64,000 bases of DNA, from assembly GCF_016901995.1 (NCBI RefSeq), contig NZ_JACJLE010000003.1, positions 1 through 64,000 on the forward strand, read 5' to 3'. A program made the position numbers and the translations under genes. Shown here in pieces: positions 1 to 64,000 of the stretch. A model generated the notes under the pieces. The model was not told the DNA's origin. It saw only the letters and a list, made by a program, of their open reading frames with translations, and did not search any database. This DNA is from Bacteroides caecigallinarum. GTDB taxonomy: Bacteria; Bacteroidota; Bacteroidia; Bacteroidales; Bacteroidaceae. Each line of letters opens with the position of its first letter. Positions within the stretch are counted from its first letter, which is position 1.

Positions 1-170
1 ACCACCTTGCCAACATGAAACGTCTTCTCCTTGAAACGGACGAATGGTTACGACGTCGCATACGAATGTGTATATGGAAATCTTGGAAAAACCCTAAGAC
101 GAGAATATCAAATCTGATTCGATGTGGAATCTCTAAGAGGAAAGCCAATGAATGGGGTTATACTCGATTG
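1..170 (+). pseudogene. 3' remnant of a group II intron reverse transcriptase/maturase
   Basis: The reading frame open at the window edge encodes residues resembling the C-terminal maturase region of group II intron-encoded proteins: LANMKRLL, then DEWLRRRIRMCIWKSWKNPKT, then a Cys-Gly-Ile stretch and GYTR. In intact proteins of this family the matching motif is followed by a further stretch of residues, then by intron RNA domains V and VI. Here the similarity stops near 170 and none of that follows, so the 3' end of the intron is missing. The frame continues without a stop into the GH5 gene that starts at 195. The rest of the intron would lie upstream of the window. The family call is from remembered motifs, not from a search. 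Confidence 0.72.
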
Positions 171-194
171 TATGATCTGAATAAATTTAACAAT

Positions 195-2177
195 ATGAAA
201 TATCGAATAAAGCTTATCATTACATGTTTTATATTAGGACAATTTCTCTTCTCTTGTAGTGATAAAGAATTAATAGAAGAACCGCCAACTGTTGAAGAAC
301 CTACTCCGGAACCGAAACCAGAACCTGAGCCGGATCCAGAACCGGAACCTATAGTGACACTACCTGAATTACATGTTGACGGTCGTTATCTGAAAAATGC
401 TGAAGGAGAAATTGTAAATCTTCATGGCTTTACCCAGACATATAGTCCTTTTTTCAATAGTAACAGATGGTCAAATTATGATGTAAACGGATGTTTGAGT
501 TATAATAAACGTATGGTAGACGAAATTCTGGATGCCGGTTGGAAATTTAATTTTGTGCGTATGCATCTTGATCCATACTGGAGTGATGACCCCAATAAAC
601 CTTCTGTTCGTTATGAAGGGCATGAAAGATTTTCAGAAGTACGTTTCCGCAAGTATCTAGATGAACTGTTTGTTCCTATGGCCGAATATTTTTTATCAAA
701 AGGAATGTATGTAGTTATGCGTCCGCCTGGAGTCTGTCCTAATGGTGAGGGTTACGAGGGTATAGAGATTGGTGACACTTATCAAGAATTCTTGTTGAAA
801 GTGTGGGATATTGTGTCAAAACACAGTAAACTGAAGAATAATACCGGTATTATGTTTGAATTGGCTAATGAACCGGTAAATATCAAAGGTACGGATGGCA
901 AATTTGGAAGCAGTGGTGAAGCTTGTTTTGCAAATATGAAGGAATATTTTCAGGCTATTGTAGATAAAATCCGTTCTAATAATAGTAATAATATAATATG
1001 GGTACCAGGTTTAGCCTATCAGTCTTCGTATGCAGGATATGCTACTCATAGGATTGAAGGGGAGAATATTGGATTTGCAGTACATTGTTACCCCGGATGG
1101 TATGGCAGTGATGCAGAAGAAGACAGCTCTGAAGGTATTGGTTCTTCTACAGGAGGAGGTTATGAAGCTTTTCAGCGTGGATGGGATGCACAGGTTGGTC
1201 CTGTTGCAGAATTTGCACCTATAATGGTGACAGAAATTGATTGGGCCCCGAAGAAATACGATGCTACTTGGGGAAAGAGTATAACAGGAGAAGCTGGAGG
1301 AAAAGGTTTCGGGGCAAACTTTAAGTATATAGCCGATAAGTCCGGTAATGTCTCATGGCTGTTCTTTACTACAGATTCTGAAATGTTGGCTGCTTTTGAA
1401 GATATACCTGGCGAACCGGGAAACTACACCTTCCTTAATGATCCAGAAGCATGCCCTTGGCCTATGTATCATTGGTTTAAGGAGTACGCTGAAGGTGTGG
1501 TTGTTAATGGAGAGTTGGAAAGGCTTGAATTCGTTGGAACGCCGGATAATATTGAATTGGTTATGGGTGATGCTGAATATATAAATGTTAAGGCTGTCTA
1601 TTCTGATGGATCTACACGTATGATTACACACGAAGTAACTCTTGCTTCATCTGATGATTCTGTTGTTAAGGTTGATGGAGTAGGTAAAATAGTAGCTGTA
1701 TCCGAAGGACAGGCTACTCTTACAATTTCATATGTAACAGACAGTCAGGACCGAAAAGAACTTTCTGTTTCAGTAAAAGTCCTTTCTCCATTTATTTTAA
1801 AAGAAGAGTTTTTCAATCCTTCAATATGGGAAGATGGATCGTTTGATGAAGAAACTTCTACACTCATTACAGGAAAATATGGTTTTGGAGGATGGCAATA
1901 TGCTGATGGACTAGATTTGCATGAGTACTGCTCTATAAGAGTAGAATTGGCTTCACCTAATGATTGTGGAGCATCTTTCAGACTATTTGACCAAAATTCA
2001 TATTGGACATCACCTGCAATGTATGATTTTGGTAGTTCTACTGTAATAAATGTCAATCTGCAGAATATGACTAATGCTGAAGGTATAAAACTTGATCCTT
2101 CTCATCTGTATATAGTAGGATTTTGGTCTACAGGAGGCAAACCTATAACGATTAAGAGTATTTCTTTAAATAAATAA
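195..2177 (+). CDS. GH5-family glycoside hydrolase lipoprotein with Big_2-like domain
   Basis: Predicted secreted endo-acting glycanase of the GH5 (cellulase A) family, 660 residues. The start at 195 (MKYRIKL) gives a lipoprotein signal with Cys near residue 21 (LFSCSD), followed by a Pro/Glu-rich linker. The open frame extends upstream to the window edge, but that part is intron maturase sequence. The catalytic acid/base is expected at E226 in LANEP and the nucleophile at E347 in VTEIDW. A Big_2-like immunoglobulin-fold domain spans about residues 440-530. A C-terminal beta-sandwich-like region of about 125 residues could bind carbohydrate. The substrate cannot be fixed from sequence; the neighbouring xylan-type enzymes favour a hemicellulose. 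Surface anchoring by the lipid is inferred. Confidence 0.85.
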   Translation: MKYRIKLIITCFILGQFLFSCSDKELIEEPPTVEEPTPEPKPEPEPDPEPEPIVTLPELHVDGRYLKNAEGEIVNLHGFTQTYSPFFNSNRWSNYDVNGCLSYNKRMVDEILDAGWKFNFVRMHLDPYWSDDPNKPSVRYEGHERFSEVRFRKYLDELFVPMAEYFLSKGMYVVMRPPGVCPNGEGYEGIEIGDTYQEFLLKVWDIVSKHSKLKNNTGIMFELANEPVNIKGTDGKFGSSGEACFANMKEYFQAIVDKIRSNNSNNIIWVPGLAYQSSYAGYATHRIEGENIGFAVHCYPGWYGSDAEEDSSEGIGSSTGGGYEAFQRGWDAQVGPVAEFAPIMVTEIDWAPKKYDATWGKSITGEAGGKGFGANFKYIADKSGNVSWLFFTTDSEMLAAFEDIPGEPGNYTFLNDPEACPWPMYHWFKEYAEGVVVNGELERLEFVGTPDNIELVMGDAEYINVKAVYSDGSTRMITHEVTLASSDDSVVKVDGVGKIVAVSEGQATLTISYVTDSQDRKELSVSVKVLSPFILKEEFFNPSIWEDGSFDEETSTLITGKYGFGGWQYADGLDLHEYCSIRVELASPNDCGASFRLFDQNSYWTSPAMYDFGSSTVINVNLQNMTNAEGIKLDPSHLYIVGFWSTGGKPITIKSISLNK

Positions 2178-2239
2178 GTATTTTCAAGTTATTCTTGTTC
2201 ATAAGTTTGGGATTCTTTAATTAAAGTAGGTTTATTATT

Positions 2240-2287
2240 AAATACCGGTTCTAGGTGAACAAGCATTTCATCGGACCGGTATTTTTA
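2240..2287 (+). terminator. Stem-loop terminator after the GH5 gene
   Basis: A 10-bp perfect stem (AAATACCGGT with ACCGGTATTT) encloses a loop of about 25 nt and is followed by a T-rich run. It lies between the GH5 stop and the DUF1593 start, so it probably separates the two transcripts. Confidence 0.6.
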
Positions 2288-2310
2288 TTATATTTACTGC
2301 ATGAAATAAT

Positions 2311-3645
2311 ATGGATATGAAAAAGCTGTTATTTTTATTTATTGCTTTAGTTTGTACTTTTGTAGTTTCTGCCCAAAGTACATCATGTAAACAAAGATTG
2401 ATTGTGGCTACCGATTTGGGTGGTGCCGATCCTGATGACACACAATCATTGATACATCTTCTAGTTTGTTCGGATGTTGTAGATATTGAGGGAATAATAA
2501 GTTCCTCCTCATGGATAGATTGTCCGGACTGGACTGCTGAAATTATAAAAGTGATAGACGGTTATTCAATGGTTTTGCCCATGTTGAGGAAACATTCCGA
2601 TGGCTTTCCTGATGCTGGCTATCTGAAATCGATAGTGAAACGCGGGCAGTCGGTTTCTAACATGGCAGGTGTAGGCCAAGGAAAAGATTCTCCTGGTTCT
2701 GAACTTATTATTTCAGCTGTCGACAAGCAGAGTGATTCCCGACCAGTGTGGCTTTTAGCATGGAGTGGTATGAATACCATAGCTCAGGCAATATGGAAAG
2801 TTCATGAAAGTAGAACTTCTGAGGAGTTTAAGAGGTTTGTTGCTAAGATACGTATATACGATGTGTTGGGACAAGACGATGCCGGGGCATGGATTGCAAA
2901 GCATTTTCCTGAAATACAGTATATACGCAATACTCAGGTTTACGGATGTGGTCCGTCTGATGAGTGGATAGCAGAGAATGTGCAGTCAAAAGAACCGTTC
3001 GGAGCAACATATCCCGACAGAAAATGGGCTGCTGAGGGAGATACACCTTCTTTCCTTTATGTTTTGGCTAACGGATTAAATGTGCCCGACAGTGTCTCAT
3101 ACGGTGGATGGGGAGGAAGGTTTTCAAAAGAACCTGTTGCAGGTGTAAGAGGTATGGATTTTATAGAAAAATCTGGTAAGAGTGAAGCACAGTATGATAC
3201 ATACTATATGTATGCTAGTGCACCAGAAGGTGTTAATGCTATAAATAAATGGAAGGAACATATTCTGAACGATTTTGCTGCAAGGATGATATGGACAACT
3301 ACTTCTGAATATTCAGAAGCCAATCATCACCCAATAGTTGTTATAAACAATGATTCTACTTACAATCATATCAATATTGAGGTATCAGCAGGAGAAACAT
3401 TATTGTTGGATGCATCTTCTTCGTTCGATCCTGATAATGATGATTTGCATTATGAGTGGATGGTATATAATGAACCAGGAAGCTATAAAAGAACCGTTAG
3501 CCTGAATTATGATAATATGGGGAAATGCAAGGTCATTATACCAGATGATGCAAGAGGGAAGAATTTCCATGTTATGTTAGTTTTAACTGATGATGGTGTT
3601 CCATCTCTTACTGCTTATAGAAGATTTGTCATAGACGTTAAATAA
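2311..3645 (+). CDS. DUF1593 (nucleoside-hydrolase-like) secreted protein
   Basis: Protein of 444 residues with a signal peptide ending near VSAQS. The N-terminal domain begins RLIVATDLGGADPDDTQS, an Asp-rich motif like the calcium-binding site of inosine-uridine nucleoside hydrolases, as found in the DUF1593 family. The C-terminal part (about residues 345-440) looks like an immunoglobulin-type domain with SSSFDPDNDDLHYEW. Members are often found in polysaccharide utilisation loci and are sometimes annotated as cellulose-binding, but their reaction is not established to my knowledge. An in-frame ATG at 2317 is an equally good start. The gene lies between the GH5 and GH43 genes, so a role in glycan breakdown is inferred. 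Confidence 0.8.
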   Translation: MDMKKLLFLFIALVCTFVVSAQSTSCKQRLIVATDLGGADPDDTQSLIHLLVCSDVVDIEGIISSSSWIDCPDWTAEIIKVIDGYSMVLPMLRKHSDGFPDAGYLKSIVKRGQSVSNMAGVGQGKDSPGSELIISAVDKQSDSRPVWLLAWSGMNTIAQAIWKVHESRTSEEFKRFVAKIRIYDVLGQDDAGAWIAKHFPEIQYIRNTQVYGCGPSDEWIAENVQSKEPFGATYPDRKWAAEGDTPSFLYVLANGLNVPDSVSYGGWGGRFSKEPVAGVRGMDFIEKSGKSEAQYDTYYMYASAPEGVNAINKWKEHILNDFAARMIWTTTSEYSEANHHPIVVINNDSTYNHINIEVSAGETLLLDASSSFDPDNDDLHYEWMVYNEPGSYKRTVSLNYDNMGKCKVIIPDDARGKNFHVMLVLTDDGVPSLTAYRRFVIDVK

Positions 3646-3934
3646 AAGATTTATTAATCCTGCCAGTTGATTGATATTATTGCGATAAGACAATAATGTC
3701 ATAATTCTAAGTATATTCATACCACATTTCACTTTCACATCCTTCACATATCACTTCAATAACGCATAATAATTATTCTCGTTCTTGCGGTACTTCTTTT
3801 CCATTTCGGAATAGTCAGTTAACTGTCCATCACAAAACTTATAACTTGGGAACATTATGGTTTTCATTTAATTTGTAAATATCTTATAGAATCTCTAAAA
3901 GTACGTTGCAAACAGATATAACTCCTTGTTGTTT
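3646..3934. other. Non-coding first part of the 632-bp gap between convergent genes
   Basis: No convincing gene, RNA or terminator is seen immediately after the DUF1593 stop. The stretch is AT-rich. A 38-codon minus-strand open frame lies within it and the 22-bp-period array A follows at 3935. Confidence 0.4.
3751..3867 (-). other. Possible short ORF or gene remnant, 38 codons
   Basis: A minus-strand frame begins with ATG (MKTIMFPSYKF) and ends in TGA. It is rich in Lys, Asn, Tyr and Glu towards the C-terminus (KKYRKNENNYYALLK). No ribosome binding site or promoter stands out and I do not recognise the family. It may be the tail of a degraded gene, or chance. Confidence 0.2.
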
Positions 3935-4010
3935 GACACGTGTCGGACGAATTGCTGACAGCTGTCAAACGAATTGCCTACACGTGTCAGACAATCGTCC
4001 GACAGCTGTC
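3935..4010. repeat. 22-bp-period palindrome array A (4 units)
   Basis: Four 10-bp palindromic or near-palindromic cores start at 3935, 3957, 3979 and 4001, exactly 22 bp apart. The cores are GACACGTGTC, GACAGCTGTC, TACACGTGTC and GACAGCTGTC, so the centre alternates between CG and GC while the GACA/TGTC arms stay. Linkers are 12 bp and partly alike (GGACGAATTGCT, AAACGAATTGCC). The array lies between the convergent DUF1593 and GH43 genes. Confidence 0.9.
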
Positions 4011-4214
4011 AGACGATAAAGGGTTCCTGGAATTTTAGAACTTGACACAAACAGTCTTTGAATAATTGATAAAATTGGATATGTCTTCCGTGAAAATCCT
4101 GGCATGAGTTTCTGGGTGGAGATAAATTTAAAATCCGAAACTTGAGTTATAATAACAGACACGTTGATATAAAGAGAAATTCTGGTATTGTTCATGTATT
4201 AATCTTTTGAAACG

Positions 4215-4250
4215 AAAAAAGGTATAAAGTCATTACTCTATACCTTTTTT
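4215..4250. terminator. Bidirectional intrinsic terminator
   Basis: A perfect 12-bp stem (AAAAAAGGTATA with TATACCTTTTTT) with a 12-nt loop has T-runs on both strands. It sits just beyond the GH43 stop codon on the minus strand and can also stop plus-strand transcripts. Confidence 0.8.
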
Positions 4251-4277
4251 AATGATTTATTAGCTAATCAGTATTTA

Positions 4278-5990
4278 TTATTGTATGGTTGCATCATTAC
4301 CGGAAGTAGCATAAAGCCCTATCATAGCACCTGTAAATCCGCCTGCTACGTTTGTCGACAAAATATCTCCCGAAACTGTTTCTCCCAAATTTTTGAATTC
4401 ATCTTTTCCTGTAGCATAACTGAATGTATAGTTGTTTCCTTCGGCTTCAACCTGCAGCTTGATAGGTGTTGTGTCTTCAATTTTTACACTAGCAATTGTA
4501 GTAGAACTACCTTTTGCTGTACGTTGCAAAACCAAATAGTTGTCTTCAGCCTTTTTAGTTACACCGAACACATAGTTGAAACTTTCGCTCTGGTAGCATG
4601 TAATACCTGCAAGATCTTTTTCAGTACGAGGAATGTATGAAAGAGTTGTTGTTGCGGTAAAGTTTATATGTTGCTGGCGATAGAACAATGTTGATGTAGG
4701 AACTTTAGCTTTTATGTTTGTCTCATAAGGTGTTATGCTGAGCCCTTCTGTAGTAGTAGAAACAAATCCTTCCTTTGCTCCTCTTACTCCAACCCAACGG
4801 TAATCAAGTGGGGTTGTTGTAAATGAGTCGCTGAAAGTGAAATTTCCGTTAGGGAAGTAACCGTCTTTTCCTGTCATGTTTTTTACACCTTGAGGCATTT
4901 TAAGCTTTGCTTTCAGTGGTTCCAGACCACCTTCAAAAACAGGGAATGTGCCAGTCCAGTCTACAGGAAGGATAAATGTTTCACGTCCTGTATTTACTCT
5001 GTTTGTTTCATTTGGACGTATTGCCAGGAATACACCATAGTATTTACCGTCTGGTCCTTCTACTAAATCAGCGTGTCCAGCCCAGTCTACTTTCTCTGGT
5101 CTGTCAGCTGGCAAATGTCTTTGAGAAAGTATAGGGTTCTTTGGAGCTGGTTTGAACGGACCTTTAGGACTATCTGCTATAAATATAACTTCGCTATGCC
5201 ATCCGCCAGTACCACCTTCAGCACACATCAGATAGTATTTGCCGTCTTTTTTATAAAGATGTGGAGCTTCTATCCATATAGGTTTTTTAGAAAGGTCTAC
5301 TCCACCGTTTACAACAACCTTGTCTGTTTCTGGAATAATCTGGTCTTTTTCTGTATCATATTCCCAAACCTTTATTACTCTGTGACCTTCGTATAAGGCT
5401 TTTTCTGGTGCATCGTTATGTACTATGTATGCCTTACCATTGTCATCGAAGAAGATGTCAGGGTCAATACCTTCGAAGTTCAGTTTTATTGGGTCGCTCC
5501 ATCCCTGCATAGGATCTTTAGTTTTTACAACCATGTTTCCGATACCTCCGGCAAATTGAGTTGTAATCATGTAGAAGGTATCATTGTTTGGATTATATCT
5601 TATGGTTGGTGCATATATACCTGCGCTTATTCCTGTATCTTCTACTTTTAGTTGAGACGGGCGATCCAGTACGTGTCCTATTTGCTTCCAGTTGACCAAA
5701 TCTTTTGAATGGAAGATAGGTACACCTGGATTAATGGCGAATGAAGAACATACCAGATAATAGTCGTCTCCCTTACGGCAGATACTTGGGTCCGGATAAC
5801 ATCCTTGTAGGATAGGGCTGTAGAATTCATCTTCTCCCAAAGGGTTGTTGGTATATACGGCATCGTTTCCTGTATAAATGAAATCTTTGAAAACAGGAGT
5901 TCCCGGCTCAGGTTTGAATCCGGTGTCAGCACATGAAGATATTATTGCTCCCAGTGCACCTAATGCTAATAATTTGATTTGATTTTTCAT
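4278..5990 (-). CDS. GH43-family glycoside hydrolase lipoprotein
   Basis: Protein of 570 residues with a lipoprotein signal (ISSC, Cys20). The five-bladed propeller of GH43 is evident. The catalytic base is expected at D67 in YPDPS, the pKa modulator at D176 in GIDPD and the acid at E241 in WIEAPHLY. A C-terminal beta-sandwich (about residues 385-570) is typical of beta-xylosidase/arabinofuranosidase subfamilies. The end (GLYATSGNDATIQ) looks short: relatives often continue with an Asp/Trp/Phe-rich strand, so a few residues may have been lost. It is transcribed away from the operon at 6329, with a shared promoter region. Xylo-oligosaccharide or arabinose side-chain cleavage is inferred from family and context. 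Confidence 0.88.
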   Translation of the reverse strand: MKNQIKLLALGALGAIISSCADTGFKPEPGTPVFKDFIYTGNDAVYTNNPLGEDEFYSPILQGCYPDPSICRKGDDYYLVCSSFAINPGVPIFHSKDLVNWKQIGHVLDRPSQLKVEDTGISAGIYAPTIRYNPNNDTFYMITTQFAGGIGNMVVKTKDPMQGWSDPIKLNFEGIDPDIFFDDNGKAYIVHNDAPEKALYEGHRVIKVWEYDTEKDQIIPETDKVVVNGGVDLSKKPIWIEAPHLYKKDGKYYLMCAEGGTGGWHSEVIFIADSPKGPFKPAPKNPILSQRHLPADRPEKVDWAGHADLVEGPDGKYYGVFLAIRPNETNRVNTGRETFILPVDWTGTFPVFEGGLEPLKAKLKMPQGVKNMTGKDGYFPNGNFTFSDSFTTTPLDYRWVGVRGAKEGFVSTTTEGLSITPYETNIKAKVPTSTLFYRQQHINFTATTTLSYIPRTEKDLAGITCYQSESFNYVFGVTKKAEDNYLVLQRTAKGSSTTIASVKIEDTTPIKLQVEAEGNNYTFSYATGKDEFKNLGETVSGDILSTNVAGGFTGAMIGLYATSGNDATIQ

Positions 5991-6051
5991 GATTAAATTA
6001 ATTGAAATTTTACGTGTGTTTAATGATATAGTTGTGTAATCTTTACAATCG

Positions 6052-6059
6052 CAAAGATA
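6052..6059 (-). promoter_or_regulatory. Putative -7 element for the minus-strand GH43 gene
   Basis: Minus-strand TATCTTTG matches the Bacteroidetes TAnnTTTG element about 60 bp before the GH43 start. No clear -33 TTTG is seen. The 338-bp gap 5991-6328 contains this element and the divergent promoter at 6277-6308, and nothing else I can identify. Confidence 0.45.
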
Positions 6060-6276
6060 CTATAATGCTTTATAAATAAGTGTCACAGATGTTTCATAAG
6101 TTTTGTTGTGTGTTACTACATATAATTTTTTTTATGCTTTACTCTATAGGGGGGTATTGTCTTTATTTTTAGGTTTTTATATTAGGACGTGTAATATTGG
6201 CGCTATATATTTGTACTCTATGGAAATACTTTTTCCCACTGATGTAACGTATGTTATTATACTTGTAACATAAAAA

Positions 6277-6308
6277 TTTGAATTTCGATTCATATGGTAA
6301 TATTTTTG
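6277..6308 (+). promoter_or_regulatory. Promoter of the xylan-degradation operon
   Basis: TTTG at 6277-6280 and TATTTTTG at 6301-6308 are separated by 20 bp, matching the Bacteroidetes sigma-ABfr consensus. The expected transcript start is a few bases before the ATG at 6329, so the leader would be very short. Confidence 0.65.
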
Positions 6309-6328
6309 CATTATAAAAACATGGAACT

Positions 6329-7183
6329 ATGGAAAAAAAAATTATTTTTATTTTTCTCTTTATTATACCCTTGCAGCTGTTTTCGCGCAGTAAGGTAGTA
6401 AGTGATAGTATTTTCAGTAATATTCTGAAAACTTCCAGAAATTACTCTGTTTATTTACCACCATCTTATCAGGATGATAAGAAATATCCAGTGCTTTATT
6501 TGTTTCATGGAATGTCGCAAACAGACCGTGACTGGCTGTGGCGAGGACATTTACAGGAAGTGGCCGACAGACTAATATACTCAGGTGAGGCAGATGAAAT
6601 GATTATTATTATGCCGGATGCCGGTGGTGATATATATAAGGGTTTTTGGAACGGGTATTTTAACATGCCGGGATGGAAATATGAAAGTTTCTTCTTTGAG
6701 GAACTGCTTCCTTATGTTGAGAAAAAATATAATGTTATAAGTGACAAGTCGCACAGGGCGGTAGCTGGCTTGTCAATGGGGGGAGGTGGGGCTACAGCTT
6801 ACGGGCTGTGGTATCCTGATAAATTTTCGTCGGTATATGCAATGAGTGCCCTTATGGATATACCTGAGTTTGGGGCGGCAAAATATGATAATCCTGATGA
6901 TAAACTTGCAATATTGACACGGGCTGTTAAAGAACGTAGCTGTGTGAAATTTGTAGAAAATGCAAATGATCAGACTAAAGCAGAATTAAGAACTGTTGAA
7001 TGGTTCATTGATTGTGGCGATGATGATTTTTTGTTGGATAGAAATATTGAGTTTTTCCATGCAATGAGGAATTCCGGTATTGGATGTCAGTTTAGGGTGA
7101 GAGATGGCGGACATGATTGGGAATATTGGCATTCGGCTTTGTATATGTGTTTACAGTTCGTATCAGATGGTTTTAAAGATTAA
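6329..7183 (+). CDS. CE1-type carbohydrate esterase
   Basis: Secreted alpha/beta-hydrolase of 284 residues in the esterase D/feruloyl esterase group. A signal peptide ends near LQLFSRS. The oxyanion region is YLFHGM, the nucleophile elbow is GLSMGG with S149, and a conserved GGHDWEYWH near the C-terminus carries the catalytic His. Known members remove feruloyl or acetyl groups from arabinoxylan. It is the first gene of a nine-gene plus-strand operon and is paralogous to the esterase at 16611. Which ester it cleaves cannot be told from sequence. Confidence 0.82.
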   Translation: MEKKIIFIFLFIIPLQLFSRSKVVSDSIFSNILKTSRNYSVYLPPSYQDDKKYPVLYLFHGMSQTDRDWLWRGHLQEVADRLIYSGEADEMIIIMPDAGGDIYKGFWNGYFNMPGWKYESFFFEELLPYVEKKYNVISDKSHRAVAGLSMGGGGATAYGLWYPDKFSSVYAMSALMDIPEFGAAKYDNPDDKLAILTRAVKERSCVKFVENANDQTKAELRTVEWFIDCGDDDFLLDRNIEFFHAMRNSGIGCQFRVRDGGHDWEYWHSALYMCLQFVSDGFKD

Positions 7184-7195
7184 GATTTGTGTCTT

Positions 7196-7708
7196 ATGAG
7201 ATTTTTTTTAGTATTTGTTTTAATATCTCTTGTAAATGGAATAGGAGCTGAAAATCTCAGACTATGGTATTCTAATCCTGCAAAAAACTGGTGGGAAGCA
7301 CTTCCCGTGGGTAATTCCCATATAGGGGCGATGGTTTATGGTGGTATTGACCATGAAGAGATTCAGTTGAATGAAGAAACATTCTGGTCTGGTTCACCTT
7401 ATAACAATGATAAATCTGGTGCCAGTCGGTATTTGGGTGATGTAAGGGAACTGATATTTCAAGGGAGGAATGCTGAAGCACGGAAATTACTTGATGAGAA
7501 TTTTTTTACAGGTAACCATGGGATGCGTTATCTTACGTTAGGCAGTCTGTTAATTGATTTTTCCGGTGTAGATAACGTAAAGAATTATTACAGGGAGTTG
7601 AATCTGGATGATGCGACAGCTGTAACCGGGTTTACTGTTGATGGGATAAAATATAAACGTACTGTCTTTTCATCATTTTCAGGTAATGTAGTTGTGATTA
7701 TGTTATAA
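7196..7708 (+). pseudogene. Truncated GH95 glycoside hydrolase (N-terminal fragment)
   Basis: The 170-residue product has a signal peptide and the start of the GH95 N-terminal domain: LRLWYSNPAKNWWEALPVGNS, GAMVYGGI, LNEETFWSGSP. Full GH95 enzymes are roughly 750-850 residues and have the catalytic (alpha/alpha)6 barrel after this domain. Here the frame stops after FSGNVVVIML and the next gene starts 29 bp later, so the catalytic domain is absent. ATG at 7196 is preferred over an in-frame TTG at 7187. GH95 enzymes are alpha-L-fucosidases or, in complex-xylan loci, alpha-L-galactosidases. This copy cannot be catalytic. Confidence 0.88.
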
Positions 7709-7737
7709 CGAATAAATAATTTAAACAGTATAAATCC

Positions 7738-9339
7738 ATGAAAAAACATTTTTTATTCTCTTTTATTTTGGCTCTGGGATGTATGTGTGGTGGTGAATCG
7801 GCGGCACAGTCGAGTGATAATGGCAATGGAACTTTCACAAATCCTGTATTATGGGCCGACGTGCCAGATCCGGACGTAATCCGTGTTGGTGACGATTATT
7901 ATATGGTAAGCACTACTATGCATCTTATGCCTGGTGCGCCGATAATGCATTCCAAGGATTTGGTGAACTGGAAAATCATTAATTATCTGTATGACAAGCT
8001 TGATGATAAGACTTCTTATAATTTGGAAGGTGGTACAGTATATGGAAGAGGACAGTGGGCTACATCTTTAAGATATAGAGATGGAAAGTATTATGCCTAT
8101 TTTTCTCCAAACGACACCCCTTATAAGGGATATGTATATACTACAGATAATCCTGCAGGGGAATGGACTTTGTTGGCGCGTACCCCGCATTTTCATGATG
8201 CTTCGTTGTTCTTCGATGATGATGGCAGGGTATATGTATTCTACGGAACAGGACAGTTACGTGAGTTGAAACCGGATCTGACAGGTGTTCTGGAAGGTGG
8301 ACTTGATACAAAAGTATTCGAACGCGACAGTGAAGAGAACGGACTTCTTGAAGGTAGTAGAGTTATAAAACACGATGGAAAATATTATCTGATAATGATT
8401 TCATGGCCTGTGGGAGGCAAGCGACGTCAGGTTTGTTATAGAGCCGACAACATAGCCGGACCATATGAAAAACGTGTGATACTTGAGGATGCTCTTGGAG
8501 GATTTCCATATGTGGCACAAGGTACCATAGTAGACGATGGTAAGGGTAATTGGTACGGAGTTATTTTCCAGGATAGAGGTGGTGTGGGCCGTGTGCTTAC
8601 GGTGATGCCTTGCCGTTGGGTTGACGGATGGCCTATGCTCGGAGATGAAAACGGTCGTGTGCCGGAAGTAATGAAAAAGCCTGTACAGGGATATCAATCA
8701 GAAGGACTGGTGGTTAGTGACAGCTTTAATGACGGTAGTCTTAAACTGAACTGGCAATGGAATCATAATCCTGTGGATTCTTGTTGGAGTCTGAAAGAAA
8801 GACCAGGTTACCTCAGACTGAAGACTGCCAGGGTTGTGGATAATTTATTCCTTGCTCCTAACACTCTGACCCAGCGTATGGAAGGTCCGCGCTGTGAAGC
8901 CGTCGTTTCTTTTGATATCTCGGCTATGAAGGATGGCGATGTGGCAGGATTCAGCGCATTCAATGGTGATGCTGGAATTCTTGCTTTGTCATGTGAAGGT
9001 GATAAAAAATATCTTAATATGAAATCGGAAGTTGTTAGTCTGAGTGATGAGAAGAAAGAGGTGACCGGTATTGACAGAAAAGTAATGGAGAAGGTTGAAC
9101 TTGAATCAGATTGTGTGTTTTTGCGTATCGATGGTGATTTCCGATTGAATAAAGATATAGCTTCTTTCTATTATAGCTATGACAATAAGAATTGGAAAAA
9201 GATAGGTAGTGATTTCAGGATGGTATTCGACTACAGACGATTCTTTATGGGTACTAAATATGCCATATTCAATTATGCTACCAAGTCTCAGGGAGGATAT
9301 GTGGATGTAGACTTCTTTGATTATAAGCGAATAAGATAA
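7738..9339 (+). CDS. GH43-family glycoside hydrolase, secreted
   Basis: Protein of 533 residues with a signal peptide ending near GGESAAQ. GH43 motifs are present: VPDPDVIRVGDDYYMV holds the catalytic base, HDASLFFDDDG the modulator Asp and LLEGSRVIKHDGKYYL the acid Glu. A C-terminal beta-sandwich of about 200 residues (from about residue 325) resembles the accessory domain of beta-xylosidase and arabinofuranosidase subfamilies. It differs from the lipoprotein GH43 at 4278 and the GH43-CBM6 pair. It follows the GH95 fragment by 29 bp and is in the operon. Action on arabinoxylo-oligosaccharides is inferred. Confidence 0.88.
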   Translation: MKKHFLFSFILALGCMCGGESAAQSSDNGNGTFTNPVLWADVPDPDVIRVGDDYYMVSTTMHLMPGAPIMHSKDLVNWKIINYLYDKLDDKTSYNLEGGTVYGRGQWATSLRYRDGKYYAYFSPNDTPYKGYVYTTDNPAGEWTLLARTPHFHDASLFFDDDGRVYVFYGTGQLRELKPDLTGVLEGGLDTKVFERDSEENGLLEGSRVIKHDGKYYLIMISWPVGGKRRQVCYRADNIAGPYEKRVILEDALGGFPYVAQGTIVDDGKGNWYGVIFQDRGGVGRVLTVMPCRWVDGWPMLGDENGRVPEVMKKPVQGYQSEGLVVSDSFNDGSLKLNWQWNHNPVDSCWSLKERPGYLRLKTARVVDNLFLAPNTLTQRMEGPRCEAVVSFDISAMKDGDVAGFSAFNGDAGILALSCEGDKKYLNMKSEVVSLSDEKKEVTGIDRKVMEKVELESDCVFLRIDGDFRLNKDIASFYYSYDNKNWKKIGSDFRMVFDYRRFFMGTKYAIFNYATKSQGGYVDVDFFDYKRIR

Positions 9340-9427
9340 TCGCATTAGTAATGATAACAGTTTTATATATAGTTTTTAATAGGTAGGCATCATACATAAT
9401 ATTGTAAATTTTAAAATATTGAGGATT

Positions 9428-11383
9428 ATGAGAAAACATTTGTTTTTTTGTTGTCTCATTTGTATGGGAATGTGTGTAAGTGCAGCAGAAAGAAAAATAT
9501 CAAGTCCGGACGGAAGATTAGTAGTGATGGTTTCGGACACTGACGGTAAGGCCACATATAGTGTGACATACGATGATGAGTTGTTCATAGCATCATCTCC
9601 TCTTGGTATGAAGACAAATATTGGAGATTTCACATCAGGGCTGTCAATAGGTGAAGATGTAAAAGTTTCTCTAATAGAGAACGAGTATAATCTGCCTAAT
9701 ATAAAGAAAAGTAGTGTTAAATATAGTGCAGGTAAGGCTATTGTACCGTTTATGAAGGATGGTAAGACGGCGTTTGACGTGGAATTCAGTGTCTCAAACA
9801 ATGATGTGGCTTTTCGTTATACGGTTTATCCTAAGGGAAATACACTTTGTTGCGTGATAGAAGATGAGGCTACAGGATTTACAATGCCTGATGGAACTAC
9901 AACTTTCCTTTGCCCTCAGAGTGGTCCGATGGGTGGTTTTGCCAGAACTTCTCCAAGTTATGAAACTCCATATACATTGGATGCTGCTACAGGAAGCAAC
10001 GGATGGGGCGAAGGATATACTTTCCCGTGTCTGTTCCGTAATTCCGATAAAGGATGGATTCTTGTTTCAGAAACTGGGGTTGACAGTTATTATTGTGCAT
10101 CACACTTGATGGGAGGTAACGGTAATACGTATAAAATAGGATTTCCTAATCCGGGAGAATTCAATGGCAACGGAACTTCAGTACCGGGAATGGCTCTTCC
10201 TGGAAAGACACCTTGGAGAACTATTACTGTAGGACGTACTTTGGCACCAATAGTTGAAACTACTGTACCTTTTGACGTTGTAGAGCCTTTGTATGAAGCT
10301 TCAAAGGACTATACTGCAGAGTATGGTTGCGGTACATGGAGTTGGATTATTGCCGGTGATGGCAGTATGACTTACAATGACCAGAAACGATATATTGATT
10401 TTTGTGCCGACATGGGATACCGTACAGTACTAGTTGATGCATTATGGGATACACAGGTGGGGTATGACAAGGTGGAAGAACTGGCACGTTATGCGAAATC
10501 AAAGAATGTAGGTCTCTATCTTTGGTATAACTCAAATGGTTATTGGAATGATGCACCCCAGGGACCTCGTGGAAAAATGGATAATACCATTAAACGCAGA
10601 AAAGAAATGCAGTGGATGCAGAAGGTTGGCATAAAGGGTATTAAGGTGGATTTCGTTGGAAGTGACAAACAAATGGCAATGAAACTATATGAAGATATAC
10701 TTGCTGATGCTAATGATTATGGATTACTGGTTATCTTTCATGGTTGTACGATTCCAAGAGGATGGGAGAGAATGTATCCGAACTATGCAGCCAGTGAGGC
10801 TGTTCTTGCCAGTGAGAATATGAATTTCTCACAGGGAAGCTGCGATGCAGAGGCATTCAATGCATGTATTCATCCGTTTGTGCGCAACACTATAGGTAGC
10901 ATGGACTTCGGTGGCAGTACGTTAAACAAATTTTATAATGCAGCCAACGAACCTAGAGGCAGCCGCAGGGTTACTTCTGATGTTTTTGCACTGGCTACTG
11001 CAGTTCTTTTTCAGAGTCCTGTACAGCATTTTGCAATGGCACCGAATAATCTGACAGATGCACCGGTATGGGCTGTGGACTTCATGAAGAAGGTTCCTAC
11101 AACTTGGGATGATGTCAAGTTCATAGATGGATATCCCGGTAAATATATAATAATGGCACGCAAGCATGGTGACAAATGGATTGTTTCAGGAGTAAATGCA
11201 CAGGACGAGACTTTAAAATTGAATCTGGACCTTTCTTCTTTCTTCAATGCCGGCGAAACAGTAACATTATACTCTGATGATGCTAAACTTAATGGTAAAG
11301 CTTCGGAGATAAAAATAAATAAAAAACAAGAACTTAAGATTTCCATTCCAAAGAATGGAGGATTGGTAATAACTAAAAAATGA
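9428..11383 (+). CDS. GH97-family glycoside hydrolase
   Basis: Secreted protein of 651 residues with a signal peptide (MRKHLFFCCLICMGMCVSA). The N-terminal beta-super-sandwich begins ISSPDGRLVV and the catalytic (beta/alpha)8 barrel starts at about residue 285. GH97 has two mechanisms: inverting SusB-type alpha-glucosidases use two Glu as base, while retaining alpha-galactosidase-type members use an Asp nucleophile. D408 in GIKVDFVGSDK fits the retaining type, so alpha-galactosidase-like activity is inferred. ATG at 9428 is chosen over an in-frame TTG at 9419. The gene overlaps the next GH43 by 4 nt (ATGA). It could remove galactose caps from complex xylan. Confidence 0.88.
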   Translation: MRKHLFFCCLICMGMCVSAAERKISSPDGRLVVMVSDTDGKATYSVTYDDELFIASSPLGMKTNIGDFTSGLSIGEDVKVSLIENEYNLPNIKKSSVKYSAGKAIVPFMKDGKTAFDVEFSVSNNDVAFRYTVYPKGNTLCCVIEDEATGFTMPDGTTTFLCPQSGPMGGFARTSPSYETPYTLDAATGSNGWGEGYTFPCLFRNSDKGWILVSETGVDSYYCASHLMGGNGNTYKIGFPNPGEFNGNGTSVPGMALPGKTPWRTITVGRTLAPIVETTVPFDVVEPLYEASKDYTAEYGCGTWSWIIAGDGSMTYNDQKRYIDFCADMGYRTVLVDALWDTQVGYDKVEELARYAKSKNVGLYLWYNSNGYWNDAPQGPRGKMDNTIKRRKEMQWMQKVGIKGIKVDFVGSDKQMAMKLYEDILADANDYGLLVIFHGCTIPRGWERMYPNYAASEAVLASENMNFSQGSCDAEAFNACIHPFVRNTIGSMDFGGSTLNKFYNAANEPRGSRRVTSDVFALATAVLFQSPVQHFAMAPNNLTDAPVWAVDFMKKVPTTWDDVKFIDGYPGKYIIMARKHGDKWIVSGVNAQDETLKLNLDLSSFFNAGETVTLYSDDAKLNGKASEIKINKKQELKISIPKNGGLVITKK

Positions 11384-12765
11384 TGATTATGAAAGACATG
11401 AAAAATATATTTACTTTGGCTGCACTAACATTGGTATCTGGAGCAGCTGCACAGAATCCTGTTGTACAAACATGGTTTACAACCGATCCGGCACCACTTG
11501 TGCATAATGATACTTTATATCTGTATACAGGACATGATGAAGATAAAGCAGATTTTTTCTGGATGCAGGAATGGAGGGTTTATTCCACTACAGATATGGT
11601 GAACTGGACAGATCATGGCTCTCCGCTAGCTATAGAATCATTCAGTTGGGCTGATGACAGGGCCTGGGCAGCACAATGTATAGAACGTAACGGAAAGTTC
11701 TACTGGTATGTGTGTCTGCACTCAAAACTAAGTAATGCTATGGCAATAGGAGTGGCTGTGGGAGATAGTCCTACAGGACCTTTCCGTGATGCTATAGGAA
11801 ATCCGCTGTATGATGGTAATTGGGATTTTATAGACCCGTCTGTGTTTATTGATGATGATGGTAGAGCATATTTGTATTGGGGAAATCCGAATATTTATTT
11901 TGCAGAACTTAATGAGGATATGGTGTCGATTAAGGGGGAAGTAAAGAAACTGGAACAGACAGTTGAAAGTTTTGGTGCACCAAATCCTGAAAAGAGAATA
12001 AAGGGACAGAAATATAAAGATACATATACAGAAGGACCTTGGTTCTACAAGCGGAATGGTAAATACTATCTGCTCTATGCTGCGGGTGGAGTGCCTGAGC
12101 ATATAGCATATTCTATGGGTGACAGTCCTGAAGGACCGTGGAAATATATGGGTGAGATTATGCCGCTTCAGGACACAGGGTCCTTTACTAATCATTGTGG
12201 TGTAGCCGATTATAAGGGCAATTCGTACTTCTTCTATCACACCGGCAAATTGCCAGGTGGAGGTGGATTCGGACGTTCAGTGGCTATTGAGGAATTCAAA
12301 TATAATCCGGATGGCACTTTCCCTATAATAAATGCTACCAAAGAAGGAGTAAAACCTGTTTCTACATTTAATCCTTACAGAAGAGTTGAAGCCGAAACAA
12401 TTGCTTTTTCAGAAGGAGTCAAGTCCGAACCAAATGCAAAGACTGGAGTTTATATTTCTGAAATTCATAATGGTGATTATATAAAGGTAAGAGAAGTGGA
12501 CTTTGGTAAAAAAGGACCAAAATCTTTCCGCATAACTGCAGCCAGTGCTTTGCGTGGAGGTACAATTGAAGTACGCACAGACAGTATTGCAGGAAATAAG
12601 ATTGCAGAAGTCAACATTCCTACAACAGGTGGATGGGAAGAATGGAAAACATTTAATAGTGAAGTTAAAACTGCTGTTACCGGAGTGCATGATGTATATT
12701 TTGTATTCCGTGGCCGCAAAGGTTGTAAATTATTTAATCTTGATTGGTGGGAGTTCTCTAAATGA
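11380..12765 (+). CDS. GH43-CBM6 arabinofuranosidase-like enzyme
   Basis: Protein of 461 residues, with a signal peptide ending near SGAAAQ, a GH43 propeller and a C-terminal CBM6-like domain from about residue 330 (RVEAETIAFSEGVKSE). GH43 motifs include TTDPAPLVHNDTLYLYTG (base Asp), FIDPSVFIDDDGRAYLYWG (modulator) and YTEGPWFYKRNGKYYL (acid Glu). This architecture is known from arabinoxylan arabinofuranohydrolases and related enzymes. The start overlaps the GH97 stop as ATGA, suggesting translational coupling; ATGs at 11389 and 11398 are alternatives. It is clearly paralogous to the gene at 17492 but carries an extra segment before the acid Glu. Confidence 0.87.
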   Translation: MMIMKDMKNIFTLAALTLVSGAAAQNPVVQTWFTTDPAPLVHNDTLYLYTGHDEDKADFFWMQEWRVYSTTDMVNWTDHGSPLAIESFSWADDRAWAAQCIERNGKFYWYVCLHSKLSNAMAIGVAVGDSPTGPFRDAIGNPLYDGNWDFIDPSVFIDDDGRAYLYWGNPNIYFAELNEDMVSIKGEVKKLEQTVESFGAPNPEKRIKGQKYKDTYTEGPWFYKRNGKYYLLYAAGGVPEHIAYSMGDSPEGPWKYMGEIMPLQDTGSFTNHCGVADYKGNSYFFYHTGKLPGGGGFGRSVAIEEFKYNPDGTFPIINATKEGVKPVSTFNPYRRVEAETIAFSEGVKSEPNAKTGVYISEIHNGDYIKVREVDFGKKGPKSFRITAASALRGGTIEVRTDSIAGNKIAEVNIPTTGGWEEWKTFNSEVKTAVTGVHDVYFVFRGRKGCKLFNLDWWEFSK

Positions 12766-12788
12766 TGAGCTTTTTATATTAATTAATT

Positions 12789-14009
12789 ATGAAAAATATA
12801 TTATATAGTGTTTTGTTTTTTGTAGCTGGTATATTGTGGTATGTGGAATGTAAAGCTACAACAATAGAAGAAGGTTCATTCTATACAAAAGTATATAAAA
12901 ATCTGTTTAAAGAATATTTAGGTATATCAGATAGAGAAACTAACAAGAAAATAAGTGATATATGGAATCATTTTTTTGTTAATCCTACAACCAAAGTTTA
13001 TTTTGAAGATTCTGATACAACAGCATATATATTGGATACAGGAAATAATGATGTACGTACTGAGGGAATGTCTTATGGTATGATGATAAGTGTGCAGATG
13101 GATAGACGTACAGAATTTGACCGTATTTGGAGATGGGTTAAAAAGAATATGCATTATAAATCTGGTAAATGGCAAGGCTATTTTGCATGGCAATGTAATA
13201 CTGATGGCAGCAAAATAGGAGTGGAACCTAGTTGCGCTACTGATGGAGAAGTATATTTTATTACATCTTTGTTTTTTGCTTCACATAGGTGGGGAAATAA
13301 TGGAGAGATAAATTATGAAAAGGAGGGACAGCAGATTCTTTATGATATTATGTCAAAAGGAGATAAAGGAGAAATACGTAATATGTTCAATACGGATTCT
13401 TTTTTAATAACTTTTGTTCCTAAAGGAGAAATGTGGAACTTTACTGATCCTTCATATAACTTGCCTGCTTTTTTTGAATTATGGGCTTTATGGAGTAATT
13501 CAAATAAAGATTTTTGGGCAAAGACTCCTGATGCAGCACGAAAATTATTAGTCAAAGCTTCACATCCTATAACTGGTCTTTTCCCTGATTACTCATGCTT
13601 TGATGGTACTCCGCATCAACCCGATTGGAAAGAAGACTATGATGCAAGACGTTATCAGTATGATGCAATACGTTGTGCAATGAATGTGGGGATGGATTAC
13701 TATATGTTTGGAAAGGATAAGACCAACCAATCTGATATGATGGAACGTTTGTTGAGTTTTTTTGAATCGGATGATTTTAAGCATGGACAGTTTGATTTGA
13801 ACGGAAATAATCCAACCGGAGAATATTCGTCTGGTATGGCAGGTGCTAATGCTGTTGGCGCTTTTGCTTTGAAAAATAAGGCCTTAGCTAAAAAATATGT
13901 CTCTGATTTATGGAAACAGGAGTTCCCAATAGGTAAATATAGATATTATTCAGGTATGGTATATATGTTATCTATGCTTCATGTTTCTGGTAACTTTAGA
14001 ATATATTGA
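12789..14009 (+). CDS. GH8 reducing-end exo-oligoxylanase-like enzyme
   Basis: Secreted GH8 enzyme of 406 residues. The acid is expected at E92 in VRTEGMSYGM and the base at D292 in RRYQYDAIR; ATDGE around residue 151 is a further conserved site. The spacing and the tryptophan-rich N-terminal half resemble Rex, which releases xylose from the reducing end of xylo-oligosaccharides, rather than bacterial cellulase-type GH8. Rex enzymes are usually near 380 residues, so the mature length fits. The signal peptide is hydrophobic and ends near ECKA. The next gene begins about 14 bp downstream, so they are co-transcribed. Xylan specificity is inferred from similarity and context. Confidence 0.85.
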   Translation: MKNILYSVLFFVAGILWYVECKATTIEEGSFYTKVYKNLFKEYLGISDRETNKKISDIWNHFFVNPTTKVYFEDSDTTAYILDTGNNDVRTEGMSYGMMISVQMDRRTEFDRIWRWVKKNMHYKSGKWQGYFAWQCNTDGSKIGVEPSCATDGEVYFITSLFFASHRWGNNGEINYEKEGQQILYDIMSKGDKGEIRNMFNTDSFLITFVPKGEMWNFTDPSYNLPAFFELWALWSNSNKDFWAKTPDAARKLLVKASHPITGLFPDYSCFDGTPHQPDWKEDYDARRYQYDAIRCAMNVGMDYYMFGKDKTNQSDMMERLLSFFESDDFKHGQFDLNGNNPTGEYSSGMAGANAVGAFALKNKALAKKYVSDLWKQEFPIGKYRYYSGMVYMLSMLHVSGNFRIY

Positions 14010-14023
14010 TTTTGTCTTTTCTT

Positions 14024-16600
14024 ATGAGAAACGTGTGTTTTTTATATTTTATATTATTATCAACTTTTGTATGTGGTAATATTAATGCAACCGTAAGTGA
14101 CAATAATGAATTGTGCTTTTGGAGAGGACATGACAGTATAATAGTCATGCCTTTGGCCGATAATGCTGTTAGAATAGTAAAAAAAGTGGGTGAAGTTTAT
14201 GAACTTCCTGAAATGGTATATGTTGAAGGTAAGTCTGTACGTTTTAAATCGGTAAAAAGAAATGGTAAAGACATAATAATATTGAAGAAATTGGTAATAG
14301 AGGTTTCTGAAAATACAATTACCTTCTTATCACCTGATGGTAGATTGTTGCTGAAAGAAAAAGAACATAATATTTCTCCTTCACAAATTCAGAATGGCAG
14401 AACTTATATTTCTATGCAAGGCTTTCATTCTCCCGAAGACGAACATCTTTACGGACTGGGGCAGTTCCAGGACAATAATCTTGATGTGCGCGGACTTACA
14501 AGAAGGCTTACACAGGTTAATACACAGATATCAATCCCTTTTATTATGTCGAATAAAGGTTATGGATTGTTGTGGAATAACTATGGGCTGACAGACTTCA
14601 ATCCGTGTGATGATTATGAAGATATGAAACCTAAAGCAGGAGAAGGACATGCAACTACTGTAAATGTTACTTCTACAACAGGTGGTGTGACAGAGGTCCG
14701 TCATAGTAACATCTTTACGGCAGAATTGGACATTAAAGAATCTGGACGCTATTCATTGATGCTTGACGTAGGTAGTAGGATGGCTCGCAAACATAATCTT
14801 GTAATAGATGGCAGTACTGTGATTGATATGAATAATTTGTGGCTTCCTCCAACAACATCTGTGATAGTGGAACTCTCGGAAGGACGTCATAAACTTGTTT
14901 CAGAACTGACTAAGGAAGATTCACCTAAAGTATATTACAGAAAAGTAGACGATACGACAGTGTTTTGTTCGCCTGTATCAAATGGTATTGATTATACCTT
15001 TTTTGCAGGTACACCTGACGAAGTTATAACTTCTTATCGTGAAGTAACGGGTGGCATACCAATGATGCCTTTGTGGGCATTGGGATATATACATTGCCGC
15101 GAACGTTTCCATTCACAATCAGAACTACTTGATGTAGCAAATCGTTTTAGAAAAGAATCTTTACCTGTTGACATGATAGTTCAGGATTGGCAGTATTGGG
15201 GTAAATACGGATGGAACGCGATGCGTTTCGATGAAGAGTTTTATCCCTCTCCGGCAGAGATGACTGATAGCCTGCATAAAATGGATATGAAATTTATGCT
15301 GTCAATATGGTCAAAGATAGATCCCTCTTCATGTTTAGGTGAGGATTTCTCGCAAAAAGGTTATTATATAAACGGTACCCAATGGGTAGATTTTTTCAAT
15401 AAGAATGCAGCTGATTATTATTGGACCAATATGCGCGATAGTCTTGTTGGCAGATACAATATAGATGCTTTGTGGCTGGATGCTACTGAACCGGAGAATG
15501 ATGACCTTTTGGATCGTAAGGTTTGTGATGGAAAATATCCGGGAGAGATGTTTAGAAATGCTTATCCGCTGATTGTTAATAAGGCTGTCTATGAAGGATT
15601 CCGTCGTGATATTAGCAATAAACGTGCGTTGCTTTTTACAAGAAGTGCTTTCCCCGGTATACAACGTTATGGGGTAGCCACATGGTCGGGTGATGTCGGT
15701 AATGATTGGGAAACCCTTAAACGTCAGATTGTAGCTGGGTTAGGTATATCTGTGTGTGGATTACCTTGGTGGACATATGATGCAGGAGGATTTTTCCGTC
15801 CTTCTAATCAATATACAGATAAAAGCTATCATGAAAGATTTTTGAGATGGTTGCAGACTTCAGTCTATCTGCCGTTAATGCGAGTGCATGGCTATATGAG
15901 CAATACTGAGTTCTGGAATTATGGTGAAGATGTTATGCGAATATCCCGTAATGCTCTTTCGTTACGTTATTCATTGCTCCCTTATATTTATTCTTGTGCT
16001 GCGGATGTAACATTCCGTGGTGGAACCATCATGCGTCCTTTGGTGATGGATTTTGCAACGGATACTACTGCACTGTCATTGAAATATCAGTATATGTTCG
16101 GTCGTTCATTATTGGTTACTCCTGTTTTAGAACCTGAAATAAATCAAATGTGTGTATATTTGCCTGAAACAGAAGGTGGATGGTATGATTTTCGTGATAA
16201 TAGTTATGCTAGCAATAATGGGTGGTATGAAACGGGGGGTTCAATAGAGAATATTCCAGCTTTTGTGCGTGCAGGTAGCATTATTCCTTTATCGACTGAA
16301 CTTACTACCACTTCATCATTGTCAGGGGCAGATTTTGAAATACGTATTTTCAATGACGCTGATGGTGAATTTTGTCTTTATGAAGATAATGGTAATAACT
16401 ATGATTATGAGTCTGGACTATTTAGTGAGATAAAGATGAAGTGTAACAACAAGAAAAGGGTATTTACCATTTTTGATAAAAGTGGAAAGTTTGGTAATAG
16501 AAGAGATGGGAGAAATATAAAAGTGATCCTTATATCTAAAAATGGAATATCTGAACGCGAAATATTATATGATGGATATAAAACAGTTGTAAAGTTTTAA
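14024..16600 (+). CDS. GH31 alpha-xylosidase-like enzyme with PA14-like insert
   Basis: Secreted GH31 enzyme of 858 residues. The nucleophile is expected at D486 in WLDATEPE and the acid/base at D557 in WSGDVGNDW. Around residues 215-310 a PA14-like insertion (ELDIKESGRYSLMLDVG) interrupts the N-terminal domain, as in characterised alpha-xylosidases of the Xyl31 type. The barrel is followed by the usual beta domains (RPLVMDF, FVRAGSIIPL). ATG at 14024 is preferred over in-frame TTG at 14006, since it opens a good signal peptide. In complex-xylan loci GH31 enzymes remove alpha-xylose; xyloglucan oligosaccharides are an alternative substrate. Confidence 0.88.
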   Translation: MRNVCFLYFILLSTFVCGNINATVSDNNELCFWRGHDSIIVMPLADNAVRIVKKVGEVYELPEMVYVEGKSVRFKSVKRNGKDIIILKKLVIEVSENTITFLSPDGRLLLKEKEHNISPSQIQNGRTYISMQGFHSPEDEHLYGLGQFQDNNLDVRGLTRRLTQVNTQISIPFIMSNKGYGLLWNNYGLTDFNPCDDYEDMKPKAGEGHATTVNVTSTTGGVTEVRHSNIFTAELDIKESGRYSLMLDVGSRMARKHNLVIDGSTVIDMNNLWLPPTTSVIVELSEGRHKLVSELTKEDSPKVYYRKVDDTTVFCSPVSNGIDYTFFAGTPDEVITSYREVTGGIPMMPLWALGYIHCRERFHSQSELLDVANRFRKESLPVDMIVQDWQYWGKYGWNAMRFDEEFYPSPAEMTDSLHKMDMKFMLSIWSKIDPSSCLGEDFSQKGYYINGTQWVDFFNKNAADYYWTNMRDSLVGRYNIDALWLDATEPENDDLLDRKVCDGKYPGEMFRNAYPLIVNKAVYEGFRRDISNKRALLFTRSAFPGIQRYGVATWSGDVGNDWETLKRQIVAGLGISVCGLPWWTYDAGGFFRPSNQYTDKSYHERFLRWLQTSVYLPLMRVHGYMSNTEFWNYGEDVMRISRNALSLRYSLLPYIYSCAADVTFRGGTIMRPLVMDFATDTTALSLKYQYMFGRSLLVTPVLEPEINQMCVYLPETEGGWYDFRDNSYASNNGWYETGGSIENIPAFVRAGSIIPLSTELTTTSSLSGADFEIRIFNDADGEFCLYEDNGNNYDYESGLFSEIKMKCNNKKRVFTIFDKSGKFGNRRDGRNIKVILISKNGISEREILYDGYKTVVKF

Positions 16601-16610
16601 TGTATAAAGA

Positions 16611-17486
16611 ATGAAATCAATACTTGGATATAAAAAAATATTATTCTTTCTCTTTTCTGTCGTGTTGGCGGGGGAAGTTTTTTCTAATGGAAAAATTGTG
16701 AATACAAGTATGCCATGTAAACTTCTTGAAGGAATCTCGTCGCGTGAATATTCCATCTATTTGCCGGAATCTTATGGTAAAGAAAAGAATAAAAAATATC
16801 CCGTGTGTTATTTGCTTCATGGAGGCAATTGTTCGTGTACGGATTGGGAGACATATGGTAATCTTCGTGTAGTGGCAGATAGTCTGATAAATTGTGGAGA
16901 GATGGAGGAAATGATAATTGTATGTCCGGAAGGAAATAAGAACAATATGATTTGGTTTAATGCTCCTCACTGGAAATATGAAGATTTCTTTTTTCTTGAA
17001 TTTATACCCTATATTGAAAGGAACTATAATGTTGATGGACGTAAAGATAGCCGGTTCATAGCCGGTTATTCAATGGGGGGAGGAGCATCAATAGTGTACG
17101 GCCTCTCTCATCCTGATAAATTTTCGTCTGTGTACTCTATGAGCGGATATCTGCGTCGTCAATATTTGGAATTCCTTAAAGATGATCCTTCAGCGGAGTG
17201 GAGACAGCAGTTGGTTGAAGACCATAATCCAATACGAACAGTAAATGAAATTTCAGATGGAAGAGTTGATGCATGGAAAGGTGTGGATTGGTTTATTGAT
17301 TGTGGAGATAAGGATTTTACTTATGAGGCCAACATTGCATTGGTACAGGCATTTCGCGATAAAAAAGTGAATTATCAATTGAGAATATATGGAGGTGGGC
17401 ATGACTGGAACTACTGGCGACCATCTCTTGTTAGGGCTTTAAAACATATGTCTGATGTATTTAGAAGTATTAACCATAAAAAATAA
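16611..17486 (+). CDS. CE1-type carbohydrate esterase, second copy
   Basis: Secreted alpha/beta-hydrolase of 291 residues with a signal peptide ending near GEVFSN. It has YLLHGG as oxyanion region, the elbow GYSMGGG with S154, and GGGHDWNYWR with the catalytic His. It is paralogous to the esterase at 6329 (shared WKYE, HPDKFSSVY, DWFIDCGDKDF-type motifs) but diverged, so the two probably cleave different esters such as feruloyl and acetyl groups. It starts 10 bp after the GH31 stop and ends 5 bp before the next gene. Confidence 0.82.
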   Translation: MKSILGYKKILFFLFSVVLAGEVFSNGKIVNTSMPCKLLEGISSREYSIYLPESYGKEKNKKYPVCYLLHGGNCSCTDWETYGNLRVVADSLINCGEMEEMIIVCPEGNKNNMIWFNAPHWKYEDFFFLEFIPYIERNYNVDGRKDSRFIAGYSMGGGASIVYGLSHPDKFSSVYSMSGYLRRQYLEFLKDDPSAEWRQQLVEDHNPIRTVNEISDGRVDAWKGVDWFIDCGDKDFTYEANIALVQAFRDKKVNYQLRIYGGGHDWNYWRPSLVRALKHMSDVFRSINHKK

Positions 17487-17491
17487 TTAAT

Positions 17492-18850
17492 ATGAAGACA
17501 AAAACTATTATTCCGGCTTTATCCCTTATGGCATTTTCCGGATTGGCTGCTCAGACTGCCGATGATGTGAAACTTAATATGCCGATAATACAGACAAAGT
17601 ATACTGCAGATCCGGCTCCAATGTTGTATAATGATACTGTCTTTCTGTATACTTCGCACGATGAGGATGATGCAGAAGGATTCAAAATGAAGGATTGGCT
17701 GCTTTACACGTCTACAGATATGGTGAACTGGCAGGACAGAGGGGCTGTTGCCTCACTTAAAAACTTTGAGTGGTATAAAGGTGATAATGGCGCATGGGCT
17801 GCATGTGTTGTTGGCAGAAACGGTAAGTGGTATATGTATTGTCCTATTCATGGTCACGGTATAGGTGTGCTGGTGGCAGATTCGCCATATGGCCCTTTCA
17901 AAGATCCTATAGGCAAGCCTTTGATTTGGCAGAAAGAACATTGGGATGATATAGACCCAACTGTCCTTGTTGATGATGATGGTCAGGCGTATATGTATTG
18001 GGGAAATCCAAATATCTATATGGTAAAACTGAATGAGGATATGATTTCATATTCGGGAAATATCGTTAAGATGCCACATATAGAAGATTATCAGGAAGGA
18101 CCTTGGTTCTATAAGCGTAACGGACACTATTATCTGGCTTTCGCTTCTACATGTTGTCCGGAAGGTATAGGATATGCCATGAGTGACAGTCCTACCGGAC
18201 CGTGGGAATATAAGGGACACATAATGGATCATACAGTACGTACAAGAGGTAATCACCCTGGAATAATTGATTATAAAGGACGGTCATATTGTTTTGGTCA
18301 GAACTATGATATATTCCGTCTTCAGACCAGCCGTCATGCAGAACGCCGTTCTGTATCACTTGCCGAAATGACATACAATTCTGATGGAACAATTCAGGAA
18401 CTTCCATATTTTCATGATTGTAATCTAAATCAGATAGAACCGTTTGATCCTTATCGTATGGTGGAAGCTGAAACGATGGCTTGGGGATATGGGTTGAAAA
18501 CTGTTCCGAAAAATAAACAGGCTGCCGATCATTGGAATCAGTTGGTTACGAATATTGATGATGGTGAATATCTTATGCTTCGTGGTGTTGATTTTGGCAA
18601 CGGCGCATCTTCTTTTTCAGTTTCCGCGTCATGTCATCTTTATGGTGGTAGTATTGAGATAAGGCTTGATGCTCCGGATGGTAAATGTATAGGGCATGTA
18701 GATATTATCAATTCTAAAACTGAATTCAAGACTTTCAAAACCAATGTAGAGGCAGAGGCCGGAATACACGATTTATACTTGGTTTTCCGTGGTTGTAAGA
18801 AACAGCAGAAAAACCTATTTATGCTGGATTTCTGGCGATTTGAACGTTAG
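17492..18850 (+). CDS. GH43-CBM6 arabinofuranosidase-like enzyme, second copy
   Basis: Protein of 452 residues with a signal peptide ending near GLAAQ. GH43 motifs parallel those of the copy at 11380: YTADPAPMLYNDTVFLYTS, DDIDPTVLVDDDGQAYMYWG and YQEGPWFYKRNGHYYL. A CBM6-like domain starts near residue 325 (MVEAETMAWGYGLK). It is the last gene of the operon; array B and a convergent methyltransferase gene follow. Duplication and divergence of this GH43-CBM6 type within one operon suggests activity on different arabinosyl substitutions. Confidence 0.87.
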   Translation: MKTKTIIPALSLMAFSGLAAQTADDVKLNMPIIQTKYTADPAPMLYNDTVFLYTSHDEDDAEGFKMKDWLLYTSTDMVNWQDRGAVASLKNFEWYKGDNGAWAACVVGRNGKWYMYCPIHGHGIGVLVADSPYGPFKDPIGKPLIWQKEHWDDIDPTVLVDDDGQAYMYWGNPNIYMVKLNEDMISYSGNIVKMPHIEDYQEGPWFYKRNGHYYLAFASTCCPEGIGYAMSDSPTGPWEYKGHIMDHTVRTRGNHPGIIDYKGRSYCFGQNYDIFRLQTSRHAERRSVSLAEMTYNSDGTIQELPYFHDCNLNQIEPFDPYRMVEAETMAWGYGLKTVPKNKQAADHWNQLVTNIDDGEYLMLRGVDFGNGASSFSVSASCHLYGGSIEIRLDAPDGKCIGHVDIINSKTEFKTFKTNVEAEAGIHDLYLVFRGCKKQQKNLFMLDFWRFER

Positions 18851-18901
18851 TTTGATGATGACAATAATGCTTGTTTTCCAACCACTCAAACATTCAAAAT
18901 A

Positions 18902-18950
18902 AAACGTGCGCACGTTTGAACTTAAATGTGCGCACGTTTTACTTAAAACG
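18902..18950. repeat. 22-bp-period palindrome array B (2 units plus a partial third)
   Basis: A perfect 16-bp palindrome AAACGTGCGCACGTTT starts at 18902 and AAATGTGCGCACGTTT starts at 18924, 22 bp apart. A partial third unit (AAACG) begins at 18946, again 22 bp on. The array lies between the stop of the GH43-CBM6 gene and the end of the convergent methyltransferase gene; no conventional terminator is seen there. The core is the same as in array C near 56.8 kb. Confidence 0.88.
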
Positions 18951-18987
18951 ACAGTTCATTTTTTTTAAACGTATCAACATGAAAAAA

Positions 18988-20190
18988 TTACCTGATGCTT
19001 TTGCATTTTATCAGTACTTTTTCTCCGTTGTTCAGTGTCGTGGCGAAGATGTATATTTGTCCTCCTTCTTTAATTTTTAGCTTCTTCCTGAGATCATCTA
19101 CAGTCGAAGGGAAATTCCTTATCGTTATGTTTGCATTTGCAATATTCTTCAGAAATGTCTTCAGGTCTTTTTTACTGAAAGAAGATGTCTCTATTACTTC
19201 GAATCTTCTTCCCGGAAAGTCTATCATTTCGTCTGACGTATAAAGGTGGCTGTTGATATGCAGCTTTCCCACTCCGTATCTTGATGATAAAAGTTTGAAT
19301 GGTCCGGCCTTTAGTATGGCAGCTCCCGGTTCGTACAGATATTTACCCGGTTTTTCCGCAAATATGGTTTTGGCGTTCTTTTCTTCCTCGAATGTGAAGC
19401 TGAAATGTTGGGATGTCGCATTGCTGGTAATCTGTTCGCAATTTATCATCGTTTCATCGTGTGAATCGTTTTCATGTAGTGACTCATTTTTGAGGACAAT
19501 TACAAGTTCCTTGCACTCGTTGTTCACAGATATAATATGTAGGCTGTCTGTAAATTTTAGTTCGGATAGTGCCGAATGTATGTCAAGCATAGGAGATAGC
19601 TTTACCATAACAGTCTTTCCTTTTTCAACCAGCGTATTTTCTATCTTGGTGATATCAGGTTCGCAATCTGTTATTGCCACAGTCTTTCCTCCGTGTTCGT
19701 TTCTTCTGGCAGGATCAAGGAAAATGCAGTCCACCGGTCGCATGTCTTTCAGATATTCTGTGCAATCGTCATTATGGATTTCAATATTGTCGGCTCCGAG
19801 TGTCTTGAAATTATGCTTGGCGATATTGCAAAGGTAGTCCATCCTTTCAACGTAATGAACCTTGTTGAAATTTCTTGAAATGAAATAACAGTCAACTCCA
19901 AGACCGGCAGTCAGATCGACCATTGTGTCTCCTTTTAATAATGTGGATTTATATCGGGCTGTGACTTCCGAAGAACATTGTTCCATTGAGAGATGCTTCG
20001 GGTAGATTATTTCATCATTTGCGGCCCATGATGGAATCTTCTTTTTGGCTATTTGCCATCCGGCTATTTGTACGATGGCTTCTTCTGAATCGATGTCCTG
20101 TTTTTTGTTTATTTTCAGCGCGAGCTGTCGGACATCATCGTTGCGATGGCTCAGTATGAAATCTATGGTTTCTTGTGATAATCTGTTCAT
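18988..20190 (-). CDS. SAM-dependent methyltransferase with THUMP-like C-terminus
   Basis: Cytoplasmic protein of 400 residues from ATG at 20190 (MNRLSQET). The open frame extends further upstream, but that part lies over the promoter region and is lysine-rich and unlike coding sequence. A Rossmann methyltransferase core begins at about residue 90 with VDLTAGLGVDCYF (SAM-binding), then VERMD and FLDPARR. A C-terminal THUMP-like segment (IRNFPSTVDDLRKKLKIKEGG) suggests an RNA substrate. The family is common and conserved in Bacteroidetes; the exact target is unknown to me. Confidence 0.8.
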   Translation of the reverse strand: MNRLSQETIDFILSHRNDDVRQLALKINKKQDIDSEEAIVQIAGWQIAKKKIPSWAANDEIIYPKHLSMEQCSSEVTARYKSTLLKGDTMVDLTAGLGVDCYFISRNFNKVHYVERMDYLCNIAKHNFKTLGADNIEIHNDDCTEYLKDMRPVDCIFLDPARRNEHGGKTVAITDCEPDITKIENTLVEKGKTVMVKLSPMLDIHSALSELKFTDSLHIISVNNECKELVIVLKNESLHENDSHDETMINCEQITSNATSQHFSFTFEEEKNAKTIFAEKPGKYLYEPGAAILKAGPFKLLSSRYGVGKLHINSHLYTSDEMIDFPGRRFEVIETSSFSKKDLKTFLKNIANANITIRNFPSTVDDLRKKLKIKEGGQIYIFATTLNNGEKVLIKCKSIR

Positions 20191-20216
20191 AAATATCCGC
20201 TTTTTGGTGGAGACGG

Positions 20217-20230
20217 CACAAAGATAGAAT
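20217..20230 (-). promoter_or_regulatory. Putative -7 element of the methyltransferase gene
   Basis: Minus-strand TATCTTTG lies about 30 bp before the ATG at 20190. It supports the shorter start, because the longer frame would begin upstream of the promoter. No clear -33 box is seen. Confidence 0.45.
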
Positions 20231-20396
20231 AATTGTTTTAATAATAAATCTCTGGCATTGACTAATAGATTCTTTTCCCTTATGTATAATTTAAAGAATA
20301 GCGTTCCTTTGTAATGAAGAGTATTTGATTTTGTCAAAATTGTTTTTTTTGACAAAATAATAAGTAGAAAAATTAGAAATAATGAATTATTATTTG

Positions 20397-20404
20397 TAAC
20401 TTTG
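20397..20404 (+). promoter_or_regulatory. Putative -7 element of the yceD-rpmF operon
   Basis: TAACTTTG followed by TCGCCC matches TAnnTTTG and would start a transcript near 20411, about 20 nt before the yceD start. A -33 TTTG is not evident. Confidence 0.5.
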
Positions 20405-20430
20405 TCGCCCGATTTATATGGTGTTGAGAC

Positions 20431-20991
20431 TTGGAAAGAATAGAATTATATGATATAGATTTAAAAAATCTGCGAGAAACATCAGCCGTTTATAACTATA
20501 GGGTTGGTGATGAATTTTTTAAATTGATTGAGGCTACAGGAATAGAAAAGGGTGATTTGGAAGTCTCTGTGACAGTGAAGAAAGGAATAGGGGCATTTAA
20601 ATTGAACTTTCATATTCAGGGATTTGTTATAGGTATATGCGACAGATGTCTCGATGAGGTTGAGGTGGATGTTGATACAGACAATGTACTGAACGTAAAA
20701 TTCGGAGAGGAGTTCTCTGATGACGAGGAAATTGTTGTAGTACCTGAAGCTGAAGGAAAAATAAACGTAGCCTGGTATATATACGAATTTGCATATCTTA
20801 GTCTTCCATATAGAATAGTGCACGAAGAAGGTGAGTGCAACGAACAGATGCAAGAGAAGTTGAATGACTTCATGAGATATGAAGGTGACAATGAGGCAAA
20901 TGCTGAAGAAGCAGAAGATGATGAGGCAGGCGGCGCTGATGAAATAGATCCTCGTTGGAACGCATTAAAGAAAATATTAAATAATAATTAA
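20431..20991 (+). CDS. yceD: YceD/DUF177 family protein
   Basis: Acidic cytoplasmic protein of 186 residues. The DUF177 core includes CDRCLDEVEVDVD and a C-terminal DPRW motif followed by LKKIL. This family is nearly always next to rpmF and is linked to 23S rRNA accumulation or ribosome assembly in other bacteria and plants. No in-frame ATG exists upstream within the transcript, and TTG at 20431 sits at the usual N-terminus (ELYDIDLKNLRE), so a TTG start is proposed. The gene for ribosomal protein L32 follows after 16 bp. Confidence 0.85.
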   Translation: MERIELYDIDLKNLRETSAVYNYRVGDEFFKLIEATGIEKGDLEVSVTVKKGIGAFKLNFHIQGFVIGICDRCLDEVEVDVDTDNVLNVKFGEEFSDDEEIVVVPEAEGKINVAWYIYEFAYLSLPYRIVHEEGECNEQMQEKLNDFMRYEGDNEANAEEAEDDEAGGADEIDPRWNALKKILNNN

Positions 20992-21007
20992 ATAAAGTTT
21001 TAGTAAA

Positions 21008-21193
21008 ATGGCACATCCTAAAAGAAGACAATCAAAAACGAGAACTGCTAAGAGAAGAACTCATGATAAAGCAGTTGCTCCTACTTTAGCTATTTGCCCA
21101 AACTGCGGTGAATGGCATGTGTATCACACAGTTTGTGGAGCTTGTGGTTATTACAGAGGTAAATTAGCGATTGAAAAAGAAGCTGCTCTATAA
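21008..21193 (+). CDS. rpmF: 50S ribosomal protein L32
   Basis: Basic 61-residue protein with the L32 N-terminus MAHPKRRQSKTRTAKRR and a zinc ribbon formed by CPNC and CGAC. Length and motifs are typical. It lies in the common order yceD-rpmF-fabH. Confidence 0.97.
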   Translation: MAHPKRRQSKTRTAKRRTHDKAVAPTLAICPNCGEWHVYHTVCGACGYYRGKLAIEKEAAL

Positions 21194-21234
21194 TTAATAC
21201 GGAGCTTTGTCATGAACAGTTTATGTTCTTGAGG

Positions 21235-21274
21235 AAATAAAGCCGGAGGGCTTCGGCTCTTCGGCTTTATTTTT
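21235..21274 (+). terminator. Intrinsic terminator after rpmF
   Basis: AAATAAAGCCG pairs with CGGCTTTATTT around a GC-rich loop and is followed by further T residues. It may be partly read through, since fabH starts 25 bp later. Confidence 0.7.
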
Positions 21275-21299
21275 AGGATTCAAACTAAAATTTGAAATA

Positions 21300-22301
21300 A
21301 TGGAAAAAATAAATGCGGTAATAACAGGTGTTGGCGGGTATGTACCTGACTATGTACTTACAAACGAAGAACTGTCAAGAATGGTTGACACTAATGACGA
21401 GTGGATTATGACTCGTATTGGCGTTAAGGAAAGACGTATTCTTAACGAAGAAGGTTTGGGTACATCATATATGGCGCGTAAAGCTGCAAAACAGCTTATG
21501 CAGAAAACAAATTCGGACCCTGACTCTATAGATTGTGTTATAGTTGCAACAACTACTCCTGACTATCATTTCCCTTCTACAGCATCTATATTGTGCGATA
21601 AGCTGGGACTTAAAAATGCATACGCATTCGATTTGCAGGCAGCATGTAGCGGTTTCCTTTATGCTATGGAAACAGCAGCAAGTATGATACAGTCGGGAAG
21701 ACATAAAAAGATAATTATTGTAGGTGCAGACAAGATGTCATCTATGGTTAATTATTCAGACCGTGCCACATGTCCTATTTTCGGTGACGGAGCTGCAGCT
21801 TGCATGGTTGAAGCTACAACTGAGGATTATGGTATTATGGATTCTATATTACGTACAGACGGTAAGGGACTTCCATTCCTTCACATGAAGGCCGGTGGTT
21901 CTGTATGTCCTCCTTCTTATTTTACAATAGACAACAAGATGCATTATTTGTATCAGGAAGGTAGAACTGTATTCAAATATGCAGTATCAAATATGTCTGA
22001 CGTTACAGAACAGATTGCAATGCGTAATGGCTTGAACAAGGATAATATCGACTGGATTGTTCCTCATCAGGCTAATCTCAGAATCATTGACGCTGTTGCT
22101 TCAAGACTAAGTGTACCTATCGAGAAAGTGATGCTGAACATTCAGCATTTCGGTAATACAAGTGCCGGAACATTGCCTTTGTGCTTATGGGATTATGAAA
22201 AGAAACTCAAGAAAGGCGATAACCTGATCTTCACTGCATTTGGTGCCGGATTTACTTGGGGTGCTGCTTATGTTAAGTGGGGTTATGACGGAAACAAGTA
22301 A
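21300..22301 (+). CDS. fabH: 3-oxoacyl-ACP synthase III (KAS III)
   Basis: Starts fatty acid synthesis by condensing acetyl-CoA with malonyl-ACP in the cytoplasm. The 333-residue protein has the Cys-His-Asn triad: C116 in LQAACSGF, H256 in WIVPHQAN and N286 in HFGNTSAG. The N-terminus [15 protein letters not shown] is typical. It follows rpmF as in many bacteria and precedes era. Confidence 0.95.
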
Positions 22302-22337
22302 TATTTGAAATATATTCATTAACAAATATACAAAAAG

Positions 22338-22364
22338 ACGCATCCCTGTCAGATGCGTTTTTTT
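22338..22364 (+). terminator. Intrinsic terminator after fabH
   Basis: ACGCATC pairs with GATGCGT around a 7-nt loop, followed by a run of seven T. Placed 20 bp before the era start, it separates fabH from era at least in part. Confidence 0.8.
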
Positions 22365-22385
22365 GTATTCATGAGGTAATTTTTT

Positions 22386-23267
22386 ATGCATAAAGCCGGA
22401 TTTGTAAACATTGTAGGAAACCCGAATGTAGGAAAATCTACATTGATGAATTTGCTGGTGGGCGAAAGAATATCCATCGCAACATTCAAGGCACAGACCA
22501 CTCGTCATCGTATTATGGGAATACTTAATACTGATGATATGCAGATTGTATTTTCGGATACTCCTGGGGTATTGAAACCTAACTACAAGCTTCAGGAATC
22601 AATGCTTAACTTCTCGCAGTCGGCACTGGTTGATGCCGATGTTTTGCTATATGTTACAGATACAGTGGAAAAACCGGACAAGAACACTGAATTTATGGAG
22701 AAGGTGCGAAACATGAATGTTCCGGTTTTGTTGCTTATAAACAAGATAGACCTCATAAACCAAGATATTCTGGTCAAACTTGTCGAGGAATGGCATGAGA
22801 TGTTGCCAAATGCCGAAATAATCCCTATTTCAGCCATGGCAAAGTTTAATGTCGATGTAGTGATGAAACGAATTAAGGATCTTCTTCCGGATTCTCCTCC
22901 TTATTTCGGCAAGGATCAGCTGACCGACAAGCCGGCACGTTTCTTCGTGACGGAGATAATAAGAGAGAAAATCCTTTTGTATTATGACAAGGAAATCCCG
23001 TATTCTGTAGAGGTGGTGGTGGAAACCTTCAAGGAGGATGCCAAAAGCATACATATCAACGCTGTGATATACGTGGAACGCGAGTCTCAGAAAGGTATTA
23101 TTATCGGTCGTCAGGGAAGGGCTCTCAAGAAAGTGGCTTCGGAAGCCAGAAAGGCTTTGGAGCAGTTCTTCAGAAAATCAATCTATCTTGAAACTTTCGT
23201 AAAGGTAGATAAGGACTGGAGAAGTTCCGACAAGGAATTGAAGAATTTTGGTTATCAATTAGATTAA
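22386..23267 (+). CDS. era: GTPase Era
   Basis: Essential GTPase for 30S ribosome assembly, 293 residues. G motifs are GNPNVGKST (G1), DTPG (G3) and NKID (G4), and the C-terminal KH domain includes GIIIGRQGRALKKV. Length fits the family. The gene for Der follows after 34 bp. Confidence 0.96.
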   Translation: MHKAGFVNIVGNPNVGKSTLMNLLVGERISIATFKAQTTRHRIMGILNTDDMQIVFSDTPGVLKPNYKLQESMLNFSQSALVDADVLLYVTDTVEKPDKNTEFMEKVRNMNVPVLLLINKIDLINQDILVKLVEEWHEMLPNAEIIPISAMAKFNVDVVMKRIKDLLPDSPPYFGKDQLTDKPARFFVTEIIREKILLYYDKEIPYSVEVVVETFKEDAKSIHINAVIYVERESQKGIIIGRQGRALKKVASEARKALEQFFRKSIYLETFVKVDKDWRSSDKELKNFGYQLD

Positions 23268-23301
23268 TCACCGGCTGAGATAGCCGTAAATAATTATAAG
23301 T

Positions 23302-24615
23302 ATGGGTAATTTAGTAGCTATTGTTGGACGTCCAAATGTAGGAAAGTCAACGTTATTTAATCGTCTGACAAAGACTCGTCAGGCAATTGTGAATGAACAG
23401 GCCGGAACTACTCGTGACCGTCAGTATGGAAAATCTGAATGGTTAGGAAAGGAATTTTCTATTGTAGATACCGGTGGATGGGTTGTAAACTCGGATGATA
23501 TTTTTGAGGAAGAAATTCGCAAGCAGGTTCTTCTGGCTGTGGATGAGGCGGATGTGATTTTGTTTGTGGTTGATATAATGAATGGTGTTACGGATTTGGA
23601 TATGGAGGTATCCGATATTCTGCGACGCTCTAAGAAACCGATAATTGTCGTTGCCAATAAAACTGACAATAACGACTTGCAATATAATGCAGCTGAATTC
23701 TATTCATTAGGATTGGGTGATCCTTACTGTATTTCTGCAATCAGTGGAAGCGGAACGGGAGATTTGCTCGACCTTATCGTATCGAAATTCAAGAAGGAAG
23801 CGGACGAGACTTATGATGAGGATATTCCAAGATTTGCCATTGTGGGCAGACCGAATGCCGGAAAGTCTTCAATAGTAAACGCTTTTATCGGAGAGGATAG
23901 AAATATTGTGACCGAAATAGCTGGTACTACACGTGACTCGATATACACAAGATATGACAAGTTCGGTTTCGATTTTTATCTTGTTGACACAGCAGGTATA
24001 AGAAAGAAAAATAAGATCAGTGAAGATCTTGAATATTATTCTGTAGTACGTTCTATACGTTCTATCGAAAGTTCGGATGTGTGTATCCTTATGCTTGACG
24101 CAACAAGAGGAATTGAAGGTCAGGATCTGAATATATTCAGCCTGATACAGCGAAACCAGAAAGGACTTGTTGTGGTTGTCAATAAATGGGACCTTGTAGA
24201 GGAAAAGACCGTAAAGGTTATGAAAAACTATGAGGATGCAATCCGTAACAGATTTGCTCCTTTCACTGATTTCCCGATAATATTTGCTTCGGCATTGACA
24301 AAACAACGTATTCTGAAAGTGTTGGAGGCTGCCAAGGAAGTCTATATGTCAAGAACTACAAGAATACCAACAGCACGACTCAACGAGGAACTGTTGCCGC
24401 TGATAGAGGCTTATCCGCCACCATCAAACAAAGGCAAGTATATAAAGATAAAATATATCACTCAGTTGCCTAACACTCAGGTTCCGTCGTTTGTGTTCTT
24501 TGCAAATCTGCCTCAGTATGTCAAGGAACCATACAAGCGTTTCCTTGAGAACAAGATGAGGGAGCGTTGGAACTTATGCGGAACGCCGATAAACATTTTT
24601 ATCAGACAGAAGTAA
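23302..24615 (+). CDS. der: GTPase Der (EngA)
   Basis: Double-domain GTPase of 437 residues needed for 50S subunit assembly. The first G domain starts with GRPNVGKST near residue 9 and the second with GRPNAGKSS near residue 183; NKTD and NKWD are the two G4 motifs. A KH-like C-terminal domain ends with [11 protein letters not shown], typical of the family. Confidence 0.97.
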
Positions 24616-24643
24616 TTTTAGTATTTTGACAATAATCACAATT

Positions 24644-24684
24644 GCCCGGGTATTTGAAGATTTATTCTTATACCCGGGCTTTTT
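24644..24684 (+). terminator. Intrinsic terminator after der
   Basis: A perfect 10-bp stem GCCCGGGTAT/ATACCCGGGC with a 16-nt loop is followed by five T. Confidence 0.85.
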
Positions 24685-24761
24685 GTGAATTTATGCTTGT
24701 AACATGATGTCCAGTTGTTATAAAAATGAAATGACTAATTGATTTTTGCGAAACTTTTACG

Positions 24762-24769
24762 TAAGTTTG
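24762..24769 (+). promoter_or_regulatory. Putative -7 element for the GT2-radC pair
   Basis: TAAGTTTG lies 22 bp before the ATG at 24792. A TTTG at 24745 is too close to serve as a standard -33 box. Confidence 0.4.
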
Positions 24770-24791
24770 CAAATAACTCATTTTTTAGATT

Positions 24792-25862
24792 ATGCGATAT
24801 TCAGTTATAGTACCGGTATATAATCGTCCAGACGAGGTGGATGAACTGCTTCAGAGTCTTATGCAGCAGACTTATACCGACTTTGAAGTAATTATAGTGG
24901 AAGACGGATCTGCTGTCCCTTGTAAGGATGTGGTTGACAAATATGCCGCATCTATGGATATCAGATATTACCTGAAGCCGAATTCCGGTCCCGGAAAGTC
25001 CAGAAACTACGGCGCGGAAAGAAGTCACGGCGAGTATCTTATAATCCTTGATTCTGACTGTATCCTTCCTCCTGATTATTTTAAAGCGGTGGAAGAAGAG
25101 CTGAGAAACGAGCCCGCCGATGCTTTTGGAGGTCCTGACCGTGCGCACGAATCGTTTACAGACACCCAGAAGGCAATAAACTATTCAATGACATCATTCT
25201 TCACTACCGGTGGAATTCGCGGCGGAAAAAAGAAGATGGACAAGTTTTATCCGCGTAGCTTCAATATGGGAATCCGTGCTGACGTATATAAGGCTTTGGG
25301 AGGATTTTCCGACATGCGTTTTGGTGAAGATATAGATTTCAGCATACGTATTTTCAAGGGAGGATATACCTGTCGTCTGTTCCCCGGAGCATGGGTTTGG
25401 CACAAGCGCAGAACGGATATGAGAAAATTTTTCAAGCAGGTTCACAATTCCGGAATAGCCCGTATAAACCTTTATAAGAAATACCCGGAATCACTAAAGC
25501 TGGTGCACATGTTGCCTGCAGTCTTTACAGTAGGGGTCGTTTTTCTGGTTCTTGTAATATTGGGAGGTATTTATTTGTTGTCGTTGGCATCCTATACCCC
25601 CGATCCCGGCAGTCATGATTTATTGCATTCATGGGGTAAATGGCTTGTAGTGGCCGGAGTGTCGCCGTTATTGCTTTTTTCGTTACTTATATTTATCGAT
25701 TCGTCTGTGCAGAACAGAAGTTTGAAAATCGGTACAATTTCCATACTCTCATCGTTTATCCAACTAACCGGATATGGAAGCGGATTTCTGATTGCATGGT
25801 GGAAACGCTGTGTGAAAGGAAAGGATTCGTTCTCTGCATTCGAAAAGACTTTCTATAAATGA
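24792..25862 (+). CDS. Glycosyltransferase family 2, membrane-anchored
   Basis: Protein of 356 residues. The N-terminal GT-A domain has YSVIVPVYNRPDEV, the metal-binding ILDSD and FGGPDRAHESF, and FGEDIDFSIR near residue 180. About three hydrophobic segments follow (near residues 240-265, 285-305 and 315-335), placing it in the inner membrane. Sugar donor and acceptor cannot be inferred. It overlaps radC by 4 nt (ATGA), so the two are probably translated together, but no functional link is known to me. Confidence 0.85.
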   Translation: MRYSVIVPVYNRPDEVDELLQSLMQQTYTDFEVIIVEDGSAVPCKDVVDKYAASMDIRYYLKPNSGPGKSRNYGAERSHGEYLIILDSDCILPPDYFKAVEEELRNEPADAFGGPDRAHESFTDTQKAINYSMTSFFTTGGIRGGKKKMDKFYPRSFNMGIRADVYKALGGFSDMRFGEDIDFSIRIFKGGYTCRLFPGAWVWHKRRTDMRKFFKQVHNSGIARINLYKKYPESLKLVHMLPAVFTVGVVFLVLVILGGIYLLSLASYTPDPGSHDLLHSWGKWLVVAGVSPLLLFSLLIFIDSSVQNRSLKIGTISILSSFIQLTGYGSGFLIAWWKRCVKGKDSFSAFEKTFYK

Positions 25863-26548
25863 CAGACAGACTATCTATAAACCAATGGGCAGAAGAAGAC
25901 CGTCCGCGCGAAAAAATGATGATGCACGGTGCCTCTTCACTCTCGAATGCCGAGTTGCTTGCCATTCTCATAGGTTCCGGCAATACAGACGAATCGGCAG
26001 TGGAGCTCATGCGAAAGGTCCTGGACAAATATAATAACAGTCTTAGCGCACTGGGCAAATGTTCTGTATCGGATTTGTGTAAGTTCAAGGGGATAGGGCC
26101 TGCCAAAGCCATAACAATCCTTGCCGCATCCGAGCTTGGCAAGCGGCGTAAGGACGAGAAGCAGGAAGAAAGAAAGCCTATACGCTCGTCGGAAGATATA
26201 TACTCCTATTTCCATCCTATAATGTGCGACTTGCCGATAGAGGAATGTTGGGTGATGTTCCTTAACCAGGCATCTAAAGTGATAGATATCACCCGTATAA
26301 GTCAGGGAGGTTTGGCCTCTACCCAGGTCGATGTGCGTGTTATTTTGCGTGAGGCACTTCTGAAACGCGCAACTTCCATGATACTCACCCACAATCATCC
26401 GTCGGGTAATGTCCGTCCTAGTACGGATGACGACAGGCTAACACAGGCATTGTTTCAGGCATCCAAGGTGATGAACATCCGTATGCTCGATCATGTGATA
26501 GTGGCCGACGGAGCCTACTACAGCTATGCGGATGAAGGCAGATTATGA
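25859..26548 (+). CDS. radC: RadC/JAB-domain protein
   Basis: Protein of 229 residues in the RadC family. An N-terminal helix-hairpin-helix region (FKGIGPAKAITILAA) precedes a JAMM-type metalloprotease fold with THNHPSG and downstream Asp residues (RPSTDDDRL). The family was once thought to act in DNA repair, but its cellular role is unresolved. The start overlaps the upstream GT2 stop. Confidence 0.92.
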   Translation: MTDRLSINQWAEEDRPREKMMMHGASSLSNAELLAILIGSGNTDESAVELMRKVLDKYNNSLSALGKCSVSDLCKFKGIGPAKAITILAASELGKRRKDEKQEERKPIRSSEDIYSYFHPIMCDLPIEECWVMFLNQASKVIDITRISQGGLASTQVDVRVILREALLKRATSMILTHNHPSGNVRPSTDDDRLTQALFQASKVMNIRMLDHVIVADGAYYSYADEGRL

Positions 26549-26564
26549 TGGAAATAAAGATTTA

Positions 26565-26596
26565 TTTGTTTCTGCGCATCTCTTTGCGTATATTTG
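26565..26596 (+). promoter_or_regulatory. Promoter of the sufT-like gene
   Basis: TTTG at 26565-26568 and TATATTTG at 26589-26596 with a 20-bp spacer form one of the best Bacteroidetes-consensus promoters in the window. Confidence 0.65.
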
Positions 26597-26624
26597 CACT
26601 GTAAATATTATTTGATTTAAATAT

Positions 26625-26945
26625 ATGAATAGCGAAGAAAAACTCAAAATAGAAGAGAGGATAATTGATATGTTGAAAACTGTATATGACCCTGAAATCC
26701 CGGTAAATGTTTACGATTTGGGGCTTATATACAAGATAGACCTTCAGGAAAACGGCGAGCTGACCATTGATATGACTCTTACCGCACCAAACTGTCCTGC
26801 AGCTGATTTCATAATGGAGGACGTAAGGCAGAAGATAGAGTCGGTTGACGGAGTAACATCAGCCCAGGTAAATCTGGTGTTCGAGCCTGAATGGGACAAG
26901 GACATGATGACTGAAGAAGCCAAATTGGAATTGGGCTTCATGTAA
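26625..26945 (+). CDS. MIP18/SufT-like iron-sulfur cluster assembly protein (DUF59)
   Basis: Small cytoplasmic protein of 106 residues with the DUF59 motifs DPEIPVNVYDLGLIY and TAPNCPAAD, the latter holding the conserved Cys. Related proteins (SufT, Cia2/MIP18) help mature Fe-S proteins. It stands alone here; sufE lies 18 kb away and no suf operon is present. Confidence 0.9.
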   Translation: MNSEEKLKIEERIIDMLKTVYDPEIPVNVYDLGLIYKIDLQENGELTIDMTLTAPNCPAADFIMEDVRQKIESVDGVTSAQVNLVFEPEWDKDMMTEEAKLELGFM

Positions 26946-26972
26946 TTATATAAACTATAAAAGGGTATAACT

Positions 26973-27746
26973 ATGGATGAGATGAAAAATATATATTTCA
27001 TTTCCGACGCCCATCTGGGCTCGCGGGCTATACCTCACGCCCGTACTCAGGAAAGGAGGCTTGTCAATTTTCTTGACAGTATCAAGGATAAGGCTGCCGC
27101 TGTGTATATGTTGGGCGATATGTTTGATTTCTGGTACGAATTCAAAACAGTAGTGCCGAAAGGATATACACGTTTCTTGGGAAAAGTCTCTGAACTTACA
27201 GACAGGGGAGTGGAAGTACATTTTTTCATCGGCAACCATGATATATGGTGTGGAGACTATCTTGAAAAGGAATGTGGAATGATTATACATCGTGCTCCGT
27301 TGACATGCGAGATTTATGGAAAGGAGTTTTTCATGGCTCATGGCGACGGGCTTGGCGATGATGACAGGAAATTTAAATTCCTGCGCATGATGTTCCACAG
27401 CAAGACATTGCAGCGGCTGTTCTCAATGCTTCATCCGCGATGGAGTGTCGATTTTGGTCTGGAATGGGCAAAGCATAGCCGCATGAAGCGCAAGGATGGA
27501 AAAGAGCCTGAATATATGGGTGAAGACAAGGAGCCGTTGGTTCTGTTCACAAAAAAATACCTCAAGACTCATCCGGACATCAATTTCTTTATTTACGGTC
27601 ACAGACATATATTGTTCGATATGATGCTCTCAAGGACATCAAGGATGATGATACTTGGTGATTGGATTACGGAATTCTCTTATGCCGTTTTTGACGGAGA
27701 AAATATGTTCCTGGAGCAGTATATTGAAGGAGAAACCCAACTTTAA
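26973..27746 (+). CDS. lpxH: UDP-2,3-diacylglucosamine diphosphatase (LpxH-like)
   Basis: Calcineurin-type metallophosphoesterase of 257 residues, predicted to form lipid X in lipid A synthesis at the inner membrane. The metal-binding motifs are in order: SDAHLGS, GDMFDFW, GNHD, HGDG and GHRH. Spacing fits LpxH; a different phosphoesterase of the same fold is possible. Confidence 0.85.
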   Translation: MDEMKNIYFISDAHLGSRAIPHARTQERRLVNFLDSIKDKAAAVYMLGDMFDFWYEFKTVVPKGYTRFLGKVSELTDRGVEVHFFIGNHDIWCGDYLEKECGMIIHRAPLTCEIYGKEFFMAHGDGLGDDDRKFKFLRMMFHSKTLQRLFSMLHPRWSVDFGLEWAKHSRMKRKDGKEPEYMGEDKEPLVLFTKKYLKTHPDINFFIYGHRHILFDMMLSRTSRMMILGDWITEFSYAVFDGENMFLEQYIEGETQL

Positions 27747-27809
27747 CGGCTGTCTGTGAACAACTCAGACATAAGAATGTTATATCAATAATAATATAAT
27801 CTTATTTTT

Positions 27810-28469
27810 ATGAAAGTTATAAACCTTGCAGAAACCAATTCTATACTAAATCAGTTCGTCGCAGAGATGAGAGATGTCAATGTACAGAATGACAGAATGC
27901 GTTTTCGTAGGAATATTGAACGGATAGGAGAGTTGATGGCTTACGAAATCAGTAAAACACTTGATTATTCAACGAAAAAAATCCAGACCCCGTTAGGTGT
28001 TGCCGAAGCCAGCACGCCGGATGACAATATAGTGATAGCAACAGTTTTCAGAGCCGGTCTTCCTTTGCATGCCGGTTTCCTGAATATATTCGATAAGGCT
28101 GGAAATGCGTTTGTTTCGGCTTACAGGTATTATAAGGATAAGGATCATAGAGATCTTGACGTGAGGATAGAATATATCGCAACACCTGATTTGACAAATA
28201 AGACAGTCATATTGGTAGATCCTATGCTTGCTACAGGCGAAAGCCTTGAATTGGCATGGAGAGCCTTTACCACAAAAGGTATTCCTGCGAAGCTTGTCAT
28301 TGCATGTATAATAGCAAGCCGTCCCGGAGTGGAACGTATCAGGAAGTTTTTCGAAGGAAAGGATGTCTCGTTGTGGTGTGGCGTAATAGATCCTGCCATT
28401 GATGAACATTCGTATATAGTTCCCGGATTAGGTGATGCCGGAGATCTTGCTTATGGTGAGAAAATTTAA
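27810..28469 (+). CDS. upp: Uracil phosphoribosyltransferase
   Basis: Converts uracil and PRPP to UMP for pyrimidine salvage. The 219-residue protein has the PRPP loop VDPMLATGESL near residue 135 and the uracil-binding C-terminal GLGDAGDLAYG. FRAGLPLHAGF is the conserved tetramer/active-site segment. Confidence 0.94.
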   Translation: MKVINLAETNSILNQFVAEMRDVNVQNDRMRFRRNIERIGELMAYEISKTLDYSTKKIQTPLGVAEASTPDDNIVIATVFRAGLPLHAGFLNIFDKAGNAFVSAYRYYKDKDHRDLDVRIEYIATPDLTNKTVILVDPMLATGESLELAWRAFTTKGIPAKLVIACIIASRPGVERIRKFFEGKDVSLWCGVIDPAIDEHSYIVPGLGDAGDLAYGEKI

Positions 28470-28473
28470 AATT

Positions 28474-28519
28474 CCTATAAAAACAAAGAGGCTGAAAACA
28501 GCCTCTTTATTTTTATAGG
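28474..28519. terminator. Bidirectional terminator between upp and the KDG kinase gene
   Basis: A long hairpin with inner arms AAAGAGGCTG/CAGCCTCTTT and a 4-nt loop extends outward through A/T-rich arms to CCTATAA/TTATAGG. Because the arms carry A-runs and T-runs it serves both convergent genes. Confidence 0.88.
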
Positions 28520-28529
28520 GATTGTTATT

Positions 28530-29570
28530 TTAGCGTGCCACTTCACCACTTTCATGACGTGCGATGAGGCTTTCCACTTCTGCTACCTTCACCATATTGT
28601 AGTCGCCAGCTATAGTATTTTTCAATACAGAAGCAGCCGTAGAGAAGTCAACTCTCTTCTGATTGTCTTCGAAAGCGCTCTGTGCGTATAGCATTGCGCC
28701 ACAGAATGCATCTCCCACACCTACACAGTCTATCACGTTGTCAATGTCGAACACCCTGCTGTATTTCATTTCTCCATTCGCATAAAGAACACCTGCAAAA
28801 GTGTGATGTTCCGAACTCATTACATTGCGAAGAGCTATATAGATATACTTGCAGTTTGGAATCTGGCGGCTTATTTCCTTGCAGAATTTCTCATATGCTT
28901 CCGTATCGTATTTTTCACCGCTTCTGGTTGCCTTGAAGCCTGGAGCAGGAATTCCTGTAACCAGTGCATATTCTCCTTCGCTTCCGAACATTATGTCACT
29001 GTCTTTCATGAGAGGCTGAAGAACCTCCTGTGCGCTTTTTCCGTAGTTCCAGAGATTTTTTCTATAGTTGATATCGTATGAAATGATCAGTCCCATTTCC
29101 TTTGCCACTCCTATCGCTTCCTTGCATACTTCGGCAAGTCCCGGAGTAAGTGCGGCGTCTATACCCGACCAGTGGAATATTGATGCTCCTTCGAACACTT
29201 CACGCCAGTTTATCATTCCCGGTTTAAGCTCTGAAAATGCCGAGTTCTCCCTGTCGTAAATAACTTTCGAGTTACGCATGGCTGCTGCCTTTTCCATGTA
29301 GTAAGTACCAAGGCGGTGTCCTCCGAACAGGATATGTTTTGTACCGATATTGTGTGAACGCAACTCTGCTATACATGTTTCGCCCAAGGCATTGTCCGGA
29401 AGACGTGTTATGTATTCTACCTCTCCTCCGAAATTGGCAATTGATATAGCTACATTGGCTTCACTACCTCCATAATTGACCAGAAAGTCACGGCTCTGTT
29501 GGATGCGCAGATTGTCCGGTGTAGTGAGACGGAGCATTATTTCTCCGAATGTTACAATTTTTTTGCTCAT
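28530..29570 (-). CDS. kdgK: 2-keto-3-deoxygluconate kinase (PfkB family)
   Basis: Sugar kinase of 346 residues. The N-terminus VTFGEIMLRLT and YGGSEANVAI form the sugar pocket, and CVGVGDAFCGAM near residue 290 is the PfkB signature with catalytic Asp. Similarity to KDG kinases suggests phosphorylation of 2-keto-3-deoxygluconate, the product of the uxaC/SDR/uxuA cluster at 39-44 kb. It lies downstream of pta-ackA on the same strand. Another ketose or aldonate kinase of the family is possible. Confidence 0.82.
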   Translation of the reverse strand: MSKKIVTFGEIMLRLTTPDNLRIQQSRDFLVNYGGSEANVAISIANFGGEVEYITRLPDNALGETCIAELRSHNIGTKHILFGGHRLGTYYMEKAAAMRNSKVIYDRENSAFSELKPGMINWREVFEGASIFHWSGIDAALTPGLAEVCKEAIGVAKEMGLIISYDINYRKNLWNYGKSAQEVLQPLMKDSDIMFGSEGEYALVTGIPAPGFKATRSGEKYDTEAYEKFCKEISRQIPNCKYIYIALRNVMSSEHHTFAGVLYANGEMKYSRVFDIDNVIDCVGVGDAFCGAMLYAQSAFEDNQKRVDFSTAASVLKNTIAGDYNMVKVAEVESLIARHESGEVAR

Positions 29571-29619
29571 AATGTGATGTTTTTCGATTTAGGTGGAAAT
29601 CAGGCAACAAAAAATAAAA

Positions 29620-29694
29620 AGGATACCTCTTGTCGGAATCCGTCTTGTCTCATTTCCGAGACAAAGATAATGAATTCCTTCCATGAGGTATCCT
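29620..29694 (-). promoter_or_regulatory. Nested stem-loop between ackA and kdgK
   Basis: Outer arms of 10 bp (AGGATACCTC and GAGGTATCCT) enclose 55 nt and are followed on the minus strand by a long T-run. Inside are a second hairpin (TGTCTC at 29646 with GAGACA at 29658) and a TATCTTTG promoter-like element on the minus strand. It probably acts as the ackA terminator, with a kdgK promoter inside the loop. Confidence 0.6.
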
Positions 29695-29729
29695 CTTTTT
29701 TAACTCTTTTAGGATATTCCTATATCTTA

Positions 29730-30929
29730 TTATTTATTATTTAGGATGTTCATTGTGTCAGTAGCAATCATCAATTCTTCGTCTGTAGGTATTACTACTA
29801 CTTTCACTTTGGAATTTTCTGTAGAGATGATAGCTTCCTGTCCGCGTACCTTGTTCTTTTCAGGATCAAGTTCAACACCCATAAATCCTAATGTCTTGCA
29901 GACACCGGCACGTGCTGTAGCCTGGTTTTCGCCTACACCGCCTGTGAACAGGATTACGTCAACACCACCCATTGCTGCTGCGTATGCACCGATATATTTT
30001 GTAATGCGGTAGAAGTACATGTTTTCTGTAAGGATAGCGCGTTCTTCGCCTCTTGCTACAGCGTCTTCCAGTTCACGCATATCGCTTGACTTTTCGAATA
30101 CGCCAAGAACACCGCTCTTCTTGTTCAGCAGGTTTGACATTTCGTCAGGAGTCATACCTTCTTTCTTCATCATATAAAGGATTGCGCCTCCGTCGATGTC
30201 ACCGCAACGTGTACCCATCATAAGTCCTTCAAGTGGAGTAAGACCCATTGTTGTGTCGATACATTTACCGTCTTTTACAGCAGCGATAGAACCACCGTTA
30301 CCGATGTGGCAAGTGATAATGCGGCTACCTTCCTGAGGAATACCGAGGAATTCGCATACACGTTTTGATACATAACGGTGTGATGTTCCGTGGAAACCGT
30401 AACGGCGGATACCATATTTTTCGAAATATTTGTAAGGTATCGGATACAGATAAGCATAGTCAGGCATAGTCTGGTGGAACGCAGTATCGAATACAGCTAC
30501 CTGTGGAACTTCAGGAAGAAGCTGCTGTACGGCGTAGATACCTTTCAGGTTTGCTGGGTTATGCAACGGACCGAGGTCGCAGCATTCTTCTACAGCTGCT
30601 ATTACAGCATCGTTAATAAGCACAGAACCGCTGAATTTTGTTCCTCCGTGCAGTACGCGGTGGCCTACAGCGTTGATTTCGTGAAGGTTCTTTACAGCAC
30701 CGTATTCTGCATTTGTCAATGTATCAAATATAAACTGAACTCCAGTAGTGTGTTCAGGAACATCCTTTTCGATGATTTTCTTTTCTCCGCTAGGAAGAGT
30801 AAGTTTAAGGAATGAACCTGGAAGACCTATTTTTTCAATACCTCCTTGTGCAAGGATTTCTTTTGTAGTCATTTCAAACAGTTTATACTTGATTGAAGAG
30901 CTACCGCAGTTGAGTACTAATATTTTCAT
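29730..30929 (-). CDS. ackA: Acetate kinase
   Basis: Makes ATP and acetate from acetyl phosphate. From the ATG at 30929 the product has 399 residues and begins MKILVLNCGSSSIKYKLF, the family N-terminus; the longer open frame adds 11 non-homologous residues. GFHGTSHRYVS and RCGDIDGGA are typical ASKHA-fold motifs. It is downstream of pta, together forming the acetate fermentation pathway. Confidence 0.96.
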   Translation of the reverse strand: MKILVLNCGSSSIKYKLFEMTTKEILAQGGIEKIGLPGSFLKLTLPSGEKKIIEKDVPEHTTGVQFIFDTLTNAEYGAVKNLHEINAVGHRVLHGGTKFSGSVLINDAVIAAVEECCDLGPLHNPANLKGIYAVQQLLPEVPQVAVFDTAFHQTMPDYAYLYPIPYKYFEKYGIRRYGFHGTSHRYVSKRVCEFLGIPQEGSRIITCHIGNGGSIAAVKDGKCIDTTMGLTPLEGLMMGTRCGDIDGGAILYMMKKEGMTPDEMSNLLNKKSGVLGVFEKSSDMRELEDAVARGEERAILTENMYFYRITKYIGAYAAAMGGVDVILFTGGVGENQATARAGVCKTLGFMGVELDPEKNKVRGQEAIISTENSKVKVVVIPTDEELMIATDTMNILNNK

Positions 30930-30954
30930 AATACTATAAGTAAAAAAGTAATTA

Positions 30955-30988
30955 AAGCACAAAGGTCAGCGCACAGACCTTTGTGCTT
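30955..30988 (-). terminator. Intercistronic hairpin between pta and ackA
   Basis: A 13-bp stem (AAGCACAAAGGTC with GACCTTTGTGCTT) with an 8-nt loop is followed on the minus strand by TTAATTACTTTTTT. It lies between pta and ackA and could attenuate or stabilise the transcript. Confidence 0.6.
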
Positions 30989-31014
30989 GTAGATAATGTT
31001 TGATAAGTTTGTTA

Positions 31015-32028
31015 TTAATTCTGTGCTTTTGCAGCAATAGCCTGGTTGGCTGTGATTGCAATCATCTTGTAAACGTCGTCGATGCTGCATCCGCGTGACA
31101 AGTCGTTTACAGGACGTGCTATACCCTGAAGGATAGGACCTACAGCTGTAGCGTGACCAAGACGTTCAACAAGCTTGTAAGAGATGTTACCTACTTCAAG
31201 GCAAGGAACTACAAGTACGTTTGCCTTACCTGCGATTTCTGAACCCGGAGCTTTGCTTGCACCGATGCGTGGAACCAAAGCTGCGTCTGCCTGAAGTTCA
31301 CCGTCAATCTTCAGTTCAGGAGCCATTTCCTTAGCTATCTTGAGAGCTTCAGTTACTTTGTCAACAACTTCGTGTTTAGCAGAACCCTTAGTAGAGAAGC
31401 TTAACATAGCAACACGTGGGTCGATACCTGCTACAGCCTGTGCAGTCTGTGCTGTACATACTGCAATCTGTGCCAACTGATTAGCGTCAGGTACAGGAGT
31501 TACGGCAACGTCACCCATTACCAATACACCGTTGTCACCACATTCAGGTGCATGAGTCAACATCAACATGGCTCCTGATACACAAGTAATGCCCGGAGCA
31601 GTTTTGATAATCTGAAGTGCAGGACGAAGAACATCGCCTGTAGTATTGCGTGCACCAGCCAACTGGCCGTCAGCATCACCGGCTTTGATGATAAGGCATC
31701 CCAGGTAAAGAGGGTTCTTTACAAGTTCCTGAGCCTGTTCCATTGTCATACCTTTTTTCTTGCGGAGTTCGAAAAGCAGTTCGGCATAAGCTTCTTTCTT
31801 TTCGTGGTTCTCAGGGTCGATGATAGTAGCTTTATTGATGTTTCCCAAGCCCCATTCCTGAGCCAATTTCATGATTTCTTCAGGGTTACCAAGAAGAATA
31901 AGGTCAGCAACACCGTCTGTCAATATCTGATTGGCAGCTTTCAAAGTACGTTCTTCAGTTCCTTCAGGAAGAACAATGCGCTGTTTGTTAGCTTTAGCGC
32001 GTTCAACGATTTGACTAATTAAATCCAT
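31015..32028 (-). CDS. pta: Phosphate acetyltransferase
   Basis: Interconverts acetyl-CoA and acetyl phosphate. The 337-residue protein is the short, single-domain form, beginning ISQIVERAKANKQRIVLPEGTEERT and containing GDVAVTPVPDANQLAQIA and ISYKLVERLGHATAVGPILQG. It is the first gene of the pta-ackA unit. Confidence 0.96.
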   Translation of the reverse strand: MDLISQIVERAKANKQRIVLPEGTEERTLKAANQILTDGVADLILLGNPEEIMKLAQEWGLGNINKATIIDPENHEKKEAYAELLFELRKKKGMTMEQAQELVKNPLYLGCLIIKAGDADGQLAGARNTTGDVLRPALQIIKTAPGITCVSGAMLMLTHAPECGDNGVLVMGDVAVTPVPDANQLAQIAVCTAQTAQAVAGIDPRVAMLSFSTKGSAKHEVVDKVTEALKIAKEMAPELKIDGELQADAALVPRIGASKAPGSEIAGKANVLVVPCLEVGNISYKLVERLGHATAVGPILQGIARPVNDLSRGCSIDDVYKMIAITANQAIAAKAQN

Positions 32029-32103
32029 GTTGATTTATATTTTAATATATAATGTAATTCTCTTTATCGCCGTTTGCGTTAACGGTCTTTTTATTTCACA
32101 CTG

Positions 32104-32111
32104 CAAAAATA
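32104..32111 (-). promoter_or_regulatory. Putative -7 element of pta
   Basis: Minus-strand TATTTTTG about 75 bp before the pta start matches TAnnTTTG. A TTTG lies about 24 bp further upstream, longer than the usual spacer. Confidence 0.4.
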
Positions 32112-32237
32112 CGTATTTTTGTAATATCTAGTTTGCAAAATACAAATTTTTTTTCTCAAAAGAGGTCATTTTATGTATGTTTAAGGACATAAAAGGCTTT
32201 TTTGAAGATGCGAGTGCATGTTTTCTGTGCTATTGCA

Positions 32238-32245
32238 TAAATTTG
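32238..32245 (+). promoter_or_regulatory. Putative -7 element of lrgAB
   Basis: TAAATTTG about 30 bp before the lrgA start matches TAnnTTTG; no -33 box is clear. Confidence 0.4.
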
Positions 32246-32273
32246 CATCAGTTTTCAATAGTATAATTAAGGT

Positions 32274-32624
32274 ATGATTCGTCAATGTTCAATCCTTTTC
32301 GGATGTATGGCTCTAGGTGAACTGGTAGTTTACCTGACCGGTGTAAAATTGCCTTCCAGTATTATAGGCATGTTGCTTCTCACGTTGTTTTTGTCATTAG
32401 GATGGGTAAAGCTTGAATGGGTTCAAGGCTTGTCCGATTTTCTTGTGGCAAACCTCGGCTTTTTCTTTGTGCCTTCAGGCGTGGCCCTGATGTTGTATTT
32501 CGATATCATTCAGGCACAGTTCTGGCCTATAGTGATAGCCACATTGGTAAGTACGGTTTTAGTGTTGGTAGTAACAGGTTGGGTTCATCAAATAGTTCGC
32601 AAATATGGATTTTTTAGAAAATAA
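32274..32624 (+). CDS. lrgA: LrgA/CidA family membrane protein
   Basis: Inner-membrane protein of 116 residues with about four hydrophobic segments. The conserved GELVVYLTGVKLPSSIIGMLLL and the second half FFVPSGVALM are typical of CidA/LrgA. The family was described as holin-like and has been linked in Gram-positive bacteria to acetate and pyruvate overflow. It overlaps lrgB by 20 nt and is divergent from pta. Confidence 0.88.
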   Translation: MIRQCSILFGCMALGELVVYLTGVKLPSSIIGMLLLTLFLSLGWVKLEWVQGLSDFLVANLGFFFVPSGVALMLYFDIIQAQFWPIVIATLVSTVLVLVVTGWVHQIVRKYGFFRK

Positions 32625-33300
32625 GTTTTTTCTTCTGGCTATAACTTTCGGTTTCTTTTTCGTTTCCAAACTGTTGCAGAAGAAGACAGGATGGGTGTTG
32701 CTTAATCCTATCCTTTTGGCAGTGGCAATGCTGATTTGCTTTCTCAATGTAAGCGGTGTTTCGTATGAAAAATATCAGGATGCCGGCTCTCTGGTAGAGT
32801 TCTGGTTGCGTCCGGCTGTAGTTGCATTGGGAGTTCCTCTTTATCTGCAGTTGCGTATGATAAAGAAGCAGCTGCTCCCTATCATATTGTCACAGTTGGC
32901 AGGCTGTGTAGTAGGACTGATTTCGGTCACAGTTGTAGCAAAGTTGCTTGGTGCCACTCCCGAAGTCATAATGTCGCTTGCGCCTAAGTCAGTGACAACT
33001 CCTATAGCGATGGAAGTTTCGTCGGCTGTGGGAGGAATACCTTCGTTGACTGCCGCTGTAGTGATAGTCGTCGGACTGTTCGGAGCCATTTTCGGCTTTA
33101 AGGTGCTTCAGGTGGGACATGTGCACAGCCCTATAGCTCAGGGACTTTCCATGGGAACAGCCACTCATGCCGTAGGAACATCACGCGCAATGGAGGTAAG
33201 CGGTAAGTATGGGGCATATGCCAGCCTCGGACTTACTCTCAACGGTATTCTTACAGCATTGCTCTCACCTTATATATTACATTTGATAGGTCTTTATTAA
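32605..33300 (+). CDS. lrgB: LrgB/CidB family membrane protein
   Basis: Inner-membrane partner of LrgA, 231 residues with several hydrophobic helices. The family motifs MSLAPKSVTTPIAMEVS and GTATHAVGTSRAMEV are present. The start lies within the last 20 nt of lrgA, implying coupled translation. Confidence 0.92.
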   Translation: MDFLENKFFLLAITFGFFFVSKLLQKKTGWVLLNPILLAVAMLICFLNVSGVSYEKYQDAGSLVEFWLRPAVVALGVPLYLQLRMIKKQLLPIILSQLAGCVVGLISVTVVAKLLGATPEVIMSLAPKSVTTPIAMEVSSAVGGIPSLTAAVVIVVGLFGAIFGFKVLQVGHVHSPIAQGLSMGTATHAVGTSRAMEVSGKYGAYASLGLTLNGILTALLSPYILHLIGLY

Positions 33301-33310
33301 TATACACGTT

Positions 33311-34201
33311 ATGCTTTCATTCAGACGTCTTGATATAGAAGATAAACGGACAGTACAGAAATATACTCTCCGTAGTAAGCGTCGTAACTGCGATTTGACA
33401 TTTGCCAATCTCTACAGTTGGCGTTTTCTTTATCTTACCGAGATTGCCGAGTACGGTGGTTTCCTGTTGTTCAGATTTTATGTTGACGGGGAACTCTCGT
33501 ATATGTTGCCTGTAGGTGAGGGCGACATAAAACCGGTTATGGAAGAACTTATGTCGGATGCCCGGATGAAAGGTATTCCTTTTGTGATGTATGGTGTCTG
33601 CAAGGAAAATTGCGAAGAGCTGGAAAGTCTTTTCCCGGGCAAGTTTGTCTTTACTTCAGACCGTGACTATTCCGATTACCTATATCTGCGTTCCGATTTA
33701 TCTACGCTGTCAGGCAAGAAGTTCCAGCCCAAGCGCAACCATATAAACAAGTTCCGCAACAATTATCCCGGATATGAGTTCAAGCCTCTTACCCGCGAGC
33801 TGATACCGGAATGTATAAAGCTTGAGTCGTTATGGTGTCGTGCCAACAACTGCAGTGAGGATGAGGCCCTGCAGAACGAGCGAAAATCCATGAATGCCGC
33901 ATTACGCAGTTTTGAAGAACTTGATATCATGGGCGGAGTGCTGACGGTTGACGGCAAGATTGTGGCCTTTACCTATGGAGCGCCTGTCAATAATGAGACT
34001 TTCGATACATGTGTGGAAAAAGCCGACACCGACTACGAAGGCGCATACGCCATGATAAATCATGAGTTCGCAAAGATTATTCCCGAACAATACATATATA
34101 TAAACAGGGAAGAAGATCTCGGCCTGGAGGGATTGCGTAAGGCAAAACTCTCTTATCAGCCGCATTTGCTTCTTGAGAAATATAAACTGGAACTGAAATG
34201 A
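33311..34201 (+). CDS. DUF2156 family protein (acyl/aminoacyltransferase fold)
   Basis: Protein of 296 residues related to the C-terminal domain of phosphatidylglycerol lysyltransferases (DUF2156). It shows tandem GNAT-like halves: FANLYSWRFLYLTEI, SDYLYLRSDLSTLSGKKFQPKRNHINKF, then GKIVAFTYG and INREEDLGLEGLRKAK. It lacks the membrane domain of MprF, so it is probably cytoplasmic. The substrate is unknown. It overlaps the following GNAT gene by 4 nt. Confidence 0.82.
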   Translation: MLSFRRLDIEDKRTVQKYTLRSKRRNCDLTFANLYSWRFLYLTEIAEYGGFLLFRFYVDGELSYMLPVGEGDIKPVMEELMSDARMKGIPFVMYGVCKENCEELESLFPGKFVFTSDRDYSDYLYLRSDLSTLSGKKFQPKRNHINKFRNNYPGYEFKPLTRELIPECIKLESLWCRANNCSEDEALQNERKSMNAALRSFEELDIMGGVLTVDGKIVAFTYGAPVNNETFDTCVEKADTDYEGAYAMINHEFAKIIPEQYIYINREEDLGLEGLRKAKLSYQPHLLLEKYKLELK

Positions 34202-35214
34202 AAGAGCAGGTAAAGTCTCTGTGGAAACTTTGCTTCCCGGACGATTCGGACGATTTCGTCGCACTGTATTTCTCTTCAAGATATACAGACGAAATAAACA
34301 GTGCCATTACGGAAAACGGTAGGGTAGTGTCCGCACTCCAGCGGATACCGTATCCCATGCGGTTTAACGGTGCCGTGATACCGGTGGCATATATATCCGG
34401 AGCATGTACTCATCCCGATTTCCGTTCCAGAGGTCTGATGTCGCGTCTTCTTGATGAGGCGCACAGGAAAATGTATGCAGACGGCAAGTACCTTTCTGTC
34501 CTTATACCTGCCAATGAAGGCTTGGTGAGCTATTATTCCAAGTCCGGTTACGAAATATGTTTTCAACAGGATGAAAAGTTATTAACAGGTATGTGCAAAA
34601 CTGTTGATAACTTTAAAACAGAACTGATATTTAATGAGTTAGACATGTTGAAAAACGAATGTTCCGAAGTGTGCGACTTTATAAACCGACAGTTATCAAC
34701 ATATCAGGCAAGCATACTTCATCCTTTTCAGGATATGAATATAGTCCTTGCCGATCTGACTCTTTCCGGAGGCAAGGTATGGTATGCCAATGATAAAAAC
34801 GGTAATATCCGTTCTGTAGTGCTGCTGATAGCAGACGAAAACTGTATAGTCATAAAGGAACTTCTGTCTGTTGATAATCAGTCGGAAACGGCCATGCTAG
34901 GTTTTATATCCCGCCATTATCCCGGTGTGAAGATAGTAAAACCGTCACCTTGCGGCATGGTGCGTGTGATAAATGCCTACGGAATGCTTGGACTTATGGC
35001 AGGCAGGCTGTCAGGCGGATATGTCGAGATTTACGGTGACAGCGTCATTCCCGAAAACAACGGTTTATATCTTATATCCGACGGCGGTGTATGCCGTAAA
35101 ATAAGCGACAAGGATATTTCTTGTGATACGGAACGTTTAAGACTGCATATCAACAACATGCCTTCCTTGCTGTTCCGTGATATGGAAGCCTATATGAGCC
35201 TTATGCTTGATTGA
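34198..35214 (+). CDS. GNAT-family N-acetyltransferase, two-domain
   Basis: Protein of 338 residues. The N-terminal GNAT domain has GACTHPDFRSRGLMSRLLDEA (acetyl-CoA binding) and GLVSYYSKSGYE. A C-terminal half of about 190 residues resembles the sterol-carrier-like end of Eis-type acetyltransferases, weakly. It overlaps the upstream DUF2156 gene as ATGA, so the two probably work together. Its last 14 nt overlap the 3' end of the convergent cdaA gene. Confidence 0.8.
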   Translation: MKEQVKSLWKLCFPDDSDDFVALYFSSRYTDEINSAITENGRVVSALQRIPYPMRFNGAVIPVAYISGACTHPDFRSRGLMSRLLDEAHRKMYADGKYLSVLIPANEGLVSYYSKSGYEICFQQDEKLLTGMCKTVDNFKTELIFNELDMLKNECSEVCDFINRQLSTYQASILHPFQDMNIVLADLTLSGGKVWYANDKNGNIRSVVLLIADENCIVIKELLSVDNQSETAMLGFISRHYPGVKIVKPSPCGMVRVINAYGMLGLMAGRLSGGYVEIYGDSVIPENNGLYLISDGGVCRKISDKDISCDTERLRLHINNMPSLLFRDMEAYMSLMLD

Positions 35215-35986
35215 TGTATTCGTTAGTCAGCATCCTTTCCAGTTCCTCGGCGTTCAGTTTGAGGTAGAACTCACCCTTATAGGCTATTGATATTCCTCCT
35301 GTCTCTTCCGATACGATTATGGCAAGCGCGTCTGTCTCCTGCGATACTCCCAGAGCCGCACGGTGACGCAATCCCAGCTCCTTGGGTATGTTAAGGTTGT
35401 GCGATACAGGCAGGATACATCCGGCGGCCTTAATCCTCTTGCCGCTTATTATCATTGCCCCGTCGTGCAGCGGACTGTTCTTGAAGAAAATGTTTTCTAT
35501 CAGACGCTGGTTGATATTGGCGTCTATCACATCGCCAGTCATCACTATGTTGTCCAGCGGAACATCTTTCTCCAGCACTATTAGTGCCCCTACTTTTCCC
35601 TTGCCCATGCTCAGGCATGCCATGACGATAGGCATAATGTCGTTCTTGTCGCTGTCGTTGTATTTCTTTCCTTTCAGAAACCTGAACAGACTGTTCGAGC
35701 GGTATCTTGAACCTAGAGTAAGAAGGAATTGCCTTATCTCGTCCTGAAAAAGCACAATCAGTGCTATCACTCCCACGCTTACCAGCTTGTCGAATATAGA
35801 ACCCAGCAGTCGCATCTGCAATACCTGCGATACTATAATCCAGATTATGATGAACACCAGTATTCCGATAAATATGTTTATCGTACCCGACGATTTCATA
35901 ACCTTGTATGTCTTATACAGTATAAAGGCTACCAGCAGTATGTCCAGTATGTCTTTCAGGCTTATTATACTTAAATCGAATGGCAT
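35201..35986 (-). CDS. cdaA: Diadenylate cyclase CdaA
   Basis: Makes cyclic di-AMP from ATP at the inner membrane. The 261-residue protein has about three N-terminal transmembrane helices (to about residue 85) and a DAC domain with the catalytic motifs SPLHDGAMII (DGA) and GLRHRAALG (RHR). No cdaR or glmM is adjacent; instead folP lies 15 bp upstream on the same strand. Confidence 0.93.
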   Translation of the reverse strand: MPFDLSIISLKDILDILLVAFILYKTYKVMKSSGTINIFIGILVFIIIWIIVSQVLQMRLLGSIFDKLVSVGVIALIVLFQDEIRQFLLTLGSRYRSNSLFRFLKGKKYNDSDKNDIMPIVMACLSMGKGKVGALIVLEKDVPLDNIVMTGDVIDANINQRLIENIFFKNSPLHDGAMIISGKRIKAAGCILPVSHNLNIPKELGLRHRAALGVSQETDALAIIVSEETGGISIAYKGEFYLKLNAEELERMLTNEYINQA

Positions 35987-36001
35987 TTTGATAATTAATA
36001 A

Positions 36002-36853
36002 TTAAGAATTAAAAATTAACTTACAATATATCTTCACCGCCTCGCAGGCTTCCTTCACGTCGTGCACCCTCAGTATGTTCGCGCCTTTCATCAGCGAAAT
36101 GGTATTTAGTACGGTTGTTCCGTTCAGCGCGTCTTCAGGAGTATTGCCCAGAAGTCTGTATATCATTGATTTCCTTGATATTCCCACAAGTATAGGAAGA
36201 TCGAATATCTGGAACTCTTCCAGCTTGTCCATAAGGATATAGTTGTGTTCCACAGTCTTTCCGAAACCGAACCCCGGATCGATGATGATATCCTTTGCGC
36301 CAAGGTCGCGCATTTTCTGTACCTTTTCGGAGAAATAATACATCACCTCTTTCACCACATTGTCGTATTCAGGATTTTTCTGCATGTCCTGTGGTGTTCC
36401 TTTCATGTGCATCATTACGTACGGCACTCCCAGTTTTGCCACAACAGGCATCATCCTGTCGTCCATGTTTCCTGCTGATATATCATTTATGATTGCTACT
36501 CCATGTTCCTCCACACACATCTTTGCTATGTCCGCGCGGAATGTATCTACAGAAATCACAGCTTCCGGCATCTCCCTGTTTAGTAATGTGAGAGCCTTTT
36601 TTAGTCTTGCGGCCTCCTCCTCTGTAGAGATATTCTGTGCGTCAGGCCTTGACGAATATGCGCCGATGTCTATAATTTCTCCACCTTCGTCAATTATCTG
36701 TCTGGCTCTCTGCAAGATGTCTTCTTCTGATTGCTTTCTGCTTCCGGCATAAAAAGAGTCGGGGGTAACGTTAAGTATTCCCATAACTCTGGGATGTTCC
36801 AGATCCATCAGACTACCGTTCACATTGATGTATTTTGCTATTCTGTTTTCCAT
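36002..36853 (-). CDS. folP: Dihydropteroate synthase
   Basis: Condenses para-aminobenzoate with the pterin diphosphate in folate synthesis. From ATG at 36853 (MENRIAKY) the product has 283 residues. MGILNVTPDSFYAG, DIGAYSSRP, VISVDTF and INDISAG are the family motifs, and IIIDPGFGFGKT is the phosphate/pterin region. A promoter-like TACATTTG at 36885-36878 (minus) excludes the longer frame that starts at 36892. Confidence 0.95.
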   Translation of the reverse strand: MENRIAKYINVNGSLMDLEHPRVMGILNVTPDSFYAGSRKQSEEDILQRARQIIDEGGEIIDIGAYSSRPDAQNISTEEEAARLKKALTLLNREMPEAVISVDTFRADIAKMCVEEHGVAIINDISAGNMDDRMMPVVAKLGVPYVMMHMKGTPQDMQKNPEYDNVVKEVMYYFSEKVQKMRDLGAKDIIIDPGFGFGKTVEHNYILMDKLEEFQIFDLPILVGISRKSMIYRLLGNTPEDALNGTTVLNTISLMKGANILRVHDVKEACEAVKIYCKLIFNS

Positions 36854-36877
36854 TTCGATGCTTGCGTAATGATGGTG

Positions 36878-36938
36878 CAAATGTACATACAATAATTTAT
36901 TTTTTATTGATTTGCCATTGATTTTTCGTTTATCTTTG
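36878..36938. promoter_or_regulatory. Divergent promoter elements of folP and murF
   Basis: On the minus strand TACATTTG (36885-36878) and on the plus strand TATCTTTG (36931-36938) match TAnnTTTG and point away from each other, the second lying 26 bp before the murF start. A TTTG at 36911 is 16 bp before the plus element. Confidence 0.5.
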
Positions 36939-36964
36939 CGTCACGTATCAAATTGTAATTTAAA

Positions 36965-38260
36965 ATGGAAACTTCACAATTGTATAAATATTTTCTTGAG
37001 TGCGGAAAGGTCACTACCGACACTCGCGATTGCCCCGAAGGATCTATGTTCATAGCACTGAAAGGAGCCAGTTTCAACGGAAATACTTTCGCTTCTCAAG
37101 CCATAGCTGGCGGTTGCCGCTATGCCGTGGTTGATGAGGCTGAATACGCCAATGATGCCGAAGGACGTATTCTTCTGGTTGACGATTGTCTCAAGGCATT
37201 GCAGGATTTGGCGGCATGGCATCGCCGCGCGTTGGGCACAAGGATGATAGGTATCACGGGTACCAACGGCAAGACCACGACCAAGGAGCTGATAGCCGCC
37301 GTTCTGAAAGAGAAATACAATGTACTTTACACCCAGGGTAATCTGAACAATCACATCGGAGTACCTCTGACACTGCTTAAACTTACTCCCGAGCACGAAA
37401 TGGCAGTAGTGGAGATGGGAGCGAACCATCCTGGCGAGATAAAGACTCTGGTAAACATAGCATGTCCGGACTATGGTATAATAACCAATGTAGGCAAGGC
37501 ACATCTTGAAGGATTCGGTTCATTCGATGGAGTAATCCGTACTAAAGGCGAGTTGTACGACTATCTCCGCGACAATGGCGGAAAAATCTTCATACAGAAC
37601 GAAAATCCTTATCTTAACTCCATAGCAGGCGGACTGGAATGTATCCGTTACGGTGCGGAAGAAGGGCTTTATGTGTCGGGCAAAGTTCTGTCATGTTCTC
37701 CGTTCCTGTCTTTCAGCTGGAAGTCGGAAGATAAGGTCCACGAAGTGCAGACTCATCTGATAGGTTCGTATAATGTTGACAATGCTCTGGCGGCAGTCGC
37801 TATAGGACGATATTTCGGAGTTGCCGACGATGCCATCTGTCATGCACTTTCATCATACGAGCCGCGCAACAACCGTTCGCAGCTGGTAGAGGCAGGAGGA
37901 AACAGTTATGTGATAGATGCCTACAATGCAAATCCTACATCCATGGCTGCCGCATTGGAGAATTTCCGTATGATTGATGCCGGACATAAGATGGTGATTC
38001 TCGGAGATATGAAAGAGCTTGGCGAAGCAAGTCTTGAGGAACACCAAAAGGTGGTTGACATGCTTTCCCGTTACGGTTTCGACAGGGTAATACTCGTTGG
38101 TCCGGAATTCGGAAAAACTGCAAATGCTTTTGAGCACTACAGTAATGCCGATGATGTGTATCAGGTGCTTTCTTCCGCCATGCCTAAAGGTTATATGATA
38201 CTGATTAAAGGCTCTAACAGCATGAAGCTGGCTGCTTTGGCCGAAAAACTTATGAAATGA
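36965..38260 (+). CDS. murF: UDP-MurNAc-tripeptide-D-Ala-D-Ala ligase
   Basis: Adds the terminal dipeptide to the peptidoglycan precursor in the cytoplasm. The 431-residue Mur ligase has SMFIALKGASFNGN at the N-terminus, the ATP loop GITGTNGKTTTKE near residue 100, VEMGANHPGEI, and DAYNANPTSM in the C-terminal domain. It stands apart from a mur/fts cluster, as often in Bacteroidetes. Confidence 0.95.
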   Translation: METSQLYKYFLECGKVTTDTRDCPEGSMFIALKGASFNGNTFASQAIAGGCRYAVVDEAEYANDAEGRILLVDDCLKALQDLAAWHRRALGTRMIGITGTNGKTTTKELIAAVLKEKYNVLYTQGNLNNHIGVPLTLLKLTPEHEMAVVEMGANHPGEIKTLVNIACPDYGIITNVGKAHLEGFGSFDGVIRTKGELYDYLRDNGGKIFIQNENPYLNSIAGGLECIRYGAEEGLYVSGKVLSCSPFLSFSWKSEDKVHEVQTHLIGSYNVDNALAAVAIGRYFGVADDAICHALSSYEPRNNRSQLVEAGGNSYVIDAYNANPTSMAAALENFRMIDAGHKMVILGDMKELGEASLEEHQKVVDMLSRYGFDRVILVGPEFGKTANAFEHYSNADDVYQVLSSAMPKGYMILIKGSNSMKLAALAEKLMK

Positions 38261-38286
38261 TTTTTTAATTCTTTATATCATAAACT

Positions 38287-38370
38287 CCACACGCCCGTGT
38301 CGAGTTCTCCACACGCTCGTGTCAAGTACTCCACACGTTCGTGTCGAGTTCTCCACACGGCCGTGTGGAG
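38287..38370. repeat. 22-bp-period palindrome array D (4 units)
   Basis: Four palindromes of the form ACACG-NN-CGTGT start at 38289, 38311, 38333 and 38355, exactly 22 bp apart. The central dinucleotides are CC, CT, TT and GC. Linkers are 10 bp and nearly constant (CGAGTTCTCC, CAAGTACTCC, CGAGTTCTCC). The last unit extends to a perfect 20-bp palindrome (38351-38370). The array lies between murF and the convergent AraC-type gene, with no other terminator visible. Confidence 0.9.
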
Positions 38371-38402
38371 ATAATAATGTTTTGACTTCCTGATAGTGTA
38401 TA

Positions 38403-39272
38403 TTATAATTCCAGAATTTTCTTTCTGTACTCAGTCGGAGTAACTCCCGTTACTCCTTTGAAACACCGGTTGAAATGTACAGCCGATTCGAATCCGCATT
38501 CCATGCTTATTTCCGATATGTTCAGACGGTCGTCGGCCAACAGTTTGCAGGCATAACCTATCCGCATGTCGGTGATGTATTGTTTCAGTGTCTTTCCGGT
38601 GTGGTCTTTGAAATATCTGCAGAATGCCGACGGATTCATCGCCGTATATGACGCTATTTCATCGAGTGTGATATTGTCGGTGTATTTCTTGTTAATGTAG
38701 GCTACAACCTTTTCAATTTTCTTGTTCTTGAACTCGGCGGGTACCGGGTTGTAGTTTGGCGATGCGGCAAATTCCCTTTTTTTTATCATAGACAGCGATT
38801 GCAGAAGGCGCAGAAAAAGTATAAGCTGTTCCATTCCCTCGGATTCGGGTATCTGTTTCAGTAATGAGGTTATCTCCGGCTTGTTCTTTACTGATATCTT
38901 GACGCCTCTGTTCGATTCGTTCAACAGGGTGTTGATGTTTATGAATTGCACGTAATGAGTGAAGGAATATTGCATGAAGTCCTTTTCGAACTGAATAATC
39001 GTACCGTTTACCCTTAGACTGTCATCCTGTTCATATTCCGGAGGATTCTGCATGCAGTGTGGGAGTGCCGAACCGAAAAGCAGCAAAGTATCGTCAGAGT
39101 AGTCTATGATGCTATCGCCGATAATGCATTGCCCGTAACCTTTTTCCACATAAAGCATTTCATATTCGCCATGGAAATGCCATGGGTATGTGAATGACTT
39201 ATAGTCGTATGCCCTTGCTTTGATTGGGTTTGAATCGGAGATGTGCAGTTGTTCGTTTACTATTCTTTTCAT
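38403..39272 (-). CDS. AraC-family transcription regulator
   Basis: Regulator of 289 residues. The N-terminal half is a cupin-like sensor (FTYPWHFHGEYEMLYVEKGYG), the C-terminal 100 residues are two helix-turn-helix motifs (ITLDEIASYTAMNPSAFCRYFK, then ISEISMECGFESAVHFNRCFK). It is divergent from the SDR-uxuA-transporter-uxaC cluster and probably senses a hexuronate or related sugar. The ligand is inferred from context only. Confidence 0.88.
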   Translation of the reverse strand: MKRIVNEQLHISDSNPIKARAYDYKSFTYPWHFHGEYEMLYVEKGYGQCIIGDSIIDYSDDTLLLFGSALPHCMQNPPEYEQDDSLRVNGTIIQFEKDFMQYSFTHYVQFININTLLNESNRGVKISVKNKPEITSLLKQIPESEGMEQLILFLRLLQSLSMIKKREFAASPNYNPVPAEFKNKKIEKVVAYINKKYTDNITLDEIASYTAMNPSAFCRYFKDHTGKTLKQYITDMRIGYACKLLADDRLNISEISMECGFESAVHFNRCFKGVTGVTPTEYRKKILEL

Positions 39273-39298
39273 GGCTTCATGTCGAATTGTACTTAATG

Positions 39299-39362
39299 CA
39301 AATATAAGTAAATATCTTGCAAAAATAGGTATATATACTTATTTCTTTCTGTAGTAATTTTG
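39299..39362. promoter_or_regulatory. Divergent promoters and candidate operator of the hexuronate cluster
   Basis: Minus-strand TATATTTG (39306-39299) precedes the regulator and plus-strand TAATTTTG (39355-39362) precedes the SDR gene. Between them is the palindrome GTATATATAC (39330-39339) with ATAAGTAAATA-like sequences on both sides, a plausible AraC-type operator. Confidence 0.45.
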
Positions 39363-39392
39363 CATTAAGAAGAATTTAAAACTTATACATAT

Positions 39393-40208
39393 ATGAATAA
39401 CATGTTTGACATTACCGGTAAAGTAGCCGTTGTAACCGGCGGTTCCGGCGTTTTGGGTAGTAATATAGCTGAAGGTCTTCTGAAGGCCGGAGCTAAAGTC
39501 ATAATCATTGGTGCTCATCAGGATAGGGTAGATGCGGCATTGGAACGTCTGAAAGCTGTGAGCCATGATGTAGCAGGTACTGTATGTAATGTGCTTGACA
39601 TCGAGAGCCTTCGTTCTGTAAAAGATACTGTACTTTCAAAATGGGGTCGTGTGGACTTCCTTATCAATGCTGCCGGTGGTAACATTCCTGGTGGTACGCT
39701 GACTGTTGATCAGAATATATTCGACATGAAGGTGGAAGACCTTAACAAAGTGGTCGATCTGAACCTTAACGGTACTGTTTATCCATGCCTTGTTTTCGGT
39801 GAGATTATGGCAAAACAGCAGAGCGGTGTTATCGTGAATGTTTCTTCTATGGCTGCTTATGAGTCAATCACACGTGTGCCTGGATATTCTATGGCTAAGA
39901 GCGCTGTTGAAAACTTTACTCGCTGGATGGCTCAGGAAATGGCTATCAAGTTCAGCGAAAAGATCCGCGTAAACGCTATTGCTCCTGGATTCTTTATCGG
40001 CAACCAGAACCGTGCTATCCTAATTAATCCTGACGGCTCACTGACAGAACGCAGCAAGAAGGTTATTGCCAAGACTCCTATGAGAAGATTTGGAGATATT
40101 TCAGAATTGAATGGTGCCGTTCAGTTCCTTTGCAGCGATGCAGCTAGCTTTATCACTGGTGCTACATTGGCTATCGACGGTGGTTTCAGTGCATTCAGTG
40201 GAGTGTAA
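39393..40208 (+). CDS. SDR oxidoreductase, probable D-mannonate oxidoreductase
   Basis: Short-chain dehydrogenase of 271 residues. The NAD(P)-binding motif VTGGSGVLGSNIAEGL, NAAGGN, and the catalytic Ser-Tyr-Lys (VSSMAAYES, then YSMAKSA) are visible. Placed directly before uxuA and with uxaC, it probably takes the fructuronate-to-mannonate step in place of the classical UxuB, which belongs to another family. ATG at 39402 is an alternative start. Confidence 0.82.
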   Translation: MNNMFDITGKVAVVTGGSGVLGSNIAEGLLKAGAKVIIIGAHQDRVDAALERLKAVSHDVAGTVCNVLDIESLRSVKDTVLSKWGRVDFLINAAGGNIPGGTLTVDQNIFDMKVEDLNKVVDLNLNGTVYPCLVFGEIMAKQQSGVIVNVSSMAAYESITRVPGYSMAKSAVENFTRWMAQEMAIKFSEKIRVNAIAPGFFIGNQNRAILINPDGSLTERSKKVIAKTPMRRFGDISELNGAVQFLCSDAASFITGATLAIDGGFSAFSGV

Positions 40209-40231
40209 TTATATTTGGTTGACAAGGCTTC

Positions 40232-40323
40232 AGTTACAAGTTAACAAGGTTCTGGCTTCGCCGACCTTTGGCTTTATCCGGACTAAGAACCTTGTCAACT
40301 CGTTAACTTGTCAACTTGTAACT
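40232..40323. repeat. Large imperfect inverted repeat between the SDR gene and uxuA
   Basis: The left arm (40232-40252, AGTTACAAGTTAACAAGGTTC) is matched on the right by GAACCTTGT (40287-40295) and AACTTGTAACT (40313-40323), with extra copies of TTAACTTGTCAA between. It fills the gap between the two genes and would form a long RNA hairpin. It looks like a mobile or repeated intergenic element. Confidence 0.7.
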
Positions 40324-40340
40324 AAAAAAAAGAAAACATT

Positions 40341-41525
40341 ATGATGGAGAAAACTTGGAGATGGTTTGGGAAGAAGGATAAGATTACTCTTTCCATGCTG
40401 CGTCAGATAGGAGTAGAAGGAATAGTAACAGCTTTGCATGATGTTCCAAACGGTGAGATTTGGACAGTTGAGGCTATCAACGACTTGAAATCTTATATCG
40501 AGTCATACGGATTGAGATGGTCGGTAGTGGAAAGTCTTCCTGTATGCGAAGCTATCAAATATGCAGGTCCTGAACGCGACCAGCTGATTGAAAACTATAA
40601 AGTCAGCCTTGCCAATCTAGGTAAATGCGGTGTAAAGACAGTATGCTATAATTTTATGCCGGTAATCGACTGGGTGAGAACTGACTTGCAGCATCCTTGG
40701 GCAGACGGTACAAGCTCGTTGTATTACGACAGGGTACGTTTCGCATATTTCGACGTAAAGATTCTTCAGCGCGAAGGAGCGGAGAAAGACTATTCTGAAG
40801 AAGAACTCCGCAAGGTGGAAGAACTTGACAAGGTTATCACAGAAGCAGAAAAGGATGAGCTTATCGACGCTATCATCGTTAAGACTCAGGGATTCGTAAA
40901 CGGAAATATCCGTGAAGGCGACAAGAACCCTGTAGCTATATTCAAGCGTCTGCTTTCTTTATATAAAGGTATTGACAGAGATGCATTGCGTGAAAACATG
41001 CGTTACTTCCTTGCTGCTATAATGCCAGTGTGCGAGGAATACGGTGTCAACATGTGTGTTCATCCGGACGATCCTCCTTTCCAGATTCTCGGATTGCCTC
41101 GTATCGTTACAAACGAAGAGGATATAGCATGGTTCCTCAATGCTGTTGACAATCCTCACAACGGACTGACTTTCTGTGCCGGTTCTTTGAGTGCAGGCGA
41201 GCATAACGATACACGCGAACTTGCAAAGAAGTTTGCTAAACGTACACACTTCGTACATTTGCGCAGTACAGCGGCTATGCCTGGCGGTAACTTTATCGAA
41301 AGTACTCATCTGTCTGGTCGCGGACATCTGATTGACCTTATCAGAATATTCGAAAAGGAAAACCCGGGATTGCCGATGCGTGTTGACCACGGACGTATGA
41401 TGCTAGGCGACGAAGACAAGGGTTACAACGCAGGATATTCATTCCACGGACGTATGCTTGCCCTCGGACAGGTGGAAGGTATGATGGCTGTGGTAGATGA
41501 CGAACTGAAAAACGGAATAGTATAA
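40341..41525 (+). CDS. uxuA: Mannonate dehydratase
   Basis: Dehydrates D-mannonate to 2-keto-3-deoxygluconate. The 394-residue protein has the UxuA features EKTWRWFGKKDKITLSMLRQ, VCYNFMPVIDW, MCVHPDDPPF, and a C-terminal MRVDHGRMMLGD, which include metal-binding His and Cys residues. An in-frame ATG at 40344 is an alternative start. Confidence 0.95.
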   Translation: MMEKTWRWFGKKDKITLSMLRQIGVEGIVTALHDVPNGEIWTVEAINDLKSYIESYGLRWSVVESLPVCEAIKYAGPERDQLIENYKVSLANLGKCGVKTVCYNFMPVIDWVRTDLQHPWADGTSSLYYDRVRFAYFDVKILQREGAEKDYSEEELRKVEELDKVITEAEKDELIDAIIVKTQGFVNGNIREGDKNPVAIFKRLLSLYKGIDRDALRENMRYFLAAIMPVCEEYGVNMCVHPDDPPFQILGLPRIVTNEEDIAWFLNAVDNPHNGLTFCAGSLSAGEHNDTRELAKKFAKRTHFVHLRSTAAMPGGNFIESTHLSGRGHLIDLIRIFEKENPGLPMRVDHGRMMLGDEDKGYNAGYSFHGRMLALGQVEGMMAVVDDELKNGIV

Positions 41526-41537
41526 AAGATAATGAAT

Positions 41538-41598
41538 AATTAAAAATTAAGAATTAATAATGCCGTATCCACCCATTATTAATTCTTAATTTTTAATT
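41538..41598. repeat. Perfect 25-bp AT-rich inverted repeat between uxuA and the transporter
   Basis: The arms 41538-41562 and 41574-41598 are exact reverse complements, separated by 11 nt. Nearly all bases are A or T. Shorter sequences of the same AATTAAGAATTAAAAATTAA type occur near 35995-36018 and 61651-61690, so this belongs to a dispersed repeat family. Confidence 0.85.
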
Positions 41599-41615
41599 CT
41601 TAATTGAATAATACC

Positions 41616-43091
41616 ATGAATTCACAAGATAATAGAATGAAAATGACAAATTATCGCTGGACGATATGCCTTATGCTGTTTATCGCCACAACGATAAACT
41701 ATATGGACCGACAGGTTCTTTCTCTTACATGGAAGGACTTTATTGCTCCGGAATTTAACTGGACTGATGCGAATTACGGAACTATTGCCGGTTTCTTCTC
41801 TATACTGTATTCTATCAGTATGCTTTTCGTAGGAAAATTTGTAGATAAGATTGGAACAAAGAAAGGTTATTTATGGGCTATAGGTATATGGTCTGTAGGT
41901 GCCTGTCTTCACACTTTCTGCGGAATAGTTACTGCCGGAATATCTACAGGAACATGGGCTTTCACTTTCGAAGGTGCGCGTGAGGCCATTGAGGCTGCCG
42001 AAACTGCAGGTACAGTGATATGGAGTGTATCGACCGTAAGTATATGGCTTTTCCTTGCTGCGCGTTCCATACTGGCAGTAGGAGAGTCTGGTAACTTCCC
42101 TTGCGCCATAAAGGTGACTGCCGAATATTTCCCTAAGAAAGACCGTGCTTTCGCAACCAGTGTGTTCAATGCCGGAGCACAGCTTGGTGCCTTGCTCGCA
42201 CCTTTCACCATTCCTGTCATAGCACGTTATATGGGTTGGGAAATGTCATTCCTTATAATCGGTGCTTTAGGTTTCTTCTGGATGGGATTTTGGGTGAGAA
42301 TGTATGAAACTCCGTCAAAGCAGAAGAAGGTAAACAAGGCTGAGCTGGAATATATCGAGCAGGATCGTCTGACAGAAGCTTCAGAGACTGCAAAGCCTGC
42401 AACAGAAGAGAAAAAGGAGAAGGGTATCAGCTTGTGGAAATGTTTCACTTTCCGTCAGACTTGGGCAGTTATATTCGGACGTTGTCTTCCTGACGGTGTG
42501 TGGTGGTTCTTCCTTTTCTGGGCACCTGCTTATGTGAAAGACGTTTACGGATACAGTTCAGACTCTACTATGGGTATGCTGCTTATCTTTACTCTTTATC
42601 TGATATCAATGCTTTCCATCATTGGCGGTTATCTGCCTACCGTGTTTATCACACGCCTTGGTATGAATCCGTTCGCAGGACGTATGCGCGCTATGCTTAT
42701 CTTCTCTTTGTTCCCATTGCTCGGACTTTTTGCACAGCCGCTCGGAAATATATCCTGCTGGTTCCCTATCATCATAATCGGTATAATAGGTGCAGCACAT
42801 CAGAGCTGGAGTGCCAATACTTATACGGTAGTGAGCGATATGTTCCCTAAATCGGCTGTGGCAACAGTTACAGGTATCGGTGGTATGGCTGGTGGTATCG
42901 GCAGCTTGCTGTTCAATCAGGGCTCAGGTATCCTGTTTACTTACTCAAAGGAAACAAATATGGCTTTCATGGGATTTGAAGGTATTCATGCGGGCTATAT
43001 GATAGTGTTCCTTATAGCTTCAGTAGCTTATCTGTTCAGCTGGATAATGATAAAGATACTTGTTCCGAAATATAAGATAATTGAAATTTGA
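41616..43091 (+). CDS. exuT: MFS hexuronate transporter (ExuT-like)
   Basis: Inner-membrane transporter of 491 residues from ATG at 41616, with about 12 hydrophobic helices. NYMDRQVLSLTWKDFI, the ACS-family loop GKFVDKIGTKKGYLWAIGIW and AVGESGNFPCAIK are typical of anion:cation symporters that carry hexuronates. A charged central loop (about residues 240-275) separates the two halves. An in-frame TTG at 41604 inside the repeat is rejected. Uptake of glucuronate or galacturonate is inferred from the neighbours. Confidence 0.85.
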   Translation: MNSQDNRMKMTNYRWTICLMLFIATTINYMDRQVLSLTWKDFIAPEFNWTDANYGTIAGFFSILYSISMLFVGKFVDKIGTKKGYLWAIGIWSVGACLHTFCGIVTAGISTGTWAFTFEGAREAIEAAETAGTVIWSVSTVSIWLFLAARSILAVGESGNFPCAIKVTAEYFPKKDRAFATSVFNAGAQLGALLAPFTIPVIARYMGWEMSFLIIGALGFFWMGFWVRMYETPSKQKKVNKAELEYIEQDRLTEASETAKPATEEKKEKGISLWKCFTFRQTWAVIFGRCLPDGVWWFFLFWAPAYVKDVYGYSSDSTMGMLLIFTLYLISMLSIIGGYLPTVFITRLGMNPFAGRMRAMLIFSLFPLLGLFAQPLGNISCWFPIIIIGIIGAAHQSWSANTYTVVSDMFPKSAVATVTGIGGMAGGIGSLLFNQGSGILFTYSKETNMAFMGFEGIHAGYMIVFLIASVAYLFSWIMIKILVPKYKIIEI

Positions 43092-43103
43092 TAATTGATT
43101 AAT

Positions 43104-44510
43104 ATGAAAGATTTTATAAACGAAGATTTTCTTCTGCAGAGTGACGTGGCAAAGATGCTGTATCATGAACATGCGGAAAAGATGCCTATCATAGATTATC
43201 ACTGTCATCTTAATCCGAAGATGATTGCAGATGATTATAAATTCAGTTCCATCACCGAGATATGGCTTGGCGGCGACCATTACAAATGGCGTGCGATGCG
43301 TGCCAATGGGGTAGATGAAAAGTATATCACAGGTAAGGAAACTTCCGATTGGGAGAAATTTGAGAAATGGGCAGAAACAGTTCCATATACATTGCGCAAT
43401 CCGCTTTATCACTGGACTCATCTTGAATTGAAGACTGCTTTCGGTATAGGTGAAACCCTGAATCCTGCATCGGCAAAAAGGATATACGACAAGTGTAATG
43501 AACTGCTTGCCACTCCTGAATACTCGGCCCGCGGACTGATGAAGAGATATAACGTAGAGTCTGTTTGTACAACTGACGATCCGATTGATACGCTGGAGTA
43601 TCATAAGGCTATTGCAGATTCCGGTTTCGAGGTTAAGGTTCTTCCTACTTGGCGACCTGACAAGGCAATGAATGTCACTACAGCAGCCGAATATAGGGCT
43701 TATCTTGAAAAACTTTCACAGGCTAGTGGCGTGACAATCTCCAAGTTTGATGATTTGGTTGAGGCTTTGAAAGTGCGTCATCAGTATTTTGCCGACCACG
43801 GATGTAAGCTTGCCGACCACGGTCTTGCTGATATACCTGCTGCTGATTATACTATGGCTGAAATATCAGCGATATTCGACAAGGTATATGGCGGTAATGA
43901 ACTGACTAAGGACGAAAAAACAAAATATCAGACAGCCCTGTTGATTATCCTTTCCGAGATGAATGCAGAGGCTGGATGGACACAGCAGTATCATTACGGA
44001 CCGTTGCGTAACACAAATTCAAGAATGATGGCCAAGCTTGGTCCTGATACAGGCTTTGATACTATCGGCGATTTCAGATGTGCTGAGGCTATGGTTAAGA
44101 TTTTTGACCGTCTGAACTCAGAAGGTAAGCTGGCAAAGACAATACTCTATAATATCAATCCGTCGGAAAATGATATGGTGGCTGCAATGATAGCCAACTA
44201 TCAGGACGGAAGTGTGCCGGGCAAGATGCAGTTCGGTTCAGGCTGGTGGTTCAACGACCAGATGGGAGGAATGCTCCGCCAGATGAATGCCTTGTCTGAA
44301 CAGGGCTTGTTGAGCCGTTTTGTAGGTATGCTTACTGACTCCCGTTCGTTCCTTTCATATCCTCGTCATGAATATTTCCGCAGAATCTTGTGTAATATGA
44401 TTGGTAATGACGTGGTGAACGGAATACTTCCGGAATCGGAAATGGGAAGAATAAAAGGTATGATAGAAGATATCTGCTATTGCAATGCCAAGAGTTATCT
44501 TAATCTTTAA
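43104..44510 (+). CDS. uxaC: Glucuronate isomerase
   Basis: Isomerises glucuronate to fructuronate (and galacturonate to tagaturonate). From ATG at 43104 the product has 468 residues and starts MKDFINEDFLLQSDVAKMLY. IIDYHCHLNPKMIADD, ESVCTTDDPID and MLTDSRSFLSYPRHEYFRR are typical UxaC motifs. It closes the hexuronate cluster. Confidence 0.96.
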   Translation: MKDFINEDFLLQSDVAKMLYHEHAEKMPIIDYHCHLNPKMIADDYKFSSITEIWLGGDHYKWRAMRANGVDEKYITGKETSDWEKFEKWAETVPYTLRNPLYHWTHLELKTAFGIGETLNPASAKRIYDKCNELLATPEYSARGLMKRYNVESVCTTDDPIDTLEYHKAIADSGFEVKVLPTWRPDKAMNVTTAAEYRAYLEKLSQASGVTISKFDDLVEALKVRHQYFADHGCKLADHGLADIPAADYTMAEISAIFDKVYGGNELTKDEKTKYQTALLIILSEMNAEAGWTQQYHYGPLRNTNSRMMAKLGPDTGFDTIGDFRCAEAMVKIFDRLNSEGKLAKTILYNINPSENDMVAAMIANYQDGSVPGKMQFGSGWWFNDQMGGMLRQMNALSEQGLLSRFVGMLTDSRSFLSYPRHEYFRRILCNMIGNDVVNGILPESEMGRIKGMIEDICYCNAKSYLNL

Positions 44511-44528
44511 GAGATAATTGAAAAAAAT

Positions 44529-44579
44529 ACAGCCGCCGTATTACCGGAAATCCTGGATAATGCGGCGGCTGTTATTTTG
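44529..44579. terminator. Terminator after uxaC
   Basis: ACAGCCGCCGTATTA pairs with TAATGCGGCGGCTGT (one G-T pair), followed by TATTTTGT. It sits between convergent uxaC and sufE and probably serves both. Confidence 0.85.
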
Positions 44580-44593
44580 TGTTGTGGTTGTTC

Positions 44594-45019
44594 TCAAGCG
44601 TTCTTGGCCTTGAAAGCCAGTGCGTACATACGCATCTGTTTCACCATTGCAAGAAGTCCGTTGCTTCTTGTAGGAGAAAGATGTTCTTTCAGTCCGATCT
44701 TCTCAATGAAGTACAAATCGGATTCAAGTATCTCGTCAGGAGTATGTCCTGACACTACTTTTATGAGGAGGGCAATGATACCTTTTACAATCAGTGCGTC
44801 ACTTTCTGCCTGGAATATTATCTTTCCGTCTTCCATATCAGCCTGAAGCCATACACGGCTTTGGCAACCGTCAATAAGGTTCTGGTCTGTCTTGTATTCC
44901 GGATTAAGTGGTTCCTGTTCGTTTCCAAGATCTATCAAAAGCTGGTACTTGTCCATCCAATCATCGAAATCGCTGAATTCTTCTATTACTTCGTCCTGAA
45001 GTTCGTTTATTGTTTTCAT
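44594..45019 (-). CDS. sufE: SufE-like cysteine desulfurase-activating protein
   Basis: Accepts sulfur from SufS for Fe-S cluster synthesis. The 141-residue protein has the conserved Cys52 in LIDGCQSRVW, and a typical C-terminus (LSPTRSNGLLAMVKQMR). It is 18 bp downstream of the peptidase gene on the same strand. Confidence 0.92.
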   Translation of the reverse strand: MKTINELQDEVIEEFSDFDDWMDKYQLLIDLGNEQEPLNPEYKTDQNLIDGCQSRVWLQADMEDGKIIFQAESDALIVKGIIALLIKVVSGHTPDEILESDLYFIEKIGLKEHLSPTRSNGLLAMVKQMRMYALAFKAKNA

Positions 45020-45037
45020 CGTTATTTTGCTTTTATG

Positions 45038-46045
45038 TTATTTCTCATTGTAAATCACTTGGAGAACCGTCTGTCCTACTGCCTGTAGTGTGGCACGGTC
45101 TATGTTCTCCATCGTATCATCTATGGTATGCCATGTAGGGTTAAATCCTGTATCGCTGTTGGTATCGTAATGAATGATATCTACACACGGGATTTGTCTG
45201 AAACGGTTCACATAGATATGGTCGTCTGTTATTTCTCCGCCTTTTTCTTTTATGAATGTGTTGCCGTAGCCAAGTTCGTGTGCCGCATTCCAGATTTTCT
45301 TCATTACATTGTTGGCTGTGCGCTGTGAATATCCCTCATAATAGAAAGTTGCATTTTTACCTCCTACCATGTCAAGAAGTATTCCGTAGCGGGCCTTGTA
45401 GTTGGATACATGAGGAATCCTTCCCCAGTATTGTGAGCCCAGACACCATGTGTCTGCCTTATAGTTTCCCTGATAGAACTCCGGAATACCATAATCTTCG
45501 GCATCGAAAAATGCAATGTCAATACCTATTGCGGGAGACTGCTTTTGAATCTGTCTGGCTATTTCAAGCAATACACCTACACCGCTGGCACCGTCGTTGG
45601 CTCCGTCTATGGCAGTATGATGGTATTTCTCTTCATCGTAGTCGGCATACGGGCGGCAATCCCAGTGTGCAAACAGGATTACTCTTTTCTTGGCTTCAGG
45701 ATTATATTCACCTATGATATTGCGTGCCTTGAGCAGTGTGCCGTCATAAGCAACCAGGTCTGCATACTGGTTATATACCTTTGCTCCGAAACTTTCAAGT
45801 TTTGAAGCCAGATAGTCTCCGCATTCCTTATGTGATTTTGTGTTGGGAACACGTGGACCGAAATCTACCTGGACCTTTACGTAGCTATAGGCGCTGTCTG
45901 CATTAAATGCAGGAGCCTGTACATTGCCGGTTGTTTCTTCCTTGCTGACAGATGTGTCGCTTTTCTTGCTACTGCCACACGCTGTTACGGAAGCGGCATA
46001 GATTAATATCAGTGAACCGGATAATAATTTACCAAGTATATTCAT
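45038..46045 (-). CDS. M28-family peptidase lipoprotein
   Basis: Lipoprotein of 335 residues (lipobox SVTAC, Cys23). The M28 zinc ligands appear in order in FAHWDCRPYAD, DGANDGASG, FFDAEDYG, LDMVGG and DDHIYVNR. It resembles Bacteroidetes glutaminyl cyclase-like members of the family, so it may form N-terminal pyroglutamate rather than cleave peptides. It acts in the periplasm or at the outer membrane. Confidence 0.87.
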   Translation of the reverse strand: MNILGKLLSGSLILIYAASVTACGSSKKSDTSVSKEETTGNVQAPAFNADSAYSYVKVQVDFGPRVPNTKSHKECGDYLASKLESFGAKVYNQYADLVAYDGTLLKARNIIGEYNPEAKKRVILFAHWDCRPYADYDEEKYHHTAIDGANDGASGVGVLLEIARQIQKQSPAIGIDIAFFDAEDYGIPEFYQGNYKADTWCLGSQYWGRIPHVSNYKARYGILLDMVGGKNATFYYEGYSQRTANNVMKKIWNAAHELGYGNTFIKEKGGEITDDHIYVNRFRQIPCVDIIHYDTNSDTGFNPTWHTIDDTMENIDRATLQAVGQTVLQVIYNEK

Positions 46046-46072
46046 ATTGAAAAGATTAATATGTTATAAAAA

Positions 46073-46115
46073 AATCATCAATCAACTCCGTGAAGTCAAT
46101 TAATGATTGTTGATT
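46073..46115 (-). terminator. Terminator after cdsA
   Basis: On the minus strand AATCAACAATCA pairs with TGATTGATGATT with one mismatch and is followed by seven T. Confidence 0.7.
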
Positions 46116-46127
46116 ATGAGTATCATA

Positions 46128-46967
46128 TTATAAAAGGGATATGATATATAGATATAAGACAGCGGCAGGAACTGCCATCAGTGTACTGTCAAATCTGTCT
46201 AACAGACCTCCGTGTCCGGGGAGTATATTTCCGGAATCCTTGATGCCAATTTTGCGTTTTATCAGAGACTCAACCAGATCACCCCATGTTCCGAATACTA
46301 CAACTGTCAATGCCAGTCCGATCCATTGGGATAGCGAGAGTAGAGGGAAGTATCTGGAAATTACAATAGCCGCTATAATGCTGAATACACATCCTCCGAA
46401 TGAACCTTCCCATGATTTCTTAGGCGATATGCGTTCGAAAAGCCTGTGTTTTCCGAACAGTACTCCTGCGCAATATGCACCCGTATCGTTTACCCATGTG
46501 AAGATGAATATTGAGAGAGGGAATATAGGATTGTAAACAGAACTTGCCGTTTCGTTTTGAGACTGGAAAGCCAATACATTCAGTAAGGCAAATGGCAGGG
46601 CGATATACATTTGCGACATCAGTGCATATGCCATATTGTTCACCGGATTTTCTTTCTTATAGTACAATTCGCTGATTAATATATACATAATCAGGAACAT
46701 GTATGGGATAAGAATCTCATTGCTTCCCGGCGATGTGCCAAGGTACGCAAATCCGAAGAATAGAAAAACAGATGCCAGTATGGATATAGGTTTGTTTATT
46801 TCTGCAAACCCGCTCTGCTTTATAATATTCCCAAATTCATTTACAGTAAAAGCACATATTAAAGCAAATAACACAGAAAAAGTGATAGGACCGCCTAATA
46901 TGCATCCCACTAATACGGCTACAAAGATAGCGCCTGTTAATGCTCTTGTTATAAAATTACCTTTCAT
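46128..46967 (-). CDS. cdsA: Phosphatidate cytidylyltransferase
   Basis: Inner-membrane enzyme of 279 residues that makes CDP-diacylglycerol for phospholipid synthesis. Several transmembrane segments and the family signature SLIKRKIGIKDSGNILPGHG followed by GLLDRFDS near the C-terminus are present. It follows ftsH on the same strand. Confidence 0.95.
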   Translation of the reverse strand: MKGNFITRALTGAIFVAVLVGCILGGPITFSVLFALICAFTVNEFGNIIKQSGFAEINKPISILASVFLFFGFAYLGTSPGSNEILIPYMFLIMYILISELYYKKENPVNNMAYALMSQMYIALPFALLNVLAFQSQNETASSVYNPIFPLSIFIFTWVNDTGAYCAGVLFGKHRLFERISPKKSWEGSFGGCVFSIIAAIVISRYFPLLSLSQWIGLALTVVVFGTWGDLVESLIKRKIGIKDSGNILPGHGGLLDRFDSTLMAVPAAVLYLYIISLL

Positions 46968-47028
46968 GGCTTTGGGAATATTATTATTTCCTTAAATACT
47001 TTTCTATTGAATTTATACTTATAAATAG

Positions 47029-49029
47029 TTATTCACCGTTTTGAGTATCACTTTCAGTGCTTGAAGGCAATTCTTTTGTTTCTTCATTCTTGCTTTCAAT
47101 ACTCTTGGTTTCATTGTTTTCACTTTCGGCCATTATCTCTTCTGAACGTGATGCCCACGGGCGTTTGCCGAATATAGCTTCAACGTCTTCAGCAAAAATC
47201 ACTTCTTTTTCTATAAGCAATTCGGCTAGACGGTTATGACCTTCTTTATGTTCCGTAAGAATTCTTTTGGCACGGTCGTATTGCTCGGCAATCATCTGCT
47301 TCACTTCACTGTCTATGAGCTCGGCTGTATGTTCGCTGTATGGCTTATTGAAACTGTATTCATCATTGTTGTAATAGCACAGGTTTGGAAGCTTGTCACT
47401 CATACCGGCGTATGCAATCATGCCATATGCCTGTTTGGTCACTCTTTCCAAATCGTTCATTGCACCTGTAGAGATTTGTTTGATAAACAATTCTTCAGCT
47501 GCGCGTCCGCCCAAAGTAGCACACATCTCGTCCAACATCTGTTCCTTTGTAGTAATCTGTCTTTCTTCAGGCAGGTACCATGCTGCACCTAAAGCCCTTC
47601 CTCTAGGTACTATGGTTACTTTAATCAATGGATTGGCATATTCAAGGAACCATGATATAGTGGCGTGTCCTGCTTCGTGCAAGGCTATAGATCTTTTCTC
47701 GGCAGCTGTCATGACTTTTGTCTTCTTTTCCAATCCTCCGACTATTCTGTCAATTGCAGCCATGAAATCATCTTTACTTACTGAAGTCTTGTTATGTCTT
47801 GCAGCGATAAGTGCGGCTTCATTACATACGTTGGCAATGTCGGCTCCACTAAATCCCGGTGTCTGTCTTGCCAGCAAATCTATATCTACAGTATCATCAA
47901 GTTTAAGAGGGCGGATGTGTACGCCAAATACCTCTTTTCTTTCGTTCAGGTCAGGTAAATCTACATGTATCTGTCTGTCGAAACGTCCGGCTCTCAACAA
48001 AGCTTTGTCCAATATATCGGCGCGGTTTGTAGCTGCAAGAATGATTACGCCACTGTTTGTTCCGAAACCGTCCATTTCGGTAAGAAGCTGGTTAAGAGTA
48101 TTCTCTCTTTCATCGTTACCTCCCATGTTCGGATTTTTTCCTCTGGCACGACCTACGGCGTCTATTTCGTCAATGAATATTATACATGGAGCTTTTTCCT
48201 TGGCCTGACGGAACAAATCACGTACTCTTGATGCACCGACACCGACAAACATTTCCACGAAATCGGAACCGGACATAGAGAAGAATGGTACGTCAGCTTC
48301 GCCTGCTACGGCTTTTGCCAAAAGTGTTTTACCTGTTCCCGGAGGGCCTACAAGAAGTGCTCCCTTTGGAATCTTACCACCTAGCTCTGTATATTTCTGA
48401 GGCTGTTTCAGGAATTCTACAATTTCCTGTACTTCCTGTTTTGCGGCTGTCTGACCTGCAACATCCTTGAATGTCACTCTGTTGGCTCCTTTCTCGAACA
48501 GTTGTGCCTTGCTTTTGCCTACATTGAATACATTTCCTGCACCACCAGCATTGCCTGCACCACCCATTCTACGCATTATGAATATCCATAATCCGATAAA
48601 GAAAATTATAGGCAAAAGATTCCAGAAAATAACACCAAAGTAGTCATTCTCTTTTTCGTATCTTATTGAACCTGTAAAGTTCCCGTTTTTCTGTTCTTCA
48701 TCGAGGAATTTGTCCAATGATTCCATTGAACCTACCTGTATCTTAACAGATGGATTTTTACCAACTTTAGGAGCGTCTTTTTTGAATACATCTACTATAT
48801 TTTCAGGTTTGATGTACATCTCTACGGAATTATTGTCGTATGCAATAATCTTGTCCGCATATCCCTTCTTGACCATTTCCTTGAATTCTGTATAAGTAAT
48901 TTCCTTACTCATACTTCCTTCATCGCTGGTGATATATAAGAAAGCTATGGTCATAGCTATGATTATATATAACCAACTTAAATTGGGTCTGGGCATATTT
49001 ATTTTTTGCTTATTTGAATTATTGTTCAT
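47029..49029 (-). CDS. ftsH: ATP-dependent zinc metalloprotease FtsH
   Basis: Membrane-bound AAA protease of 666 residues. Two transmembrane segments (about residues 18-35 and 133-152) flank a periplasmic domain. Walker A is GPPGTGKT at 228-235, Walker [12 protein letters not shown], and the zinc site is HEAGH starting at residue 451. The C-terminal tail is Glu/Ser/Thr-rich. The order rsfS-ftsH-cdsA suggests one operon. Confidence 0.97.
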
Positions 49030-49060
49030 GTTTCCTTTTAAGTGAATTGATTATGTGATA

Positions 49061-49420
49061 TTAGTCTATATCCGGTATGCGGGTTAATTTTGCATCAGCC
49101 CATAAATGTTCCAGATTATAGAAATCTCTTTGTTCCGGTAAGAATATGTGTGCTATTACGTCGTTGTAGTCCATTGCTACCCATTGTGCATTTTTAGTTC
49201 CGTCGATTGCAAATGGTTTGATGCTTATTTCGTTTCTGACGTAATCTTTTATTGATTCTGTAATAGCCAGTACTTGACTTGGTGAATTTCCATTACATAT
49301 TACGAAATAATTGCATATAGTATCTTCTATGTCAGAAAGATCTGCTATTACGATGTTTTTACCTTTTTTTTCCTGAATACCTTCTATGATTTTTTCTAGT
49401 AATTTTTTTTCTTCGTTCAT
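49061..49420 (-). CDS. rsfS: Ribosomal silencing factor RsfS
   Basis: Binds ribosomal protein L14 to block subunit joining. From ATG at 49420 the product has 119 residues. NIVIADLSDIEDTICNYFVICNGNSPSQV and WVAMDYNDVIAHIFLPEQRDFYNLEHLWADA are typical of the Iojap/RsfS family. Confidence 0.95.
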   Translation of the reverse strand: MNEEKKLLEKIIEGIQEKKGKNIVIADLSDIEDTICNYFVICNGNSPSQVLAITESIKDYVRNEISIKPFAIDGTKNAQWVAMDYNDVIAHIFLPEQRDFYNLEHLWADAKLTRIPDID

Positions 49421-49616
49421 TATTCTAAAATACAAACTTTTAAGTTAATATACATAATATATGGCAAATATACTTGCTTTTCTGTATTCCACGAAATATA
49501 GATGAATTTTTCTTTTAGATTTTGTATTTTTTAGAGTGAATTTTGAGTTTGTCCGTCATGACAAGGCGAAAAAACGCCCATATTCATATTTTTTTGAAAA
49601 AAAAAGGACAAAAATG

Positions 49617-49646
49617 TTTGAAACTAATGAAAAAGTTGTACCTTTG
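49617..49646 (+). promoter_or_regulatory. Promoter of the tRNA-Gln pair
   Basis: TTTG at 49617-49620 and TACCTTTG at 49639-49646 with an 18-bp spacer match the Bacteroidetes consensus. It lies about 38 bp before the first tRNA gene. Confidence 0.7.
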
Positions 49647-49683
49647 CAGCGTCAAACAAGAAATGACTTGCTGACAATAATTT

Positions 49684-49754
49684 TGGGCTATGGTGTAATG
49701 GTAACACAACAGATTCTGGTCCTGTTTTTCTAGGTTCGAATCCTAGTAGCCCAA
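49684..49754 (+). tRNA. tRNA-Gln(CTG), first copy
   Basis: The 71-nt sequence folds into a full cloverleaf: acceptor TGGGCTA/TAGCCCA, D stem GTGT/ACAC, anticodon loop TTCTGGT, T stem CTAGG/CCTAG with loop TTCGAAT. The U1-A72 pair is typical of tRNA-Gln. CCA is not encoded. The inner pair of the anticodon stem is A-C. Confidence 0.93.
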
Positions 49755-49784
49755 CTTTGTAAGACAATTTAAATTATCAGAAAT

Positions 49785-49855
49785 TGGGTTATGGTGTAAT
49801 GGTAACACAACAGATTCTGGTCCTGTTTTTCTAGGTTCGAATCCTAGTAACCCAA
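49785..49855 (+). tRNA. tRNA-Gln(CTG), second copy
   Basis: Nearly identical to the first copy, 30 bp downstream. The acceptor stem is TGGGTTA/TAACCCA, so the C-G pair at one position is replaced by the compensated T-A pair; the rest, including the anticodon CTG and the A-C pair, is the same. Co-transcribed with the first. Confidence 0.93.
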
Positions 49856-49859
49856 CAAA

Positions 49860-49888
49860 AAAAGAGCAGTTTTTACTGCTCTTTTTTG
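49860..49888 (+). terminator. Terminator of the tRNA-Gln unit
   Basis: AAAGAGCAGT pairs with ACTGCTCTTT around TTTT, followed by more T. Confidence 0.88.
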
Positions 49889-49903
49889 TTTTCGTACATT
49901 AAT

Positions 49904-49930
49904 ATAATAGCGAGCTTAGCTCGCTATTAT
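49904..49930 (-). terminator. Terminator of the DUF349 gene
   Basis: A 12-bp perfect stem ATAATAGCGAGC/GCTCGCTATTAT with a 3-nt loop sits 3 bp beyond the DUF349 stop codon on the minus strand. The following T-run is weak. Confidence 0.65.
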
Positions 49931-49933
49931 AAT

Positions 49934-51733
49934 TTATTTGTTTATAGCTTCGTCGATAGCTTCAATCTTTTTCTGAGTCAACAGTAAATCATTTTTCAGC
50001 TTCTCTATTTTTCTGGCAATGTCGTTTACCAATGAATTGCCTTTTTTAGATGACGAATTTAAGAAACCTAAATTGTTTTCGTATGTTTTGATTTCGTTCT
50101 TTATTCTTTCGTATATTCTAACGAGCTTTTCTCTTTCCTTATAAAGATTGTTCTCTTTGCTTAATCCTGATTTATAACTGTTCAGCTTTTTCTCTGTAGC
50201 AGAAAGATTTGCCTTGTCAAATATCTTGTTTACAAGGTTATGGAACTCTTTGTATAATCTGTCCTTGTCCTTAAAAGGTACGAAACCTATGCTGTTCCAT
50301 TCAGAAATCAGTGCTTTGATCTTATCTGCTATGGTTTCATCGTATGTCTCAGTCTTTTCCAGTTCTTCAATCTTTTTAAGCAATTCCTCTTTCTTGTTCA
50401 GATTTTCCAGCTCTTCTGAACGTTGTGATGAAGTTGCTTTTGATTTCTGTTCGAAGAAATAATCGCAAGCGCCGATAAATCTTTTCCATATAGAATCTGA
50501 ATACTTTTTAGGTACAGGACCTATTGTCTTCCATTCTTTTTGCAGTTTGGTCAAAATCTCGGCAGTCTCTTTCCATGCTGTACTGTCTTTCAATGCTTCT
50601 GCTTTTTCGCATAGCTCTTTTTTCTTTTCCAGGTTTACAGACATGTTTTCTTTGGCTGTTTTAAAGAATTCTGCCTTACGTCTGAAAAATTCGTCGCATG
50701 CGGCACGGAATCTTTCGAAGATTTTCAGATTCATTTTTTGTGGAGCATATCCTATTGTTTTCCACTTGGCCTGCAGTGCCAGGATTTCCTGTGTCTTGTC
50801 TTCCCAGTCTGTGAAAGTTGTGAATTTGTCATATTCCATGGCTTCTGCTATTTCGCAAATCACAGTTTTCTGGTCAAGGTTGTTCTGCTCCTGCTCTTTT
50901 AAATCCTCAAAATGTTTCTGGTGTCTCTTGTTTACGTTTGTAGAAGCGGCTTTAAATCTTGCCCAGATGCTTTCACGCATTTCTTTTGCCACAGGACCGA
51001 TTTCCCTGAATTCCTGATGAAGCTTTTGCAACTGATGGAATGCTGAAATTACGTCAGGTTCGTCGGCAAGCTTTTCGGCAGCTTCGCAGATACGTGTCTT
51101 TTGTTCCAGATTTTTCTTGAAGTCATACTCTCTGAATTCATTGTTCAGTTTGAGCATGTCGTAGAATTTTTCTGTATATAACTGGTAAGTTCTCCAGATT
51201 TCGTTGATTTTATTTGCCGGAATGAGCTTTATTTCATTCCATTCCTGCTGCAGATTTTTGAATTCATTGTAGTTCTTCCCTGCATCTTCTGACAGTTCTG
51301 TAAGATTTTTCATCTTTTCCAGAATTTCCATTTTCTTTTGCAGGTTCTCCTCTTTTTCTTTTTCTATTGCAGCTATCATGGAATTTCTTTTCTCTTTTAT
51401 TTCTGCCAATACGGATTTAAGTTCTGCTTCCAGAGGATCTGTGGTAGGAACAAAAGAGTTTGCATCGCCGCCCGATTCGATAAATGTTTTGCGGTTAGCT
51501 TCCTGTTCAGCTTTGTGCAGTTTGTAAAATGTCTGTTTAAGGAAGTCTATTTCCTGTTTTTCAGCTTCACAAGCATTGTTGTTTATCTCTTTTAAACGTT
51601 GTATAACCTCTTCTTTAGTCTGTTTAGGTTCATACTTAACGTTATCTGTTGTTTGATCAACAGTAGGAACCAAATTTTCAGTCTCATTTTCCTGAATTTC
51701 GGTTAGTGGGCGGTTTGTTTCATTAACTTCCAT
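49934..51733 (-). CDS. DUF349-repeat protein
   Basis: Highly charged helical protein of 599 residues with about five DUF349 repeats between residues 140 and 480, each with a W-x-x-I/G-x-x-P pattern (EWNEIKLIPANK, EFREIGPVAKE, KWKTIGYAPQK, EWKTIGPVPKK, EWNSIGFVPFK). The N-terminal 100 residues are Glu/Thr-rich and disordered and the C-terminus is coiled coil. The family is widespread in Bacteroidetes; its function is unknown to me. Confidence 0.88.
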   Translation of the reverse strand: MEVNETNRPLTEIQENETENLVPTVDQTTDNVKYEPKQTKEEVIQRLKEINNNACEAEKQEIDFLKQTFYKLHKAEQEANRKTFIESGGDANSFVPTTDPLEAELKSVLAEIKEKRNSMIAAIEKEKEENLQKKMEILEKMKNLTELSEDAGKNYNEFKNLQQEWNEIKLIPANKINEIWRTYQLYTEKFYDMLKLNNEFREYDFKKNLEQKTRICEAAEKLADEPDVISAFHQLQKLHQEFREIGPVAKEMRESIWARFKAASTNVNKRHQKHFEDLKEQEQNNLDQKTVICEIAEAMEYDKFTTFTDWEDKTQEILALQAKWKTIGYAPQKMNLKIFERFRAACDEFFRRKAEFFKTAKENMSVNLEKKKELCEKAEALKDSTAWKETAEILTKLQKEWKTIGPVPKKYSDSIWKRFIGACDYFFEQKSKATSSQRSEELENLNKKEELLKKIEELEKTETYDETIADKIKALISEWNSIGFVPFKDKDRLYKEFHNLVNKIFDKANLSATEKKLNSYKSGLSKENNLYKEREKLVRIYERIKNEIKTYENNLGFLNSSSKKGNSLVNDIARKIEKLKNDLLLTQKKIEAIDEAINK

Positions 51734-51900
51734 GCGTATATAGATATTTAAGAATGTTTCTTTTAAAAACGTTATAATTACAAATTAAAGAAATAATATT
51801 TAAAAAACATAATATTGTCTTGGTTATTTTACCAAATAGGGTAAAAATGTATTATAATCTTTAATTTTTTTTGTTTTTTCGTTTAATCAAGTTCTGCAAA

Positions 51901-53241
51901 TTATGACAGCAACACTGTTATTCCCATATATAGCATCATACCGATGATGTCGTTTGTGATGGAGATGAAGGGACCGGTTGCGATTGCAGGGTCTATCTTT
52001 AGTTTTTCTAGTGTCATAGGCACTAATGTGCCGAAAATGGAAGCGAACATTACAACGGCAAATAAACTGATTGATACAGAATAGCTTACTGTGGCTGTTG
52101 CTCCAAAACGAATGAAATTATATATATAAACCAGTAATGATATGATTGAGGCATTAATAAGGGCGACTACCGCTTCTTTTGCTACTTGTTTGAAGGTATT
52201 TGCAGAATCCAGTGAACTGTTTGCCAACCCCTGTACAACAAGCGCCGATGACTGTGTTCCGACGTTTCCTCCTGTTCCACCTATCAATGGGATGTATAGC
52301 GCCATTTCAGGATGGGCGGCAAATGTAGAGTCGAAGTTACCTAATATCATTGAGTTGCCGATACCTCCCAGCATACCGATAAGAAGCCATGGCAGACGTG
52401 CCGTGGTCTGTCTGAAAACGTTGTCGTCTGATTCTACATCCTGAGAAAGACCTGATGCCAACTGGTAATCACGTTCAGCCTGTTCACGTACCTCATCCAT
52501 CACATCATCTACGGTGATACGTCCTACAAGGCGTCCGATACTGTCAACTACCGGTACTGCCACAAGGTCATATTTCTCAATTATCTGTACCACTTCTTCT
52601 ATAGGAGTATCCACATGTACTGAAACTGGGTCTTTTTTCATTACATGTTTGACTTTTGATACAGATGGACTTGTTATCATTTTCTTTAGTGGGAATACAC
52701 CTCTCAGACGTTCGTCGTCATCTACTACATATACATAATAGATTTCGTCCATGTCCTCAGCCTGAATTCGCATTTCCCTCAGACATTCGGGCATACTCCA
52801 GTTTTCTTTTACGGTAACCATTTCCGTACCCATCAAACCTCCGGCGGTATCTTCGTCGTATTTCAGAAGGTCAACGATGTCTCCGGCCTGTTCAATGTCT
52901 TCTATATGTGAAAGGACCTCTTCCTGTTTGTCCTCGTCCATCTCTCGGATGATGTCAACGGCATCGTCCGAATCCATATAGTCAACAAAACGTTTAGCGA
53001 TAGTTTCCGATGGCAGTATGTCAAGAAACTCTTTACGGGCATCTTCGTCCATTTCGACGAGTACGTCCGCGGCTGTTTCATTATCTAGCAGCAAGTATAT
53101 AAACCTTGCATTTTCAGCATTAAGTTCATTGCATAGTTCTGCTATGTCGGCAGGATGTAAATCATTAAGAAGCTCCTTTACTTTGTCATGCTCCTTATTC
53201 TCTATTAATTCCGTTATTTTTTTGATTTCTTCGCTGTTCAT
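51901..53241 (-). CDS. mgtE: Magnesium transporter MgtE
   Basis: Inner-membrane magnesium channel of 446 residues. It has an N-terminal MgtE_N domain (LNDLHPADIAEL), two CBS domains (about residues 135-260) and about five C-terminal helices with GGTGGNVGTQSSALVVQGLA lining the pore. The domain order and length match the family. Confidence 0.95.
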   Translation of the reverse strand: MNSEEIKKITELIENKEHDKVKELLNDLHPADIAELCNELNAENARFIYLLLDNETAADVLVEMDEDARKEFLDILPSETIAKRFVDYMDSDDAVDIIREMDEDKQEEVLSHIEDIEQAGDIVDLLKYDEDTAGGLMGTEMVTVKENWSMPECLREMRIQAEDMDEIYYVYVVDDDERLRGVFPLKKMITSPSVSKVKHVMKKDPVSVHVDTPIEEVVQIIEKYDLVAVPVVDSIGRLVGRITVDDVMDEVREQAERDYQLASGLSQDVESDDNVFRQTTARLPWLLIGMLGGIGNSMILGNFDSTFAAHPEMALYIPLIGGTGGNVGTQSSALVVQGLANSSLDSANTFKQVAKEAVVALINASIISLLVYIYNFIRFGATATVSYSVSISLFAVVMFASIFGTLVPMTLEKLKIDPAIATGPFISITNDIIGMMLYMGITVLLS

Positions 53242-53278
53242 CCTGGTTAGCTTTTAGTGGTTACGTGTATAAAAACTC

Positions 53279-54091
53279 TTATAACTCTAGATTGACAGAT
53301 GCTGTATTGCTGTCCAAAGCCTTTTCCACCTTATTGGTCAGTTCGATAAATTCATTGACAGACAACTGTTCCGGTCTCTTGTTGAATATAGGCTCGGCAC
53401 TTAAAGGATTATCTTTTGCCAATATCGGCGAAATGGAATTGCGTAATGTCTTTCTTCTCTGATTGAATGTGGTCTTTACAATTTGCTTGAACAGTTTTTC
53501 GTTGCACCCCAAATCTTTCGTATCATTCCTTTTCATTCTGATTACTGCGCTCTTGACTTTTGGTGGTGGATTGAAAACGTGTTCATGTACGGTGAATAGA
53601 TATTCCACATCATACCATGCCTGAATCATTACACTAAGGATGCCGTATGTCTTGTTGCCGGGCTTGGCGGCAATTCGTTCTGCCACTTCCTTTTGAATCA
53701 TTCCGGTACAGCATGGGATAAGTTCCTTGTTGTCAAGCATCTTGAAGAATATCTGGCTTGAAATGTTATACGGGTAATTGCCTGTAAGGACAAAAGGCTT
53801 GCCGTCGAACAGGCTTGTGAGATCCATTTTCAGGAAATCCTTTTCTATAATATTCTCACCCAATTCACCAAAGTTCTCTTTAAGATAAGCTACTGATTCA
53901 AAATCCAGCTCAACAACTTTTAAAGGTCTGTTTTTAGGTATCAAATATTGTGTCAGGACTCCCATTCCCGGTCCGACTTCTAGTACGGGGATATCCGGAC
54001 AGGCATCAATTGTGTCTGCTATGTCTTTGGCCACTTGCAAGTCCTTGAGAAAGTGCTGTCCTAAAAATTTCTTTGGTTTGACTAATTTCAT
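53279..54091 (-). CDS. rsmA: 16S rRNA dimethyladenosine transferase
   Basis: Methylates two adjacent adenosines near the 3' end of 16S rRNA. The 270-residue protein has PKKFLGQHFLKD, the SAM loop VLEVGPGMGVLTQYL, and NYPYNISSQIF, typical of RsmA (KsgA). The start lies about 70 bp from its promoter element, which overlaps that of the divergent gene. Confidence 0.96.
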   Translation of the reverse strand: MKLVKPKKFLGQHFLKDLQVAKDIADTIDACPDIPVLEVGPGMGVLTQYLIPKNRPLKVVELDFESVAYLKENFGELGENIIEKDFLKMDLTSLFDGKPFVLTGNYPYNISSQIFFKMLDNKELIPCCTGMIQKEVAERIAAKPGNKTYGILSVMIQAWYDVEYLFTVHEHVFNPPPKVKSAVIRMKRNDTKDLGCNEKLFKQIVKTTFNQRRKTLRNSISPILAKDNPLSAEPIFNKRPEQLSVNEFIELTNKVEKALDSNTASVNLEL

Positions 54092-54144
54092 CCGTATTCA
54101 AATATTTCTTTGTGATAATGTGATATTTATTCAGTTAAGCTGTG

Positions 54145-54167
54145 TATATTTGCATTGTGCAAAGTTA
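54145..54167. promoter_or_regulatory. Overlapping divergent promoters of rsmA and the YbhN-like gene
   Basis: Plus-strand TATATTTG (54145-54152) and minus-strand TAACTTTG (54167-54160) match TAnnTTTG and are 7 bp apart, facing each other. The two transcripts would overlap at their 5' ends. -33 boxes are not clear. Confidence 0.5.
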
Positions 54168-54195
54168 CATAATAATATCTAAATAATTTCAGATT

Positions 54196-55209
54196 TTGGA
54201 ACGAAGTGATTCAAAAAAACTATTAAATAAGTTGTGGCAAGTTTTTTTGCCTGTAATTCTTGGAGCAGCTATTCTGGTATGGACATATAAAGGCTTTGAT
54301 TTTAAGAGGGTGTGGTCCGTGCTTAATTCTGAGGTTAATTACTGGTGGATGCTCTTCTCGCTTGTGTTTGGAGTTTTTGGGCATTTGTTTCGTGGCTGGA
54401 GATGGAACCTGTCATTGGCTCCGTTGGGTGAGTATCCAAAACCGGCCAACAGCGTATATGCTATATTTGTCTCATATGCGGCAAACCTTGTAATACCAAG
54501 AATAGGTGAAGTGTCCAGATGTGGAATTCTGGCTAAGTATGAAGGCGTTTCGTTCTCTAAATCCTTAGGAACTGTGGTTACCGAACGTATTATAGATTCT
54601 TTGTGCGTATTGATAATAACATTTGTAACCCTGTTGTTGCAGTCCGGAATATTTGCCCGGTTTATGAAGGAAACAGGTACTGACACCTCGTTTATATTTC
54701 ATCTTTTTACATCGACCAATTTTTATATAACTCTTGCCTGTATATTTGCATTTCTGATATTATTGTATTTTCTGTTCAAGCGAATTTCTGTTTTTGCAAA
54801 AGTAAAAGGAATCTTGAATGACATATGGCTTGGCTGCCAGTCTTTGCGTCATGTTGATAACATTGCTTTGTTTGTAGCATATACGTTAGGTATATGGATA
54901 TGCTATTTCCTTCAGTTTTATGTGGCATTTTTCAGTTTTGACTTTTCGTCTGATCTTGGACTGATGCCCGGGCTGGTAATGTTTGTTGTGGGCAGTATAG
55001 CCGTGGTTGTTCCTACTCCCAACGGGGCAGGACCTTGGCACTTTGCAGTAATAACAATGATGATGATGTACGGCGTAAGCAAAGATGATGCTGGAATATT
55101 TGCACTTTTAGTGCATGGAATTCAAACTTTTTTACTAATTTTGTTAGGTATATATGGATTAGTGGCATTGCCGCTTACGAATAAACAAAATAAACCCATA
55201 AACTCATAA
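54196..55209 (+). CDS. YbhN/UPF0104 family membrane protein
   Basis: Inner-membrane protein of 337 residues with about eight hydrophobic segments, of the lysylphosphatidylglycerol-synthase transmembrane family (AglD/YbhN). FRGWRWNLSLAPLG, SYAANLVIPRIGEVSRCGIL and VPTPNGAGPWHFAV are family motifs. No ATG precedes the conserved region, so TTG at 54196 is the likely start. A role in lipid or polyprenyl-linked sugar transfer is possible but unproven. pepD follows after 16 bp. Confidence 0.82.
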   Translation: MERSDSKKLLNKLWQVFLPVILGAAILVWTYKGFDFKRVWSVLNSEVNYWWMLFSLVFGVFGHLFRGWRWNLSLAPLGEYPKPANSVYAIFVSYAANLVIPRIGEVSRCGILAKYEGVSFSKSLGTVVTERIIDSLCVLIITFVTLLLQSGIFARFMKETGTDTSFIFHLFTSTNFYITLACIFAFLILLYFLFKRISVFAKVKGILNDIWLGCQSLRHVDNIALFVAYTLGIWICYFLQFYVAFFSFDFSSDLGLMPGLVMFVVGSIAVVVPTPNGAGPWHFAVITMMMMYGVSKDDAGIFALLVHGIQTFLLILLGIYGLVALPLTNKQNKPINS

Positions 55210-55225
55210 TCAAAAAACAAACTCT

Positions 55226-56683
55226 ATGAGCGAAATTCTTTCTTTAGCTCCACAGAATGTGTGGAAACATTTTCATTCAATTACACAAATTCCTCGTCCG
55301 TCAGGACATCTGGAAAAGATTCAGGCTTTCTTACTTGATTTTGGAAAGAAGGCTGATGTTGAAACATTCCAGGATGAGGCAGGAAATATCATTTATCGCA
55401 AACCGGCTACTCCGGGAATGGAGAACCGTAAGACTGTAATTCTTCAGGCACACATGGATATGGTTCCTCAGAAGAATAAGGAAACAGTTCATGATTTTGA
55501 AAAAGATCCAATCCAGACTTTTATTGATGGCGGATGGGTAAAAGCTAAAGGTACTACATTAGGCTCGGATAATGGCATGGGTGTTGCAGCTATTATGGCT
55601 GTAATGGAAGATAAATCGTTGAAACACGGTCCGTTGGTAGCTCTTATCACAGCCGACGAAGAAACAGGTATGTATGGAGCCTTCGGTCTGAAGCCTGGTA
55701 CAATAGAAGGAGATATATTGCTCAATCTCGACTCAGAAGATGAAGGAGAACTTTATATCGGTTGTGCAGGTGGCGAAGATCTTACGGCAACATTGGAATA
55801 TAAAGAAGAAGAAACCGACCCTGAAGATGTGGCATTAAAAGTCACTTTGAAAGGCCTACGCGGAGGTCATTCCGGTATTCAGATAGGGTGGGGACATGCC
55901 AATGCCAATAAACTCATGGCACGTTTCCTCAATCAGGTTATCACATACGATGAGGCATGCCTCGTATCATGGGAAGGCGGAAACATGCGAAATGCAATTC
56001 CTCGCGAATGTGAAGTGGTTATAACAGTTCCTGAAACAGAGGTAGAAGACGTATTGGCTTTTGTAGGCGAATGCGAACAGGTATGGCGTGATGAGTTTGC
56101 CACTATTGAAGATGGCATAACTTTCACTGCTGAACGTGTGGAACTGCCTAAGATGATGGTTCCTGACGAGATAAGAGATAATCTGGTCGATGCAATATTT
56201 GCCTGCCCTAATGGAGTGGAACGCTTTATTCCTACTATACCTGATACAGTAGAAACTTCGTCAAATCTTGCTATAGTGGAGATTGGTGGAGGTAAAGCTG
56301 CTATAAAAGTTCTTACCCGCAGTTCGCGTGAATCAATGAAGGATTACCGTAATACTGCTATTGAAAGCTGCTTCTCAATGGCTGGTATGCATGTAGTCCG
56401 TTCGGGAGGTTATTCAGGTTGGGAACCTAACGTAAATTCGCCTATACTTCATGCTATGAAGGCTTCATATAAGGCGCAGTTTGGAGAAGAGCCTGAAGTA
56501 AAGGTTATACATGCCGGACTGGAATGTGGTATTATTGGTGCCGTAATGCCAGGTTTGGATATGATTTCATTTGGACCTACATTGCAGTGTCCTCACACTC
56601 CGGAAGAACGTTGCCACATACCTTCAGTAAAGAAATTCTATGATTTCCTTACTGCTACTTTGGAAAATACTCCTGTAAAGTAA
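55226..56683 (+). CDS. pepD: Aminoacyl-histidine dipeptidase (M20 family)
   Basis: Cytoplasmic metallodipeptidase of 485 residues. Zinc ligands and catalytic residues appear as LQAHMDMVPQK, GSDNGMG, TADEETGMYGAF and LDSEDEGE, with the C-terminal HAGLECG and FGPTLQCPHTPEERCH. The bacterial PepD length fits. Confidence 0.94.
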   Translation: MSEILSLAPQNVWKHFHSITQIPRPSGHLEKIQAFLLDFGKKADVETFQDEAGNIIYRKPATPGMENRKTVILQAHMDMVPQKNKETVHDFEKDPIQTFIDGGWVKAKGTTLGSDNGMGVAAIMAVMEDKSLKHGPLVALITADEETGMYGAFGLKPGTIEGDILLNLDSEDEGELYIGCAGGEDLTATLEYKEEETDPEDVALKVTLKGLRGGHSGIQIGWGHANANKLMARFLNQVITYDEACLVSWEGGNMRNAIPRECEVVITVPETEVEDVLAFVGECEQVWRDEFATIEDGITFTAERVELPKMMVPDEIRDNLVDAIFACPNGVERFIPTIPDTVETSSNLAIVEIGGGKAAIKVLTRSSRESMKDYRNTAIESCFSMAGMHVVRSGGYSGWEPNVNSPILHAMKASYKAQFGEEPEVKVIHAGLECGIIGAVMPGLDMISFGPTLQCPHTPEERCHIPSVKKFYDFLTATLENTPVK

Positions 56684-56705
56684 GCAAGGTTTTCAAATAA
56701 AAACA

Positions 56706-56752
56706 GCCAGCCAATTCATTGTCAGTAAATGATGAATTGGCTGGCATTTTTT
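56706..56752. terminator. Bidirectional terminator after pepD
   Basis: A perfect 14-bp stem (GCCAGCCAATTCAT with ATGAATTGGCTGGC) with a 12-nt loop is followed by a T-run on each strand. Confidence 0.88.
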
Positions 56753-56774
56753 ATGACTTAAAAAATGTAAAATA

Positions 56775-56860
56775 AAACGTGCGCACATTCGACTTGAAGC
56801 GTGCGCACATTCTAACTAAAACGTGCGCACGTTTTGCCTTAAATGTGCGCACGTTTTTTT
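56775..56860. repeat. 22-bp-period palindrome array C (4 units)
   Basis: The 8-bp core GTGCGCAC occurs at 56779, 56801, 56823 and 56845, exactly 22 bp apart, each within a 16-bp palindrome-like block (AAACGTGCGCACGTTT in its perfect form) and a 6-bp linker. The array lies between pepD and the convergent tmRNA gene and is followed by a T-run. Same family as array B. Confidence 0.9.
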
Positions 56861-56955
56861 AAAGCCTTTTTTTGAGATATTTGATGATAAAAAATTACCC
56901 TACATTTACTTTTAAAAAAAGTAGATGCAGGGTGATTACTTGATAATTACTTCTG

Positions 56956-57348
56956 TGGACCTGGAGGGAGTCGAACCCTCGTCCAAACAAGGAAGCCATA
57001 TGCTTTCTACATGCTTATCTCTGCCTTCGGTTTTCGTGCATAAGCAAGACCAGAGCCACCCACTTATACCTTAGTCCTTAAATTTCACCGGAGCCGCAGG
57101 ACTAGACTCAAGCTATTCCCGATTTTGCTGCACCGCTATATCAAACGCTTCGGAACAAGAGCTTTTGAGCGATGTCTCGTTTCTATCACTGTGACAGAAA
57201 TAAAGCTAATCTACTGTACTTCGATTAAGCAGCGAGAGCATAGTTTTCGTTGCCAGATAATTGTTCAGTAACTGAGATTATAGTGCAAATCACTGACGCA
57301 CTGCATGCTTACATACCACATCTCTCGCTGTCAAAACCAAACAAGCCC
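56956..57348 (-). ncRNA. ssrA: Transfer-messenger RNA
   Basis: The minus-strand 3' end has the tRNA-like T arm GAGGGTTCGACTCCCTC and the acceptor CAGGTCC, which pairs with GGGCTTG at 57348-57342, including G-U pairs. The tag frame runs 57254 to 57225 and encodes GNENYALAA followed by TAA, in the style of Bacteroidales tags. CCA is not encoded. The 5' end is inferred from pairing. Confidence 0.93.
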
Positions 57349-57371
57349 AGACGTTAGTATTAAATTGTCTG

Positions 57372-57429
57372 CAAAAATAATAAAAAACTCTCTAAGTACC
57401 AATTCCTATGGATAAAATATATATTTTTG
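57372..57429. promoter_or_regulatory. Divergent promoter elements of ssrA and the lactonase remnant
   Basis: Minus-strand TATTTTTG (57379-57372) lies before ssrA and plus-strand TATTTTTG (57422-57429) before the ATG at 57461. Both match TAnnTTTG. Confidence 0.45.
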
Positions 57430-57460
57430 CCCCCTCAACACATTCTTAAACCTTAACATC

Positions 57461-57993
57461 ATGAATAAAACCAACCAAATTTTTTTCTTATCGGCTTCGT
57501 TGCTGTTTATGGGATGCTCGGCGGTAAACGGCAAAGGAAAGGAAGCAGGCGGTGCGGAGCCGGATTAGCCGGTGTTCGTGGCCGGAAGTTATCCGGCGCG
57601 GAATGAGGAAGGCGTCAAGGTGTTCACATTCGCTCAAGATGACGCCGGCCATGGCAGGGCATGACAGGACCCTTGGCTCTGCTCCGTGTTTCGTTATGGC
57701 GGACGGGAAGAGGGGCGTGGCTTTCACGGCGAATTATTCCGGCGGAAGCCTGACGGTGTCCGGTGCGGCCGTACGGCGGAGATAATCCGGACGGCGAAGG
57801 CTGACACCGTGGGAGGTGAAGGTAGTGCCGATATCCATTTGTCGCCCTACGGGAAAGCGTCCGCGCTATTTCGCCATAACCCCGAACGGGAGGTATATCC
57901 TTGTGGCGTGTCGCGACGGGGATGCCGGTTGATACTGGCAGGAGGATACCGGCCAAAGCTCCGGTCTGCGTGAGATGGATAAAATAGAAAGAA
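57461..57993 (+). pseudogene. Decayed lactonase-family (beta-propeller) lipoprotein gene
   Basis: An ATG at 57461 opens a good lipoprotein signal (LLFMGCS) but stops at 57566. The frame then continues with FVAGSY and NEEGVKVFTF, shifts to a frame with GSAPCFVMADGKRGVAFTAN and YSGGSLTV, and shifts again to SADIHLSPYGK, ITPNGRYILVACRDGDAG, a stop, and LREMDKIERK. These are pieces of the seven-bladed 6-phosphogluconolactonase-like family (normally about 350-400 residues). At least two stops, two frameshifts and large deletions are present. The DNA is visibly GC-richer than its left flank. Confidence 0.75.
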
Positions 57994-58026
57994 AGCAATC
58001 TTCCGGGGTGGGGGATTGCTTTCTTT
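57988..58026. terminator. Bidirectional terminator between the lactonase remnant and manA
   Basis: AAAGAAAGCAATC and GATTGCTTTCTTT form a 13-bp perfect stem around a GC-rich 13-nt loop, with T-rich ends on each strand. Confidence 0.85.
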
Positions 58027-58036
58027 ATGCTGTGTG

Positions 58037-59008
58037 TTATACGTAGGTCTCAAGGAACTTTACTTCACCGTCGGGTGTCACTTCAAGATTTCCGGTAGTG
58101 GCCGGGAAAAGAACTGATTCGCCTGCCTGCATGCTGATGCTGTTTCCACGGTCGTCCTTTATCGTGCACGATCCTTCCATGCAGATGTAGATTACGAACG
58201 AGTCGAGTTCCGAATAATCCACGGTCATCGGCCGCGAAAGATGATATACGGATGTGGTGAAATATGGGCACGTCACCAGTTCTACAGGACGGTCCTTGCA
58301 CGGAGTGTAGGCGGTGCGGTAGTCCGGCTGTACGCTGTAGTCTATTGCCTCTTTTGACAGTTCGGTGTGCAGCTCGCGTCTATGGCCGTTCTTGTCCTTG
58401 CGGTTGAAGTCGTATATCCGGTATGTGATGTTTGATGTCTGCTGTATTTCGGCTATGAAACATCCGGCTCCGATGCTGTGTATTCGTCCTGCAGGGAGGA
58501 AGAATACGTCGCCGGGACGGACGGCATAGTCTGCCAGGGCGTCGCAGATGGTGTTGTCGGCTATCATCTGTTCGTACTGTTCGGGCGTGATGCTGCGGCT
58601 CAGGCCCGAGCGCAGGTGTGCGCGGCCTCCGGCATTGTCTATCACGTACCACATTTCGGTTTTGCCCATGGAGTTGTGGCGCCGCATGGCGAGCTCGTCG
58701 TCAGGGTGAACCTGGATTGAAAGATCGTCACGGGCGTCGATGAATTTTATCAGCAGCGGGAACTTGCCTCCGAAGCGTGTGTAGTTGGCTTCGCCCACCA
58801 GGGCTCCTTTATATTCCTGAACCATCTGTGTGAGGTTCTTTCCGGCATCGGCTCCGTTTGCCACTACCGATTCGTCGCCGGGGACATCGGATATTTCCCA
58901 GCTTTCGCCTACGTTCTGCTGTGTGCTGTCAAGGTGTTTGAACGGAATGATTTTGTCGCCACCCCAGATTGTGGTTTTCAGGATGGGACGGAATTTCAAC
59001 GGATACAT
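58037..59008 (-). CDS. manA: Mannose-6-phosphate isomerase, class I
   Basis: Interconverts fructose-6-phosphate and mannose-6-phosphate. The 323-residue cupin protein has zinc ligands in IQVHPDDE (Q99, H101), KTEMWYV (E118) and GRIHSIGAG. The short length is typical of the bacterial type I enzyme. It is surrounded by GC-richer DNA. Confidence 0.93.
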   Translation of the reverse strand: MYPLKFRPILKTTIWGGDKIIPFKHLDSTQQNVGESWEISDVPGDESVVANGADAGKNLTQMVQEYKGALVGEANYTRFGGKFPLLIKFIDARDDLSIQVHPDDELAMRRHNSMGKTEMWYVIDNAGGRAHLRSGLSRSITPEQYEQMIADNTICDALADYAVRPGDVFFLPAGRIHSIGAGCFIAEIQQTSNITYRIYDFNRKDKNGHRRELHTELSKEAIDYSVQPDYRTAYTPCKDRPVELVTCPYFTTSVYHLSRPMTVDYSELDSFVIYICMEGSCTIKDDRGNSISMQAGESVLFPATTGNLEVTPDGEVKFLETYV

Positions 59009-59187
59009 AATTTTTATGGTTTTTACAGGTTATGATTACGGACGTAAAGATACGTCAAAATTCTTTACGGCGGTTGCTGTCGGGAGGATTTTCTGATAAA
59101 AGAACCGGGGCCGTCGCTTCTGGTGTGGCGGCGGTCCCGGTGTGTGTTTTCCCGTGGGGGTATGTGTATTTCCGTGTTTCCGGAGGA

Positions 59188-61548
59188 TCAGAGAGTCCAT
59201 CCGGCTGTCCAGTTGTCGTCGGCGGTGACGGCTCCTTTGTAGTCGGTTGCGGTGAAGAATGAGTCGGACGACATGTCTTTTCCTCCGTCTGCTGTACCGA
59301 TGAATTTGTCTTCAAGAGCGAAAGTGGCGTTTGTCCTGTTGCCTTCGGCTGCCTGGAAGAGGTCGTTGGTATAGATGTTCTGTTTTGATGACAATACGCC
59401 TGATATCTCTACGTAGTTCAATCGGGATATTCCGTTTTTCAGCGCGTTTTCCGTGTTCGCGGTTTCCACGGTGAGAGGCTGCTCCTTGCCTGTGATTATG
59501 GCATTGTAGAGTTCCACTTCGGTGCCGGCACGCAGGCGTACTCCGCGACCGTCGTTGCCGTTGCCCACAAGTGTCAGGTTCGACAGTACCGGATGTGAGA
59601 CTGGTGTGAGCGAGTTGTCCTTGTCGTTGCTGTCGCATTCCATCAGGCAGTCGCAGTCATAGCCCAGTGTTTCTTCGTTTTCCTGGTATGCCACCATGAA
59701 CTGGCCTTTTCCGCACCATCCTTCTGTCCAGTCGAATGAGTCGTCGCTGCAGCTTGTGGCTACCATGTATTTCACGCAGACTGTTCCTCCGAAGAATTCG
59801 AAACCGTCGTCGGAACCGCGGTATGCCTGCAGATGATCTACTGAAGTTCCGTTGCCCACGCCGTAGAATGTCACTCCGTTGGCTTCCTTGTCTTCGCTGA
59901 ATGCATAGCCGGTGTATTCCAGACGGATGTAGCTCAATTTTCCGGAGTTGTCGGCCGCGTCGTCGCCGCCGTATGCGGCGTCACCTATTTCGGATGTTCC
60001 CTTGCCGCCCTGTACGTTGATAGGCGCTTTTCCGCAGATGTGGAGTCCGCCCCATGCTCCGGCTTCTTTCTTTTCGGATGTCATGACGATAGGGTTTTCG
60101 GCTGTACCTACAGCATTGATTTTGGCTCCCTGTTCCACCAGGATGTAGTCAACGGTGTTGTCGTGTTTGGCTATGATTGTCACTCCTTCTTCTATGGTGA
60201 GTGTGGCAGGACTTTTCACTGTGTAGTCGCCTGTCAGATAGTATGTCTTTCCTGCAGCCAGGGTGACATCGGATGTCACTGTGCCTTTCAGCTCTTCTAT
60301 CTCCTGAGCTTCCGATCCGCTTGAAAGTGTCCATCCTGCTGTCCAGTCGTTGTCGGCAGGAACGGCTCCGCGATATTCTGCGGCGTCGAAGAATGAATCT
60401 ACAGTGCTCATATTCCGGCCTCCTTCGGCTGTACCGACGTAGAATGATCTGAGTATCGGTGTGAGGTCTTTCACTTCGTTGTTGTTTTCCGCGGCGAGGA
60501 AGTCGCTCTGTGTATAGATGTTTTCCTTGCTTGTGAAACCTGAACCTATAGTGACGTAGTTAAGCTTTGACTCGCCGTTCTTCAGGGCGCTTTCTGTAGG
60601 TGCGGTTTCTACTGTGAGGCATTTTCCCTTGCCTGTGATGATGGTGTTATAGAGGCCTACCTTTGTTCCGGCGCGAAGGCGTACACCCTGTGCTGTTCCA
60701 CCGTTGCCCACAAGGGTTACGTTGGCCAGTGTAGGGAACGATACCGGAGTGGCTGCGAAGTTTGTGCTGTGGTTGTCGCATTCCATCAGGCAGTCGCAGT
60801 CGTAGCCTATCTCGTCCTTGCTTCCCTGGTATGCCACGAGGTACTGGCCTTTTCCGTTCCATCCTTCTGTCCAGTCGAACGAGTCGTCGCTGCAGTCGGT
60901 CACTACCGCATGGCGGATATTTACCGAGCCGCCGAAGAACTCGAAACCGTCGTCGGAGCCCATGAAGGCCTGAACGTAATCCACTGTAGTTCCGCTACCG
61001 ACGCCGTAGAATGTGATACCGTTTGATTCCTTGTCTTCGCTGAAGGCATAACCTGTGTATTCCATACGGACGTATTTCAGAACGCCGGAATTGTCGTCAG
61101 CTTTGTCGCCTCCGTATGTGGCGTCACCTATCTCTGATGTGCCTGTGCCTACGTTTGTAGGCGCGTATCCGCAGATGTGGAGTCCGCCCCATGCTCCGGC
61201 TTCCTTCTTCTGTGAAGTCATGACGATGGGCTGGGTGGCTGTACCCTGGGCGTCGATTTTGGCTCCCTGTTCTATGAGGATGTAATCGACTTTGTTGTCG
61301 TGGATGGCTTCAATCTTTACTCCCGGCTCGATTTTCAGAGTGGCTCCGTTCTTTACGTGGATACCTCCGTCGAGAGTGTAGGTTTCGCCTGCTTTCAGAG
61401 TGACGTCTTCTGTGATATCGGCGTTGAGGAGATTGTCGGCGATGTTGCCGTTACCGCCGTCGCCGATAGTGTCTTCTGTACATGCTGTAGTGAACAGCAG
61501 TCCTGTTGTTGCCAGTGCGAGAGTGGCAAGTTTCCAATTCTTTTTCAT
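59188..61548 (-). CDS. Duplicated beta-helix-like lipoprotein partnered with a TonB receptor
   Basis: Lipoprotein of 786 residues (lipobox TTAC, Cys23). It consists of two tandem copies of a domain of about 370 residues. Each copy contains VTLKAGETYTL or VTLAAGKTYYL, EAGAWGGLHICG, EYTGYAFSEDKE, GSDDGFEFFGG, CSDDSFDWTEGW, DCDCLMECD and GVRLRAGT, and each ends near DWTAGWTL. The repetitive Gly/Asp-rich strands suggest a parallel beta-helix. The four paired Cys in each repeat may be structural. It follows the TonB-dependent receptor gene on the same strand by 140 bp. I do not know its ligand; a surface or periplasmic partner of the receptor is inferred. Confidence 0.82.
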   Translation of the reverse strand: MKKNWKLATLALATTGLLFTTACTEDTIGDGGNGNIADNLLNADITEDVTLKAGETYTLDGGIHVKNGATLKIEPGVKIEAIHDNKVDYILIEQGAKIDAQGTATQPIVMTSQKKEAGAWGGLHICGYAPTNVGTGTSEIGDATYGGDKADDNSGVLKYVRMEYTGYAFSEDKESNGITFYGVGSGTTVDYVQAFMGSDDGFEFFGGSVNIRHAVVTDCSDDSFDWTEGWNGKGQYLVAYQGSKDEIGYDCDCLMECDNHSTNFAATPVSFPTLANVTLVGNGGTAQGVRLRAGTKVGLYNTIITGKGKCLTVETAPTESALKNGESKLNYVTIGSGFTSKENIYTQSDFLAAENNNEVKDLTPILRSFYVGTAEGGRNMSTVDSFFDAAEYRGAVPADNDWTAGWTLSSGSEAQEIEELKGTVTSDVTLAAGKTYYLTGDYTVKSPATLTIEEGVTIIAKHDNTVDYILVEQGAKINAVGTAENPIVMTSEKKEAGAWGGLHICGKAPINVQGGKGTSEIGDAAYGGDDAADNSGKLSYIRLEYTGYAFSEDKEANGVTFYGVGNGTSVDHLQAYRGSDDGFEFFGGTVCVKYMVATSCSDDSFDWTEGWCGKGQFMVAYQENEETLGYDCDCLMECDSNDKDNSLTPVSHPVLSNLTLVGNGNDGRGVRLRAGTEVELYNAIITGKEQPLTVETANTENALKNGISRLNYVEISGVLSSKQNIYTNDLFQAAEGNRTNATFALEDKFIGTADGGKDMSSDSFFTATDYKGAVTADDNWTAGWTL

Positions 61549-61595
61549 AAAAAGTTTTTTTGAAATGTTTTATTTGTTATGTTTTCAGTCTCTAT

Positions 61596-61649
61596 TTAAT
61601 TAGCTTCGCTGACTTGCAGTTCTTAATTAGCTTCGCTGACTTGCAGTTC
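61596..61649. repeat. Two tandem 27-bp repeats plus AT-rich tail
   Basis: A 27-bp unit beginning TTAATTAGCTTCGCTGACTT occurs at 61596 and 61623 without change. It is followed by AATTTTTAATTATTAATTTT-like sequence to about 61690. The repeats fill the gap between the receptor gene and the lipoprotein gene. Confidence 0.85.
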
Positions 61650-61688
61650 CCAATTTTTAATTATTAATTTTTAATTATTCATTCTTAA

Positions 61689-64000
61689 TTAAAGCGTATA
61701 TGAAACTCCTATCTCGAAGCTGCTTCCGCGTTTGAATCTTTCCACTTCAAGTGTCTCGCCTGTCTTTGGAACTTCCTGGCGGAAGATTACAGGTTGGTTG
61801 AGGAGGTCGTTGACCTGGAGTTTTACCGATACGCGGCTGTTCAGCTTCATGCTTCCGGCAAAGTTCAGTGTGTGGACTGCCTGCTGCTTTACGTCGCCAA
61901 GTCCTGAGATACCTACTGTGTGGATGCGCGGTCCCTGAAGGTTGTAGAGCAGGGCGGCTGATATCTGCCTGTCATCGTCTATGCGCGGGCTGTAGGTCAG
62001 GTCGGCATTGACCAGATAAGGTGACGCTCCCTGCAGTGCTCGCTGGTCGTTGGTATATACTCCTCCTTCGGGAAGCTTCACGTTGGTGTACATGAACGAG
62101 GCGTTTGCTCCCAGACGCAGGTCTTTGACGATTTCCTTGCGGAACTCCACTTCCACTCCGGCTGCCATACCGTTGTCGGCATTTCGGAACGACTGTACTG
62201 TGGCTCCTCCGGAGAGTTCCTGGATTCGTTCTATCGGACTCTCGAGGTGCTTGTAGTAGGCGGTGGCGGAAATCATGTCGCCGTTCTGACGGAAGAGTTC
62301 GTAGCGGAGGTCGAAGTTGTAGTTGTAGCCGTTCTGCAGGTCGGCGTTACCACGTATCTGCGACGCGCCGTATGATTCCTGATAGAGGAACGGGGCCATC
62401 TCGATGAACGACGGGCGGGTCACTGTGCGCGAGAATGAGAAGCGCAGGCTGTTGTCGCTGTTCATCTGATAGCGGAAGTTGGCTGCAGGGAAGAGGTCGC
62501 CTGTGTTCAGCTCGCTTCTCTCGGGGCGTCCGCCGTCGGTGTGGTAGTCAACCCACTGGCGTGAGTATTCGTATCTCACTCCGAGGTTCAGAAGAAGAGA
62601 CTCTATCGGATAGTAGTCGGCAAGGATATATCCGGCAATGATGCTGTTGCCTGCACGGTACTGGTCTTTCGGCTGGTTCACCAGATTGATGGTGAGCAGT
62701 TCGTTCTCGATGTTCTCCTGATTGATATATTCGCTCGGGGTGTAAATGTCTGTGATTGTGGGGTTCAGCTTGTTCAGGTTGTAGTAGAAGCGTGTGGCCT
62801 TGTAGTCGCGCTGTTTGTCCTTGTAGGTCACTCCGGCCTGTATCTTGTTGCTGTCGCCGAATTTATAGTCGCTCATGAGGTTTGCCACCCATTCGTTTTC
62901 GTCCAGCGATCCGAAGTATCTCATCGTCTCCTGGCGGTTCAGCTTGAAGAGCTCCAGCGAGTTGTCGTCCTGCACTTCGAACATCACCTGGCGTCTGTCC
63001 GGTTCGGCGCTCGATGTCTTGCTGTACGAGCCGCTCCAGTTGATGCTCCATGCGTCCTTTATGTAGTGCTTGCCGCTGAGCTGGTGGTTCTGCAGGCTGT
63101 AGATGTGCGACACGCTGTTGCTGCCTATCAGATTGTGGTCTTCGTAATCCACACCTTCGCGGCGCATGTATGTGTCCGATGCGTTGCGGGCGTAGAAGAA
63201 AGTATAGCTCAGCAGATCCTGCTTCCTGAACGAGTAGCCTACGCTGGCAAGTGAGGCAAGCTTCAATTCGTTGGTATAGCTGTCGTACGAGAAGTTGTTC
63301 AGTGTGTTTCCTGTGGCTTCAAGCGTGCGTACGTATGCGTCCTTCATCAGCTGCTGTCCGTTGCTCACGCCTATGGATGCCAGCACGCTCAGGTTGTTTC
63401 CTGCCAGGTCGAAGTTCTTTCCGAAGCCTATGTTTCCTCCGAACTCAGGCAGGGCTTTTCTTTTTGATACGTCGAATGTGGTGTTGAAAAGCTTGTTGTG
63501 GCGGGCATAGTTTTCGAAATCCGTCAGATCCATTTCTGTATATGTGCTGTTCAGCTTTGGAGTTCTGAAGAGAGTTCCTTCGTGATCCATGCGGTACATG
63601 TCCTGGCCCAGAGTATTGAATTTGCCGCCTGTATTGAATGAAATGTTGAAGAAATCTTCGCCTGTCTGTTCTTTCGTGCCTATATCGATGTGCGCTCCGG
63701 AATAGTCGGCGAAAGTGTTTGCCTCATATACCTTGCTCACTGTGATGTTCTTCACTGTGGATGTAGGGAATATGTCGAGCTGGATAAGCTTGTTGTCCGG
63801 ATTAGGCGATGCTATCGGAAGTCCGTTCAGTGTGGTGGTGCTGTATCTGTCGCCCAGACCGCGCACTATTATCTGTCCTGCCGATGCGATTGATATTCCT
63901 GATATCTTTTTCACGCCTTCGGCCACGTTCGAAATACCTTTTGTGCTCATCTCCTTTGCACCGAGGTTCTCTATCGCCACGCTCGATTTCTGTCTCTCCA
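61689..64000 (-). CDS. TonB-dependent outer-membrane receptor, partial
   Basis: The C-terminal 770 residues of a TonB-dependent receptor; the 5' end lies beyond the window. The plug domain is visible near the edge (GISIASAGQIIVRGLGDRYSTTTLNGLPIASPNPD, shown in part) and the rest is a beta-barrel with many aromatic strands ending in FEIGVSYTL, the outer-membrane insertion signal. A SusC-type carboxypeptidase-like domain may lie upstream. No SusD is next to it; the lipoprotein at 59188 takes that position. The frame is open through position 64000, and a GTG near 63980 is not a start. Confidence 0.92.
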   Translation of the reverse strand, partial: ERQKSSVAIENLGAKEMSTKGISNVAEGVKKISGISIASAGQIIVRGLGDRYSTTTLNGLPIASPNPDNKLIQLDIFPTSTVKNITVSKVYEANTFADYSGAHIDIGTKEQTGEDFFNISFNTGGKFNTLGQDMYRMDHEGTLFRTPKLNSTYTEMDLTDFENYARHNKLFNTTFDVSKRKALPEFGGNIGFGKNFDLAGNNLSVLASIGVSNGQQLMKDAYVRTLEATGNTLNNFSYDSYTNELKLASLASVGYSFRKQDLLSYTFFYARNASDTYMRREGVDYEDHNLIGSNSVSHIYSLQNHQLSGKHYIKDAWSINWSGSYSKTSSAEPDRRQVMFEVQDDNSLELFKLNRQETMRYFGSLDENEWVANLMSDYKFGDSNKIQAGVTYKDKQRDYKATRFYYNLNKLNPTITDIYTPSEYINQENIENELLTINLVNQPKDQYRAGNSIIAGYILADYYPIESLLLNLGVRYEYSRQWVDYHTDGGRPERSELNTGDLFPAANFRYQMNSDNSLRFSFSRTVTRPSFIEMAPFLYQESYGASQIRGNADLQNGYNYNFDLRYELFRQNGDMISATAYYKHLESPIERIQELSGGATVQSFRNADNGMAAGVEVEFRKEIVKDLRLGANASFMYTNVKLPEGGVYTNDQRALQGASPYLVNADLTYSPRIDDDRQISAALLYNLQGPRIHTVGISGLGDVKQQAVHTLNFAGSMKLNSRVSVKLQVNDLLNQPVIFRQEVPKTGETLEVERFKRGSSFEIGVSYTL

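Follow-up and report, generated by a model that had tools for sequence, protein, structure and literature searches.

Intergenic palindrome arrays of Bacteroides caecigallinarum and its genus share a period of mostly 22 bp across unrelated sequence families

The genome of Bacteroides caecigallinarum carries, between its genes, short arrays of palindromic units that have unrelated cores and one common period of 22 bp. Other members of the genus have such arrays too, frequently close to the ends of genes, with a period of 22 or at times 21 bp, equal to two helical turns. Known bacterial repeat families are defined by their sequence, whereas here it is the helical period that stays constant across unrelated families, within one genome and across the genus, and this shared period points to a reader of DNA geometry in these gut bacteria. 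We tentatively read the period lock as a constraint at the level of DNA whose most likely cause is a putative cooperative DNA-binding protein, a view that we hold with somewhat more doubt than confidence.

Arrays and convergent gene pairs in the window

The stretch of DNA analysed here (the window) comprises 64,000 nucleotides. Between a pepD-like gene and ssrA, four copies of GTGCGCAC start at 56779, 56801, 56823 and 56845, and their spacing is exactly 22 bp, just as an earlier note on this DNA had described for positions 56775-56860. The three further period-22 arrays that it had mentioned are also present. The four arrays, and the features around the first of them, are as follows.

55226 to 56683, plus strand: M20 peptidase gene (pepD-like), left neighbour of the pepD-ssrA array
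56706 to 56745, plus strand: separate intrinsic terminator of pepD, before the array, with a 17-bp stem followed by ATTTTTT
56773 to 56857, no strand: pepD-ssrA array of four units, period 22, core AAACGTGCGCACGTTT (with variants) plus a 6-bp linker
56893 to 56937, minus strand: separate ssrA-side hairpin beyond the array, with a T-run on the minus strand, from the fold
56955 to 57348, minus strand: tmRNA (ssrA), right neighbour of the array
3932 to 4016, no strand: second array, four units, period 22, core TGACA(CG/GC)TGTCA, 10-bp linker
18902 to 18961, no strand: third array, core AAACGTGCGCACGTTT, period 22; two of its units are clear and one more is degenerate
38285 to 38370, no strand: fourth array, four units, period 22, core CTCSACACGNNCGTGTSGAG (ACACG superfamily)

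The pepD-ssrA array, which in the window's genome (G000; 3.77 Mb in 253 contigs) belongs to the AAACG superfamily, lies between two separate terminator-like hairpins. Both hairpins recur in the ortholog G018, and there the counterpart of the ssrA-side hairpin passes the strict terminator scans that do not list it in G000. The possibility that the array is a conserved part of ssrA was rejected: of 30 ssrA loci in other species, 26 were readable (ARAGORN placed no tmRNA in four), and a 22-bp array 3' of ssrA was found besides G000 only in G018 and G015. The ssrA locus of G033 scored 8.5 at period 20, from a simple direct repeat. RNA genes inside the arrays were also rejected, since no array, either in the window or in the seven other stretches scanned, is covered by an Rfam family that reaches its gathering score.

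All four arrays of the window lie between convergent transcription units, a claim of the earlier note that the neighbouring genes on both sides bear out: Sde182-like and GH43 genes flank the array at 3932-4016, GH43-CBM6 and a THUMP-like methyltransferase-type protein that at 18902-18961, and a Mur ligase and an AraC-type regulator that at 38285-38370. A GH43 glycosidase gene thus adjoins two of the window's arrays, 3932-4016 and 18902-18961. A fifth array on the same contig beyond the window (C112:82318-82369) is convergent too. Four convergent pairs in the window were counted as array-free, and the proposal that these have ordinary terminators instead held for three of them. The pairs at 28469/28530 and 44510/44594 have one strong hairpin each, and the tRNA-Gln pair, convergent with the next minus-strand gene (49856/49934), has two ordinary hairpins; at 35214/35201, where the proposal failed, the genes overlap.

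One period across families and genomes

When gaps of 5-35 were allowed between copies of GTGCGCAC in the whole of G000, 21 of 21 pairs had a gap of 14, which equals period 22, and the pair pattern read backwards gave 0 matches. The pair is present in 4 of 40 genomes, G000 included (G000 21, G018 2, G015 1, G006 1), and the single pair of G006 has a gap of 15, or period 23. Pairs of ACACGNNCGTGT, also searched with free gaps, were at period 22 in 36 of 36 cases and occurred, among 25 genomes, in G000 and G015 only. Pairs of AAACGN6CGTTT numbered 146 in G007, 180 in G023, 156 in G008 and 118 in G003, with 0 in G011, G002, G017 and G048, and the motif read backwards gave no pairs. For G023, 50 places of the 180 were listed, 45 of them spaced 22 and 5 spaced 44; among the matches listed, a few G008 pairs are 21 apart, beside T and A runs, and single pairs outside G008 are 42 or 43 apart. 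Viral contigs gave 0 matches to each of two family patterns.

Searches that did not start from a family gave mainly the same period. TRF on 434 kb of G000 reported 18 intergenic period-22 rows, which partly overlap and represent several unrelated cores. A strict scan for palindrome arrays, its period left free between 16 and 40, returned periods 22 and 33 only, and 0 in shuffles; a looser scan showed most of the period-33 rows to be these arrays matched across 1.5 units, and it also listed periods of 44, 55 and a few scattered others. Within the window alone, simply counting palindrome pairs showed no clear peak at 22. We then counted palindromic intergenic arrays by TRF on 29 contigs from 24 genomes. 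In the genus (1.62 Mb), period 22 accounted for 22 arrays and period 21 for 10, and single arrays had periods of 23, 24, 41 and 44; ten other genera of the family (396 kb) had two at 22 and one at 18, and four genomes of other families (400 kb) had none.

A sequence-blind scan, in which dyads were scored at every period from 15 to 35 in intergenic regions, passed 57 regions in the genus (1.62 Mb), of which 43 had period 22 and 10 period 21, and the remaining 4 had others. Among the 10 rows at 21 are two coding-like ones (G023 97477 and G007 22785) and some weak ones; G011 98163 was left out, being probably inside rRNA (tRNA-Ile and tRNA-Ala follow). Shuffles gave 0 regions. Six of seven regions in the ten other genera of the family were at 22, the one region in other families was at 21, and none of 55 regions in 100 kb of E. 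coli K-12 had an array. The best direct lag of the 43 arrays with z >= 9 was 22 in 34 and 21 in 9. AT-rich repeats with periods of 7, 14 or 21 are common in intergenic regions (for example L022:2138-2187, L028:17552-17622, and window 41529-41605 and 61652-61691) and can be mistaken for 21-bp arrays. Outside the 22-bp class, the window also has a perfect tandem duplication of 27 bp (61596-61649), which lies between two minus-strand genes.

Given the 21 of 21 spacing, the 0 matches to the reversed pattern, the 0 in shuffles and the 0 of 55 regions in E. coli, the period-22 arrays are not a product of chance. Site spacing is fixed in helical turns whatever the sequence, and the suggestion that the families have a geometry in common, and not a sequence, was sound, for unrelated cores share one period. 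Other periods being equally common, which the earlier note had named as evidence against it, was not what we saw.

The lengths of arm, centre and linker vary by family and their sum is 22, made up as 16+6 in the AAACGTGCGCACGTTT family and as 20+2 in that of CTCSACACGNNCGTGTSGAG. Among 52 arrays, 26 have about four units; fewer have three (9), two (8) or one (4), and runs of five (3) or six (2) also occur. Array ends and unit counts are rough, and several arrays of four units by eye were measured shorter. In the AAACG family, the outer pentamers and their 11-bp alternation are the sole constants. We compared 67 units, from the listed places in G023, with shuffled halves, and found inner pairs to be complementary less often: in 29 units where 39.3 were expected, in 31 where 36.0 were, and at the centre in 2 where 23.7 were. 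Pairs in the linker were low at two of three positions (7 against 13.8 and 7 against 12.5) and not clearly low at the third (18 against 21.6). The low complementarity at the centre may reflect avoidance of perfect palindromes, or it may reflect descent from one polar, non-palindromic sequence copied in both orientations; because of the latter option, it is by itself no argument for a binder. In the linkers of the GTGCGCAC pairs, read by eye, exactly one of two flanking CpG sites is kept in 20 of 21. Since the inner pairs of AAACG units and the linkers of GTGCGCAC pairs behave in this way, the constant element in these two families is an inverted half-site every 11 bp and not a perfect palindrome.

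Position, folding and turnover of the arrays

Arrays with the 22-bp period were convergent in 20 of 43 regions, compared to 121 of 830 scanned (Fisher p = 2e-7), so the enrichment at convergent ends expected by the earlier note was found, and a lack of it, which would have spoken against that note, was not. When four arrays facing tRNA-Lys, FopS sRNA or tmRNA were reassigned, 24 of 43 were convergent, with a p of 2e-10 that is too good because the RNA-gene correction was applied at array loci only. Gene calls for these comparisons came from a crude ORF scorer, and the figures are approximate. The arrays are not exclusive to convergent ends: 23 of the 43 lie elsewhere as called, or 19 after the four RNA-gene corrections. 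The 21-bp rows had no significant convergent enrichment (3 of 10). Extrapolation from 12 regions in 434 kb puts the number of loci in the order of 100 per genome. An sRNA of the FopS family (RF04319; L032:2122-2188, minus strand) is convergent to a mixed AAACG-type array (L032:2005-2095).

The position of the arrays would suit bidirectional terminators or 3'-end protectors, whose hairpins, taken as serial or as single long RNA hairpins, would serve both convergent genes and would have been multiplied by unit duplication. Besides the convergent enrichment, this reading draws on the folding of many arrays as long hairpin(s) on both strands (most z about -3 to -10, a few weaker), on the 17-54 bp that are all that three of five C112 arrays leave from stop codon to array on either side, and on the ends of AAACG-type arrays, which are A-rich on the left and T-rich on the right (15 arrays, p = 0.002), partly through their own AAA/TTT arms. 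On the other hand, the 25 non-AAACG arrays show no such end polarity and if anything the reverse (p = 0.07), and over 43 arrays with rough ends there was none. Among 22 convergent arrays listed by hand (20 with period 22 and two with 21; 44 sides), 15 sides leave less than 45 bp. The remaining 29 leave 45 bp or more, and 12 of them have their own strict terminator, pepD included, whereas 17 have none.

Folding did not favour the transcribed strand either. In 19 tandem contexts it was more stable in 10, the other strand in 8, and the two were equal in 1; without four contexts shown to be convergent, the counts were 7, 7 and 1 of 15, and they became 7, 5 and 1 once two coding-like rows had been dropped too. 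A stability advantage of the transcribed strand in tandem contexts was thus rejected (7 against 7 of 15), and G-T and A-C mismatches in units, at 0.051 and 0.046, showed no strand bias. A global hairpin with its outermost arms paired best was not supported, as the Watson-Crick share was 0.758 for outer arms and 0.769 within units (0.771 for other long-range pairings and 0.712 across linkers). Nothing about hairpins, moreover, requires unrelated cores to keep exactly to 22 bp. Since pepD and ssrA have separate hairpins and the transcribed strand has no bias, termination is not the general answer, and the serial RNA hairpins that the earlier note had offered as one of its two readings lack support as a general account, given also the own terminators on 12 of 29 sides. 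We consider the terminator reading a serious rival, though unlikely overall; AAACG-type arrays or single loci may have a termination role, given the end polarity of the former and the little room at three of five C112 arrays.

Orthologous loci show how the arrays change. Between pepD and ssrA, G015 and G018 (97% pepD identity) have a four-unit period-22 array of the ACACG family. At the 38285 locus, G015 has the same ACACGNNCGTGT core with other outer arms, which is a change of subfamily, and the C112:82318 array is conserved in G018. Among eight array loci compared between G007 and G023, the type was kept in five and the family changed in two, and one was without an array in G023. Two of the five type-keeping loci, 105256 and 122780, have 2 units in one genome against 4 in the other and were counted as same-type arrays. 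At two loci the length difference between orthologous arrays is exactly two units, namely 42 and 44 bp. In AAACG-type arrays of 4-5 units in G023 and G007 (L110/L111 and L089/L090), the end units are kept and the central units change.

Loci without a shared type had another array in 3 of 4 cases, or 4 of 5 with 38285, compared to 0 of 122 array-free loci; with G023 as the reference, one array-free locus (82816) has an array in G007. For the clear cases p ranges from 1e-5 to 5e-5, on 4-5 loci of which the pepD ones were found by targeted search. The 38285 locus was left out of the clear switches as two subfamilies with one ACACGNNCGTGT core. The comparison leaves out AT-rich or coding rows (G000 46045, 70469, 72152 and 89710; G018 56059; G007 22360) as well as ten G018/G015 rows without an array. 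The pepD loci joined it separately, and its G000/G018 rows overlap with those for G000/G015. Across five pairs of the same type, the arrays had 71 substitutions and 1 indel and the flanks 147 and 10 (p = 0.18), a deficit of indels inside the arrays that is suggestive and not significant.

One subfamily has been dispersed as a unit. At least four G000 loci share a left flank of about 42 bp together with the array, at 80-88% identity over about 123 bp:

L027:10944-11075: copy of the composite element
L028:12575-12700: copy of the composite element
L021:17531-17646: copy of the composite element
L011, reverse strand: copy of the composite element

The element consists of about 42 bp, from TGACCG to an A-run, and then the GTGCGCAC array, with partial ACCGC/GCGGT ends seen by eye at some copies. 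A search with one copy found further partial copies in G000, G015 and G018 and none in G022, G007 and G023. Such copies could mean that the arrays are selfish or neutral dispersed palindromic elements, REP/BIME- or MITE-like and moved by a putative enzyme, with convergent ends as tolerant landing places and the 22-bp period set by the moving or copying enzyme. The families do recur at many loci, as the counts of AAACG pairs in G007, G023, G008 and G003 illustrate, and whole units are gained or lost. However, the known REP route of RAYT/Y1 transposition was rejected for G000, where PF01797 had 0 matches among 11 scored candidates (the positive control matched in E. coli); by eye there was no clean empty site and no target duplication; and a locus with an array in one species has another type in the other (3/4 or 4/5) more often than array-free loci have any (0-1 of about 122). 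We regard this reading as a serious rival, though an unlikely one, and REP- or MITE-like dispersal may well describe how they move, whatever their role.

A mutational origin would dispense with function and binder altogether, since hairpin-guided template switching and slippage would build tandem palindromes. Template switching at quasi-palindromes is a process proposed in the passages seen of PMC4060949, and unit number does change by whole units. Yet such an origin explains neither why families with unrelated cores, and with arms, loops and linkers of differing length, keep to one period, nor the convergent enrichment, and we regard it as very improbable.

Proposed explanation and comparison with known systems

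A phased half-site array bound cooperatively by a putative protein is our best explanation of the period lock, offered tentatively; a protein on one face of the DNA was also the other reading of the earlier note. The array is a run of alternating inverted half-sites, mostly of about four units and 88 bp. With half-sites one helical turn (11 bp) apart, every dyad would face the same side of the double helix, and a DNA-binding protein, or paralogues with different half-sites, could bind cooperatively along that face. The arrays would spread as small dispersed repeats and be retained mainly at the ends of transcription units, where a bound array would act on DNA, as an insulator, roadblock or topological boundary, and not as an RNA terminator. 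The single period, the alternation of half-sites, the preference for four units, the enrichment at convergent ends, the dispersal of one subfamily with its flank, the turnover of whole units and the replacement of one family by another at a locus come from the sequences themselves; the protein, its cooperativity and its insulating role are inferred. Several observations weigh against this protein-binding explanation. Several unrelated half-sites per genome require several proteins or one reader of shape, and 23 of the 43 22-bp arrays (19 after correction) are not called convergent. Strong folding of many arrays on both strands is what an RNA role would produce, AAACG-type arrays have A-run and T-run ends, and the locus-switch comparison rests on 4-5 loci, with the exception at 82816 giving p = 5e-5.

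A more far-reaching joint reading is that the arrays form a class of chromosomal element that geometry defines, whatever the sequence: inverted half-sites, one to each helical turn over about 88 bp, would be read by diversifying putative binders and mark out insulated stretches of chromosome, with target families replacing one another at fixed sites, mostly the ends of convergent units. Taken together, these parts make an improbable whole. If a protein does bind the arrays, new chromosomal sites numbering about a hundred would come into view in each genome, and the separation of convergent genes would become a testable question. Should they be mobile repeats instead, they would still form a class akin to REP elements that lacks the transposase of these.

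Our search of one literature collection found no description of such helically phased arrays; passages were located by word search in PMC12306157 (a REP survey), PMC3733652, PMC5771137 and PMC4060949, and a word search of PMC2267715 gave nothing matching. The passages seen of PMC3733652 report CGTC-tagged REPs from Bacteroidetes. By eye, the arrays have no GTAG/CGTC tag common to families, and these letters occur inside some units. Like the REP/BIME elements of enterobacteria and Pseudomonas (REPINs), they are short extragenic palindromes, present in many copies, arranged in regular arrays and dispersed, so that they do count as multi-copy extragenic palindromic repeats. Unlike REP/BIME, they have a 21-22 bp period common to unrelated families of one genome, and G000 has no Y1/RAYT transposase.

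Bidirectional intrinsic terminators resemble the arrays in position, in that both strands fold and, for the AAACG family, in ends with A- and T-runs, but many arrays have separate terminators beside them, no T-runs were seen at the ends of other families and the helical period is strict. The subfamily that shares array and flank of about 42 bp at four or more loci recalls a MITE, whereas no consistent terminal inverted repeat or target duplication could be made out and other copies share only the array. A CRISPR array was rejected on repeat layout, the one feature compared, because the period is 22 bp and the linkers are 2-10 bp.

Another parallel in arrangement is offered by the tandem operator or centromere arrays of Arc/ParR/MetJ-type ribbon-helix-helix proteins, in which subsites about one helical turn apart are bound cooperatively along one face. 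The arrays described here have subsites at about the same distance. Whereas the Arc/ParR/MetJ-type arrays are single loci with one cognate protein, those of this genome occupy in the order of 100 loci per genome and belong to several families.
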